Shown piece after piece: positions 1 to 64,000 of a stretch of 64,000 nt of DNA (positions are counted from its first letter, which is position 1; each line of letters starts with the position of its first letter). Location: NCBI GenBank assembly GCA_038049695.1, contig CP142453.1, positions 1,815,501 through 1,879,500 on the forward strand, given 5' to 3'. The notes under the pieces are model-generated. The model saw only the letters and a program-made list of their open reading frames with translations. It searched no databases and was not told where the DNA came from. The translations under genes and the position numbers were made by a program. This DNA is from Cinnamomum chago (lineage: Eukaryota > Streptophyta > Magnoliopsida > Laurales > Lauraceae).

Positions 1-11
1 ATGATGTCATT

Positions 12-210
12 GATTAAGCTATATTATATGTTTTACATGTGATCAACTCAACAATGAGTTAAATTCTAATTAGAGTAAAAGTTTATATTTGAATGAAAGT
101 GAATTCCTTGAGTGGAAGTCCATCCCTCATGCATGATCATAATCTAAAAGGCATCTTTTTTCCTTTTCTAATTATTAATGGTATATATTACAACCATCCC
201 CAACGATTTG
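12..210. repeat. Dispersed direct repeat, copy 1 (about 190 bp)
   Basis: This stretch matches 34628-34820 in the same orientation at roughly 85-90% identity by eye. Shared blocks include the stretch around TTTACATGTGATCAA and the stretch around ATCATAATCTAAAAGGC. The flanks of the two copies are unrelated, so it is a dispersed repeat or an old duplication. No coding potential or terminal repeats were recognised. Confidence 0.75.
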
Positions 211-1183
211 AAGGTTGAGAGCTTCTATTGGTACCGCGGTTTTGTCGCTCTCTGCACCATACAAAAAAAAATATCATTCACCCCATTTTCTATCCCTGAC
301 CTCTTACCTCTTGAACAATCTGTGGGCGAGCTCGTTTGACTATGATTTTCTATTTGATGCAAACAAACAGTCTCTAACATTGAGATTCATGAGATAGCCT
401 AGTAGTAAGGGCATCTCATTCTCACCAAATCATGTGCTGGTAGAGCATGGATGCGGGAAAACATTGCAGCGAGCACTACAATGAGGAGACTGGAGCTCCC
501 CAAGAATGAGCCATAGAACTGTATATTAGGCTGGTTTAGGATTAGGATATTTTACCATTCCTTATGCACAGACCAAAAAGAAAAAAAAGAAAAGAAAGAG
601 TTGTCATAGTGTGGCTATGAATGGGAAACATGAGCATGTTTACTCCTGGAGAGCTCTCATTAGACCCAACAGACATCTGTACAATACGCCCAACATCATC
701 GAAATGGAGGGTCAACATGAAACCTGCATATATGCGTGTAATCAAAACGGTTCTCTGGTATGAGCTGGTTTCAAATGTGCCTACAAACATGGCACATGGT
801 CCGTCCATATATTTTATAACAGGAGGAAAAGTCCTGCTTTGGTAACAGTATTAGATAATCCACACTAAATAAACATGCACAATCACTAGGACTAATCAGA
901 TTAGAAGGTCTACACTTTACCCTCTCCACTACTTCTCTTCTTATTTTGTTTATTTTTAACTTCCACTAATGGTTTCTTCTGTCTGTCTTCATGAATGAAA
1001 GAAAGTCTGTTAATAATTGAATTGGCAAATGGCAACACCAGATATATAAATTAAGTGTGTGATACAATCTTATGTTATCAACAAACTTAGCAAATGAAAT
1101 GGTTAATGCTTCCTTACCACACAATTTTTCATATGCAGACTTCTGTGGTGTCGGTGTTTCTGCTGAAATGAAATGTCAATAAC
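211..1183. other. Intergenic, no gene recognised
   Basis: Only short unsupported open frames are present. No conserved protein, RNA gene or clear repeat boundary was seen. Confidence 0.6.
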
Positions 1184-1217
1184 TTGTATATATATGTATA
1201 TATATATATATATATAT
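1184..1217. repeat. (TA)n microsatellite at a retrotransposon insertion site
   Basis: An almost pure TA tract runs directly into the 5' target duplication (ATATT, 1214-1218) of the gypsy element that follows. Confidence 0.9.
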
Positions 1218-1218
1218 T

Positions 1219-1898
1219 TGTGTGGGGGCCCATCTCTTGAACCTGTTCCTCTTGGTCTCGGCAAGGGTGCGCTCGGATATGCTGACGTGTGGGAGCCATT
1301 TCTCTTGATCTCGGCTACGACCCGATCCATGTCGGTCTCGGCACTACGTTCTGGTCTCGGCTGAACATAATTCAGTTCGGCCGCGCATACCGTCCAGTCT
1401 CGGCAATGCAGTATTGCGCTTGCAGCTAACAGCCACGGCCCTCTCGTGGCAAGGCCCAAGGAAGGGATCTGATGGGACTTCAGCCACCACCAGATCAGGG
1501 CAAGATCAGGCCCAATGTGACTGGCATTAAATGCATTGTGGGCTGATCGGACCCACATTAAATGCAAAGAGGGCTATCATGGACCTTCATTAATGACTTT
1601 GTGGGCTGATGTGACCCAGGTCACATCACCAAGCCCACTAGCACTCACCCAAAACTGTTCCATATATAAGGCACGAGCCAAAGGGAGCAAGGGGGTAAGC
1701 ACTCTGACATAAACACTCAGTCTTTCTTCTTCTTCTGCTTCTTCTTCTTCTTCTCCGATCCATTGCTGACTTAAGCATCGGAGAGCCCTGCGCTGCCCAT
1801 AGCCAGGGTCCTCTGACCTTTGTCTTTCTCCTCTTTCAGGTTCATACCGTCGCAGCTATCTCCTCCATGCATTGAGTAAGTCCTAAGAGGCATCCTGA
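1219..1898 (+). repeat. 5' LTR, 3'-truncated (680 of 710 bp)
   Basis: This LTR matches 11401-12080 with two substitutions (near 1713 and 1779). The 3' LTR continues for another 30 bp to a CA terminus followed by the target duplication, so the 5' copy has lost the end of U5. Both U5 copies are made from one template during reverse transcription, so a deletion confined to the 5' copy must postdate integration. Confidence 0.9.
1663..1669 (+). promoter_or_regulatory. LTR TATA box
   Basis: TATATAAG lies in the 5' LTR about 230 bp before its end, followed by a pyrimidine-rich (CTT)n stretch. It is the likely core promoter for the element RNA. The same motif is present in the 3' LTR. Confidence 0.6.
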
Positions 1899-1927
1899 CG
1901 GGGGGAGACCAGCGGGATAAGTCTCCA

Positions 1928-3631
1928 GTGGTCGATGGATCACGCCCCCCGGGCCAAGTGGAGGACGTTGAGGGCCGGGTGGAGGACGTTGAAGATACTG
2001 AGGATGAAGACTACAGCCCTGATGACGACTTGGACTCCACCCTTCTGGAGATTAAAGCACAGAATGAGGCCATCAAGGAGAGAGATGCTCTGATCTGGCA
2101 GCTCCAGCAGCAGTTGGAAAGAGCTACTGGTTCGGCAAGGCAGCAGCAACGGACTCGTCGGGAGCAGTCCCAGCAGCAGCGATCTCGGCAGCAGCAGCGA
2201 TCGCCACAACACGAGAGGGGAGTTACTCGTGTCACGCGCATCTCTTCCTCAAAGGAGGACCTGAGGGACCACTTGAACAGGAAAAGGGACGACCGAACCC
2301 GAGATGAAGGCTCGAGCACTAGCCGTAGCTACTCGAGGAAGGCGTCCGAGACCATTCCGGAGGGTATGTATCATAATCAGGAATGGCTGGACGCGCACAT
2401 AAGGGAAACGGTCCAGCGCAACCTGGAAGTAGCCGGCTTCGGCCGAGACCAAAAGAATGCTTGCTGCGACCCCGTTGATCTCGGCGCGTCTCCTTTCTCC
2501 CAAGACATCAGGAGGTACCCCTTACCGAAGAAGTTCACCGTACCAAGATTCGTCACCTATGATGGGGTCTCGGATCCAGCTACACATCTCAGGCACTTCT
2601 CCCAGAGGATGTCTGTCTGGGGAGACGAGGGCCATCTGAACTGCCGAGTCTTTTCCTCCAGTTTAGGCGACCTCCCCCTGAAGTGGTTCTGTGCGCTCCC
2701 AGAGGGATCCGTCTCGAGTTGGCAGCAACTCCAGCAGTCCTTTATGAATAAGTTCCAAGCCTACAGGGTCCTTCCGAAGACAGATGCAGACATCATGGCC
2801 ATGAAGATGAAGCAAGGAAAGAACGTCACCCAGTTCGCCAAGCAGTTCTGGGCGGTCTACAGTCAGATCGAGAACTCCAAGGACGATGTAGCCGTCTTCG
2901 CGTTTCGGAACGCCCTGTTACCAGACAGTGACCTTCGCAAGGACTTGGCTAGGAACCCGGTGTCTTCCATAGCGGCGCTCATGTCCATCGCCAACCGGTA
3001 CATTGCTCAAGAGGATGACCAGGCCCGTGCTCGGGAAAGCCATGGAACCGTGCAAAGAAACCGAGACCGAGGTGAGAGGCCCCCCAAGAAGGACGGAGGA
3101 CCGTTTCTGAGGGATGAGCCTCGGCGAGACGAGCGACGAAGAGGTGACTCAGACAGGAGTTGGATGCCTACAAGCTCGGCAAGGACTCAGACGTTCGCCT
3201 CGGCAAGGAGCAAAAGGCCCAGGCTATCCGAGGACGCGTATCGGGGGGTCAACACGGTCTTCAAGATGCCGATCCACCGTATCATGTATAAGATCAAGAG
3301 CAGGCCGTATTTCAGATGGCCAGAGCCCATGCAAGGCGACCCTTCTATCCGAGATCAGACGAAGTTCTGTTCCTATCACAAGGAGGGCGGCCACAAGACT
3401 GAAGATTGCAGGATACTGCGGTCGCATTTGGAGAAGCTTGTCCAGGATGGACACCTGCAAGAGTTTGTCAGGAGAGAAACCAGGGCCGACACCCGAGCCC
3501 CGCGCCGAGACGAGGGGGGTCACGACAGCGACGGGACAGAGAAGAGAATTGACGTTATCCATTTGGCACCCCCGCCCAAGGGGAGTAATCAAGCCCGTGC
3601 CGAAGCCAGGAAAGCCGCTCACGGCAAGTAG
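1928..3631 (+). CDS. gag: Gag polyprotein of the gypsy element, start lost
   Basis: This is the capsid/nucleocapsid precursor that packages element RNA in cytoplasmic particles. The open frame gives about 567 residues. An acidic then Gln/Arg-rich N-terminal region comes first. A retrotransposon gag domain at about residues 200-365 follows, and then a basic linker. Near residue 485 there is a Cys/His segment with CSYHKEGGHKTEDC, a degenerate knuckle seen in Tat-type Gag. The frame has no ATG near its 5' end. It opens at GTG and the first in-frame ATG is at 2366 (residue 147). The frame also runs straight back to the truncated 5' LTR. This indicates that the true start was removed by the same deletion that removed the primer-binding site. 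It ends in TAG at 3629-3631; the same frame continues into protease. Confidence 0.85.
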   Translation: MVDGSRPPGQVEDVEGRVEDVEDTEDEDYSPDDDLDSTLLEIKAQNEAIKERDALIWQLQQQLERATGSARQQQRTRREQSQQQRSRQQQRSPQHERGVTRVTRISSSKEDLRDHLNRKRDDRTRDEGSSTSRSYSRKASETIPEGMYHNQEWLDAHIRETVQRNLEVAGFGRDQKNACCDPVDLGASPFSQDIRRYPLPKKFTVPRFVTYDGVSDPATHLRHFSQRMSVWGDEGHLNCRVFSSSLGDLPLKWFCALPEGSVSSWQQLQQSFMNKFQAYRVLPKTDADIMAMKMKQGKNVTQFAKQFWAVYSQIENSKDDVAVFAFRNALLPDSDLRKDLARNPVSSIAALMSIANRYIAQEDDQARARESHGTVQRNRDRGERPPKKDGGPFLRDEPRRDERRRGDSDRSWMPTSSARTQTFASARSKRPRLSEDAYRGVNTVFKMPIHRIMYKIKSRPYFRWPEPMQGDPSIRDQTKFCSYHKEGGHKTEDCRILRSHLEKLVQDGHLQEFVRRETRADTRAPRRDEGGHDSDGTEKRIDVIHLAPPPKGSNQARAEARKAAHGK

Positions 3632-6600
3632 GTCCTGGCCGCCGAGCTCGGCCCAGCACAGAAAAGGGCTCGGAGGGAGCGTCCCGAGATCAGGTTCACT
3701 GATGCAGATCTGGAAGGGGTGCAGCTCCCCCACAACGACCCCCTGATCGTCACTCTGAAGTTTGACTGCTCTAAGCAGGGCGTGAAGAATTGCATTGTGA
3801 AGAAAGTCCTTGTTGACCCCGGCAGTTCTTCCGAGGTCTTCTATTTCGACAGCTTTCGAAGGATGGGACTGGCGGAGAAAGATCTGCAGAAGGCTCGAGT
3901 TCCCCTTATCGGCTTCAGCACCAAACCTGTTTATCCTAAGGGGAAAGTGACATTCAAGGTCGAGGTCGGTGGCGCGTCTGTCATCGCAACCTTCATGGTG
4001 ATCGACGCACCCTCTCCCTATAATGCTATAGTGGGCAGGTCTTGGCTCCACAGCCTGGAAGCAGTCCCTTCCACCCTCCATCAGAAGCTGAAATTTCCGT
4101 GGGAGGGAAAGAGCGGCCGAGTTGAAATCATCACGGTCAGAGGGGATCAGCAGGCAGCCAAGCAGTGCCTGACCGCTGTGGTACCCGGGGAGCAAGAGCC
4201 TAAGGAGGTCAATGTGGCCGAGATGGAGAAGAACTTGGAGTAGGGGCTGGATGAGCTCGGCCAAGATCCAGGCAGGAAAAGCGTGGAGGAACTGGCCGAA
4301 GTCAGGATCGACCCAAAGGACCCGGATCGGTTCTTCCTGCTCGGCAGCCAACTCGGAGAGCCGGAGAGGTCCGAACTGGCCCAGTTCCTGGTGCAGAACA
4401 GAGATGCCTTCGCCTGGACACCTCAGGAGATGCCTGGCGTCGACCCCGAGGTAATGTGTCATAGACTGAATGTTGACCCTAACCACAAACCTGTGATGCA
4501 GAAAGCCCGCAGGACAGGGGTCCCACAGACCGAAGCCGTCGTCGAGGAAGTGGATAAGCTGCTTGAGGCCGGCGCTATCAGAGAGGTTCAATACCCGACC
4601 TGGCTGGCCAATCCGGTGGTGGTCAGAAAGAAGACTGGCAAATGGAATGTGTGCGTCGACTTTACCGACCTCAACAAAGCCTATCCCAAGGACAGCTTTC
4701 CCCTACCAAAGATTGACCAGTTGATCGACGCCACGGCCGGGCACGACAGAATGAGCTTCCTCGATGCCTACCGCGGCTATCACCAGATCCCACTGTTTGG
4801 GCCAGACGAAGAGAAAACAGCTTTATCACGCCCAGGGGAACCTACTGCTATAAGGTGATGCCGTTCGGACTGAAGAATGCAAGAGCCACCTACCAGATGC
4901 TCGTTACCAAGATGTTCCACGATCAGCTCGGCAAAACCGTAGAGGTCTACATCGATGACATGGTGGTCAAATCCAAGCAGGCGCGGGATCATCTGTCAGA
5001 CTTGGCCGAGGTCTTCGCCACTCTAAAGGAGTTCCGGCTAAAGCTTAACGCCTCGAAGTGCGCCTTCGGTGTTGGCTCCGGCAAGTTTTTGGGCAGCTTG
5101 GTTACACGCAGAGGCATTGAGGCAGACCCGGATCAGATCTCGGCTATCCTCAGAGTGTAGAGTCCCACTTCGGCCAAGGAGGTTCAGAAGCTTACAGGGA
5201 TGGCCGCGGCACTGAATCGCTTCATTAGCAAATCTTCAGATAAGTGCCGACCTTTCTTTCAGCTTCTTAGAAAAAATTCTAAATTTCAATGGACTCTAGA
5301 ATGTGACCATGCCTTGCAGCAGCTCAAGGCTTACCTTTCTTCACCACCGTTGTTGTCAACCCCGACCCATGGGGAGACCCTATATTTATATTTGGCGGTC
5401 TCGGATCATGCGGTCAGCTCAGTCCTCATCCGAGAAGAGGACAAGGTTCAAAAACCAGTGTATTATACGAGCAAGACCCTTATCGATGCCGAGACCAGGT
5501 ATCTGCCTCTTGAGAAGCTCGCCTTGGCGCTCGTTAGCGCCTCGCGAAAGCTCTCCCATTACTTTCAAACCCATTCTATTGTGGTTGTTACGGAGCACCC
5601 ACTCAAATCTGTTTTCAAGAAGGCTGACTTTTCAGGAAGAATCTCCCGATGGGCTGTCGAACTAGGGCAGTATGAGATTCAGTATCAGCCACGGACAGCA
5701 ATAAAAGCCCAGGTTCTGGCAGATTTCCTCGCCGAGTTTGATTCAAGTTCGGCACCAACCCAGCTCGGCACTGAACTGGGGGGTGAGGAGCATGAGGCGC
5801 CCGCGGGTTCGGAACAATCACAACGCCATGCCGAAACCCCAGTTTGGAAGGTCTTCGTCGACGGATCTTCCACCTCGAGAAGAGCCGGAGCAGGAGTTGT
5901 TCTCCAATCGCCAGAAGGACTGGTCATTGAGCAGCCTCTGACACTGGACTTCAAGGCGTCAAACAATGAGGCCGAGTACGAAGCCCTTTTAGTCGGACTG
6001 AATAGCGCCCATATCCTCGGAGCTCAACAGCTGATGGTCTTCAGTGATTCACAGTTGGTGACAAACCAGCTGACTGGGGACTATCAGACTCGCGACGACC
6101 GGATGGCCGCGTATTTGGCCCTGGCCAAGAAGCAGCTCTCTCAGTTCCACACGGCCGAAGTCAAGCAGATTGGCAGAGAAGTAAACTCTCACGCAGATGC
6201 TCTTGCAAACTTGGCCAGCGCTGTTGAGGCAGGAAGAAAGAGGAGCATCGAAGTCGGATCGCTAGCTGCGCCTAGCATTGAGCTCCGTTCACCTCGGGAA
6301 GTGTTATGCATCGGTCTCGGCCCGAGCTGGATGGACCCCATTATCACCTACCTTAGGGACGACAGGCTTCCCGAGGACAGTGGCGAGGCCCACCGGGTCA
6401 GACTCAAGGCAGCTCGGTTCTGGCTATCTCCCGAGGTCAAGCTCTACAGGAAATCGTTCTCGGGACCGTACCTCCAGTGCGTCCATCCAAGTAAGGTCGA
6501 GGACCTCCTTTTCGAGATACACGAAGGAATCTGCGGGAGCCATATCGGAGGAAGGTCCCTAGCCTACCGAGCCATCAGCCAGGGTTACTGGTGGCCGTAT

Positions 6601-7566
6601 ATGCAGAAAGATGCGCAGGTATATACGAAGAAGTGCGAGAAGTGCCAGAAGTTCTCACACTCCCTCCATCAGCCCGCGCAGGATCTCAGCCCGCTCTCTA
6701 GCCCGTGGCCATTCGCCCAGTGGGGGCTCGACATAGTGGGCCCGCTCCACCGAACCCCAGGGAACAAGAGATCGCTTATTGTGGCGACAGATTACTTCAC
6801 CAAATGGATTGAAGCAGAGCCACTTTCATCCATCACAGAGTGAGACTCCAAGAATTTTGTGTGGAAGAATGTCGTCACAAGGTTTGGCATTCCCAGAGCG
6901 CTGGTTTCGGACAACGGAACTCAGTTCGACTCTAAACTTTTCAAGACCTTCTGCCAGGAGCTCGGCATCCGAAACCATTATTCCACTCCAGCCTACCCAC
7001 AGAGTAACGGCCAGGCCGAGATCTCCAACAAGGTGATCCTCGATGGGCTCAAGAAACGGCTGGACCAAGCAAAGGGAAGATGAGTGGAAGAACTGCCGAG
7101 CGTCCTGTGGGCTTACAGAACTACTCCGAGGCGTTCCACTTCGGCTACCCCCTTCTCGCTCGCCTATGGCATGGAAGCAGTCATCCCTCTGGAGATCGGC
7201 CTCCCCACTTTGAGGTCCGAACTCTTTGACCGGGGACAGAACGAAACCAATGTGGCCAGGGAGCTAGATTTAGCGGACGAGCGAAGGGAAGCAGCTGCAG
7301 TGAGGCTAGCCGTCTACCAGCAGCAGCTAGCCAGGGGCTACAACCAGAACGTCAGAGAGAGGAAGTTCTCTGTAGGAGAACTGGTCCTCAAGAAGGCTCT
7401 CCCAGGGGACAAAGATCCGAATCAAGGGAAGCTAGCGCCGAATTGGCATGGTCCGTTTAAAGTCACTTCCATTGCTGGACGGTCGGCTTATCGGCTCGAA
7501 GACATGGAAGGACGGCCTCTTCCGAGACCATGGAACGCGTCACACCTCAAGAAATTCTATTTTTAG
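3632..7566 (+). pseudogene. pol: Disrupted protease-RT-RNaseH-integrase (pol) of the gypsy element
   Basis: Domains in order: an aspartic protease (about 3770-4030, active-site motif DPGSSS rather than the usual DT/SG); reverse transcriptase (about 4500-5100, catalytic YIDD near 4950); RNase H (about 5300-5650); a second, archaeal-type RNase H (about 5845-6220, with the NNEAEYEAL motif), the dual-RNaseH hallmark of the Tat lineage; and integrase (HHCC zinc region near 6520-6650, core with SDNGTQF near 6910, tail to 7566). Breaks relative to the family are in-frame TAG at 4241 and 5158, TGA at 6841 and 7081, and a one-base loss near 4822 inside RT. Three of these stops fit C-to-T or G-to-A change (Trp or Arg codons). 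The 4241 stop lies between protease and RT, where Ogre-type elements naturally have a stop. No functional protein is expected without suppression. Confidence 0.92.
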
Positions 7567-7680
7567 TTTGTATGTTTGTACAGTGCTTCTGGATTTAATA
7601 GAACTACGTTCGTTTTGGGGCAAGTTGATGATCAATGGCAATGTGACAGCGACAATGGTGCGAGTATGGAAGACTGTCTA

Positions 7681-8170
7681 AGGATGGCACTCAGCCACCT
7701 AGACGAGCTGCCGAAACGGCCCATGTCTAAGGATGGCACTCAGCCACCTAGACGAGCTGCCGAAACGGCCCATATCTAAGGATGACACTCAGCCACCTAG
7801 ATGAGTCGCCGAAACGGCCCATATCTAAGGCTGGCACTCAGCCACCTAGATGAGTCGCCGAAACGGACCATGTCTAAGGATGGCACTCAGCCACCTAGAC
7901 GAGCTGCCGAAACGGCCCATATCTAAGGCTGGCACTCAGCCACCTAGATGAGTTGCCGAAACGGCCCATGTCTAAGGATGGCACTCAGCCACCTAGATGA
8001 GCTGCCGGAACGGCCCATGTCTAAAGCTGGCACTCAGCCACCTAGATGAGCTGCCGAAATGGCCCATGTCTAAGATTGGCACTCAGCCACCTAGACGAGC
8101 TGCCGAAACGGCCCATGTCTAAGGATGGCACTCAGCCACCTAGACGAGCAGCCAAACTAGTTAAGGTTAT
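7681..8170. repeat. 49-bp tandem array, 10 units, in the 3' region of the gypsy element
   Basis: Units begin at 7681, 7730, 7779, 7828, 7877, 7926, 7975, 8024, 8073 and 8122, an exact 49-bp period. The core contains GGCACTCAGCCACCTAGA and GCCGAAACGGCCCAT. A degenerate unit follows to about 8215. Sequence drift between units is small. Tandem arrays between pol and the 3' LTR are a known feature of Tat-lineage elements and can seed genomic satellites. Confidence 0.95.
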
Positions 8171-8533
8171 GGTTGGCACTCAGCCACGTAGACCAGCCGA
8201 AACGGCACCAGACGATAATGGCACCCAGTCTTATCACTGCCTTAGGCCTGATGCGATTCTTTGTTTTCGCCGAAGGGGTCAGAGCGCTCGCGGGGAACCC
8301 TAGTCTGGTCGGTCTACTCTTGTCCGAGCTCACATCCATGTTCACAAACTTGCGGAAAGCACAAACAGAAAGCAAATCAAAGCCAAACATAGCACAGGGA
8401 AAGAGGTCTGAAATCCATTGATAACGTGATATGCGCATTGGAGCTTACATTTTCCATTCATCACAATTTCTGATCAAAACAATTCGAAACAAAGATTACA
8501 TTTTTTATAACAAAGCAAAAAGAAGGAACAAAA

Positions 8534-10704
8534 TCAAGACGACGGCCCTGCTTCCGTGTCTTCAATAACGACCACAGCGGCCTCGGCTGTAGGAGCGGCT
8601 TCAGAGGGGGCGGGCGTCGGCTCAGCAGGGGCTTCGGCCAGAGTGGCAGGGATCTCGGCTGGGGCTTCAACTGGGAGCGTATCCTCGAACTCGGGGAGGT
8701 TCTGATATATTGGGTTATCATCAGGAACCCCTATCTTCTTAAGCACGGCCTCGCAACCGAGTCGGAACAATTTCGGGATGAGCGCTGAAATTTGATCAGT
8801 GTAAATGCGCACAGCATCCTCAGTCCCGTCCAGGAAGGCGGCGTCGGTCGCGGCCTGCCGTGACTCGAGGAGCTCCTCCTTCTCCTTCCTCTCCAGTTCG
8901 AGCTCGGCCTTGAGCCCTGCCGACTGTTTCTCCTCAGCCTGATACTTCCCCTGCCATTCGAAGCTCTCAGACTTCACTTTGCAGAGCTCGCTTGACATCA
9001 GATCGGACTGCGCGTTGAGCTCTGCGTTCTTGGCCGCCTCTGCCTTCAGCTCCTCCTTTGTCGCCCGCAGTTCGGTGTCTGCCTTCTTCTTTTCCTCTGC
9101 CAGGCGAGTCCGCTGACCGTCCTCTTCCATCATTCTTTCCGCGACTACCTGGAGCCTTTGGACAGCCAGCAAGGGAATAAACGACTTAGTACGAAATCAG
9201 AAGTAAGGAACATCAATGACTAAAGAAGTTCGGTACTCACCGCGAGGGAGTGCTGCATGGTCCTCATCAGCAGCTGTGGGGAGTCTTCCGATCTGTGCCT
9301 CTCCATGTCTTTGGGGAGTGCACAGGCTCGGCTGAGCGCCGAAATGACAGCTGGGCTCCCCACCAGTCTGTCTTCAACGTTCAGGGGCCTCCCCCTTCGC
9401 AGTTCCATGTCTGGCCTGAATACGGCCGGCTCGGCATCCGAGGACGTCGCCGCCTGGGGCTCGGAACGCCGCTCCACCAAGGGAACCGCCGGGATGGGCA
9501 CCACGTCCATCGCCTTCTCCCTCGCTGCTTGGGGTGGGCGCTGCCGCGGCCGCTCTTCCTGAGCCGTCTCCTTCCCCTTCGCCCTCTTCCTGGGCCTCTC
9601 CCCCTCCGAGTCTATGGGAGGGCGAGCCTCGGCGGCAGCGGGGACGATCGCCCTGGGAGGAGTCTGTTCGGCTCTAGGGGCTGCCTTCCGCCCGCCGAAT
9701 ACCGCATCCGCCAGGTTCCGCGGTTGATATGTGGGCCTCCTCCCCTCCATGTCTTCGGCCCCGGAAGAATAGTTGTCAACTTCCCTTATCGGGGAGTCAG
9801 CCTCGGCTCCGGATGTATAGTCTTCAATTTCCCTTATCGGGATGCCCGCGACCACGGCCAATGTAGTGGAAGCTCCCACGACCGAAACGGTCCCGCTGGT
9901 TTCGGCTAGATCGGGGGCGAAGTTCTCCGGGTTGCCGGATTTCCGTGTATAAGACACGTATCTCGGCTCGTACTTCAGAAGGGAGTAGGCAGCTCTTTTG
10001 TAGTGGCCGCGGTAGCAGTACACCTTGTTCAGCCAAGGTGCGTGCCTCCTCCAACCGTTCAGCTGGGCTTCGCGCTTGCGTTGAGAAAGGCCTGCGAAAA
10101 ACAGCCGAGTTAGAATCCGGCAGCAGAAATCAAACATAAGAAAGAAATCGGAAACCCAGGGGGTTAGGTCTTTACTCGGTGGAGTCCCGAAGCGTCGAGG
10201 GACTCGGACCCTCCTAGTTGCTTCGGTCTCGGTCTCGCCGAACTCCCAGTTTCCCGAGACGAGCAGGCGGTCATCTCCGGCGTATTTATTGGAGTCCTCC
10301 AGCGCCGTGACGAGGGGTTGGCACCTCGCCTTGACGCGAAGATAATAGGTGCCCGCCTCCCTAGACTTGCAGAGGTCATATATATCCTCTATATCATGGA
10401 CGCCGAGGCTGATGTCTAGAATCCTATTCAGCTCGGCGACGCCCATGATGATCTTATACCCATTGGGCATTAACTGACAGGGGCTAAGGTTCCAAGTCTC
10501 CAAACAAGACCTAAGAAGGGGGGCCAAGGGGAATCTGACCCCACCCTCGATCACGGCTATCAGGGGAAACGGCATCCAGCCGTTGCGAAATGAGTAGATG
10601 GAGGGGTCGGCTGCCATGATCTGGACATCGTCTGGGATCATGTAGACTCTCCTAAGAGTTGCCAAGCCCGCCTGGGAATCTATCCAGTGAGTAAAAATCC
10701 CCAT
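8534..10704 (-). CDS. Antisense, probably spliced, gypsy-type 'Transposase_28'-like protein with coiled coil
   Basis: The gene runs opposite to gag-pol, between pol and the 3' LTR. My model has three exons: 10704-10176, 10091-9241 and 9148-8534. The introns are 84 nt (donor GTAAAG, acceptor TTTTTCGCAG) and 92 nt (donor GTGAGT, acceptor GCTCCAG). Phases agree and the product is about 664 aa. The N-terminal region (motifs FPLAPLLRSC and LSPCQLMPNGYKI) resembles the plant 'putative gypsy type transposon' domain, PF04195. The middle is basic and low-complexity. The C-terminal exon is a Glu/Lys/Ala-rich coiled coil with a Pro/Ala/Glu tail. The first intron is in frame and open, so an unspliced form is also possible. 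Antisense ORFs of this type are known in Tat-lineage elements but their role is unknown. The second acceptor is the least certain point. Confidence 0.72.
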
Positions 10705-11385
10705 CTCTGAATCTAAGGAACCCTAACAATCTCTAGAGGTCTAAACCGTGGAAGGTCTGAGAAACGGAGGAGACCCTGGGTGGGGTCAGGACAGAAATAC
10801 AGAATGAAAAGAGAAGAGAATCGAGGCAGGGAGACTCACAGACTCGGGCGAAGTCACAAATCAGGCCGTTGATCCCTCACCGGCCCGCAATGAAGTCCTG
10901 GACGAAGCTAGGAGGCGATGGAGGTGTTTCTGGCAGTGAAGGTTCTGGCGAGCAAAAGTTCTAGCAGAGCTTCGACAGGGTTAGATTGCAGAGATGACAA
11001 AGGAGGGAGACGCAGGTGAATATAAAGGGTAGGAATGGGCGCCATTCCGGAATTCGAAGCGGGACACGCGTGAAATGTCGCATCGGCTTGCGTCGCACGC
11101 CCCCTCGAAAAGACAAGAAAACTTACCAGGCAATAACGCGTGGCGCTGTGGCGATGATGGTCCGCCTTCCCATGCTAATCATAGCCCCGCATTTATTGCC
11201 CCCTTTATTATCTCTGGCAGACGAAGCAGCGGCGGCGTCTGGCGCCGAATGAGTCAGAACCCTTAAACAAAAGCGGATGGAAGGCGAGCACTATCCGTCT
11301 CGGGAGACCGGTTCAGTTCGTAACCCTAGTGCGGGGGATCAGTCCAGCTCTTAACCCTAGTGCCCGAAAGAGTCCTAGAGGTCAA
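10705..11385. other. Untranslated region of the gypsy element upstream of the antisense gene
   Basis: No convincing ORF is present. On the minus strand this is the leader and probable promoter side of the antisense gene. On the plus strand it is 3' UTR leading to the polypurine tract. Confidence 0.5.
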
Positions 11386-11400
11386 GAACTGAGGGGCTAT
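11386..11400 (+). other. Polypurine tract of the gypsy element
   Basis: GAACTGAGGGGCTAT lies immediately before the TG of the 3' LTR. The core TGAGGGGC is shared with the tract of the second LTR element (15944-15951). Confidence 0.7.
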
Positions 11401-12110
11401 TGTGTGGGGGCCCATCTCTTGAACCTGTTCCTCTTGGTCTCGGCAAGGGTGCGCTCGGATATGCTGACGTGTGGGAGCCATTTCTCTTGATCTCGGCTAC
11501 GACCCGATCCATGTCGGTCTCGGCACTACGTTCTGGTCTCGGCTGAACATAATTCAGTTCGGCCGCGCATACCGTCCAGTCTCGGCAATGCAGTATTGCG
11601 CTTGCAGCTAACAGCCACGGCCCTCTCGTGGCAAGGCCCAAGGAAGGGATCTGATGGGACTTCAGCCACCACCAGATCAGGGCAAGATCAGGCCCAATGT
11701 GACTGGCATTAAATGCATTGTGGGCTGATCGGACCCACATTAAATGCAAAGAGGGCTATCATGGACCTTCATTAATGACTTTGTGGGCTGATGTGACCCA
11801 GGTCACATCACCAAGCCCACTAGCACTCACCCAAAACTGTTCCATATATAAGGCACGAGCCAAAGGGAGCAAGGGGGTAAGCACTCTGACATAGACACTC
11901 AGTCTTTCTTCTTCTTCTGCTTCTTCTTCTTCTTCTCCGATCCATTGCTGACTTAAGCATCAGAGAGCCCTGCGCTGCCCATAGCCAGGGTCCTCTGACC
12001 TTTGTCTTTCTCCTCTTTCAGGTTCATACCGTCGCAGCTATCTCCTCCATGCATTGAGTAAGTCCTAAGAGGCATCCTGATCTTGTGAGTATATTATTCT
12101 TGCACTTACA
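11401..12110 (+). repeat. 3' LTR of the gypsy element (710 bp, complete)
   Basis: It begins TGTGTGGGGG and ends TTACA at 12110, followed by ATATT, the exact copy of the 5' target duplication. Its first 680 bp match the 5' LTR. The last 30 bp exist only here. Confidence 0.9.
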
Positions 12111-12115
12111 ATATT

Positions 12116-12764
12116 AAAGCCAAATGTGCAAATCATCCGGTGTCACTTGATCTCCCCTTCTGAGTTATTATATTGGATTGACTTCTCATTTCTGGGAGAA
12201 ATATGGTAGGGTATTTGGCAGTGACGTGGAGAGAGAGAGAGGGCATATGTTGTTTGTTGTTTCAAAATCATTAGGAAGACCATAATTCTCATGTTCAGCC
12301 ACATCATTAAAGTTGACCACACATGTTAAAAGAGTCAAGAGGATCAGAGGCGTCAGAACACAGCAAACAATTCAGTAAGCAATTCATAGGATATTTTGAA
12401 AATATCTTATGGGTTGGACTAGCTATGCTCATCTCAATCAATTGAGGAGATCCCATGAATACTGTAGATAGAGCTGGCTTGAGCTAGCTGTAACAATCAG
12501 ATTTGATTGTACCCATCTTATTTTTCTTTCCAAATGTAAAAGATAGAGAATCTGTATGAAAGAAAACCCGATGCTATAAAGTGCAATGAATAATGGAAAG
12601 CAGGTCATGTTTTGAAGCTTGAATGCCCTCTTTCTTTCTCTAATCTTATCTTTCTTTAATTTCTTTCACACAAAATACTGAAAATATTGATCATGTGTAT
12701 CGATCTGATGATTTTTCTTATTGAAAGGATGATATCTGTCAATCATCTCCAACTACGTCGTAGG
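12116..12764. other. Intergenic spacer between two LTR elements
   Basis: AT-rich host sequence with a short GA run near 12229. No gene was recognised. It ends in GTAGG, the target duplication of the next element. Confidence 0.6.
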
Positions 12765-13252
12765 TGATGGGACAGGCCCAAATGACTCGGTCCGTAGTGA
12801 CGAGTTAGGCCCAAATGACAAGGTCCGCGTTGACGGGTTAAGCCCAAACGACTCGATCCACGATAGCGGTTCCATCTACCGACTTTCACCAAGTCCCGCG
12901 GAAGAGATCTTACCTGCTCATCTGTTGAGGACAGTGCGGGAGACTCCACCAGAATGGAGCGTACATCATTGGAGATCCCTGGAAAATCTCCCCACCCGTT
13001 GGAGAAAGAGTATAAAAGGAGAAGTCCTATCAGAGAAGCGGGGTACTCCAATTCTAATTTCAGATCATCATTGTAATCTCCTACTTTGTAATCTCCTCCC
13101 CAGAGCAGTAAATTCACCAATTAAAGTGGACGTAGGTCACACTGACCGAACCACTATAAATCTCCTCTCTTTCTCTCTCTCTCCATCCATTTTTTCATTA
13201 ATTATTTATTACTTGACCGGTGGTGCCCGAAAACCACTTTTTGGCATCATCA
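12765..13252 (+). repeat. 5' LTR of the gag-only element
   Basis: 488 bp, TG...CA. It contains TATAAAAG at 13011-13018, a likely core promoter, and a CT-rich downstream stretch. Confidence 0.95.
13011..13018 (+). promoter_or_regulatory. LTR TATA box
   Basis: TATAAAAG lies about 240 bp before the LTR end; the same motif is in the 3' LTR. It probably drives the genomic RNA of this element. Confidence 0.65.
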
Positions 13253-13255
13253 GTT

Positions 13256-13271
13256 TGGCGCCGTCTGTGGG
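13256..13271 (+). other. Primer-binding site of the gag-only element
   Basis: TGGCGCCGTCTGTGGG begins three bases after the LTR and has the TGG needed to pair with a tRNA CCA end. It closely resembles primer-binding sites of plant Tat/Athila-type gypsy elements, so those are the likely relatives and helper source. Confidence 0.8.
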
Positions 13272-13304
13272 AAACGAAAAGAATTTCCTTTTTTCAACAA
13301 AGCC

Positions 13305-14660
13305 ATGCCGATCACCAGATCAACAAGGCGACAAGATGGTAACCCCTCGCGCGAGGGCGAGGGTAATCCTCCACCGACCAACCCTGTACCGAATGCTCCC
13401 GCTCCCTCTCCCCAGCAGATGCTGGAGACCATGCAGCAGTTGGTAACTCAAAACCAACAAATACTGCAGCTCATGCTGGCGAGTCAGGGAGGAGCGCTAG
13501 GTGCAGGACCGCAGGAAGCACCACTCTCGGAGCAACTGGTCGCTCCACGCAGAGGGGCACCTCACCCGGGTGCCCGTCCACATGGTGCCCGGGGCCGAGG
13601 CGCCAACCGAGGCCGCTCTCACCTGAGCGCCCAACCCCTGGGCGCCCAGGGTCGAGGACCACAGCTGAGCGCCCAACCCCTGGGCGCCCAAGCCCTAGGC
13701 GCCCATCCTCATGGCGCCCGTCATCATGCCACCCACGCCCAGGGGACATCTGATGGAGCTCCGCCGGTCGTCCCAGACGGAAGACTCCTGGTTGATCCTG
13801 AAGGCCGCGCTCATCTCGACGCACCCCCTCCCCCGGGCGGGTCGAATCACGGTGGACTTCCACCCCCTCCCTCTGCTTCCAATCATGAGGATCCTGATTT
13901 CCAGGAGATGGGAAGTGGGAATTACAGCCTGGAAGACGAGAGTCAGTTCCAAGGTCAATCCGGAGAAGCTCCCAACCTTTGGGATGAGAAGTTCAAAGAG
14001 ATGCAAAATCAGATTGGCAACGTCTTCAATGCCATGAAGGCACAGGTACCAGAATCTATTGACTACCTGGTACAGCGAACAGACACACCCTTCAAACCAG
14101 CCGTGGCGAACTATCCACTCTCCAAAAAATTCAAAATGCCGACCATAGAGACTTTTGATGGAACCAAGGACCCGCTGGATCACTTGGAAACTTACAAAAC
14201 CCTAATGCAACTACACAACATCCCTGAAGAGATCATGTGTAGAGCATTTCCAACTACATTGAAGGGTTCTGCAAGGCAATGGTTCTCCAGTCTCGCCCCA
14301 ACCTCCATCTCCACCTTTGCAGAACTAAGCAAGTCCTTCGTGTCGCACTTCATTGGAGGACACCGCCACCAGAAGCCTGCCACCCACCTACTCAGCATAA
14401 AACAGGAACAAGATGAGAGTCTAAGGAGTTACCTCACTCGTTTTAACGAGGAGGTCCTCCAAGTCGAGGAGCCCAACGAGAAAGTCACCATGACCGCCTT
14501 TCTGGGAGGCCTCCGCTCATCCCGTTTCCTCTTTTCAGTAATGAAGCGACCACCAAAGAGCATGCCAGAGCTGTTGTCAAAAACTCAAAAATATATAAAT
14601 GCTGAGGAAATCAACAGGTCCAGGCGAGGTGAATCATCTCATGGATCACCAAAAGCTTGA
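13305..14660 (+). CDS. gag: Gag protein of the TR-GAG element
   Basis: An intact 451-aa frame opens at ATG 13305, 33 bp after the primer-binding site. The N-terminal half is Pro/Gln/Gly/His-rich, with an internal repeat (residues about 105-130 carry SAQPLGAQ twice, from duplicated GCGCCC-rich DNA). A retrotransposon gag domain follows at about residues 275-430, including FDGTKDPLDHLETY and the GSARQWFSSL block typical of gypsy Gag. No zinc knuckle or protease follows, and the stop at 14658 falls inside the first unit of a tandem array. The nucleic-acid-binding C-terminus found in autonomous relatives is therefore missing. It probably co-assembles into particles of a helper element. The frame shows no damage. 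Confidence 0.9.
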   Translation: MPITRSTRRQDGNPSREGEGNPPPTNPVPNAPAPSPQQMLETMQQLVTQNQQILQLMLASQGGALGAGPQEAPLSEQLVAPRRGAPHPGARPHGARGRGANRGRSHLSAQPLGAQGRGPQLSAQPLGAQALGAHPHGARHHATHAQGTSDGAPPVVPDGRLLVDPEGRAHLDAPPPPGGSNHGGLPPPPSASNHEDPDFQEMGSGNYSLEDESQFQGQSGEAPNLWDEKFKEMQNQIGNVFNAMKAQVPESIDYLVQRTDTPFKPAVANYPLSKKFKMPTIETFDGTKDPLDHLETYKTLMQLHNIPEEIMCRAFPTTLKGSARQWFSSLAPTSISTFAELSKSFVSHFIGGHRHQKPATHLLSIKQEQDESLRSYLTRFNEEVLQVEEPNEKVTMTAFLGGLRSSRFLFSVMKRPPKSMPELLSKTQKYINAEEINRSRRGESSHGSPKA

Positions 14661-15040
14661 CCTACCTCTGCACTGTTCTCAAACAGGCAGCCTATATATC
14701 CAGCTTAGCGGCTCTCTCGCGGGTCGCCAAAAAGCTTGGCCTCTGCACTGTTCTCAAACAGACAGCCTATATATCCAGCTTAGCGGCTCTCTCGCGGGTC
14801 GCCAAAAAAGCTTGGCCTCTGCACTGTTCTCAAACAGGCAGTATATCTCCAGCTTAGCGGCTCTCTCGCGGGTCGTCAAAGAAGCTTGGCCTACCTCTGC
14901 ACTGTTCTCAAACAGGCAGCATATCTCCAGCTTAGCGGCTCTCTCGCGGGTCGTCAAAGAAGCTTGGCCTACCTCTGCACTGTTCTCAAACAGGCAGCCA
15001 ATCCCTAAACTTAGCGGCTCTTTCATGGGGCGCCAAAAGC
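14654..15040. repeat. 74-79 bp tandem array, five units
   Basis: Units start at 14654, 14733, 14809, 14883 and 14961 at AGCTTG(G/A)CC. Each has CTGCACTGTTCTCAAACAG and, in most, TTAGCGGCTCTCTCGCGGG. Unit length varies through small indels; the last unit is diverged. Position and design parallel the 49-bp array of the larger gypsy element. Confidence 0.92.
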
Positions 15041-15246
15041 ACGATCTCAAAAGGATCCTGAAACTCGGGTCATCTACAAAGGACTACATTAAATTAGCGA
15101 TGGCCTAATACGGTCCTCTCGCCCAAAAACAGCTTGCCATTTTTCCTCTTTGCTCGCCTGGATCAGCATCTCTCGGTACTTGATGGACTGGAGTAGCCTG
15201 CTCACCCGAGTGCTCGCCCACATTGGCACAACAGCCATTCAATTGT

Positions 15247-15825
15247 TAAAAAAAAAAAAAAAAAAAAAATTTCTCGCCTAGCAGCAACAGGCACCAGCAC
15301 CCAGCAGCCTGGGCGACCAACACCAGCAGCAGACCAGCCTGGGCGCCCACATGCACCAGCGCCCTCGCCCGCGCGCGCTCGCCCGTGCCCGCGCTCGCCC
15401 GCGCCCACGCCCGCCCGTGCCTGCAGCTCCCGCGCCTGCAGCGCCCTCGGCCGCGGCCGCAGAGCCCTCGCCCGCGCCTGCAGCGCCCTCGCCCGCGCCC
15501 GCGCCCACGCACGCCTGCGCCCGCCTGCGCTCGCCCGTGCCCGCTCTCGCCCGCGCCTGCAGCGCCCTCGCCTGCGGCCGCAGAGCCCTCGCCCGCGTCT
15601 GCAGTGCCCTCGCCCGCGCCTTGGGCGCCCAGCACCCTTGGCCGCCAAGCATCCCAGCAGGCTGGGCGCCCAGCACCCCAGCAGCAGGCTGGGCGCCCAG
15701 CACCCCAGCAGCAGGCTGGGCGCCCAGCATCCGCGCGCACGCGCTCCTCGCTCTCGCCCATCTCCTCCATGCTCCTCGCCCAGGCTGGGCGCCCACCGCC
15801 GGGGGACACCCCCGGACCCCCTATG
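15247..15825. repeat. A-tract plus GC-rich low-complexity region inside the gag-only element
   Basis: A run of more than 20 A is followed by about 550 bp built from GCCC/GCGCC and GGGCGCCCAGCA units. Long open frames occur on both strands purely because of the repeat and are not considered genes. GGCGCCCA also recurs inside the gag CDS at about 13625-13710. Confidence 0.85.
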
Positions 15826-15941
15826 CAGAGGGCATATATTAAAAGGAGGTTCAGTGTTCAGAAAAGCTACAAATTGCTTGGCATGAAGAAGCCTAGATTT
15901 TCCAAATGTCTCCCTTTCAAAGCCTTCTTTGGCGCGAGACA

Positions 15942-15953
15942 TTGAGGGGCAAA
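15942..15953 (+). other. Polypurine tract of the gag-only element
   Basis: TTGAGGGGCAAA lies directly before the 3' LTR TG and is the plus-strand priming site. Confidence 0.75.
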
Positions 15954-16441
15954 TGATGGGACAGGCCCAAATGACTCGGTCCGTAGTGACGAGTTAGGCC
16001 CAAATGACAAGGTCCGCGTTGACGGGTTAAGCCCAAACGACTCGATCCACGATAGCGGTTCCATCTACCGACTTTCACCAAGTCCCGCGGAAGAGATCTT
16101 ACCTGCTCATCTGTTGAGGACAGTGCGGGAGACTCCACCAGAATGGAGCGTACATCATTGGAGATCCCTGGAAAATCTCCCCACCCGTTGGAGAAAGAGT
16201 ATAAAAGGAGAAGTCCTATCAGAGAAGCGGGGTACTCCAATTCTAATTTCAGATCATCATTGTAATCTCCTACTTTGTAATCTCCTCCCCAGAGCAGTAA
16301 ATTCACCAATTAAAGTGGACGTAGGTCACACTGACCGAACCACTATAAATCTCCTCTCTTTCTCTCTCTCTCCATCCATTTTTTCATTAATTATTTATTA
16401 CTTGACCGGTGGTGCCCGAAAACCACTTTTTGGCATCATCA
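15954..16441 (+). repeat. 3' LTR of the gag-only element
   Basis: 488 bp with no difference found against 12765-13252. It is followed by the target duplication GTAGG. Confidence 0.95.
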
Positions 16442-16446
16442 GTAGG

Positions 16447-17331
16447 TATGAATGATTGGTTTTGAGTGATCTGAATTTAAGAAGGTGTGCTGTTCTCAAT
16501 GGTGGGTGCTAAGTACAACTTCAGTACCCTGCCAGTGGCAGAACTAGAAAATTTGTCTTGAGCCACAGTAAAAAGAAAATTTAAAATTTTCATAATAATA
16601 AGATGTACTTATGCTCCTACCGTGGGATTTTATTTTGAGTAACTAAGATTTTCAATATGTGAGCCTCATTGTAGAGTTTCCCTCCTTTAACCCAAGATTT
16701 CTTTGAGTCAAAACCTTAGACAAACCATACTCTTTTTTAATTATGAGCTGGGATCATTTTAAGGCTTTGACTTCTAGAAACTCCATCGTTTGAAACTATG
16801 ACTTCTAGAAATTCTAAGTTACAAGGTGGAAATCCACAATGGGCCAACCTATTGAAAATCCAATTGCTCAAAACAATCCCAATTTATACAGTACCCTCAA
16901 ATCTTACTTTAATAAGAATTGATTCCACCTAAAGATTCAGTATTTGATGAAAAAGGTGATTTATGAACATGGATAAAATTATGTTAATAGTGTTTTTAAT
17001 CAAATGATCACTCCTACTTGATCAAACCTATTCACATCAAAGGCTCCAACCCTTTGAAGGAACAGGCCCAAATTCCATTCCAACAACATGATTGATCCAA
17101 AGACATGCATGCATAGACCACTTCTGTTAGGTGGGCTGGACATATCATGTGATCAGGAATATAGATTAGGTCAATGGAAGTTAGCCACACCTTTCAAACA
17201 GGTGATCACAATGATACTGACGTCAGGAATATTTGATCACATGTTCAACAGAAAATCCCAGCAATATTTATAAAACCCCACTGTATTTTCAACATAATTC
17301 GATCATGTTTGTTTGTACACAAAATATTCAG
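16447..17331. other. Intergenic, no gene recognised
   Basis: AT-rich sequence with only short unsupported frames. Confidence 0.6.
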
Positions 17332-19200
17332 TGTCAATATGAAGGAATAGTTCAAGACCGGCACTTTTAATGCTTCTCTTCAAAACATGGGTACTTAAAT
17401 AAATCTAATTACTTCTAAAAATACCGTTGCTAATTCCTTATAACAAAATGGTTTCCTTTACTACCCTTTACCAACTCTCAACTTATGAGATGAAAAGGTG
17501 GGTCCCATTTCTTATAATTCCAAAAATATGAGGCCAAATATTATGATTTCTAAGGGTGGATTTATGTTATAATTCTTAATGGTGGGACCTATATCCGCAT
17601 TAAAAAAAAGTGGCATGCCTTTGAATTTCTATAAAATGTGGGCCATATGTAATTCCAGAAGATGGTTTCATGTTATAACTTCTAAAGGTGCATCTCATGA
17701 TGGGATGTTTTCTTGTAATGCAACATATGAAATAATTCTTAAATGTGGACCCCATGTTCTATTTCATAAATGTAGGTCCAATTTACGAATAATGAGCCTA
17801 CATTGTAACATCTAATTTACTCAAAATCATCATTCTATTATATATGACAAGAAGAAAATGATTAGCCTATTAAATAAAAATTATACTACACATTTTAAAT
17901 GAATAATGAAAAGATTAAATAGAAAAAAAATGTTACCCATTTTAAACAAAATTAAGCAATAAAATGATAAAAAGATTTACACATTGGAGTTCAATAACCA
18001 AGCAATTAAATATTAAAAATGTGGCATGGGCTCAAGCATTATTTGGGCTTAGGTATTTAATAGGAAAACTTACTTATCTGAATGAAATATCAGCCATGAG
18101 TATTTTTTTTTTTTTAACATAACATTAAAAATGAGAAAAATAAAAGGAATCATTTTTTTATTTTAACACATGATTCCAATGTACAAGGATTTTTTTATGA
18201 TGTGTGAAGTAAAGCACCTCCATTGCATGTGTGGTATAGTCATTTGACTATTGATTTAGCAGATTTTGTTGGATAAACTATAAATAAAAGAAAATCTGGA
18301 GGTAGAACCAACACTTTTAGCGGTGGAAAGAAATTTCTGTCACTAAAAGTGAGTATTCCAACCAACATTTTCATTCATATAAGTTAGTTTCATTCAAGTA
18401 ATCAAGTCTAGGTCTGAGTACAACATATGCTATACATCCTACATTTAAACCATTTGGATGTGAAAAATACAGGAGGCCTAAGCCTGCACATATTGAATAA
18501 AGTTTACTCAAATAAAGTTTGATCCCATACCATATTTCTTTTGTTGTTTAATTGCTTGATCTCTCTTAAAATGTGTAATTTTTTCATCATTTAACCATTT
18601 ACTATTCTTATCAAATGAATAAGATATATTTTGTTATTTAATGGTTTCATTATTCGTTTAAATAGTGGAGCATATTTCTTTTGTTATTTAACAACTTAAT
18701 TATTTTTTCCGTATGCATGATAGAATGATGATTTTGAGTGGTTTAGACATTAAGATGTGGCCTATTATTGATATTTAGAAATTACATGGGATCTAGTTTT
18801 AAGAAACAGAATATGAGACCCCCTTGAATTATGATATGTATGAAGTTCATCTTTAGAAATTATAGCATGGAGACCCATTTTCGGAACTACATGTGGCCCA
18901 CGTTTACAAAAATTCAAAGGCAGACCACATTTTTTAATGTGATATAGGTCCCACGATTAAGAATTATAACATGAATCCACATTTAGAAATTGTAATTTGG
19001 ACTCATATTTTTGGAATTATGATAAATGGGACCCACCTTTTTATCTCATTAGTTGAGAGTTTCTAAGCGGAAGTATTGTAAATCATTTTGTTAAGGAATT
19101 AGCAAGGATATTTCCGAAAATAATTAGATTTATTTAAGTACCCATATTTTGAGGTGAAGCATTAAAAGTGCCGTTCTTTAGTTTATTTTCCATACTGACG
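17332..19200. mobile_element. Long-inverted-repeat (foldback-like) element
   Basis: Two imperfect arms of about 720 bp, 17332-18055 and about 18480-19200, are reverse complements. Clear anchor matches are the left CGGCACTTTTAATGCTTC against the right complement around 19160, and ATAAATCTAATTA against its complement near 19120. CTCAAAATCATCATTCTA near 17820 also matches its complement near 18733. The loop of about 425 bp has no coding frame. By eye the arms agree at perhaps 75-80%. Transposon class is uncertain: a foldback element or a deleted MULE/hAT with long TIRs. No target duplication was identified. Confidence 0.75.
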
Positions 19201-19394
19201 TGCCATTCTCTTATTGGATAGAGAGAGACGCTGCATATACTATTAGTATGACCTGAATCTGTAATCATACCACCCTTTGTATGTATGACCTCAAAAAGAG
19301 AATAACTTCTTGATCATTGCCTTTCTGTGAAGCTTTCCTATTCAACTGTGTTTACTTGTTATTCCCTTTTGCTTTGCTCATTATCATAATTTGT

Positions 19395-19625
19395 TGACTT
19401 TATTTTTAGGTACCCAGCCAGGGGGATGGGACGCAGGAGAGAGACACGAGAAGGTAGCCCACTCAAGTGGAAAGAAGGCCGCACAAGCAGGAAGAAAGCC
19501 CCCACAAGTGGAAAAGGAGCCCGCACAAATGAGAAGAAGTGACATACCCCTGGGTTCATACCCTGGACAGCAGGTAAGAACTTTACCACTTGGGTAAGGA
19601 TCCGTTCTTCATAACTTGTTGACTT
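19395..19625 (-). mobile_element. tRNA-derived SINE-like element, copy A
   Basis: Read on the minus strand, an A-box-like CCCAAGTGGTAAAG and a B-box-like GGGTATGAACCC are spaced as in a tRNA promoter. A body with repeated CCACTTGTGNGGGCT-type phrases follows, then CTGGCTGGGTACC. Related copies are at 37470-37683 and 49925-50110. Confidence 0.55.
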
Positions 19626-21055
19626 AAGAGAAGATATTCCCACACCCACACTTCCTTGAAAATCTTGTTAGATTTTATTTAAGCAATGTCATGTTCTGGT
19701 TATAGAGTGTTTGTTAATTGAATATGTCAACTTTGGCTATTGGGTTTTGGATATGGGCATAATTGAATATGTCAACTTTGGCTTTTGGGTTTTTGATGTG
19801 GGCAGAATTGCTTGCGTATAGAAAAAATGCAAGGATAGTTGGTGACGCTAATTTGTTTATTTATTTGCTTTTGGTCTTCTTGGATAAAATGAGAATTGTG
19901 GGCTGTGTTAGATTTCAAGATTTTTAATGGATTTTGTGGGCTGTGATTAAGGTCAGAATATAAGATAACATAGTAGTTTTATAGTTATATTGAATAATTC
20001 TTCAAGCCTACCCAAGATAATTAGTGAGATAAGGCTGTGATGATGATTGAACATAGATGGTTGTATAGTAACTTTGTAGGATCTTACACTCCATTGAGCT
20101 ACTACCACTTATCCCAAAATCAATTGGTGGTGGGAAACGACACAACAATGGTTTTATGGTGAGAAGTGAGGGTGGATGTTGACCTCAACATTTTTTATTT
20201 TTATTTTTATTTTTTAACTACTCATTTTTAGAATAAAACAATGGAATGGCATCTTCTTCCATAAATGGACAACTATGAAGAAAGTTACAACAGATCAAAT
20301 CAAGTAAAAGAAAAATTGTTTACTTATATATTAAATTGCACTTTGTGGTTTGCTTGGAATAAAAATAGCTATTGCAAATTAATTGGTGAAGTGAGACATG
20401 TTACAATAGATCTCTTTTTATTTTCATTCTTCTCTTTATAAATTCAAAATTCACCATTGAGGAATCACAACAATCCACAGAAGAAAGTTACCCAGAAAAG
20501 GTGAATTTGGTTCAGGCTCTTGTCCTTGAAAAGAAGCTAGGTAATCTTTTTGTCATTTCTTTTTTTATTTTGATGAGAATCTTTTTTGTCATTTCAAGCA
20601 GAAGGAAAGAAGATCATGTGATTATTCTTCCCATGGAATCACATGGTGAATGGAAGTTGCATTTGGCCTTTTCTTAGGAAGTCAGGTATTTAACCACCAA
20701 CATTGGGAAGTTCACTCACATGATTCATTTTCTAGTGCATTCTAGGAAATTTGAAACTGAAGAGAAGAAGTGTACTAAATTGTATTAGTAGTGGTGATAA
20801 GAACACCCAAGTAAAGTCCTCCCCCTAACACATTTTTTAATTCATAAACTCAAATCATTCAAGGAGTTGATGAAATTTATATACCAATAAAGAGGTTGTT
20901 CAATAACCCACACATCACTTTCTCTTAATTTCAAATTCTAACCAGTTGCTTCTTGTCTCGAAACATTGTATTTAACTTGTAATCCATCTAGATTCATAGC
21001 TAATTGTATGATTTCTTTTTATAAGAACAGTTTGACTGGGAATGCATCACAAACT
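19626..21055. other. Intergenic, no gene recognised
   Basis: AT-rich upstream region of the sulfate transporter gene with no supported ORF. Confidence 0.55.
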
Positions 21056-21063
21056 TATATAAA
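21056..21063 (+). promoter_or_regulatory. Possible TATA box of the SULTR1 gene
   Basis: TATATAAA is followed by a GA-rich leader. It lies about 670 bp before the ATG, which would fit a 5' UTR intron (possible donor near 21340 at CAG/GTTGGA, acceptor TTATGCAG near 21688). This is inference only. Confidence 0.3.
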
Positions 21064-21412
21064 GAGAGAGAGTTCCTCCAATCTTAAAATAGTGAAGAAG
21101 GTTCTGAACTTGGTGCTGCACCTTCCTTGTAATAACTCTGACAAGAGTTCCTCCAGCCTAGCTTTCGATAAAAGCCATTTACTTGACAAGAGCATGAGCT
21201 TCATTCTGGGGGCACGCAGTAGGTCTGAAATTTTAATTGTCTCTGTCGGCTGAAGACATTCCAACTTCCACGTACTAGTATGCTTTTTCGGGTTTACTCT
21301 GATTTCTGATTCCATAAAGTAATTTGAGATCACCAGGTTGGATGTCTTGTTTTGTGGTCAAGAAAGAGAAGTAAAACAAATTTGGGCATTTTTTTTACTA
21401 TAGTAGTAATAG

Positions 21413-21552
21413 GGCCTCTTTGTTTGCATAGAATGCATAGGAATTTGATGGCTGTTTTTTTATTTTCACTTTTGATTCTTCACTTTTAACCATTTATAGA
21501 TACAAAGTCCTAAAATTCCTAGGAATTCAATTATACAAAACAATTAGCTCCT
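21413..21552. mobile_element. Short MITE with inverted ends
   Basis: The left end has CTTTGTTTGCATAGAATG. The right end, in complement, reads GTTTTGTATAATTGAATTCC. This related terminal pattern also occurs at 52437-52875. It sits about 180 bp upstream of the SULTR1 start. Confidence 0.45.
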
Positions 21553-21733
21553 TTTGCTGTTCAGTTAGACTAGGTTTGTTAAATATGAATGTGTTTGGAC
21601 TCTGGAATGGTTTTGTAACGTAGCATTGCATAAATGTTTACTAGTTGCATTGGAATTCTCTTAGCATGTACTCTATGCTGTTATGCAGGTGAATCCTTGG
21701 TTTTTTGACCTCTAAATCATACGTTGTTCAAGG

Positions 21734-24700
21734 ATGGGTCATTCTGTTTCTGATGAGGTTGAGGCAAGGGAATTGGAAATTTCCAGTCATCAGTTCTCAC
21801 ACCATGTCTCTGATGATGGTTTGCCGTCTTTTCACAAGGTGAGGTTGCCCCCTCGGCAGAAACTATACAAGGAACTCACATCAACATTGAAGGAAACATT
21901 CTTCGCCGATGATCCATTACGCTCTTTCAAGGACCAACCTAAATCGACAAAGTTGATCCTAAGCCTTCAAGCCTTGTTTCCTATTCTTGAATGGGGAAGA
22001 CACTATAATCTAAAAAAATTTAAAGGAGACCTTCTTGCTGGACTGACTATTGCAAGTCTATGTATTCCTCAGGTAGATACTTCAATCTATATGGAACCAA
22101 ATGTAATCCCCAAATTCAAACATTAAACTATCATAACTATTAACATGGATTTTGGATTGTGAAATAGGACTTTGGGTATGCGAAGCTTGCGAATTTGGAC
22201 CCCCAATATGGATTATGTAAGTTCCATGTTCCTACTTAAGAGTTTGTAGAATGTCTTTTGAATTTGAAATGGTTTGGTTTTTCTGGCTTAGAGAGTGGTT
22301 ATCCATTCACCAATGCATCTGAAATGAGGTGGAAGTGACCCAAGTCATGTTAGGTCGGATGCTTTTTCATTTGAATCGTCCACCTCAAATCATTATTAGA
22401 ATAGATCATTACTTCATTAGTATTTGAAAGTGTTTAAAACTCAGAAAAGCAATATCCAACTAATGTAACTCTTCAGCACAACTCCAAACACAGGGCAGAT
22501 TATACTGCTTTTCATGACATTTCTTTCTATTAAACATTGCAGATTCTAGCTTTGTTCCACCACTGATTTACGCCTTAATGGGAAGTTCTAGAGATATTGC
22601 CATAGGACCAGTAGCAGTTGTGTCTCTACTAATCGGAACTCTGGCCCAGGGACAGGTGGATCCTACTAAGAATATGGAGGAATATAGGAGTCTTGTATTC
22701 ACAGCAACTTTCTTTGCAGGAATCACTCAAGCTGCCCTTGGGTTTCTGAGGTATACAAGACTCATCTCTTCTTGTTGAAGAATAAAAACTCATTTATTTT
22801 CCCGAGATTAGCTGAAAGTTGTATCCTATGGAAATCACTTGTTTTTACCTTCTCTGTCACCTTTAATTGATCCTTACCACAATCAATTTCTAATATGTTT
22901 TCAAACCAACCATTTGGGTTAACCTTCCAGGTTAGGCTTCTTGATAGACTTCCTATCCCATGCTGCTGTTGTTGGGTTTATGAGTGGGACAGCAATTACA
23001 ATTGCCTTGCAACAGCTCAAAGGTTTCCTTGGCATACAGAAATTTACCAAGAAGACAGATATTGTTTCAGTCATGCATTCGGTTTGGGGCTCCGTACATC
23101 ATGGGGTGAGGAAATAATATCATTTTTAATGCGTGCATTGTGGCTAGTGTTTCCAGACTAACTCATTGATGGAACTAAATGAAATCAAATGCATTGACTT
23201 CATTGAGTCAAAAGGAGTTTCTATTGAACTGGTTGGTTTTTAGTGTTTCAGTCAAAACAGAGCTGACAAGTTTGAAACAGTTTCTATAATCACTTGTCGT
23301 CATTGACTGTTTCTGTTGTCACATTTGCAGTGGAATTGGCAGACGATTCTCATAGGGTCAATGTTCTTAGTTTTCCTTCTCACTGCTAAGTACATTGTAA
23401 GAGTTATCCTTTACTTTATATATTGCTATGGCTTTATGCATATGGAATTTCCCCCCTCTTCTTACATGATCAATGTAACAGAGTAAGAAAAGGAAGAACC
23501 TTTTCTGGGTGTTTGCGATCGCTCCTCTGACATCCGTGATTCTTTCCACCTTCTTGGTTTACATCACGCATGCTGATAAACATGGTGTACAAATTGTAAG
23601 TCAAAACTTTATAGAACTAACAATCTTTACCACCAGTTCTAATCATAGGACATCTGACGCTCTCAACTATTGAACTAAACATAGTGTCCTTGGTTTAAAG
23701 GTGAAAGACATCAAAAAGGGTATCAATCCATCTTCCTTTCACCACATCCATTTCAGGGGGGAGTTTGCTGCTAAAGGTTTCAGAATCGGTGCTGTGGCTG
23801 GAATGATAGCCTTAACGGTATCACGATTCCAAACTCTTAATTCCTAATTTTCCAGAAGGATGGATACGCTGAAACAAAATTCTGTGGATTATCAGGAAGC
23901 TACAGCGATTGGACGGACATTTGCATCTATGAAGGACTACCAACTGGACGGGAATAAAGAAATGGTAGCACTTGGGGTGATGAATGTTGCTGGCTCAATG
24001 ACTTCTTGTTATGTGGCAACAGGTAAAAAGAACCAATTCATTCCAGAGGAATTTTGTCAATCCTCAATCCTAGGATATGCAAGGTTCCCTTGGGCGTTGA
24101 GTAAAATGTTCACAGTGGTTTGAAATCTCCTGGATGGATGCTGAGAAAATGAATTCTGCAAACACTTTCATATTCAGCAGAAAAATTAAAGGCCCTAGAC
24201 CGGATAATTATATTCTTCCAGTCTTGGTTATTCCTATGACACATTAGATTACTCATAGCCATAGCTCCTACTAGCGCAATGGCCTGGACAACTAAACCAT
24301 GGGACTCTATATGTACTAACCATAAGGCTCGACTATCGTAGCACTTGTCTTCATCCCATATGAATAAATTTGCACACATCTAATATTTCACTGGTGTAAT
24401 GTGTAAACCATGTGATCGACGGGCTCCTTTCTTGCAGGTTCTTTCTCGCGCTCTGCAGTGAATTACATGGCAGGTTGCCATACAGCTGCTTCCAATATTG
24501 TGATGTCAGGAGTAGTTCTACTAACTCTAGAACTGATCACACCCCTTTTCAAATACACCCCAAATGCCATTCTTTCATCCATCATTATTTCCGCAGTGAT
24601 TGGCCTTATTGACTATGAGGCAGCAATTCTCATATGGAAAATCGATAAGCTTGACTTCCTTGCCTGCATGGGAGCTTTCTTTGGTGTGGTTTTTGTTTCT

Positions 24701-26752
24701 GTTGAGATTGGACTCTTGATTGCGGTATAGGACAGAGTGCAACTTCTGGACATTCATTTATTTATCCACTCATGTAAACTGTCAATGCATCCATCAGTTA
24801 ACACAATATCTGGTAACAGGTTGCAATATCATTTGCAAAAATACTTTTGCAAGTAACAAGACCACGGACGGCTATACTTGGAAATCTCCCAAGAACAACT
24901 ATCTACCGCAACATTGAGCAATATCCCGATGCGAGGAAAGTTCCTGGTATGCTGATTGTGAGAGTTGATTCTGCAATCTACTTTTCCAACTCCAACTATG
25001 TTCGGGAAAGGTACTTACGTTCTTTTAAACTCTTGGAAGCTTCAATACATTTCTCTGTTTCAAGATTTTCAATATGCAATTAATCAATGATCCTCTGCTG
25101 AGGACAATGGTTGTAGACTGCTGACCAATCAAGATTGGGAAACGAGTTGATGTATGTTGCACATTAACAGTGAATGATAAAACTCTTGCAGAATTCTACG
25201 ATGTTTAACTGATGAAGAAGAACAGCTTAAAGCAAACGACCAACCAAAAATCAAGTTCTTGATAGTCGAAATGTCACGTGAGTGATCATTTCAGCGCAAG
25301 TGAATACATCGAAATTTGTTAGGGTGTCAGCTGATCTTTTGAATTTTTTTTTATTTTATGTTTTTTTTTTACAGCTGTTACAAACATTGACACCAGTGGT
25401 ATCCATGCCTTGGAAGAGTTGTACAGGAGCCTCCAGAAGAGAGGGGTTCAGGTGAGCAGCCATACAATCATTCAATAATTTATGAATCCCGCCCATTGAT
25501 TTCTACCAATTACAGAAAAACTGCTACCAGGGATTATAACAATCTAAAGTTGTTATCATGGTGAATGGATAAGGTTTGAGACCCATATATAATTGTGAAG
25601 TTCTTATTAACTAACTTCAAAATGCCAACTGGTTCTTTAGATAATTTGCAATTTAGTTTGCTCAACAGTTTGGCATTGCTTTCACCAAAAATCAAAAAGC
25701 AGTTTGACATTGATATTCTTGTTCACGAAATGGATCGAATTAGCATGAATTCATTTTGGAACTCATAATTCTATTTATTCTTCATTTTAAATCTATTAAA
25801 TGTGTATTTAGTTTTTTTTTAAGCTAAGTCAGTCTTGCAAGTTCTTTCATATACCATTACGTAAGCTTCAGCAAGGTCATTTAGGTTTTAACATGTATTA
25901 GAAGCCAACATACTGATGGTGTTAGTATGAATTAATTGAATTGGACCAAACCTACTAACCATGACAAGTCATCAAATTACCTTGAACTAGGAAAAAACAT
26001 ATAAATTTGTTGGAGTGATAGTGAATTGAAACTACAAATTGGCTGAACTGAATGAGCGCACCCCAACAAATTAACGAACAATGACAGGGACTGAATTGTG
26101 AATTTTGAACTCAAATACGAATAATGAATAATTTGAGATGTAAACTAGGTAACTATGGTTAGACCCTTTTGAACTAAGTTTGCAAACCCTCTTTGCCATA
26201 CACATTGTATGTGTGGAAGTGATTTGACTCATTGATCTTGTGCCCCTCACCATAGATGTGCTGCAGGGGTGACCATTGCACCCCAAAATCACACTGGTTG
26301 GTTTTTCTTTTCTCTTCTTTTTAGGATTACAAGTAATGGGTTTATATGGCTTGATAGCGAACTTGATCATCATCAACAACTTGGCCTTATCCCATCAATC
26401 TGAGTCCTGCTTAGTAAGTTCTACTACATTATTAGGGAGCTATGTTATCTTATATTCGAACTTTCTAACTATGTGCGTAGAAGTAAGGCCTCTCTCTTCT
26501 GATAGGGACTTGAACAATGGATTTTCGACTTTTCTAACTAAGATGTAATAGCTTTTATGATTGTATTTTAGACTGGAGGTAGCTGACTCAGCATCACGTC
26601 TCTTCCCACAGCTCCTTCTAGCCAATCCCGGGCAAGTGGTGATCCACAAGCTGGATGCATCAAAATTTCCAGACCTGATAGGCCACGACAATATCTTTCT
26701 AACAGTTGGAGATGCTGTCATGACAATGAAGAGAAAGGTGGAAGAAGTATAA
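21734..26752 (+). CDS. SULTR1: High-affinity sulfate transporter, SULTR1 group (SLC26/SulP family)
   Basis: Plasma-membrane proton-coupled sulfate importer. I model 13 exons: 21734-22072, 22168-22216, 22543-22750, 22931-23105, 23331-23396, 23482-23595, 23701-23817, 23896-24022, 24438-24724, 24820-25010, 25192-25277, 25375-25451 and 26612-26752. All junctions are GT-AG, phases agree, and the total is 1977 nt (658 aa), normal for the group. The start ATG gives MGHSVSDEV, ahead of the conserved [17 protein letters not shown]. The transmembrane core includes [43 protein letters not shown] and [10 protein letters not shown]. The C-terminal STAS domain includes the [13 protein letters not shown] motif (about residues 585-600) and ends at TAA. 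The sequence favours group 1 (high-affinity) over group 3. Intron 12 is the longest (1160 bp). The last exon has a strong pyrimidine tract before CACAG at 26611. No damage was seen. Confidence 0.95.
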
Positions 26753-28125
26753 AGAACATATCAAAACCAAGATGACTCCTTTTTAGAAGAAGAAGAGACG
26801 GATGACAAGCTGGTGTGCTCACATGATATTATTTATTGTGTGGTGTGTGAGTGGTGTGCAGGCCGGATCGAAAAAATTTGAGGCCTAAAGCCACAATCTT
26901 TAATAAGGCTTTTTTTATGTTTTAATATAGTTATAAATGTTTTATTTAAAATTTATTTTTCTTTCTTTTTTTGTGATGCAAAGTTACTAATTAAGTTTTT
27001 ATATTCAGGTTTTAACTCATATGAAAATTCTAGGCCATCCCCAAAACTCATATGAAAATCTATGGTAACAAAATCCAACAACCTATTTGGCTCCACTCCC
27101 CACAAAAAAAATCTTGAGTTTGTCACTGATGAGGCTTGAAGCATTTTCACCTGCGCATAGTGCGCATATGTACCATGAGTCAGGACCATCTAAGATGGAC
27201 TTCAGAGGTGTGCCCCACGTATTCGATTGTCCAAATACACGGTGCTCATATGCACTGTGGGCAAGTGAATAAATTCCGGCGAGGGTCCATTGTTTATCTT
27301 AAATTTTAAGACCTATTATTAGGGCTGAAATCTCAAGCTATGGATCTATTACAACCACATCATGTATCCAATCTGAATGAGCTCCTATTGAAATAGGATA
27401 TACAAAAATAATGAGAAAGGCTTGTGAAGCAAGTTCATGACTGAATGTATGGTTGAGATTTGATACACATGAACTGCTAGAAATATAATGGTGTAGTAAA
27501 ATCAATTGGACTCCTAGCAATAGGAAATATAAGGGGCAAATTTGAAAATATAATAGGCCATAAATGCCACTTTAATGCCCCATGAAAAACTTGATAGTAT
27601 CTTCGCAAGAGAGAGTTATTATGGGGCCTTATATTTTGGGGAGAATTAAAAGGAATGGTAATTGACAATTTTGCTTTTTTGGAATTTCAAAAGATGTAAG
27701 CTGCTATTATGGGGTCTTTTTTTGTGCTTTATTTTTTTGAGATAATTAGCGAAAGGTCACTAAAATTGAATCTATCCAGCCTCCAGTCCAAGCAAATCCT
27801 TTTTAAGGGCTCTGGTCTAAGCAGTTAGACTGTTTGCAGCCAGAAGTCCTTGAATACAATTTACATGACTAATTTGCCCTCTTTTACTGTTTAGGCATCT
27901 AATTTTGAATTTTAAAATTTCAAATCTTCCATTCTCTCCTCATTACAAGGGGGCCCACGATTGTTGATTGGAGAAGATCGTTGATTTGTGGCAAAGAACG
28001 CAGAGGATACTTGACTCCTTGCCTCCTTACCGAGGAAGACGGCGTGAACAGAGAACCCGGATCCGGATTTGCCCTACGTCAGACTTTGGTCCAGATGATG
28101 CAGAGAATACAAATGATTGTTTTGA
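26753..28125. other. Intergenic, no gene recognised
   Basis: AT-rich sequence downstream of SULTR1. Nothing supported. Confidence 0.6.
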
Positions 28126-28640
28126 TTACTGGTCGGAAAGGTTGGAGACGATTTGGGTCTTGGCACTGATGATGGGGAGGTAGTCCTGGATAACAAGGAG
28201 GCTGTAGAGGGTGGTGGAGGCATTTTGGGCGGAGGCGTCGTTGGAGGGTTTGTGGAGGATGTGGGATAGGGCGTCAAGGAGGCCTGGCGTCACCATGAGG
28301 GGCTCCCGATCGGAGATGGAGATGTTGAGGAGGGTGGCGATGGCGTTCTCTTGGGCGGCCGGAAAGGAGGAGTAGAGGAGGTGGAGGGCGCTGGCCTCGG
28401 AGATGTAGGCGCGGGAGTCCGGATCGTGCTTGGAGAGGAGCAGGAGCTCGCAGAGGGTGGAATCTGGATCCCGCAAAGGCGAAGTCCGGATCTCGCAGAG
28501 GCGGAGCTCATAGAGTCCGGATCTCTCAGAGTCCATATCTCGCAAAGGCGGAGCTCGCAGAGTCTGGATCTCGCAGAGGCGGAGTCCGGATCAGCTCAGA
28601 ATCCGAGTTCAACCTCTGTACCAGAGAGCGAGTCGTGCGT
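28126..28640 (-). pseudogene. U-box/ARM-repeat E3 ligase-like pseudogene fragment
   Basis: The minus-strand frame of 139 aa (28545-28126) contains KHDPDSRAYISEASALHLL, QENAIATLLNIS and QNASTTLYSL. These are strong matches to armadillo repeats of plant PUB proteins, which select E3 ligase substrates. There is no U-box. Upstream, the expected single ARM helix is replaced by several copies of a roughly 30-bp unit (GGATCTCGCAGAGGCGGAG on the plus strand, about 28455-28600). A candidate upstream start near 28653 runs into a stop. Downstream the ARM array ends early at a TAA. The piece is therefore a truncated, repeat-expanded relic. Confidence 0.6.
28455..28600. repeat. About 30-bp degenerate tandem repeat inside the ARM pseudogene
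   Basis: Phrases GGATCTCGCAGAGGCGGAG, GGATCTCTCAGAG, ATATCTCGCAAAGGCGGAG and GGATCTCGCAGAGGCGGAG follow one another with variable linkers. They resemble slippage expansion of a coding segment. Confidence 0.65.
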
Positions 28641-28814
28641 CTCTTCATGTCGCCGGAGCCCCTTGTTGAACTGCTTTTGCGCCATCGTCGTTGCAGGAAC
28701 GTTTACGGTTCTTGTTCTGGAACAGGAGAACGAGAGGAGGAAGAAGATGACCCAGAGGGTCGGTTCCAGTCCGGGTGAGGTCGGGTCAAGTTTGACCTAG
28801 TGTCAAAGCCCAAA

Positions 28815-29460
28815 AGTAAATCTATCTGAGTTTTTGAGAAATTTATCTTTATTTTTGGCAAATATATATGAGTTTCCGACAAATTTAACTGAGTTTTTGG
28901 AAATTTTATCAGAGTTTTTAACAAATTTATTTTCATTTTGGAAATTTTAACTGACTTTTTGAATAAGTCTTTCTATGTGTTAGGCAAATTTATCTAAGTT
29001 TTTGGAAAATCTATCTGAGTTTTTTCGAAAATTTATTTGCGTTTTTTCAAATCTATTTGCGTTTTTTAATTTTAATTAGTCTTTCGAAATTTATTTGCGT
29101 CTTTTCAAATTTATTTATATTTTTTGAATTTTATTTGGATCCTTTGAAATTTATATGCCTCTTTGAAAATTTATTTACATTTTCTGAAATTTATTTGGAT
29201 ATTTTGATTTTTATTTGCGTCTTTCTAAATTATCTATGTTCTTTTGAAATTTATTACATTTTTTGAAATTTATTTCGTTTTTTGAAATTTATTTGCTTTC
29301 TTTTGAAATTTATTTGCGTTTTTTAAATTCATTTCATTTTTTGAATTTTATTTGCATTCTTTTGAAATTTATTTTCGTTTTTTAAATTTATTTCATTTTT
29401 AGAAATTTATTTGAAATTTCTTTCCTTTTTTTTTAAGTTTATTTTTTTAAATTTATTTGA
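28815..29460. repeat. AT-rich degenerate tandem repeat (about 20-27 bp)
   Basis: The stretch consists of repeated versions of GAAATTTATTTGCGTTTTT, drifting to GAGTTTTTGGAAATTTATC at the left end. Unit length is variable. It directly follows the ARM pseudogene. Confidence 0.8.
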
Positions 29461-29811
29461 AATTCTAATTAGTGTAATTTTATTAATCGTGACTAATTTA
29501 ATGGTAGTTGACCATTATTAATGGCTTATCCCACTAATCATAGGATATAATTTGAAGAAATGGTAAATTAGACATTTTAGGCTTTCAAATTTGGAAAAAA
29601 GGACCTATTACAGTAGAAGAAAAGATTGTGGACCTAAGGCAATAAAATGAAATGTTCAGAAACCTTCACCGAATCCACCTATTTTTTTTAATCTTAAAGC
29701 AATGGCTTTGTTGACTTTATGGTAAAGCCGGCTGTGGTGGAGTGACGGATGAAGAAAAAAGGCTTTCAAATGGTTCAAGGGAGAGGAGGTGCAAGGTCTG
29801 GGTCATGGGTG

Positions 29812-29846
<35 letters not shown>

Positions 29847-31932
29847 CATACCTGCAAAGTTGCGAAGAAGAAATAGAAATAGAGGGTGGAAACAAAACAT
29901 TCTATACTTTCTTGTAAATGTCATTAATAAAGAATGCCCTAAGCTTTTATAATGATCTTCACAGTTTATTGGGCATGCAACATGGGCCGCCTGTAGCCCT
30001 TATGTCTAAGCCCATTCGCATGTGGATTAAACAGGTCCGGTTTGGTATGAGTCCATGGTGCAGCCGGATTGAATAAAAAATATATAGTTTGATCCAACTA
30101 AAAACCTATATAGATTAAAACCTTGCAACTGTGTGGTGGTCTGTAAGGTCAAGCCTCAATTATTCTATAAGATTAAAGCCTCAATTATTATACATAATTG
30201 CATAGAATTTTATTGGTATCACTTTGGTAATCAGATATTTGAGCATTGATCCAGTTGGATCCAAAAACAGACCTGATTATCAATTGGGTCGAAAAAGAGG
30301 GTTGGGTCTTTTGGAGGCGATGTAATCGAAGCCCACTTCCCTATTCATGATAATGTAATTTTGGCTGGGCTATTTCGACCCGGGCTTTCTCTTTAGACCC
30401 AATTTTGAAGCTCAAGTAGAGTTTATAATGTCATAGACCCAATTTTTGAAGATCATCCTAAAACAAGTAACAGTAATATCATATATTTCATCCCATCTAT
30501 TTCAGTTTAAACCCTCCTGCAGATCTTTCAATTATCGAAACTTTGAGTCCCTAAAATCATGGATTAGGATGATCTCACTAAAGTGACATTTGACTACATA
30601 CTAATCTGCTCGTACTCTTCCTACTTTTGTGATTAACATGCATCACTGCAGTAATTGAGGGACTGCATTGATCTTGCAAAATTTTATGTGGTGAATTTAC
30701 TAAGAATAGCCAATGTGGTCTTATAAGAATACAATACTCAACCTATCACATAGTAATAGGTAACCTTAATCACATCATAACTTTAGCGTAATAAAACACA
30801 AAGCTAAGCTAATACTATTCTAAGGTGAATTTATCATTCTCATTTTATATTCAATATTCTTTAAAATATTGTCGGTTATACATTAGCTCTATTTGTTGGG
30901 GGTGTCTTTGTTTCTTTCGGTATTCCCTCTATGGCCTTTCTATTTTATGTAATTGAATTCATAGTAATTCTCATACTTGTATTTCTTAAAGCGGTTAAAA
31001 TTGAAGGAGCAAAAGTGAATACCAAAATAGACCATCAAACAATCTCCATTCTAACTAGAAAATGAATCAAGGGGAGATGATAATTAAATATTGCATATCT
31101 TAAAGTCTCGTATATCCAAATATCCAAATATTCCAAGAAACTACTTGCAGCTAGGGTGCAAATGGCTATTTGAATATCCCAATATCTAAAGTCAATAAAG
31201 AATGCATGGAACCTATTTTTGTATCTGGGAGAAGTTAATTTAGACCCAAATATATAGGATCCATAATATCTAGATTTGGATAAAAAGTCAAATCCATGTA
31301 TGTTTTAACCTGAATATCTGAATCTAGGACGATTGCATTCACATATTAATAATATATAAGTTTTAAAGGCTTGTATATCTTGAGTTATATTCATATTTGG
31401 AGTTTTACTAGCATTAATAAGGTACCATTTAATAATCCCACTTATATCTTAAAAAATTATATTTTGAAGCTCTTTTACCAATTATACTATGTGCTCCATA
31501 TCTTATTTCGGATCCATATTTGAAAATGGATCCATTTTTTTAAAGTTGATGCTAGGACCGGATACAACACATAGGTTTCATGTAAGATCCGGATCCAAAA
31601 TGAATCTAGGTCTGGATCCACCATGGTTCCATTCGAGATCTGACCGCCTGTTCGCGTGCATCCATCGCAGCTCATGGCTGAGACACGTCATAATTAATAC
31701 ATTCATACTTAAAGCTTTTGTATAAAGAAGACTTTGAAGAATGATTACTTCTTCACTCATAGTTATTACAGTATCAACCAATCCAATCGAGTTTATTTTG
31801 ATTCTCTACAAATTTGATATATCCCATGTTACAGAACAAATAAAATGAATGACCCCCAATCAAAGAATGATGTTTCTATCCAAACACAAGTAATAAAATT
31901 TAAAGAATGATGTTATAATCTTTTATCCACCT
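29461..31932. other. Intergenic, no gene recognised
   Basis: AT-rich, with a (GA)n microsatellite at 29816-29844. There is TE-like debris around 30895-31070 (TTTGTTTCTTTCGG to a complementary tail) but no definable element. Confidence 0.5.
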
Positions 31933-32424
31933 TTAAGCTCTCATCCTACTCTTGAAAGACTTCCCCTCCTTTCTCTTCATTCGATAATCAGACCTCATCT
32001 TCAATCCAAACAGCTGGTTGTCCCACCTCTCCCTTGCAAACTCCCATTCCCCCTCATCATTAATCACCACTCCATTCAAACCCAGTTCACGGTCGTGCTT
32101 CTTGCGCAAAATCGGATCGGAGAGGGTCTCATAAGCCTTGTGCAGCTGGAGAAACATCTGGGTGGACTCGTCCTTCCTTGAAGGATGACAAACATCTGGG
32201 TGATATACAAGAGCCATGCTCCTGTAAGCCTTCTTTATCTCTTCAACACTCGCTTCTTCGGATTGAAGGGAAAGAAGTTGGTAGAAATTAGTCTTTTTCT
32301 CTTTGTGGGAGATAGTGGCTCTACATGAGTTGATGTGGGTGTTTCTTTGTGTTGATGTGTTGGGGAAAGAATGGGATTGAATTGGGGTATACCCATGAAA
32401 GCTAGAATGAAGGGAGAGACTCAT
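31933..32424 (-). CDS. Chloroplast-targeted DnaJ (J20-like) co-chaperone
   Basis: This single-exon gene encodes 163 aa. The first 40 residues or so are Ser/Thr/His-rich with few acids, consistent with a plastid transit peptide. The J-domain runs from about residue 44 to 112 (NFYQLLSL, KKAYRSMALVYHPDV with the HPD that activates Hsp70, ending AYETLSDPILRKKHDREL). The tail has WDNQLFGLKMRS, matching the C-terminus of small plastid DnaJ proteins of the J20 type, which deliver misfolded substrates to plastid Hsp70. It is a little shorter than the Arabidopsis J20 protein. The start is supported by a TATA box 94 bp upstream. No damage is visible. Confidence 0.9.
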   Translation of the reverse strand: MSLSLHSSFHGYTPIQSHSFPNTSTQRNTHINSCRATISHKEKKTNFYQLLSLQSEEASVEEIKKAYRSMALVYHPDVCHPSRKDESTQMFLQLHKAYETLSDPILRKKHDRELGLNGVVINDEGEWEFARERWDNQLFGLKMRSDYRMKRKEGKSFKSRMRA

Positions 32425-32517
32425 GATTATTTCTTATGTGGTCAATTTAGAAAGGAAGATGGGGAGATGATAATGAGGCAAGCTTGTTTGAATGACTTGA
32501 AACTTGGGTCTGGTTGG

Positions 32518-32525
32518 TATATATA
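32518..32525 (-). promoter_or_regulatory. TATA box of the J20-like gene
   Basis: TATATATA on the minus strand lies about 95 bp before the ATG, normal spacing for a plant core promoter with a short leader. Confidence 0.6.
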
Positions 32526-34627
32526 GAGAAATGAGGTAGTGGAGTTAGAGATATTTCATGTGGTTTGGTCTTTGCTATGGGGGAGAAGATGTCAAAATAG
32601 AGGGAGAGATAAGACAAAAGCTGCATTAGAATACATGCAATTCAACGCGCTTTGTATGTGGTAATTATCGAGAGGAAGGAAAGGGGAACTGGGGAAGTTC
32701 ATGCATGGAATCCTGATTATCTTACGTCCGGCCAGCAGTGGGAGCCATTTGTCAATCTAAATCCACTATGACCCTGTTTGTTTTGCCTAAATATTGAATT
32801 TATGAGAATTCTAAGACTCGTGCTTTAGTAGTGGGTAAAGACAAAGAAACCCAAGGTGAATGAATATCTAAAAATGACCATCAAATAACATCCCTTTAAT
32901 TAGTTGAAATTGAATAAAAGGAAGATGTGATTTGAACTCCCATGGTATCACTCTAATAATTCAAATCTTCATCTTCACCATATATATCATTCACCCGTCA
33001 CCTCATATACTTCACTATCTACCTCTTTATCATTTCAAATGAAGTCGGCTTTTGCGATCAATTTTACAATAAGTCCAACTCTAATTGGAATAAAATTTAA
33101 CCCAAAACTATGGAATCAACAGCTTGGCTCAAAGATTTCTCTTAGGTTAGATTCCATGAATGAATGAGATGATTATAGTGGCTTTTTTTTTTCTTAGTGT
33201 GCCACTAGGTTTAGGCTGGCAAGAATTTTCATTTTATCATGAGGATCGACATCCGTTTTGCCCATTAAAAGTATAGGTGTCTTGCCACTGTTCTAACAAC
33301 GAATTTGACAATTCTGTTTCTCCTTTAAATTTGCATTAGTGATATATCATTTTGTTTAATTATATTCCTTTTAGCTAAGCCATATGAGACAATTGTATAG
33401 TCCGGACATTCACATACCCATCTGAGGTAAACAAATAGCCTAAAACCTTTGACAGTTGACTGCCTTCGGTTTGCATGACAACACCAATGTTGAAGCCGGC
33501 CGGCAGGCTCCATTTCTTCAATTAAAAACACATAGGAGGAAGGTCGATCCTATCAAGTCATGACAGTTGGTGACTTCTCATGCTATCATCTGGAGTTGAC
33601 TCGTGTGGGGCCCACTTGTTTGATCCAAACCATTCATTCAATACCCACCTATGTTCGGCTATTGTTGTACGGGCAACAGTAGCTGAGCTGAGTTAGTTTG
33701 AAGCATGGTGGAAAATTTGATGGAACTCAGACTCTACTCGGATGAGTCAACTCTCCACTCGGCAAGAAATGGGGTGAGGGGTTTAGGACCAGGCTTATAA
33801 TACAAAAACCTTTACCATACCTGTCACAATTCTCAGCCCAGCTTGACCTGTTTCAACTCTTCTTTGCATAGAAGTATAATCTCACACAATTACAATTTTA
33901 TTACGACCAGCTTGGGACCATCATTTGTTGAAAAACGTCAATGATATCTAGAGGCGTGCAAAATATTGACCTCATATTCTAACCCCTCCAAATGTGGCCT
34001 CTCAAGTTTGTTGGTTTTAGAAGATACCGATTTTAAGATTCTAATACTCGCTGCGTATTAGTTAGATGAGTTTTAAAATTAGGCTGGTGGCAGTTCATAG
34101 GATGTACTGGTAGTGAAGGGGATACAGGTGAGCTAGAAAATGCGGTGGAAAGAACATAGGAATCATTGGACTGTTCTATTTTGAATATTTCTGTACTCTA
34201 TATTATACATTTATATATATACATATGTTTATGATGAAGAAGGGTTTTAAGTGTTGAATTTGGGTACCCAAAGCACACGAACGAGAATGATGTGGGTTTC
34301 AAAATCAAGACTTAAGCCTGATCTGATCTTGAACAAGCCCAACCCAAATTTCACTTTTGGTTAAGCCGGGCCTTGTCAATACAGGTTTGGCCTCAGTCCA
34401 AATGACACTTTATATATTGATTCGCATCATGATGTACTTTTTTTTATCGGTTTCAATAACTTATATTAAAAGAGAAAAAAATACAAATAAAGAGTACAAG
34501 AAAAAAAGAAAAAGGGAAAAGAAACACGGAGGTACAAGAGAAACGTACCCCTTTACAGCACAACTATATAATAAAATCCTCTCAAAGGAGAAACTCTCTC
34601 AACACTTTGCTTGGCTAAAGCGTACTT
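32526..34627. other. Intergenic, no gene recognised
   Basis: AT-rich. An A-rich stretch near 34460-34520 may be transposon debris, but nothing is definable. Confidence 0.5.
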
Positions 34628-34820
34628 GATTATGTTATATTATATGGTTTACATGTGATCAATTCAACAACGAGTTAAACTTTAATTAGAGTAAAAGTTT
34701 ATGCTTGAATTAAAGTGAATTCCTTAATTAAAGTCCTTCCCTCATGATCATAATCTAAAAGGCGCCTTTCTCCCTTTTCTAATTATTAATGGTATATACA
34801 ACCATCCCCAACTATTTGTA
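34628..34820. repeat. Dispersed direct repeat, copy 2
   Basis: Homologous to 12-210, same orientation, with scattered substitutions and short indels. Confidence 0.75.
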
Positions 34821-35052
34821 TTCAGGTTCAACAGATAAAGGTCACATAAAGGGATTCCTGAACTTAAAAAACTGAATCAATGTGATTCTAAAAAAGTAAA
34901 AAAGAAAAAGAGAGAACGAAAAGAATAGAAATCATTCCTTCCAACAAACACTTCAAATATCACAATAAAATAAAAGATTTGCTAATCATCAACTCCCTAA
35001 TCAAAGATGTCACCATGATCATGGCACATTCAAGACACAGTCAACAAAGAAT

Positions 35053-35053
<1 letters not shown>

Positions 35054-35096
<43 letters not shown>
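35054..35096. repeat. (CT)n microsatellite
   Basis: A pure 43-bp CT tract just downstream of the LTPG gene. Confidence 0.95.
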
Positions 35097-35099
<3 letters not shown>

Positions 35100-35148
35100 A
35101 GTTACCAAGCGGATCTCAACAATACAAAAGCAGGGAAGCATGACCAAG

Positions 35149-36367
35149 TCATAAAAAATTAGAGCATGTTACTACTACCAGACTAGCTAAAATGACTGCT
35201 ACTGATATGGAAATTGATGCAGCATTGGACTGGGATTGCTTTGGAGCTCCAGTGGAAGTAGGATTTGATGGAGAGCCTGTGATTTGCAGAGCTGCTGTTG
35301 GTGAGGGAGATGGAACTATCAAAGACATTAACGCCCACCATCAGAATTTTATCAAGACATGGCAAAACAGAACAACACCATTTCAAAGTTGGAGAGTTCA
35401 TATACCTGGAGCATCATTAGGTGCACTAGAAACTGCAAAGAAAAAAAAAAAAAAGAAGATAAGACGGAAATCCAGGATTTAGAAACAAGCGAAGAAAATA
35501 GGGATTTTGACTTGTTTGTCCTCCTTAAATTCGATTTTTTAAATTTCATAACTGAAATTCACCGGAGTTGCATGACTCTGGCCAATATTTTGATGAAATT
35601 TTTTGCCCCAAATCTCATGATATTATGGGAAAAGTATATGTTACAAAAACAAATAAATCCCATAATATTATGGGACTGTCTCATGATATCATGACTTTCA
35701 TGAAGCGTCTTAAGAAATTTTTTTTCCAAATAATAGAAATTGAGAAATGTTGGTCAAATATGTATTTACTTTTCATAAAATGTCATTTTTCATATTTTGT
35801 AAAAAAAATGAATTTGCTTGCTGGTTGCAAAAAAAGTATGATTAAAAAACTAATAAATTCAATGATATCATAGAATAGAGTGCAAAAAAGTTTAAAAAAA
35901 AATTTTATTGGCCAGAGTCAAAGCGACTCTAGTGACATTATTTGAATTTCGGTCGTGAAATTGAGAAGATGATTAATATGTCAAAACTCAAAAAAATATT
36001 GAATCTGGAAAGATCAATGCTTACAGCCGCAGTTGCTCATGGGAGGAGTACTGGAAACAGCACATGCAGATGGAAGGGTAGATGCCTTAGTCATATTCAA
36101 TGGGATCCCCAAGTTGTTGTTGTTGTTGAAGGCCTCACACAAACACTTGGGTTCATCCTTCAAGACTGTCTTGAAACCAGAACAGCAAGAGCCTTCGGGC
36201 TTAGAAATGGTGCTGCCGTTCATTACAAAGGTGAGGCAATCAGCCATGCTAAGGAGCACAGCTGAACAGTCCACAGAAGGTGATGGGGCTTGAGAAGGGG
36301 TTGCACCATTAGCCACAACCCATGTGCCCAAAACACAAAGTACCCAGAAAAGCTTTAGCTTTCCCAT
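35149..36367 (-). CDS. GPI-anchored non-specific lipid-transfer protein (LTPG type)
   Basis: I model three exons: 36367-36025, 35432-35406 and 35315-35149. Junctions are GT-AG (donor T/GTAAGC, acceptors TTTGCAG and GATAG), phases agree, and the product is 178 aa. The start chosen is the ATG giving MGKLKLFWVLCVLGTWVVANG, a clean signal peptide; an upstream in-frame ATG at 36427 would put a second hydrophobic stretch before it. The mature part has all eight cysteines of the nsLTP fold in order (VDC, ADC, CC, CLC, AC, NC). A Ser/Pro/Thr-rich linker and a hydrophobic C-terminus (ISISVAVILASLVVV) follow, typical of a GPI-attachment signal. The product should sit on the outer plasma membrane or wall and carry cuticle or wall lipids. 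Exon 2 is only 27 nt. Intron 1 (592 bp) hosts a MITE. Confidence 0.88.
35535..35965. mobile_element. MITE-like inverted-repeat element in LTPG intron 1
   Basis: The left side ATGACTCTGGCCAATA (from 35572) and the right side TATTGGCCAGAGTC (about 35916-35930) are reverse complements. The pairing continues outwards with small gaps to about 35535 and 35965. The interior has perfect palindromes CCCATAATATTATGGG (35659-35674) and TCATGATATCATGA (35681-35694). There is no coding frame. Ends are approximate and the target duplication is unresolved. Confidence 0.65.
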
Positions 36368-36429
36368 AGCTAAGAAAAGAAGATTAGTATTGATACAAGG
36401 CAGCAGACTAACTAAAGGAAGGAGCAAAG

Positions 36430-37469
36430 ACTCACTCCTCTGTCTATTCCTTATGTAGAGGGAGCTTTTGAGGAAAGCCTATAGAGGAAATGTGAAGTGA
36501 TATGATGATGATAAAGAAAAGCAATAGAGAAAATGGGTTGGAGAGAGGTCCACCTTTTCAAGCAAAAGAGTTGTTTATGTTGGGTGTCATGTGCCTCTCA
36601 AATTCTTCTTTCTTTTAAGTGTCCCTGTATCCACAACATGTGCCCTTATGATTAGATTCGGTGAAATCTAATGCCTGCTTGTTCATCTTTACCTTTTCTT
36701 AAATTAACTTGTTTTTGGCTAATGTAGGGAAAATTAATAAGTTTATAATTTGATAGAAGAAATTTTAGTTGTGTCCTAATAGCATATATTTTGGAAGCTG
36801 CTCCAAAACTTGGAGACCCCAGTGATGTCTATAGTTCAAATTTGTACTCTTACATAGCTTCTCTACTTGACACTGTAGATAATAATTACTCATGTAAATT
36901 ATTTACATATGTAAATGACGCAAACAAACGACCCCTAAACCTATTTTCTTCGTGATGAAAGAAATACCAAAGTGAAAATCATCTTGAAATAGAAATACAC
37001 CAGTGCTATATGAGATATTTTCATATTATATATCTATTTTTATTTGTATCATTACATCCAAATTAAAGACCCCAAAAAGATCTTAGGTCAGCCCCCTTTA
37101 CCTCCTATGACACTGTCATGAAAGATCAAAATGCAGGAAAAAGAAAAAAGAATAGCAACTGGTATGGCAGTCAGAGAAAACTGATTCTTCAGCCAAAACA
37201 CCCTTGTCATGGAAGATTGAATTGCAAATAAGGTGGTCAGCATATATATGATATTTCCTTTCCTGATTGGACATAGGAATAGATGTTGGGCTTGTCAACA
37301 GTCAAAACCATTCTCATTTTCCGGCTTCGTGGCAACATCAACTTGGCTAGAACATGATTAAAAGCCACTTTAAAGATATAAAAGTACACTTTTGAGCAAC
37401 AATTTATTTGATTCGGTCAAAAGCTTAGCCCCCTCTACACTCTGAACTGCTCCTCAGCACCTCTACATT
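36430..37469. other. Intergenic, LTPG promoter side; no gene recognised
   Basis: AT-rich upstream region of the LTPG gene. No strong TATA box was recognised. Confidence 0.5.
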
Positions 37470-37683
37470 AAAATAAATAGAACGGTGAGAACTTACCTAC
37501 TGCACCGGTGAGTGTGGCATTCTCATCCGACTGTTCAGGGTTTCAACCACTTGTGCCCACCTCTTCCCACTTGTTTGGACTTCTTTTCTGATATTTTTTC
37601 TGCTTATGCGGGCTATTTTTTCATGTGTGTGGGGGCTTTCTCTTGGGGTCTCAACCCCCTTGGTTGGGTTGCCATTTTTTTTT
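37470..37683 (+). mobile_element. tRNA-derived SINE-like element, copy B, ending in oligo-T
   Basis: It is homologous to copies at 19395-19625 and 49925-50110. CTGTTCAGGGTTTCAACC corresponds to the B-box region. The body has CCCACTTGTTTGG and GCTTATGCGGGCT phrases, and the 3' end is TTGGTTGGGTTGCCA followed by T9. The MULE begins immediately after the T9. Confidence 0.5.
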
Positions 37684-37929
37684 GGGACATTTTCCGTACG
37701 GTCACCTACAGTAGCACAAATCCCTCCCCTGTTACCAAAGTCCAACATATTACCAAGACGTTATCCGTACAGCCCGTACCGCTGGAAAGAGCACAAGCTG
37801 AGTCGTTTTTGCGATATCACAACATATATTGCGATATCATAAGTTTTTAATTTGCGGTATCGCAAAATAAGTTGCGGTATCGCACCTTTTTTAAGTTGCG
37901 ATATCGCAAATATTGTTGCGATATCGCAG
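37684..37929 (+). repeat. Left terminal inverted repeat of the MULE
   Basis: 246 bp, about 98% identical to the complement of 48790-49035 (5-6 mismatches counted by eye). The outer half contains the palindrome CCGTACGG (37694-37701). The inner half contains six GCG(A/G)TATC motifs. Confidence 0.93.
37811..37927. promoter_or_regulatory. Array of six phased palindromic motifs in the left TIR
   Basis: GCGATATC or GCGGTATCGC motifs start at 37811, 37831, 37854, 37874, 37898 and 37918, so spacings are 20, 23, 20, 24 and 20 bp. The last two are full palindromes within TTGCGATATCGCA. The right TIR has the same array. Regular spacing near two helical turns suggests a set of protein sites on one DNA face, perhaps for the transposase; that function is inferred. 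Confidence 0.8.
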
Positions 37930-39103
37930 AAAAATACAGGCTAAAAAGTCAACGAATGCATTCCTGTTTATAATTGCTTTCCGTTCCGTTGCTTTCGTCA
38001 ATCTCTGGCTTAGGTTATCTACTCCCCTGCTCTTTGTAAGCGTTGCTTCTGCCACATATTAAGTGATTTCTTTTGCATGTCAACCTTAGGCCATTATCAT
38101 AAATAGCAATTAAATCTCCTGCCACATCTTTGTCTTAGGTATTTATTCCATGTATCTCCCTCTTATTTATTGTATTATTTTTTTCTTCTTTTGTGTCTTT
38201 TGAAAAAAAAAGTTAGAATACAAGAAATCCCACTTGTAGGAACATTTGAAATATTTTGTGTAAATATTAATAGTGACCTTAGGTTGGACTTGTGGTGCCT
38301 CATTTTTTTTATGAACATCATGTTGTTAATATATTAAAAAATCCCCTTATTCTCATCATGAATTACCAACAACTGGATTTGGCCTGGACGTCTAGTTGCA
38401 AAAAACAATGAGGCATGTCTTCTTCATCCCGTCCTACGGTGGTACCCAGCACAAATTCTGTATAAATGTTTACATATTCTTTTAGCATTTGCCTGTTATT
38501 GTGGCATTACAGACATCATTTTGATCATTATCTTAAACTGCTAATGTTTTTTTTTTAATGCTATATATAAGTAAATGGTTTAGATTCTTTAGTAGTTATC
38601 AACAAATGGTGATATTCATTAGATGAACGGTCTTGATTGATTTCACAATTATTTTATTTAAATGGGTGTTTTATGGTGTGTATATATATACTTTTGCTAA
38701 ATGTAGAGAATTAGTACCAATGAGATGTAAAATAAATTTGCTAAAATATCTAGTATAGAATTGATTAAGATAATGCATTTATTTTTATTTTTAACGGACA
38801 ATGCATTGTTATTTGTTTGTTATTGTTATAGAAATACGTAGCTTCATAATATCCTAAATGTCAATGCTTAGATTTTAACTCTTTTAATTTTCCATGTATG
38901 CATATAGTAGTTTTTTATTTTACATACAACAACCTTCAAATTTTAGTAATTCCAAAGATTCATCTTATTTACTAAAAAAATACTTATTTCGATATTTATT
39001 TTCAGACGTTTAATCTTCATGGATTATATGGATGTTTGTAGGTAACTTCAAAAATATTCAAAAGTAAATCTTATTTTTCGAAATTTGTGTTCTACTTCGT
39101 AGG

Positions 39104-41916
39104 ATGGATGATACTGAGATATGTATAATATGCCATTATAATGGTATATTAGACGTAAGCAATCCACTGCCGGTCTACATTGGCGGTGAGCAGAAGGTAA
39201 TATGGGTTGATGTCAAAATAACTTTCAATCAACTACTCGGAAAGATAAACGAAGAAACTGGTTGGGAGCTTCATGATGAGCATATAAATATGCAATATCA
39301 GTTTCATAATGGCCGAAGCTTCACGTTCATAACCATTAGAAGTGATGATGATCTCCATCGGATGTTCAGATTATTCCAAAATGGAAGTCAAGCTATATTT
39401 ATGTATTTGCATTCAAATAGTGAAGCAAGTGCAAGTCGACAACCATCACATTTAAGGTCTACATACGCTCGACCTAACAACCCTCAAGGGAATAGACCGT
39501 CATGTAATTTGAACAGGTGCCACCACAACCCATCATAACAAATGTAATAACTGCTGATCTGTTTAATATCTTTTTTTAGTTATGTTACTGATTGTTTAAT
39601 GACATAGTGATTCACGCAGGGGGAATTTGATGACATATACAAATACCACAAACTTTTCCAACGGTGAAAAGGATACATGTGGCCCTTCAACAAGAGAGGA
39701 TGTTTACAGGTTTGGTTCACTATACATCTGATTTGATTATATTATGTAATTTATATATGATTGACTATTTGCCATGCAGGTGCGACATCTCATCTTATCC
39801 TGTTCAAAGCCAGTTTGACCTGAACACGCCTGTTATACCTCATGATAACCCATTTGTAGACGCCATGCTTGAAGATTTAATAGCTCCCATTAATCTTGCA
39901 GAAAATGAAAATGAAAAATTCTCCAATAGAAAGGATGAAGTTGTCATGGATTGGATGGAAACGGAAACAGTATCCAAAATTCATTGTTTTGATGGAGGGT
40001 GCAATGTAGTGGATGAGGGGGCTAAAAATGATGAAGATGATTTTGATATTGATGTTGACCCTAGAGAATATATATTGCAAAATGGCATAGGACTAGGAAG
40101 AACATGGCATGCACAAGAAGGATTGGGTCATGCATCAAATGTTGTGAGTGTAGAAGACGTTATTGATACTTTAGTCCCTGATGATGACCATATTGGTTTG
40201 GATCACCATGAGGCATCTTTTCGTGAAATGTGGAATGGAAGACGGTTTCAGACTCGTGAATCATTTAGAAATGCATTGAGAAAATTTGCAATGTACAGTA
40301 ATTTTGAGCTTCATTGGGTGAAAAGGTCTATGACAGAATTAAGTGGAAGGTGTGGTGATCATCAATGTCCTTGGCGCATCCATGGATCTATCTTGCAGTC
40401 CGGCCCTGAGTTTATTGTGCGAACTTATTCAGAAAAACATACTTGTTCGAAGCCAATGATGGGACTCGCACATTCTCAAGCCACATCAGCGTTGATTGCC
40501 GATTGGATAAAAGAACGGTTGCGTATCCATCCAAGTTACACTCCAAAAGAAATTGTGACAGACTTTCAATTAGAGTTTGGCATCCATATCAGTTACAGGA
40601 AAGCTTGGCTAGCAAAAGAGAAAGCAGTGATTGACATACGTGGTTCTTATGAAGATTCATACAGAATCCTACCTAGTTATTGTATTGAACTAGAAAGGAC
40701 AAATCCAGGTAGTGTGTCTCATCTGATCAGGGAAGATGATGATTCATTCCAGAGGTTATTTTGGGCTTTTGGCTCAAGTATTCGCTCTTTCAAGAGTTCA
40801 TTACGCCCATTAATAGCTGTTGATGGTGCCCACCTTCGTGGAAAATACCCTGGAGTTTTGTTTGTTGCCGTGACATATGATGGAGACCGTAAGTTATTTC
40901 CAGTCGCCTTTGCCATAGCCGAGATAGAGGATAGAGATACCTGGGAATGGTTCCTTGCAGAGTTGGATGTGAACTTAGGGCCCTTTCCAAATTTAATCAT
41001 TGTATCTGATAGACAAAAAGGTCTCATACGAGCCGTTCAAGAGCGTTTTCCTCACGCTAGTCATACCTACTGCATGCGTCATATATCAGCAAACTTTAAA
41101 GAGAAGTACAAGAATGAGGCTCTGATGGTTAAATTTTGGAATGCAGCAAGAGCATATAGGCGGGTTGATTATGAGAGATATATGGCTGAAATAAATGATC
41201 TTGATGAAGGTGCATGCAAATGGATTGAAGACATTGGGCCGCATCACTGGGCAAATGCATTTGTTGAAGGGCGACGGTATGACATGATCACAACCAATAT
41301 TGCGGAATGCACGAATAGTCTATTGAAAGAGGCTAGGGAGTATCCAATCACAAAACAAGTTGAGGCCTTACGGTGTAAACTAATGGAATTTTATGATGTA
41401 CGCCATCGCAGTTCACTTGGCTTGCGTACAAGACTAACTCCATATGCCGAGAAAATACTTAGCAAAGAATCTGAAGATGCCCGTCGGTTGGGAGTCCGAC
41501 CTGCAAGCCAATTCGAATACCAGGTTCACTCTTCCGAATACATTGATGTGGTGCATCTTGATTTGCGATCTTGTTCATGCCGGAAGTGGGATGTCTTAGG
41601 TATTCCATGTTCGCATGCACTGGCAGCAATTCAAATGAGAGGAGTTGATCCATATGATTACTGTGAGCATTGGTTCTCGAGCGATGTTTATCGCTCAACA
41701 TATAACGATATTGTCCATGCGATAAGAGACATCCAGCAATGGGAAATTCAGAGCAATCTTCGCGTCTTACCTCCACAGGCACGACGACAAGCTGGCCGAC
41801 CTAAAAAGAACAGAACTCGTACTGAGGACAGACAAAAACGACAAGTCATGTGTTCCAATTGTCGCCAGATTGGGCATAATCGAAAGAGATGTTGTTACCC
41901 ACCTGCACGACAGTAG
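39104..41916 (+). CDS. MuDR-type MULE transposase with N-terminal PB1 domain
   Basis: I model three exons: 39104-39516, 39620-39709 and 39780-41916. They splice in phase (GT-AG) to 2640 nt, 879 aa, with no internal stop. The N-terminal 105 residues form a PB1-like fold. An acidic linker follows, then a MuDR DNA-binding zinc region (about 314-395). The MULE catalytic core has Asp516 (IAVDGAHLRG), Asp578 (IIVSDRQKG) and Glu677 (NIAECTNSLL) as the likely DDE triad. A SWIM zinc finger (about 766-780, CSCRKWDVLGIPCSH) and a CCHC knuckle (859-872, CSNCRQIGHNRKRC) complete it. The product acts in the nucleus on the element ends. PB1 plus MULE also occurs in domesticated MUSTANG-B genes, but here the gene lies between matching TIRs, so it is a transposon gene. 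Confidence 0.93.
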
Positions 41917-43274
41917 TTATGTGGACCAATAAGCTCAAAACCTTTTGTATGATTATCCGTCTAATTGTGTCTATATCTGACTACTTTGTAGAAAGAGATT
42001 ATACATTTTGTATATATTGAAGCAGTTGCTTGACGAGTCACTAAGACTATGTGTACTCTTATAATGGATATGCATACACTTTTTGTGGTCAGGCATTCAG
42101 TCTTAGTTTGTAGATTTCCAATGTGCTCCTGCTGGTAAGAATTGGTACATCGAATATGTCCATTCACAATGTGTACTTAAGCTACATAGTATCAAAATGT
42201 GCATCTGGTCAGATTTTCTCTACCATTTTAGACACCTTCCTCCCCTGATTACAACCTTCACATTGTGTATTTACTTGCTAATAAGTATTCATGATAATGT
42301 ATATTTTAGTTCAAATTTTTATCTTACTTAGTGGGGTTTTTTTTTATTTTTTTATTAGATGCTTTCTGTGCCATTTGATCACAACATATATGAACTGAGA
42401 AGGTGATATGATCCTCACATGGGATTGTCCATTCATCAGTTGTTATTTAATCAAACAACATGAATAATGTATATCTTACTTCAGCCCAACAAATGGAGCT
42501 AATCGTAATGAAATAACACAACATTTATAATGTGTATCTTACTTTTTATCTTTTTTTATGAGTTGCTTTCTGTACCTTGACAAAACCTTCCTCTCCTAAC
42601 AGTGTCATAAGATGAAAGCCCAACACATGGAAATTTCGATTCACAGTTGCTATTTTATTCTTACAACATAAATAATGTATATCTTACAAGAGAGCACACT
42701 CAGAAGTTACACCTGCTTCTCTTCACCATACATGAAGCAATCACATTGAACGATCTTAATTCATGTGCACATGAAGTGTTATATTTATTCTTAAATTACT
42801 TGTAAGTTCACATCTAACAACTTTTGTTATTCAAATGCACACCCACATTCACAATTCACACTTCAGGCCATGCTGTACATGCACTTAGATCACCTGCACA
42901 TTCACATTTAAACACCTTCTCTTCACCTACACATGAAGTGTTCAAAATCCACATCAAACTTTAGCTGGACATTCCTTCAGTGTTGTACAGTATTTGTGCT
43001 CATCCTGCACAGATATTTGAAAAATCATTGTCTCTTCACCTGTAAATGAAAATAGTATATGATTTACATCTTAAGTCATCTGCACATTCATTTAGTGCAG
43101 TACATTATCTTAATTCACACTGCACATTCACATTGTACACCTTCTTCTCTTTAACTGCACATTAACTTTGAATGTGATCATCTCAAGTCATTTGCACAAT
43201 AGTTGTGTAATACACCATCTTATTGGAAGTAACACTGCAGTACATCAATATCTATTAAAAGCTTGATGCATCTC
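41917..43274. other. MULE interior without recognised gene
   Basis: AT-rich. From about 42700 there are loosely recurring phrases (CTGCACATTCACATT, CTTCTCTTCACCT), perhaps an old degenerate tandem repeat. The first part is the likely 3' UTR of the transposase. Confidence 0.45.
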
Positions 43275-43485
43275 GTTAATACCTGGTTAGTGGCTCAGTT
43301 GAATCACAAGGAAGCAGACTATGACAATCTTTGGAGCACTATGGTGGTGGAGGATGCACAGTGGTGGGCTCCAATGTAAAGCCCAAATTGTCTAGCTTAT
43401 CATCATGAGAAATTCCTGTTTGGAGGAGAGTCATGTTATCATCTCTAACCTTCTTTCCATGAAGAAGAACACCAACTCGCAGACC
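43275..43485 (-). pseudogene. Captured fragment of a telomere-repeat-binding (TRP/TBP/TRFL) gene
   Basis: The minus-strand frame reads GLRVGVLLHGKKVRDDNMT, then LLQTGISHDDKLDNLGFTLE, a strong match to the ubiquitin-like region of plant telomere-binding proteins. Past an in-frame TAG at 43339 the same frame continues with LPCDSTEPLTRY, also family-like. The Myb-type telobox domain and the rest of the gene are absent. It lies inside the MULE, opposite to the transposase and TPS1 pieces, so it is probably a captured exon that has decayed. Confidence 0.55.
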
Positions 43486-43489
43486 ATAG

Positions 43490-44389
43490 ATAATTGGTAG
43501 AAAAATAGACTGATAAGAATCACATGAATACACAAATCAATTACACAAATCAGTTGCAGGTTCTCCCTTTACTGCAATCCCTCTTTTTTATTTTTCAATG
43601 GAGATGGACGTTGGTGGAAAATTTGTCCCTTCTTTTCTTTTTGATGGTGATGGAAGTTGGTGGAAAGTTATTCCCTTTTGTATTTTCTAGCATGTTTTTC
43701 TTGAGATACTTCTAATTTAAGTAATAAAGGATGATCCTTGTGTCCCATTTTTCCTCTTCTCTTGTTCTTTATGTAGTTTGCCTGGTTCTAGGAGTGACTG
43801 TTATTATTTGGCTCGCCTTTTTGGACTTCCTATGTTTTTTCTACCATTTTTTTAAAATTTAGCATTTGGTTTAGGTAGTGGTGATTTATAACTTTTCTGA
43901 GAGTTCCTTAAGCTTTTGTTTTGAAATGCTTTGGATGTAATGTGCCCAGTAAGAGCCCTACTTATTAATGTTCCCCATCTTTAATGAGACTTTCAATTCT
44001 TCCCATGTTTTTTCTGGTTGAAGAGACATTTCATTAAACCAGAATAAAAGATAGATGTATAACAACCATCAGGGCACTAAGCAGAACAGGGAGGGAAAAA
44101 AGCTATTGAATATGTGCTCAGTATCTCAAAACATAAAAGAGCTATTAGAAGTTGCCTTAGCATTAAGTCTATAGTCTCCAGAGCTTAGGGGACCAGCTCC
44201 CATGGGCCACAGAAGTGGTCTTTTAATTGGTGAAACCATGGGCAATTTATGGGCTTGACAATTACTCTTTTCCAACTCCCTCGCGCAGGATGACATAGTA
44301 GGTTATAATGTGGATATATGGTAACTTCTTTCCTTGAGCAAGTTAGTACTCCATTGTGTCTCATGGCATTTATTGTTTCAAAACTGAAG
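43490..44389. other. MULE interior, unassigned
   Basis: No protein similarity recognised. The right part may be intron sequence carried with the TPS1 segment. Confidence 0.4.
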
Positions 44390-45206
44390 GGATTTAATGC
44401 AACATTGACAGAACCAGTGGACACCCCTGGAAGAAGAGGTGATCAAATAAAAGAGATGGAGCTTAAATTGCATCCAGATTTAAAAGATCACTTGGCGATT
44501 CTCTGTGATGATCCAAAGACAACTATTGTTGTCCTAAGTGGGAGTGAAACACGTGTCCTTGATGATGTAATCCTCTTTATTTAGATTATGATTTATCCTT
44601 GTGATATTTGAAACCTAACAATTTCTTATGTAGAACTTTGGAATTTCTTATGTAGAACTTTGGAGATTACAACATGTGGTTGGCCGCTGAAAATGGGATG
44701 TTTTTGCGCCGTACCAAGGGAGAATGGATGACAACGATGCCAGAGCATCTAAATATGGATTGGGTCGACAGTGTGAAGGTACCCATCTTTCATCATTGTT
44801 TTGTTGGCAATTTAATGTTTAAAATCTACTGGCCTTATGGAGTTTCTTGGTTTGCTGACATGCCATGCTTATCCAACTTGTCAGCATGTTTTTGAGTATT
44901 TCACAGAGAGAACACCAAGATCTCATTTGGAACATCGTGAGACTTCACTTGTGTGGAATTATAAGTATGCAGGTATTGGTGAAACTTATCATTCCTTTTT
45001 CCTAGCTTATTTCTCAGTTGTGCTTAATGTGCAGCTGCCTGTTCCCTTTTTCTTCTCATCTTATTATGATTGTAGATATTGAATTTGGAAGGCTTCAAGC
45101 GAGGGATATGTTGCAGCATCTTTGGACTGGTCCCATTTCAAATGTTGCTGTTGATGTTGTACAAGGTAGCCGATCAGTTGAGGTGCGATCTGTTGGTGTT
45201 ACAAAG
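44390..45206 (+). pseudogene. TPS1: Captured TPS1 (trehalose-6-phosphate synthase) fragment, four exons with introns
   Basis: The exons are about 44390-44566, 44656-44778, 44885-44972 and 45076-45206. They correspond to consecutive parts of the C-terminal phosphatase-like (HAD) domain of class I TPS: FNATLTEPVDTPGRRGDQIK, NMWLAAENGMFLRRTKGEW, VFEYFTERTPRSH and QARDMLQHLWTGPIS. All GT-AG junctions and phases are preserved and no stop occurs over about 173 codons. The glycosyltransferase domain and the final exon are missing. The retained introns show capture from genomic DNA rather than mRNA. A roughly 22-bp duplication (AATTTCTTATGTAGAACTTT) precedes exon 2 and doubles its acceptor. If transcribed it could only yield a partial protein or regulatory RNA. 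Confidence 0.88.
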
Positions 45207-46700
45207 GTGGGTGAGGTTGATTCTTTTTCCAAAGGTGTTGTTAGTATTGTTTGCATGTTTGTTGTGTATGAGAACCAGAATCTCATACATCATGCTAATT
45301 TTCCGGGACCAAAATGATCAGAAATGTCACATGATTGGATATGTTTATATTTTTCCACATTTTCACCATTTGTGCCTTAGATCACTCTTAAAGTTTTTCA
45401 GTTATGCAGTTTTTCTAGATTTTACTGTAGCAATTTCACGTGGCCTTGTTATGATCTGTATATGAGAGTTGACTATGTCTTTGTTAAGAGCATAAACACC
45501 AGAAGATGCTCTACTCTACACAAGATCAGTATATGAGAGTTGATTATTCCTTAGTATTATTTTAGCACTCAATGCAAATAGCAAATAGTAGATGCTTTGG
45601 TTATCTAAAAAAGTCAAAAGAAGAGGGAAAATCATTCAGGGGAAAAAAAGAATAAAGAGAAAAGGACAAAGTAACTCAAAACTCTGTTGACAAGCTTGGT
45701 ATATTCCTCTTCTCAAGGAATGAGGGTTGAGTCATTTTCGGCTATGTTTCTTGTAAATCATTCATCTTTTTTTATAATTAAAACAGTGTTGTGTATTATT
45801 GTCTTCATCTATTAATCACACATGATTTATGCATTATTGCTGTCTCTGTCCTATTATGAATTAATAAGTTCATTCTAACATAGTAAAATGTTCCAACATT
45901 CTATAGTACTGAAAATGTTGTATTGTCTTCTTTTTGCCCTCAGGAAAGGTGGATATTCTAGAGATCTCTAAGGAGTAAGGATCAATGGAAGACAAAATCA
46001 CATGTAATTCAATTTCCACGTGAACCCATGGCAACACAACCAATTTAGATGAGCCAAACAGGGCATAAGTAGCAGTTTGCCTTAGTTTTGTAATGATCAT
46101 CATCAAGTCTATCATATGACCCATTCACTAGGGAAACCAATCCTTGGAGATATATCACCAAACACTAGGTGATTATTCTCCTTTGATTTATGCTTTTGGC
46201 CACATGGCCACCATTAAAAACCCTAAAATTCTTATCAAAGATGGCAGTAAATGAAGGGCACTTTTCTGCAGATAAAGCCATTTTTTCCTTTTAATGTTGC
46301 TTCATGAGTGCTTTGCTTCAAAAGACATAAGCAGCACTGTCATTTGGATCAATACAAAGCTGCCACTGAGATTGAAATGATAGGCGAAAAAGTCCAACAG
46401 AAAATTTTTTGTACACGCATTTCATGAACGCCCAATCGGCCAAAATATAACTTTGCCAAAGTAATTCTAACAGTTTAACTCCTTTAATCAAAGTGGCACT
46501 AGATTAGTGCACTATTTGACTAGATTGTCTTCACTTTGCACACCCATTGCTCCAAAATATTAGATATCAACCATTAAATTTGTCCATGATAAAGGCAATT
46601 CAAGAAAGACCCAAAGCAATCCAACTCTAACAGGGAATTAACCATCTCCCCCCACACACAATTCTCATGCTCATCACTTCCCCTTTCTAAATGCGTTGTG
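45207..46700. other. MULE interior, unassigned
   Basis: Beyond a possible remnant of the next TPS1 intron at the left edge, no gene is recognised. Confidence 0.45.
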
Positions 46701-46754
46701 TAATTTTGATATAATAATTCAAAATGAATTGTAAGTGTTTACCAAATTAAATGC

Positions 46755-46850
46755 CTAAACACTCTATTAGAAGCCTTTTTTAAATCAATAAAATTATCTA
46801 CAGAATTTTCTTTAATCTGAACTTCTACAAGAATTTCATGACCAGCAGAA
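46755..46850 (-). pseudogene. Possible LINE reverse-transcriptase relic
   Basis: The minus-strand frame gives FIDLKKASNRVFRHLIW, close to the LINE RT motif around FIDLxKAxDRVPR. The first catalytic-block Asp is kept and the second position is changed to Asn. The match is short and ends at a stop, so the call is tentative. Confidence 0.35.
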
Positions 46851-47412
46851 GTACTAGGATATAGATTTAAATTATTGTATTTATGCTTCCAACTTTCTAA
46901 ACAAGTCAATTCAAGGAAACAACTAAATGTAAAATCACGAGATCACTTACATTTATGCTTCAGTTGTTTGCCAAGTCATGATCATAGTGGAAAAAAGATC
47001 TAGACCTGCAAGCAACGGACCATCCTTCTACAAACCACCCTTTGACAGCCTAGTTTTCATATATGTTGGCCCTCCAATTTTTTCTTTGGAAGCCTCACTA
47101 TCCCTGAAATTTGTTCGAGCTTTCCACATTTACCAACCATAATATGACTGACTTCAACCCTTACGCAAAAACCTTCGACTCACTCACAAAAAAATGATGC
47201 AAGACTACTTCTTGAACCCAAGGCCCATGGACTAGGCGTAGGCTACCAACTTACACCGAAAGGCCCTTGGACCCAGGTCCTGTGAGTTAGGCCATGCTAA
47301 GATATGATTAGAATTAGTATTGGTTAACTTATTTCACTCGTTGGATAAAGATTAGGGCCTAAGGATTCTGTAATTAGAACGAAATACATTGTATTTGGAG
47401 GATCTTATGACA

Positions 47413-47413
<1 letters not shown>

Positions 47414-47474
<61 letters not shown>
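47414..47474. repeat. (TA)n(GA)n compound microsatellite
   Basis: A TA tract to 47443 is followed directly by a GA tract. Confidence 0.95.
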
Positions 47475-47479
<5 letters not shown>

Positions 47480-47488
47480 AGGGGATTT

Positions 47489-47800
47489 GGTAATAAACAT
47501 TGTAAAGGCCTAACGGCCTCTCTATATAGAATGAGCCCTCTTGTAAAAGTAAACTAGATTGATACTGAAGAGAAGTTTTTCTCCCAAAAATTTGGGGACT
47601 AGGGGATAAGCATTGTAAAGGCCTCGCTAAATAAGATGAACCATACTGTACAACTAGACTAGATTGGAACTGAAAAGAAGCGCTTTTCCTCAAAGTTTGG
47701 GAACATGGAGATAAACATTGTAAATGCACAAAGGCCTTTATAAATAGGGCAAACCCTCTTGTACAACAGGACAAGATCGTAGCTGAAGAGTAGTTTTTTT
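47489..47800. repeat. Three-unit tandem repeat of about 105-115 bp
   Basis: Units begin near 47489, 47602 and 47707 with ATAAACATTGTAAAGGCC-like starts and share CCCTCTTGTA and AACTGAAGAG. The last contains TATAAATAGGGC. The layout resembles a repeated promoter/R region from an LTR, but the origin is not proven. Confidence 0.7.
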
Positions 47801-48544
47801 CTCAATTTTTCCTCCTTTGTTTTCCTTGGTGAACCTCTTGTCTTGGTAGTGAAGCCAAGATGATCTAAGTCCTTGCCTTGACATCCAGTCTACTAATGTG
47901 GATCTCCCTTTTCCATGACGCATCAACCCCCTCCCCTAACCCAAACCGATCAATGCAGTCCTACTTCAGGCATTCACACTTACTAAAGTTTTGACCTTTG
48001 TTCACCCCACAACCATTTCTGCTCTGGTGCTCCACGCACCCAAATTCTTCAAAATTTCAATAACATCTCATTCATTCAATAAGCCACAGAGTTCCAGATG
48101 CACTCCAAGTGAAAGAAACTGCATACATCATAAAGGACCATAACCCAACATACCGTTGAAGGGAAGCATAGCCTCAAGCAACTAAATTATCTAGTATTCT
48201 GATTAACAGCACTAAAACTAGGAAAACAGAGGCATGCCTATCAGAAGAAAGAAAATTCTCACCTCCCAGCCCACCCATCAAATGGGTGACACTGAAAATG
48301 GAAAATCCTAACAACTCAATGCATTCGAGACGACAAGAACACCATAGACTAGAATGAGGTCCTGATCAATGGCCTCAAAGCCTTCAAAAACCAGCAAAAC
48401 CTATCGACCTTCAACTTAGAGGTGAAGATGATGGTTATGAAGATGAGGAAGATAAAGAGTTCAAAATTATAAGGTAAAAAATGGATCTGCATTGATCTGG
48501 CTTGGACAAGCAAATAATAGTAAAACAGGCTCGTTCCATTGATC

Positions 48545-48785
48545 CATACATTAATACTTACATGGATGAGTATGCAGACGATGGACCCATACCGCTGGGG
48601 AGATGAGGATGGAGACGATGGAGATGATGAAGCTTCGTCGCCGTTGAATGGACGTTGGGACCTTGCGTATTTGCAAATAGGTTGGCGAGGGAGGAGGATG
48701 GTGAAAATCGGCTGGGAGAGAGTTACCGTCGGTGAAATTAGGGAAAGTCGAACAGGGAGGGTTAAACAGATGAAAAGGGGCTTTT
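48545..48785 (-). other. Possible first exon reading inward from the right TIR
   Basis: On the minus strand, sequence between the TIR and about 48563 is GC-richer than its surroundings. It ends at CTCATCCAT/GTAAGT, an excellent splice donor. No protein family is recognised, and it may be a captured 5' exon or a leader of a second MULE transcript. Confidence 0.35.
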
Positions 48786-48789
48786 TGTG

Positions 48790-49035
48790 TTGTGATATCG
48801 CAACAATATTTGCGATATCGCAACTTAAAAAAGGTGCGATACCGCAACTTATTTTGCGATACCGCAAATTAAAAACTTGTGATATCGCAATGTATGTTGT
48901 GATATCGCAAAAACGACTCAGCTTGTGCTTTTTCCAGCGGTACGGGCTGTACGGAGAACGTCTTGGTAATATGTTGAACTTTGGTAACAGGGGAGGGATT
49001 TGTGCTACTGTAGGTGACCGTACGGAAAATGTCCC
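48790..49035 (-). repeat. Right terminal inverted repeat of the MULE
   Basis: Complement of 37684-37929. It carries the same six-motif array and ends GGAAAATGTCCC before a T11 run. Confidence 0.93.
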
Positions 49036-49046
49036 TTTTTTTTTTT

Positions 49047-49924
49047 ATAAGAACTGCACTTCACAGACTGCACCATTGAACCAAGAAAAATGTGATTAAA
49101 CTAATTACGAAGGAAAACTTGCTTTTGATAAACTAGATTTATTTGTTTTTTTCATAATAGATCCTGGTTTTCAAGGACTCAAACCTTAGTCTGATGCACA
49201 GTTGGTTCATTTATTGGATTGGACGATCATAGGTTCCAATCAGAACTTAATTCTTTCTGATCATAGGGCAAAATTTAGGGTATCCACGGAACTATGGATG
49301 AAACTTTCAGTCGAATTTTTGGATGTGGATCAGGTGGTACCCACCTTACAAAAGATTTGATATTTTAAACTATGTAATGTGGGATTCAATTGTGCCCTTT
49401 TTTTTTAAACTTGCACGTTCTCAGGCTGAATCACAAATGGTGGGTTTTGAGATTTTGTACTTTTTGATAAGACCTCTCGTTTTTTTTTCTTGTCAATCAC
49501 CCTTCACTTGAATTTACTTTACAAGTGAATTAGCCAAATGGTTAGTATTGGACCCATTTTAGTAAAAACATGGGCAGGTTTATCAATAAGATTAAAGTTA
49601 ATACAATCACCCCATATTTTATAACCAGGGACTTCAAATTTCTGCAAAGAGTTCACCTCCAGAAAGCCCAGGACCTGGACCCTTCTAAACCCTTCCAACA
49701 TTTATTGGGTTCAAGTTCCAATTCTAGGATATGGACGGACCCAGACCCGGTGATAATTAGTCAAATCTAATTCATAAGATAAATAACTTAAATTCAGTTT
49801 TGACTGGGACAATGATTCCACCATCATAGTATTTATCTGTCAGCCGTGGGCCTGGACTTGGTGTTTTTTGAGGTGGAACCATTCAATTTGGATCCGATTC
49901 TAACCATTTAAGCCCTATTTTTTT
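49047..49924. other. Intergenic, no gene recognised
   Basis: AT-rich host sequence to the right of the MULE. Confidence 0.5.
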
Positions 49925-50110
49925 TTTTTTCCCTAGCTGTCCATAGTTCGAACCCCGGGTACATTACCTCTTCCGCTTGTGTGGGCTCATTTCCGACTTG
50001 TGTGGGATTTCCTTTTGCATGTGCGGGCTTCTTTCCCACTTGAGTGGGTTGCCATCCCATGTGTATTCGGACTTTCTTGGTTCGAGCCCTGTTGGCTGGG
50101 GTCACTGTTG
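49925..50110 (+). mobile_element. SINE-like element, copy C
   Basis: It contains AGTTCGAACCCCGGG, a good tRNA B-box. Phrases CGCTTGTGTGGGCTC, CGACTTGTGTGGG and CCACTTGAGTGGGTTGCC are shared with copies A and B. A T-rich tract precedes it rather than a recognisable A-box. Confidence 0.5.
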
Positions 50111-52436
50111 GTATTACGGTGATAAAATTTTGATATTATGCATAAGTTGGTGCCATCATTTCTCCTACCAAGCAGACCACAAGTTGCTTTTACCTGGTGA
50201 GTGTGAACTGGGTCTGTAAACATTGTTAGGATGGACCCAATCAAGCAGGCTTTTGGGCATCCCTAGTGTTTACTATCTTTAAAGGCACTTCTGCAGCTTT
50301 AGATAATAAAGATCCTCCACAATAACGGGTGCTCACCCGGACCCAGCCACTCTGGGCCGGGTTCGGTCTTTTGGATTTAGTGCTAAGGCCGGGCCTAGGG
50401 TTAAATTTTGGGCTCATTTAATAGTTGCAGGAGCTTAGATTAAGTGATAGAAAACCCAAAGCATGGCCCAGCCCGAATAAGTATTGCTTATATTAGTGAC
50501 TTATTTGTCAACACAAGTGATAAAAAGCCCAACCAAGTGATAAGAAGTCCGGCTTGATTGACTAGATGAGCAGGCTTGAGCGTAACATGACTACGGTGGG
50601 CCGGGTATTAGTTATGGCTTGTGAGGGGCTTGAGCCGGATATGGGCCTATGTTTCAATAATCCAACTGGGTCAGCCCGGCCCATGAAACAAATGAGACAG
50701 TGGGCATAGATTGTGGGGTCCTTGTCCCCACCATATGTATATAGTATGGCTACAAGACTTTCATAAGGAAAAAAAAAAAAATCTCCAACCCCTAATATTA
50801 CAAGTTCTTTGATCTAAGATGATCCACATTCGACAGATTAAAAGTTACCCAGACTTTCCTTCCTTGTCTTTAATTGGATGGCTATCAACATACTGAAGAT
50901 TTTGCAAATAGTTATCATCCTTGGATAAGATGCTATCCCGTGTTTAAAATAATTGTGGGAATTTTTATTTGGGAGAATTTTGGGAATTCTAAATTCTATC
51001 TCTCAAAGTAGAATTTCAAATACTTTACCTCCTTTGGCATTTAGAATGGCGGAATCTTGAAAATTCATAAGGCCAAAAGCAACTTTTCATATGGTCTTGA
51101 ATTATGAATTATTGCATCAAAGAGAATATTTGAAATAACCAAGAAATAAGATGATATATCATGTTAGAAATCCCCAACGAGTCCAATTCCTCGTTAAAAT
51201 GCCTTTAACCAAATAGTCCCGAATGCTTATTTAGCAAAAGTAGAGTAAAAAAGTAAAAAGGCAACTGAGGTCATGTAAAGTTCTATTTCATTTTATTTGG
51301 ATGGAAAACAGAAAAGGATAGGATAAACTTCCCATATAACATACAACAGGGGCTCTACTCCCAACTTGGATAAATTGGGGTGAAGTAAAACTTTATTACA
51401 GTGCTTTTTACTATAACTAGAATCATTTCCTCTTTAACTTTACTCCTCTCTGGTAAACAAACAGGATGAAGAAAGTGCACAAGCATTAGGGAAAAAAAAA
51501 AATAGCAAGGAGCTTAGGTGTAAAGTGGGAAGTGGTTGTGACTTGTGACCACAAGTGCCCCACTTTCCAGCACTGAAATCCCTTTCTAATCACCTGACAT
51601 TTGATAAAATTGACAAATCTTTATCTAGTGACATCATGTAATTATAATTACTAATTGGGGTCATTTTATTATTGGTGGATGTGATGGGAACAGGTCAAGA
51701 TGGATGGTCCCCATGTGCTTAGAGGTTTGCACTGGAGATGATGGCTACTGGTCCCCACTTGATGGCCTTAGGGCTCAAGGACTTCGTCATGGCTCATGAG
51801 ATGTTGATTGTTGACCACACAGCAATGCAGACATCCCCAATAATCAAAATCCTAGGTTTGAGGCCCGGTTCTCTCTTAATCAAAATCGAGTCCTTAGAAT
51901 TCAAGAAGATTTGAAAAAAACATTTCTCTAAGAGAGTACAAAACTGTTAATCAACTAACCAAGTAATTTTGATTAAGGAGTTTTTACGAAAAAATTAGTC
52001 CTAAGCCCTGATTATATGAATTGATTTAGAAAGACGGTAAAACATTGAAGTGCAATTTATTTTTAATCAGGGCTTAGGACTAATTTTTTTCATAAAAGTC
52101 CCTTTAATTAAATAATCAGAAAAAGTGCAAGTAAATTTTTTTTTTAAATATTCACACTTTGATTCTTAAAAGTTTTTAACGGATTTAGCTGTCTAGATAA
52201 AACATAAGAAGTGCACAAATAAAAATTTTAAGCTCAATTTTAATCAGTGAACACAAGATTCACCCAACATAATTAATTGTTATGAAGTAAGATCAATTCA
52301 GCTCGGGCAATAAATGGTGAGACTCAGTTATATCAGTGTGACTTGGCAAATTTTCATGCAACTCTGATAGTCTTTCTTTTTGGGAAGAGAGAGAGAGCCC
52401 CACCCCACCCCACCCCACCCCCCCAAAAAAAAAAAA
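50111..52436. other. Intergenic, no gene recognised
   Basis: Contains Gly/Pro-poor short frames only. There is a C-rich run, (CCCCA)n, near 52400-52425. Confidence 0.5.
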
Positions 52437-52875
52437 TGCTCTGTTTGTTTGCATAGAATTCAAAGGAATTGAATATATAAAAATTATGGTCTAAAAAGGC
52501 TAGGGTGAAGGATATGAGGTGAGAGGTGATGTACGAGGTAGTGATTTGGATGAGACATTGACTTTTCTAGGATTTGAATTACTAAGGTGATGACTGCATA
52601 TTCATTTCACATGTGGATTTTTCTCCTGTTGGAACGTCTGCAGACTTCCCATCGAATGGGACACACCTCTGCCTCTTTTAACATTTGGATGAGGACATCC
52701 ATAGGAACATATCTCACTTCATTTCACATCTTCCCTTAATTTAATTTATATTAAAGGGAAGGTTATTTGATAATGAGTTTTTTTATATCTACCTTTGGTT
52801 CTTCATTTTTAATCATTTATAGAAACACAATGTATTAGAATTCCTAAAATTTCAATTACATGAAACAAACACGGC
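52437..52875. mobile_element. MITE-like element, about 440 bp
   Basis: The left end CTGTTTGTTTGCATAGAATT pairs with the complement of the right end around AATTACATGAAACAAACACGG. The internal GGTGAGAGGTGATG region is non-coding. The ends resemble those of the 21413-21552 element. Confidence 0.5.
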
Positions 52876-54937
52876 TAGATGGAAATGTGGTTTTTGAATA
52901 TAAGTATTAGATGAAGAAGGTTGAAAGACGAAAATATAATTCACGAAAATAAAACACCAAAATACTTAAGAGAAAATATGGGTGGCCAAATTGACCCCAA
53001 CATTTCCTTCTTAATAAAAGCAGTAATTTGTTCACTTATTTGTGTAGCAAGTGTGGAGTCACTTTTCCCCAAAATACACAACCTAGCCCAAGATCTACCT
53101 ACTCCAATTCAATATGGCAAATGCAATGACAGATTTTTTTTTTTTTTTCTCTCAATGTCTCCACCTACTCCAATCCAATATGGGAAGGGTTCGAAAAACA
53201 ACATTAAAGATACCTAGGATTCTCACTTATTTCCCAAATACAACAAGCCAATAGAAAATGAAAAAAAATAATACAAAAAGAGAATGAACATTAAATAAAG
53301 ACAAACAAAGTTTAAGTAAGAATCTAATTGAAAGTCTACCAAATCCTTTCACGATATCGTCGGTACAGAAAATGTCACTTTGCCTCTTCAACATCAAGAA
53401 GCTACATGAAGCCGCATCCTACCATAAACAGGCAATGCACAAAAAGTAAGTCCATAAGATATAACCTAATAAAATAGTAATCTTATTTGGTAAATAAGAA
53501 TTAACACCTTTATTCACTGCTTCACATACCACATCAAGTGCCACAGTCACTGATATAGATACCAAGGTTTCAGAGAGGAACAAATTATAAAACTAACTAA
53601 GCTCATCTATTTATTAATGCATGTAAACATGTGAACATAGATTAAGAACTGGATTCAGATTTAACACTCACATGAGACCCTTTAAAAAGTGTCAGTTACA
53701 TTATAGTATGCTCTGTTTCCCCTTTCATGTCACGGGCTATGACTCATGAACACTTCATGTTAGTAGTGTGATATTGTCTAGATTCGGCTATGGTTTGTGT
53801 TCTGCATTATATAATTATAGATAAGGAAAGGCCTCATTTTTCTATCAACCAGTAAGCATCACAGGCAATAAAATAATACTTTTTAGAGTTTTAGATATAA
53901 ATTAACCTCTTTTTTTTAGCAATTAACTAGATTCATGAATGAATCAGATTCCCTCTTAATGGCACTGTATCACGATGTAGCCAACTGACAACTGAGAAAA
54001 TAAATAATATATGGTCCCTCACTCCTCTAAGATTGAGGTTATGGTGCATTGGTGGTCCCAAATATCTAACCATGGTGGGATAAAGCTTAACCTCTAGATG
54101 GGAGTTTCAATGTTCCCAAAAAGTCTCTCTCAATGCATTCTTTTTAGGAGCAAATGTTGTAATATTCATGGGTTCCACTGACACAAGTGGCCAAAAATAA
54201 TTCTCCAACGGTCTGGTTGGCTTTCAGGGAAGCACGGTTAGTGGCACAAGTGGGTATGCAGAGAGGTTTTATTTGGTTTTTATAAGGTCTCATGAAGTTG
54301 GTTTTAGGCAATCTAATTTAGTGCTATGAGTAGAGCTCTATGTTTGGAGGATTTTAATTATTCCATAACCTCCTGATCCTAGGCAGGATTATAGTGACTT
54401 TGGAGACACTCTGTGGCACTGGGCTTCACACATTTAAACAATAAGCCATTTGTACTACTAGTATAACTAAAGTCAGATTACTATATGTGACCCTGCTCTC
54501 TATTCAAGAATGATGTGGTTAAACGCAAACACCATCATATATCTGTGGGTCTTATCCTATCTTTTCCATAGTGGTCTTCCTTTGTATTATTTGGCCCCTG
54601 GCTTTTGATAGAAACTGTAGATAACATGAAAGAACCCATGAAAGTGTAAGAAAAAGAATACCCGAGTCTTCATTGGATCCCATTATTTGGCCTCCCAATT
54701 AACCAAATGGAGAGGCATTGACCCACCAAATAAAAAACTCAAATCTTACACCATTGCTTTTCTGGATTTTATTGGCCAAACTCAAACAAGAAGTTGAGAT
54801 GGTTATGATGTTTACTGCAAAGACAGATAAGGCAGAAAAGAAATGCTCTAAAATACCTTTTAAACAAATTTGGTTGTTCAAAAGCCTCCACATAAAACAT
54901 ATTTGATCAAAACTAAGCCCAATTAGTAATCTTGCCT

Positions 54938-54939
<2 letters not shown>
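52876..54939. other. Intergenic, no gene recognised
   Basis: AT-rich; nothing supported. Confidence 0.55.

Positions 54940-54979
<40 letters not shown>
54940..54979. repeat. (GA)n microsatellite
   Basis: A pure 40-bp GA tract. Confidence 0.95.
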
Positions 54980-54981
<2 letters not shown>

Positions 54982-56002
54982 CAAGTGGGTGGAACTGATG
55001 ACAAATGGGAAGGGATTTCAATGCATATCTACGAGGCTCTTCCCCACCCGCACATGAACTAAAAAATGTTATTTTCTGCTCTATAAGGTCTAGACCTACG
55101 TACACACCTCCCTAACCGCTCAATAAACTAATTCAGTAGAGATTCGGTAGAGATTCTCCAGGATTGATAGAGACACCCAAAGTTCAATCACAAAGCACAG
55201 GTCATTTTAGTTACTCACCTATGAAATTTACAATTAGAGCTTGTAGGTTTGCTTGGGAATTGAATATAGAAATTCATGGTAAAATGAGATTCAACGAAAA
55301 TTATTAAAGAGGTGAGCGGTGAAGGATGTAATGTGGACATGCATATGCAATCCTTGCTTACCTACAATTTGCATTGCTAGAGTCATGGCTGCGTACTATT
55401 CATTTTCAATCTCCCCTAGATTTATTCTTCATTAAAGCGGCGATATTTAGATGGTCATTTTGGAGAACTTGCTTTCATTTCTTTAGTTTTAACCACATCT
55501 ACAAATAGAAATCTTACAATTCTTATTCGATTACATGAAAGGCATGTTTGTTTGCATGACGAGAATGGTGGAATAAATTAAATGGTCAAATCAAGATAAA
55601 AGAAATGATGAGAGGGCTGAGAGTAAAATAAACTAAATGACAAAAATCTATTCTTAAAAGTCTCTAAATGATAGAGCTATAACTTGGGGAGGAGTAACTT
55701 TTTGTCATTTAATGCCTTCTACCCTCAATCCTCTCCTCTTTCTTTCTTTCTTTTTATTTGACTCTTTATTTTACTCAACTTCTCCCTCATATTCAGGCAT
55801 ATTTGTTACCAACAAAGGAGTATTAAAGATATTACGGTACTTGACGAAGGTGTTGGAGATATATAGATGCAACCCACTTTTTTTAGGATTTAAATTATTA
55901 GGGTGATAACTGGGTATTCAATTTTAGTTTATCTACTAAAGTATAGATCATTTGATAGCCCTTTATGAATCTTCACCTTTTTTTCTTCTTATCTGCTTTT
56001 AG
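54980..56002. other. Intergenic, no gene recognised
   Basis: Contains TTTGTTTGCATGA-type ends near 55545, probably MITE debris. No gene. Confidence 0.45.
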
Positions 56003-56108
56003 TATTACATTTTAAAGATTTTTCTAAAAATTCAATTCCATGCGAAAGGAAGGGGGAGAGAGAGTGTGTGTATTACATTTTAAAGATTTTTCTAAAAATT
56101 CAATTCCT

Positions 56109-56145
<37 letters not shown>
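56003..56145. repeat. Duplicated 43-bp segment with GA tracts
   Basis: 56003-56045 and 56071-56113 are the same but for one base. Each runs into a GA-rich tract, the second being (GA)n to 56145. A tandem duplication of about 68 bp explains it. Confidence 0.9.
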
Positions 56146-56149
<4 letters not shown>

Positions 56150-56709
56150 TTTGTTGATTGTCATTAATTAACCTGCGAATCCAGATACAAAATGGGTACT
56201 GAACCAGTGCCTACAGATTCTTTGAGCTACATCCATAAAAATTCATAAGTAGTAGACCTGGCTCCTGAGACCTTGAACAGGCTGCTGCTGGATCTGAAAC
56301 CTGTGGACCTGAGGCTGAGTTGCTCCACCTATCAAATATGTCAATTTCCGCAATTTCAATGCTTCTTAGCAGGTTGTTTTTCTCAATTTGTTACTTCCAT
56401 TCACTAAACTTAATGGTAACTAAAAAAAGTTATATAAATAGATCAGTGGAGGAATCTCTAGAGAGAGAGAGAGAGAGGAATCCTTAGCCAGAAACATCAT
56501 TCACATAAACTGGCACAACGAGAAGACGGATACTACAAGTTTCATACCGTACCATTACATCTCACCATTAGGAAAAGATGTCAAAGCACCTGCTTGTATC
56601 TGTTTGATGATACTCATAAAACCAAGCTAATTCAAAGCTTTGCTTTTTTACATGCATATACCGGCATTCACTTAAGTTCTATGTAATTCATACAGAAGAT
56701 TCCTCATAT

Positions 56710-58002
56710 CTAGGAAGCTGCTGCAACTCTATCCCCGTTGCTTGTGGTTTCGGATGCAGTGGAGGAAGCTACTTCTTTCTTCATGGATGTCAAAGAGCAT
56801 TTATCTTTTCGTTCGTCCTGATTCATCTGTTGTTGACGGCATTCTATACTGCAAAATGCACTCTCACCCCTGAAAATTTTCCAACTCCTTCCATTTAGTT
56901 TAAAGGAAGAATAGATAAAATGCAACTCTAAATTGCAACCCTTGTCTTTTTCAAACTCAAACTGGAAATGGTTTTGTTGGGTTGGATTTTTACATGTCGA
57001 AAAGTTACATATGGAAAGGAAACTTTACTTTAGTAAATTAAGATCTCCAACAAGAAAGAGATTTTCGTAAAAGTGACTAAGGTTAAAGAACTGGATGCAT
57101 TGGAAAAAGACAATAAGCATGAAATCCATTAAAAGAAGAACTTGGGCTTTTTGTTTCTGTGTCTGAAAACTCAGAAAATTAAAAGAGGCAAGTCAAATAT
57201 ATAGAGTGGACCATGAAAATAAAGATACTACTTCTGTTAATAGTTCCTTTGTGTTTTTTCCCATAAGAGGAAATGCAACAGGAAGGGAAAACACATACAA
57301 TATGACAGTCTATGTATTTATTCATCATTGTGTATTGTATAGAGCTCTAGGGAAACGTGTAGGACTGATTAAAAGACCTCCCTTACATGATATCTCCATG
57401 TTATTTTTTTTACATGCTATGAGAAAATTCCAAGAAAGTTGATCCAAGTGAGATTTGTAACCATAGCCTACACGTACGCATGCACATAGAGTGAATCTCT
57501 CTCATTAACACCTTCTAATCCCCATCAAATGGCCCCAAGCCCAAGTTGACACTTTTCTATTTTGAATCTATTGTTAATTTTTAATAAAGATTATAAATCA
57601 AATACCATTAATTTTTAAGAATATTAGAATCAATTATTAAAATGGAAATTATTAGGAGCTCATGTGTTTGCATGAAATAAAATTCCGAGCCATTTATGAT
57701 AAAAAAAATCTTTAAATAAATAAATAAATAATGGAGTGTTGAAGCTATATATCATAAATATAAAAATGATACCCAAGTTGCTAATTCTTGAATTATTATG
57801 GAGAACATGAGTTATCATTTCCCACCTAAAAGGAGATTGTTGGAAAGCATTTGTGAAACTCTATTTTAGTTCTTCAATTTGTTAAAATTTGTAGTAATTC
57901 AATTCCATACAAATCAAGGGGCTTGAGTTTCCGATTGTAGCTCATCTGACTAGTCGCAAAAGTGTAAGTGTGAATGCATGAGTTCAAGTCCTCCTCATAG
58001 AG

Positions 58003-58045
<43 letters not shown>

Positions 58046-58480
58046 AAACAACTGGGGTCTAAATAAGGTATTGAAGTTTTTGTATAGAATGAAAATCCAA
58101 AAAAAAAAAAAAAGAAGCCAAGATCATGAACTCCAACAAAACCAATAAAAGGTGAGATAGAAATATGACCTATACATATAGATATCACGGCCAGTTCCAA
58201 GCCGGCGCTTACAAAGACTGCAAGCTCTCAAGAATGGTGGGGTCTCCAGAAATTCCACCGAGTTCCTCCTGGGATGATTTCTAGGAGAAACAATAGACAA
58301 GTAGCGGGAATCAAATCCATCTGTGTGTTTTCTAGTCGAATTCTCCAAACCCATCTTCTGGGAATCTTTTGAATTGGACTGAACAGTAGAAGCATCAACA
58401 CCACTGCTCAAATCGAAGGTTATTTCTGTCATGCTCGTCGTTCTCCTCATTGGACCACGCGGCCGCTTTCCCAACGACAT
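56710..58480 (-). CDS. FLZ (FCS-like zinc finger, DUF581) protein
   Basis: I model two exons, 58480-58170 and 56869-56710, joined in phase 2 by GT-AG with a 1300-bp intron. The product is 156 aa, normal for the family. The N-terminus has MSLGKRPRGPMRRTTSMTEI. The intron falls inside the FLZ domain (about residues 83-130). Exon 1 gives FLRACSLCKRRLGTGRDIYM and exon 2 begins with the rest, including FCSIECRQQQ, so the Cys2...Cys2 ligands are complete. FLZ proteins are adaptor or scaffold proteins that bind SnRK1 kinase subunits in sugar, energy and stress signalling. The Ser/Thr-rich C-terminus is unremarkable. An A40 tract with a tRNA-like head lies in the intron. Confidence 0.92.
57918..58044 (+). 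mobile_element. Short tRNA-like retroposon with A40 tail in the FLZ intron
   Basis: GTAGCTCATCTGACTAG resembles an A-box and GAGTTCAAGTCC a B-box at tRNA-like spacing. They are followed by an uninterrupted run of 40 A (58005-58044). This is the layout of a minimal SINE. Target duplications were not recognised. Confidence 0.45.
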
Positions 58481-58499
58481 CCTTCTTTTTCTTCTTCCT

Positions 58500-60934
58500 T
58501 CTTCTCTATGTTCTCTTAGAATAATTATAATAGTTGCAGAGAGAAGAAGGAAGAGGAGGAGGAGGAGGAAGAAGATGAAGCAGACTTAAAGTTATGGAAC
58601 CAAAAGGATTTTTCGTATCAAACCAGAATGAGTGAGGAAGAAGAAGAACAAGGAAAAGAAAGAAGTAGAGGGTGTTATAAGGAGTGGAGAGAGAAAGGAG
58701 GGAGTCTGGATTTTGGATCCTCTATGGCTCCACCCTAGAGAAATCCTGATTTGGAGGGTCGAAACTTCAAGTAAGACTTATCTATTAAAATCTAAATCAT
58801 TTAAATAAATACTCTATTATGAAGGCCATCATCAATTGTTTATTTTTTATGTTACTATGAATTTGTTCAACATTTGATGAAAAACAAAATACTCAATAAG
58901 CAATTAAATTGTGTTAGGTACTCTTACTTTTATCAATAAATCCGTCCAAAAATCTCGAGCCCGTTTGGAAATTTACTATCAAAGTAAAAGTAATGTAAAG
59001 TCTCAATTTTTCAAATAATGGGTCACATCACAAGTACAAATTTTCAAGATTCCCTTTTTTTAAATAAAAAAAAAAAACAACCTTCTTTCTCAACTAAATG
59101 TAAAACAAAAAAAACAAAAAAAAAAAAACCACTCACGTTTTTACACAAAAATAAAAAAGATTCCCTATCAACCTACTAAATGCAAAATACCATTATAACC
59201 CCATATATTTCCTCTTAATTTTATGCTTTACTTTATGATAAAATCACCAAATGGGCCCTTTTTTTACATAAAATTTGAGGATACTTGGTATAAATGGATG
59301 GCATTTAGTTTTAACGGATAGGATTTTAATTTGCGGGCTCCACCATTGGAGTTGTACTCATGAACTCAGGGTTTTTCCAGGTTAAATCCCCAGAGGATCC
59401 AATGCAAAAGGAGGAAGGGCATGAAAATCGCAGGGAAAATCTGGTCCGTTCTTTTGGTTGGTGTTTTGTCCATAGGGTCCACATCAGTCCTTTTTATTGT
59501 TTTCTAGAAAGCATCTTTCCTTTATTTTGTTTTGTTGCTTTTGTGATTGGGACAGGTGGGACCCATTCCATATTTCCCAGCCGTTTGGATGAAAGAGAGC
59601 GGTTTACCGGCTCACCCAGGTCAAGTAAGAAGAAAACAATCTCTCTCTCAGTTCACACTACTATGTAAGCCTCTGTCAATGGTGCATAGAGAGCCAGGGC
59701 TTGCAATGGGCTGCTGGCTAAGCCTTGGGTCTCCTCTATTTTTCATTTCATTGGCTAGATTAGAAGTTTCAAGGGGTCATTAATATTTTTATGTAAAATT
59801 TACACACGTCAAGAAGAACATTACTGTGTTTGTTTTGAAGCACAATTTATTTACTTTCATTGCTTAGATTGGTACATGGTTAGAATTGAGTATTTGAGGC
59901 CCATGGGGTTGTAGATTTGATATCCCTACCTATTTTGGATTGGGCTTGTAGTTACACTTTTTTTTAAATACAAGGGTGGATAAGACTTCCACATCTTTTG
60001 AAGTGTGAGAATTTCGGTATGAAAATGACCTTATTTACATAATTATATTCACATTACATCTAAGCATGTCTTGTTAATAAATACAAACTTATATATGCAT
60101 GCGTATATGTATATATAACATTGACATATGTAAATGGGTGTAAACTAATGACTCCTAAATTGAGAGTTCATGCTGGGTTTAGATCCAGCTTAAGTATATA
60201 TATAACCAGCGACATTTTTGTGCATGAAAATCCGATCAGGGTTTCATCTTCCTACCAATTTTGCATCTCATTATCTTTTTTAGTACAATTATCATTATTG
60301 TTGTTGCTGTTGTTGTTACACTGATTATTATTAATTGAGCTCAAATCAGGTTTAAATTAAACGGGCCTAACCTTTTCACTAGAGCCAGCCGGAATCAAAT
60401 GATGTGGAGCCAAACCCAGTGTGCCCACAGATGGCTCTCCTACAGGGGACTATTGTCTGCTGAACTCTGGTCATATTATGATGGTCATTGGACAAATCAC
60501 AGTCAGCAATTATGCTGACTTTCGTCGATAGTTGGAGTCAGGGACCCATCATCTCACTACCTATAAAAATACAGCAAGAAAATAAATGATGGCAGGTGTG
60601 GGACCCACCCTTTCATATAAAATGCAACCAAAAAAAAAAGAAAAAGGAATGCATTGATTGTTTGAGAATGGAACCCATTTATGCATATTACAACAAAAAA
60701 AAAAAAAAAAAAAGTACAAGGGAAATGAAAAGGGAGAAAAAGGAAATGGCTGATTGAGTCAGCACTAAGTTGTCATTTACCACCCAAGCAGGAGTTTGCC
60801 AAGTCCACTAGGTTGTAATTTGGGTGGTCCATGTCAAACCAACCAAAAATAATGATGGCAGCCCATTTGGAGCCAAGCAGACACCGTAATATGGCTGCCA
60901 CTCGTGTGGACCACCGAACGCACCAGTGGTCGAT

Positions 60935-60937
<3 letters not shown>
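58500..60937. other. FLZ promoter side and intergenic DNA
   Basis: GAA/GA-rich leader at 58530-58690, then AT-rich sequence. No second gene recognised. Confidence 0.5.

Positions 60938-60974
<37 letters not shown>
60938..60974. repeat. (CT)n microsatellite
   Basis: A pure CT tract. Confidence 0.95.
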
Positions 60975-60977
<3 letters not shown>

Positions 60978-61149
60978 CATGACTTTGTTTTAAGCTTACT
61001 TGAAAAACATACTTTTTTAAACTTACTTGAAGCCCACCTCTCTTACTCTTATCTAAGGAAAAAAAACCAATTTTGGGGGTGTGGGTGGATATTTAAGAAT
61101 TTCAAATGTTGTTCTCCATCTATTTCACAAATGTTTAAGAGTTCATGAT

Positions 61150-64000
61150 GTTAGAATTTTAGTGTTGGCTAAATACATGGGTTGGATAAAACTCTTGGTC
61201 TTTTGAGTTTTAATTTTTTATTTAGAAAATAACTCTGAAGATAGAAGATTGGAAGGACTTAGAAGAAGAAAGTCTGAAAGAATTAGAAGAAGTCTGCTGG
61301 AGAAAGAGTGTTGAATTTCCGGACCAATCAGAATGGGGTTCGCTCGAGCGACCATCACATCCGCTCGTGCGAACAGAGTCAGAATAGCTATCGCTGAAAC
61401 AGAACCTCATCCACTCGAGCGAACAAGGCGCAGAGAGACCTACGAAATTAGAAACCGCTTTTCTAATTGTGCTCAAACTGCTTGATTCAATCCTAATCAA
61501 GTTAGACAACCTTAAGCACGACCTAAGGACTATTTAAATGACTTAAGAGCTATTCCAAAAAGAAGGCATCACCTCTCAAAGTTCTGAGTTAGAAATTATC
61601 ATTGAGATAATTCTATTTTAGAGTTTTATTAAGGAGTTGTGCTGACAAGTTCTCTAAAGCCAGTTCTTCTGCATCCTTTGTAGAAGATTATCTTCTTGCA
61701 AGAAGACTTGAGGAGTCAAGCGCTGGATTGAACCTGTCGCAATCAACGATGTGAAGTCGTTGAAGCGTGAACGACACAAGGTAACTTCAGTCCTTGGGTA
61801 GGGGATATCTAGGAAAGAGATATGAGTTTCTTATAATTGCGAGATTCATAGTGTTTGATTTGATCCAGTTCGGATCGGTGGTTTTTCACCAGGTTAGGAT
61901 TTTCCACCTTAAATTTGGTGTCCTTATGGTGTGTGCTTGTTTATCTTATTTCCGCTGCATACTGTTTATTTCTTCACACTATTGGCTTGATTGTTTGAGT
62001 AGACCAATCTAAAGATCGTAGCCCTATAAGTATCTTTTTCAATTTGTATCATATCGGGTTGCACAGTCTTGTTGTGTTTGATCCTACAAGATTTCTAGAA
62101 TGACGCTCAATAGGGAAGGAACAACAACTTTCAAGTCTCCTTTGTTTGATGGTTCTAATTATGCATATTGGAAGCAAATGATGATTAGGTTCCTTAAGTC
62201 CATTGATGATGATGTTTAGGATATTGTTGAAGAGGGCTTTTCCAGACCTACAATTGTGGTTAATGGACAAACTGTTCCTAAACCTAAAGCTCAATGGACT
62301 AAAGATGAGAAGCATGCATCCAATTGTAATAATAAGCCTGTGAATAGCATATACAATGGGTGACTGCTGAAGAGTTTCGAACGATTTTCACTTGTAAAAC
62401 TGCAAAAGAAGCATGGGAAGTCTTACAAACAGTTTATGAGGGTACAGACACGGTGAAGCAAGCAAAATTGCAAAGGCTGACTAAAGAATTTGAAACCATC
62501 GTTATGGAAGAAGATGAGACCTTTGATCGATTTAATGGAAAGTTGAATGAGATTGTCAATTCTGTTTTTATTCTAGGGGAAGAAATACCAGAACACAAAA
62601 TTGTCAAGAAAATTCTAAAGTCTCTACCTTCGAAGTTTGACTCTAAAGTTGACGCTAATGAAGAAAATAAGAATCTGAATACCCTCAAGGTAAATGAACT
62701 GGCTGGAAATCTTCAGACTTTTGAAGCAAACCGTTTGAATAAAGGAAAATCAAAAGAGAATGATATTGCTTTGAAAGTCATCTTAGAATCAAGAAAGAAG
62801 CCTGCAAAGAAAATTGAGTCTGATTCTGAATCTGATGCTGAAGATGATATGACTGAGTTTATAAAATGTTACAAAAAATACATGAAGACAAAACGAGCCA
62901 ATAAAAATAATTCTAGATCTGAAAAGAAGGATTCTGCAAAAAGGACAAAGTGTTTTGAGTGCCAAGGCTATGGTCATTATGCTAATGAGTGTGCCAACAA
63001 GAAAAATGGTACAAAGCAAAAGGCTCTCAACATAACTTGGGATGAAGAATCTTCTGAAAAAGAAAATGAAAAAGCATAAGATCTTGAAGATGATCCTTCT
63101 AACAATGTGAATGGCAAGTATGTGGCATTTATGGCTAAGTCTGTGCTTGACAGTGATACTGATGAAAACAATATAGATGAGATGTCAGATCAAGAGAAAG
63201 ATTGGGAAGAGTTATACCATGCTACCTATGCTGATTGTGTCAAGATGACTAGGTTTGGTAACGAGATCACTATCAAGTATAAGGCTGCTCAAGAAGAAAA
63301 TTCTGCCCTGAAATTTGAATTAGAGCAAGAACTTAAATAGATTCATCTCTTGGAAAGTCAGAAAAACTGTTTGGTTGAAAATTTGACTACTGATGGTCAA
63401 AAACTTGAGAAGGCTGAAAAAGAAATACTGAATCTGAAGGAAGAGATAGTGATATTGAAAGCTGAAAATCAAGACCTGCAAGGAAGACTGAAAATCACTC
63501 TGTCAGAGCTAGAAGTCAAGCAAGCTTCTCTAAACAAAATGAACACTGGTTCGAAGACTCTTACAAACATCTTGTGTAGTCAGAAGTCTCCTTTTGACAG
63601 AAGCGGTCTTGGTTATGATCATGGTACATCGACTTCAAATGCTAAAGGTAAAATAATTTTTGTTTCAAGTGTTGCACATGCTACTCCACATACTGCACCT
63701 TCAAATAATGTGTCGAGTAGTTTCAAGAAAAAGAATGTATCACGCGCTGCACGCACATCCACTTGTCATCATTGTGGATTAAATGGACACATTCGTCCCC
63801 ATTGCAAGAAGCTGCAAAGTCTACCTAAGACCGAGCAATGGCGGAAGAATTTTTCTCCACCCAAAACGGTTCAAATTTGGGTTCGAAAATCTGATTTGCC
63901 TAAGGAAGTTACCCACACTCTGCTGAAAGATTAAACTACACAAGTGTGGGTGGCTACTTATAAAAAGCCCTGATCAAAGAGCTCAAGCTCCCACCCCCAG
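61150..64000 (+). mobile_element. Ty1/copia (SIRE-like) element, 5' part, runs off the window
   Basis: A putative 5' LTR (about 61150-62040) is followed by a degenerate initiator-Met primer site TTGTATCATATC (9 of 12 matches to the canonical 12-mer). A large copia gag follows. The LTR holds near-palindromes CGCTCGAGCG and ACTCGAGCG (61340-61425). The LTR boundaries are tentative because the 3' LTR is outside the window. Confidence 0.6.
62100..63934 (+). pseudogene. gag: Disrupted copia gag (UBN2 type) with zinc knuckles
   Basis: The ATG is at 62100. The start region (FDGSNYAYWKQMM) and a UBN2-type gag (EAWEVLQTVYEG) are typical of plant copia. A CCHC knuckle CFECQGYGHYANEC and a second CHHCGLNGHIRPHC lie either side of an acidic coiled-coil segment, as in large SIRE-lineage Gag. 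Breaks: TAG at 62217 where the family has Trp, a one-base loss near 62359 (the old frame hits TGA at 62361), TAA at 63077, TAG at 63338 and TAA at 63932. The copy is decayed. Confidence 0.88.

Follow-up and report, generated by a model that had tools for sequence, protein, structure and literature searches.

Repeat Arrays in the Ends of Described Elements

Arrays of short motifs within the terminal inverted repeats (TIRs) of Mutator-like elements (MULEs) are already known. In Aedes aegypti, 10 of 12 long-TIR MULE families are reported to carry subterminal tandem repeats of 9–15 bp, and the TIR of Muta1, an element that transposes in yeast, is described as a 10-bp imperfect palindromic tip plus nine copies of a 12-bp repeat (PMC5225508). 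The Tm1 Mutator/Foldback elements of root-knot nematodes have TIRs that consist mostly of 13–15 bp tandem motifs in variable number, with a 9-bp target site duplication (TSD) (PMC3169594). The sequence-only reading of the present locus knew of no array of this sort in any MULE family described so far, a view that Muta and Tm1 overturn. What the plant family described here adds is a variant in which the repeats are spaced near-palindromes. The cause of the wide variation in MULE TIR length has been described as unclear (PMC6446971).

The Cinnamomum MULE resembles Muta1 and other Aedes MULEs in having TIRs longer than 100 bp with short repeats arrayed behind the tip, a TSD of 8–9 bp, and derivatives with variable repeat numbers; the short, imperfectly palindromic tip motif of Muta1 may have a counterpart in the tip palindrome of the close Cinnamomum copies (PMC5225508). 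As in both Muta and Tm1, the inner TIR is filled with short repeats of variable number. However, Muta1 is reported to have 3–4 bp spacers between its 12-bp repeats and a transposase of 504 aa that bears a FLYWCH finger (PMC5225508), whereas the Cinnamomum element has up to six 14-bp near-palindromes placed 20–24 bp apart and organized as a 43-bp dimer, and its transposase contains DBD_Tnp_Mut and SWIM domains. Pfam detects no FLYWCH in this transposase at E <= 0.001, which sets it apart from the Muta lineage. In Tm1 the motif is different, the repeats are contiguous and unspaced, and the published account describes no Tm1 copy with the capacity to code for an intact protein of this type (PMC3169594).

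Partial parallels exist in other families. MuTAnT of Medicago is also a plant MULE with long modular foldback TIRs, a 9-bp TSD, and AT-rich insertion sites, but its account describes four similar segments and TA-microsatellite targeting, with no short spaced motif array found there (PMC4486113). VANDAL21 of Arabidopsis, another plant Mutator-type element, has one-orientation motif arrays that gain and lose units; its motif, YAGTATTAY, differs, lies in intronic and upstream non-coding DNA, and is bound by VANC21 (PMC5735166). VANDAL TIRs are described as degenerate, whereas those in the window are 98% identical over 245 nt. Maize MuDR/Mu has a TSD of 9–11 bp and long TIRs in which a promoter and a binding site for the transposase are located, although a single MURA motif of ∼32 bp is described rather than a six-fold array (PMC3310237). 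Galileo, a Drosophila element of the P superfamily, carries several binding sites for a transposase domain in tandem repeats within long TIRs; the superfamily, the domain (THAP), and the motif are different, and binding has been shown for Galileo but is only proposed here (PMC3688188).

A Complete MULE in Cinnamomum chago

The window is the whole 64,000-nt stretch that was analyzed, and all positions without a contig name refer to it (Table 1). The sequence-only reading had noted a TIR pair of about 246 bp and about 98% identity, and this is borne out by two arms that are 98% complementary over 245 nt (237/242 by BLASTN). T9 flanks the element on both sides. A MULE-type transposase, long TIRs, and a 9-bp TSD, within the 8–11 bp expected, place the element in the Mutator superfamily.

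Table 1. Features of the Cinnamomum MULE, in window coordinates
Feature	Position	Strand	Evidence
Left target site duplication, TTTTTTTTT	37675..37683	.	
Complete MULE, 11,352 bp	37684..49035	+	TIR pair, T9 on either side, transposase, 20 further genomic TIR pairs
Left TIR, 245 nt	37684..37928	+	
Outer left TIR, three GTAC-core sites (CCGTACGG 37694; CCGTAC 37765, 37774)	37694..37779	+	
Left array, six TTGCGRTATCRYAN units (37809, 37829, 37852, 37872, 37896, 37916)	37809..37929	+	
Upstream open frame, PB1-like domain	39068..39538	+	PB1 E 5.9e-05, 23.4 bits, just under gathering score 23.6
Transposase open frame, 760 aa	39634..41916	+	DBD_Tnp_Mut (200-260), MULE (394-487), SWIM (640-669)
Telomere repeat-binding-protein (TRP)-type ubiquitin-like fragment, 28 residues	43402..43485	-	PF23603 E 3.7e-10
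Trehalose-phosphatase domain fragment, three pieces in three frames	44644..45218	+	PF02358 E 3.9e-08, 2.9e-09, 1.5e-06
Right array, six units from right tip (48790, 48810, 48834, 48854, 48877, 48897)	48790..48910	-	
Right TIR, 245 nt	48791..49035	-	
Right TIR counterpart, same three GTAC-core sites	48940..49025	-	
Right target site duplication, TTTTTTTTT, inside run of 11 T	49036..49044	.	

The transposase matches PF10551 (E 8.4e-17), PF00872 (E 7.6e-11), and PF03108 (E 5e-09). We take its candidate DDE residues to lie in VDGAHL (396), SDRQKG (458), and NIAECTN (555). A PDB sequence search with the transposase gave no match at E <= 0.1, and the AlphaFold model of its DNA-binding domain was too poor for use (mean pLDDT 56.8). 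The upstream PB1-like frame perhaps represents the initial coding segment of the transposase gene.

Structure of the Array

The six-unit array reported by the sequence-only reading is real, with spacings of 20, 23, 20, 24, and 20 bp in both TIRs. The 14-bp unit TTGCGRTATCRYAN occurs 12 times in the window with up to two mismatches, every time within the arrays; at the same tolerance, 20 simulated Markov-1 windows yielded 3 matches altogether. Read from the tips, TTGCG is identical in all 12 copies, and variation is found at positions 6, 11, 12, and 14. The two TIRs are near-identical and hence are not independent observations of the array. Furthermore, TRF resolves each array into 2.7–2.8 copies of a 43–44 bp unit. 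The array is thus a two-motif repeat of 43–44 bp, and its five spacings cannot be counted as separate observations.

This bears on the earlier suggestion that the sites are helically phased and lie on one face of B-DNA, which fared poorly. Phase coherence of the window array at 10.5 bp is R = 0.71. The corresponding P is 0.017–0.023 when the spacings are treated as independent of one another but about 0.10 when the null model is dimer duplication. Adjacent units were found 18, 20, 22, 23, 24, and once 32 bp apart, and a spacing of 21 is absent among the 100 pairs listed, all from contig C1 and out of 435 + 423. Strict helical phasing was rejected as a feature in itself on the phase test and these counts.

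Outside the host, a search for the fixed 20-bp motif pair in 257 Gb of prokaryote contigs returned one match (Stappia). Viral contigs gave 0 pattern matches in two scans and 10 pattern stretches in another, none of them a relative.

Family Copies in the Host Genome

The host genome holds a family of these elements, represented here by 45 TIR ends and 21 TIR pairs. They are the most query-like copies (the best 40 of 352 and the best 40 of 232 candidates); two of 47 TIR loci, C2:21127344 (L021) and C10:8786190 (L030), failed the tip pattern and are uncounted. Perfect 9-bp TSDs flank 16 of the 21 pairs. Larger members reach 23.1 kb, and several transposase copies are stop-free in the aligned frame. 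For 17 of the 45 inner flanks, the comparison extends over no more than 155–325 bases. Genome-wide, a motif pair at a spacing of 17–23 gave 303 + 304 matches versus 0 + 0 for the reversed pattern. Two units 18 bp apart at L094 stand without a recognizable MULE end, and at L097 element ends were not identified in the fetched sequence.

The genome search with the TIR upheld one part of the proposed architecture and not the other: spacing is mostly 20–24 bp, but the number of units is not fixed at six. It ranges from 4 to 6 across the 45 ends, several of which have lost whole units, and one 5-unit end has moved. (The unit detector demanded TAT at positions 7–9 and missed one unit in C9:3079204, an end with six units by eye.) A 346-bp derivative, too short for a transposase gene, has four units on the left but two on the right, the latter being adjacent motifs at positions 85 and 100, 15 bp apart. 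It occupies three sites, each flanked by its own perfect TSD (3/3 examined). Since this derivative moved with two motifs at its right end, one of the two ends can do without a full array. With many similar copies, stop-free transposases, and arrays that vary naturally in unit number (4–6), in spacing, and in the 346-bp derivative, the family offers a natural series for learning the number and spacing of sites that a MULE end needs.

Conservation of the Motif

More diverged relatives, with transposase identities of 78–96%, were drawn from 59 scored, the most query-like of 4117 transposase candidates. All 10 that were fetched have the array, with 4–6 units spaced 20–24 bp and once 32 bp apart. 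In the five most diverged, conservation is stronger at nine positions of the motif core, where 164 of 180 bases over four units are identical to the window, than in the outer TIR, with 474 of 613 aligned bases. This comparison leaves aside the last L084 unit, which has a 2-base insertion, and shifts the L084 last-two-unit comparison by one unit; Fisher tests here ignore shared ancestry and TIR homogenization. One relative, L080, displays little contrast (outer TIR 0.777, core 0.806).

Among close copies, the 45-end alignment gives per-cell variation, for units 1–5, of 0.0055 in TTGCG columns and 0.0057 in TATC columns, as well as 0.0061 in the T-tract linkers, 0.0176 in the outer TIR, and 0.087 in the 6-bp linkers. 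Units 1–5 taken entire are about equal to the outer TIR (0.0156 versus 0.0176). When unit 6, at the TIR boundary, is included, motif columns become the more variable (0.0395 versus 0.0182), in part because shortened arrays misalign at this boundary.

Close copies differ little at the tip, with 11 minor cells among the 810 of columns 1–18. The outer CCGTACGG palindrome that had been noted before the array is present in the window (37694 and 49018) and common in close copies, but it is kept in only 1 of 10 diverged relatives; a GTAC core is found in 9 of 10. On the count of 1 in 10, the idea that CCGTACGG is conserved outside close copies was rejected.

Possible Functions of the Array

We favor, with a probability of roughly 0.6, the view that the arrays provide each end with several putative sites for a sequence-specific protein, which is most likely the MuDR-type transposase that the element itself encodes. 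In sequence, each unit has a directional core, TTGCG-R-TATC, and an inner half that mirrors it more loosely. Units are paired 20 bp apart across a 6-bp linker of freer sequence and steady length, and pairs are connected by a T-tract linker of 8–10 bp. Multiple sites per end may permit cooperative loading of transposase and confer specificity for the family's ends, with cleavage predicted at the separate terminal tip. Loss of whole units, probably by repeat slippage, leaves a variable 4–6 copies at full-length ends and spacing near 20–24 bp. Consistent with this proposal, the array and its core are conserved in the family, the transposase carries a Mutator-type DNA-binding domain, and we count as precedent the Galileo THAP domain, which binds repeat-borne sites inside long TIRs (PMC3688188). 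Against it stand the movement of the short derivative with two right-end motifs, the similar variation of whole units 1–5 and the outer TIR in close copies, and the maize MURA site, for which a single motif of ∼32 bp is described (PMC3310237).

An unlikely alternative, if the best placed, is that the element encodes a regulator or anti-silencing factor that targets the array and keeps the ends unmethylated, with the transposase binding elsewhere or doubling in this role. VANC21 binds short one-orientation motifs that lie in tandem repeats with a changing number of units, both gained and lost (PMC5735166), and MURA is reported to induce TIR hypomethylation (PMC10398659). The arrays are CpG-rich, with observed/expected ratios of 2.65 and 2.29 compared with 0.43 in the element interior, although this is partly a product of the motif itself. 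In the frames of the window copy that were scanned (the transposase, the upstream frame, two minus-strand frames, and the six frames of 41917–48349), Pfam finds no VANC domain (DUF1985/DUF287); the interiors of larger members could hold more genes.

A role for the array as a promoter or enhancer, through which a host transcription factor would drive the transposase and captured sequences, seems less likely still. Each TIR has three GTAC-core sites, and such cores in the outer TIR would presumably fit SBP-box factors. Promoters are known from Mutator TIRs, as are enhancer motifs of the cell-cycle type (PMC3310237). However, the array is present at both ends, including the one away from the transposase, and in the 346-bp derivative without room for the transposase gene, which favors a role in movement over one in transcription. 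Nor, among the paper titles listed for the motif letters, did any name a plant factor or deal with a plant transposon.

A variant of the transposase-binding reading, which we regard as improbable, adds a methylation gate: transposase would bind the 20-bp pairs only if the strongly kept outer CpG in TTGCG is free of methylation, and how readily an end is licensed to move would depend on how many of its sites are open.

It is more doubtful that the array is a functionless selfish minisatellite, its even spacing and similarity arising from slippage and TIR homogenization. The tandem repeat called by TRF, the loss of whole units in several ends by a process that would preserve spacing, and the L094 pair all fit this explanation. 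Yet homogenization should preserve linkers too, and 10 of 18 columns in the 6-bp linkers vary compared with 9 of 70 in units 1–5. Similarly, between the dimers of the window, 6-bp linker identity is 0.33 and 0.28 versus 0.85 and 0.88 in the motifs. Action of the palindromes through DNA or RNA structure (hairpins, foldback) rather than a duplex-reading protein is very improbable, as the array-strand fold of -32.4 kcal/mol (z = -7.4 versus shuffles) is what any palindrome set would give, and the commonest unit variant, TTGCGATATCACAA (96 of 255 units), disrupts the palindrome on the inner side with no matching change on the outer side.

Probable Captured Host Fragments

The element also carries sequence probably captured from host genes. 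Such fragments are a hallmark of Pack-MULEs, but these are defined as non-autonomous and without transposase (PMC5225508), whereas this element has an open transposase frame. A PDB sequence search with the TRP-type ubiquitin-like fragment, probably one such capture, gave no match at E <= 0.01. The trehalose-phosphatase fragment, probably another, has its pieces arranged like exons with introns retained.

Element and Motif Array in the Window

The window holds a complete MULE whose TIR arms (245 nt) are 98% identical and which is flanked by T9 on the left and right. The sequence-only reading had reported an array of spaced motifs in both TIRs, and this array is real: each TIR carries six units, spaced 20, 23, 20, 24, and 20 bp, and the 14-bp motif, allowing up to two mismatches, matches 12 times in the 64 kb, always inside the two arrays, versus 3 matches in 20 simulated windows. 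TRF describes the arrays as a repeat of 43-44 bp in 2.7-2.8 copies, which corresponds to motif pairs with 20 bp within the pair and 23-24 bp between pairs. The CpG observed/expected ratio is 2.65 and 2.29 in the arrays, 0.96 and 0.99 in the outer (tip-side) TIR, and 0.43 in the interior. Methylation-sensitive binding is thus worth considering, although the high array CpG is partly a consequence of the motif itself.

The unit consensus, TTGCGRTATCRYAN, is near the perfect palindrome TTGCGATATCGCAA. Read from the tips, all 12 window units share TTGCG and differ only at positions 6, 11, 12, and 14; in the left TIR alone, the contrast between outer and inner unit halves gives P = 0.052. The most frequent form, TTGCGATATCACAA, accounts for 96 of the 255 units detected in 45 genomic ends. 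Among 51 units of ten diverged relatives, change falls most often on positions 11 (16 units) and 9 (11 units), reaches positions 3, 4, and 5 in 3, 5, and 3 units, and spares positions 1 and 2. Because change is so uneven by position, the unit looks directional rather than strictly palindromic.

The Family in the Host Genome

Searches of the host genome (1.061 Gb, 14 contigs) scored the best 40 of 352 candidates with the TIR as query and the best 40 of 232 with just the outer 124 bp, so that TIR copy counts are lower bounds biased to close copies. The 47 TIR loci gave 45 ends after a tip filter, and these form at least 21 element pairs of 4.9-23.1 kb, 16 of 21 with perfect 9-bp TSDs (83% A+T). 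Inner flanks of 42 of the 45 ends start like the left or right interior of the window element, a comparison that covered just 155-325 bases in 17 ends; those at C11:45708295 and C3:1202613 start in the captured region, where the right TIR directly abuts the trehalose-phosphatase region, and C2:14893993 is mixed. A transposase search (59 of 4117 candidates scored) lists 62 matches, 78-100% identical, several of which show an aligned frame uninterrupted by stops. On C9, two long members of the family are separated by just ∼0.2 kb, and both have perfect TSDs.

Conservation of the Array

Ten diverged relatives (transposase 78-96%) were taken from the transposase list, outside the TIR matches, and fetched at the expected tip position. 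All ten keep the array, with 6, 4, 5, 5, 5, 5 (and an additional unit bearing an insertion), 5, 5, 6, and 5 units at spacings of 20 (23 cases), 23 (9), 22 (5), 24 (3), and once 32 bp. Between the five most diverged and the window, 474 of 613 outer TIR positions are identical versus 164 of 180 in the core motif (Fisher 1.7e-5, which overstates certainty because the rows are related; the comparison for one locus, L084, is off by one unit). Another relative, L080, shows little contrast (0.777 outer, 0.806 core).

In close copies, varying columns number 10 of 18 in the 6-bp linkers inside pairs, 9 of 70 in units 1-5, 0 of 19 in the T-tract linkers between pairs, and 15 of 124 in the outer TIR. Per cell, variation across the whole of units 1-5 is similar to that of the outer TIR (0.0156 vs 0.0176), and that across all six units is higher (0.0395 vs 0.0182), with shortened arrays misaligning at unit 6. 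The TTGCG and TATC blocks stand out for their low variation (0.0055 and 0.0057).

Unit Loss and Mobility

Six units were detected in 33 of the 45 ends, five in 9 (one of which has six by eye), and four in 3; the units missing from shortened arrays are whole units. The ends at C11:45708295 and C3:1202613 have the same five-unit junction (5 mismatches in 320 bases). They belong to two elements, 7,353 and 7,356 bp long, that are inserted at separate sites, each with a perfect TSD of its own, so an element with a five-unit end has moved. The left end of a short derivative of 345-346 bp carries four units, and its right end has motifs lying 85 and 100 bases in from the tip. The derivative occupies three sites (L089, L095, and L096), each with its own perfect 9-bp TSD (TTATTTCAA, AATAAAGAA, and TTAAAAAAA), and two of the copies are identical except at 1 of 346 bases. 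Judging from its ends, it was probably mobilized by the transposase of the window MULE's family. Under the refuting condition given with the sequence-only reading, the short derivative and the five-unit end rule out a need for six regularly spaced sites in each of the two TIRs, but they do not rule out a role for the array.

Spacing and Helical Phasing

The first spacing is 20 bp in 43 of 45 ends, the remaining two reflecting one missed and one lost unit, and the 6-bp linkers, though variable in sequence, rarely differ in length. Genome-wide, the pair pattern at spacings of 17-23 gives 303 and 304 matches, versus 0 and 0 for the reversed pattern. One hundred listed pairs, whose rows share ancestry and are partly duplicates of one another across the two strands, have spacings of 18 (3), 20 (29), 22 (6), 23 (25), 24 (4), 32 (1), 40 (1), 42 (5), 43 (22), and 44 (4); with any spacing from 14 to 44 permitted, 21 is absent among them.

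Five of six further loci (a seventh place, L097, is outside this tally) lie in MULE ends, recognized by likeness to the TIR or interior. Spacings at these places are mostly 20 and 23, with 24 and 18 also seen; the short derivative contributes 15 and 45. At the sixth, L094, just two units stand 18 bp apart with no recognizable TIR or MULE end around them, either as a remnant or as a case in which the site is used independently. This locus and an 18-bp spacing at L092 count against a strict spacing rule.

Assuming a helical turn of 10.5 bp, phase coherence of the six window sites is R = 0.71; treating the five spacings as independent gives P = 0.017-0.023, and a null in which a pair was duplicated to form the array gives ∼0.10. 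Of the helical phasing proposed from sequence, the array period of ∼21.5 bp is clear; the sites may lie on one face of the helix, a placement that the spacing data do not prove.

Possible Function

The pattern of constraint, the presence of units at both ends and in the short derivative, and the Mutator-type DNA-binding domain of the transposase point to the units as candidate transposase-binding sites, used in number. Among the alternatives, binding of the array by a VANC-type regulator ranks first and binding by a host factor second; that the array is a neutral minisatellite is the weakest of the three. No description of this MULE family was found in the open-licence literature by motif letters or MULE TIR repeats, searches that returned mostly listings.

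Captured and Neighboring Sequences

Two host gene fragments appear to have been captured by the element; the trehalose-phosphatase fragment, with introns kept, presumably resembles the C-terminal part of a class I trehalose-6-phosphate synthase. Elsewhere in the window are two tandem arrays and two direct repeat pairs, 99.7 and 100% identical, that look like LTRs of recent retrotransposon insertions.

Coordinates of the element, neighboring features, and selected loci in the host genome (G000)
Feature	Location	Strand	Detail
Complete MULE	window 37684-49035		11,352 bp
Left TIR	window 37684-37928	+
Right TIR	window 48791-49035	-
TRP-type ubiquitin-like domain fragment	window 43402-43485	-
Trehalose-phosphatase domain fragment	window 44644-45218	+
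Direct repeat pair	window 1218-1898 / 11400-12080		99.7%
Direct repeat pair	window 12765-13254 / 15954-16443		100%
Tandem array	window 7675-8197		49-bp unit, 10.7 copies
Tandem array	window 14653-15037		78-bp unit, 5 copies
L094	C1:29468350-29468850		two units
Long family member	C9:5498344-5507293
Long family member	C9:5507505-5528040
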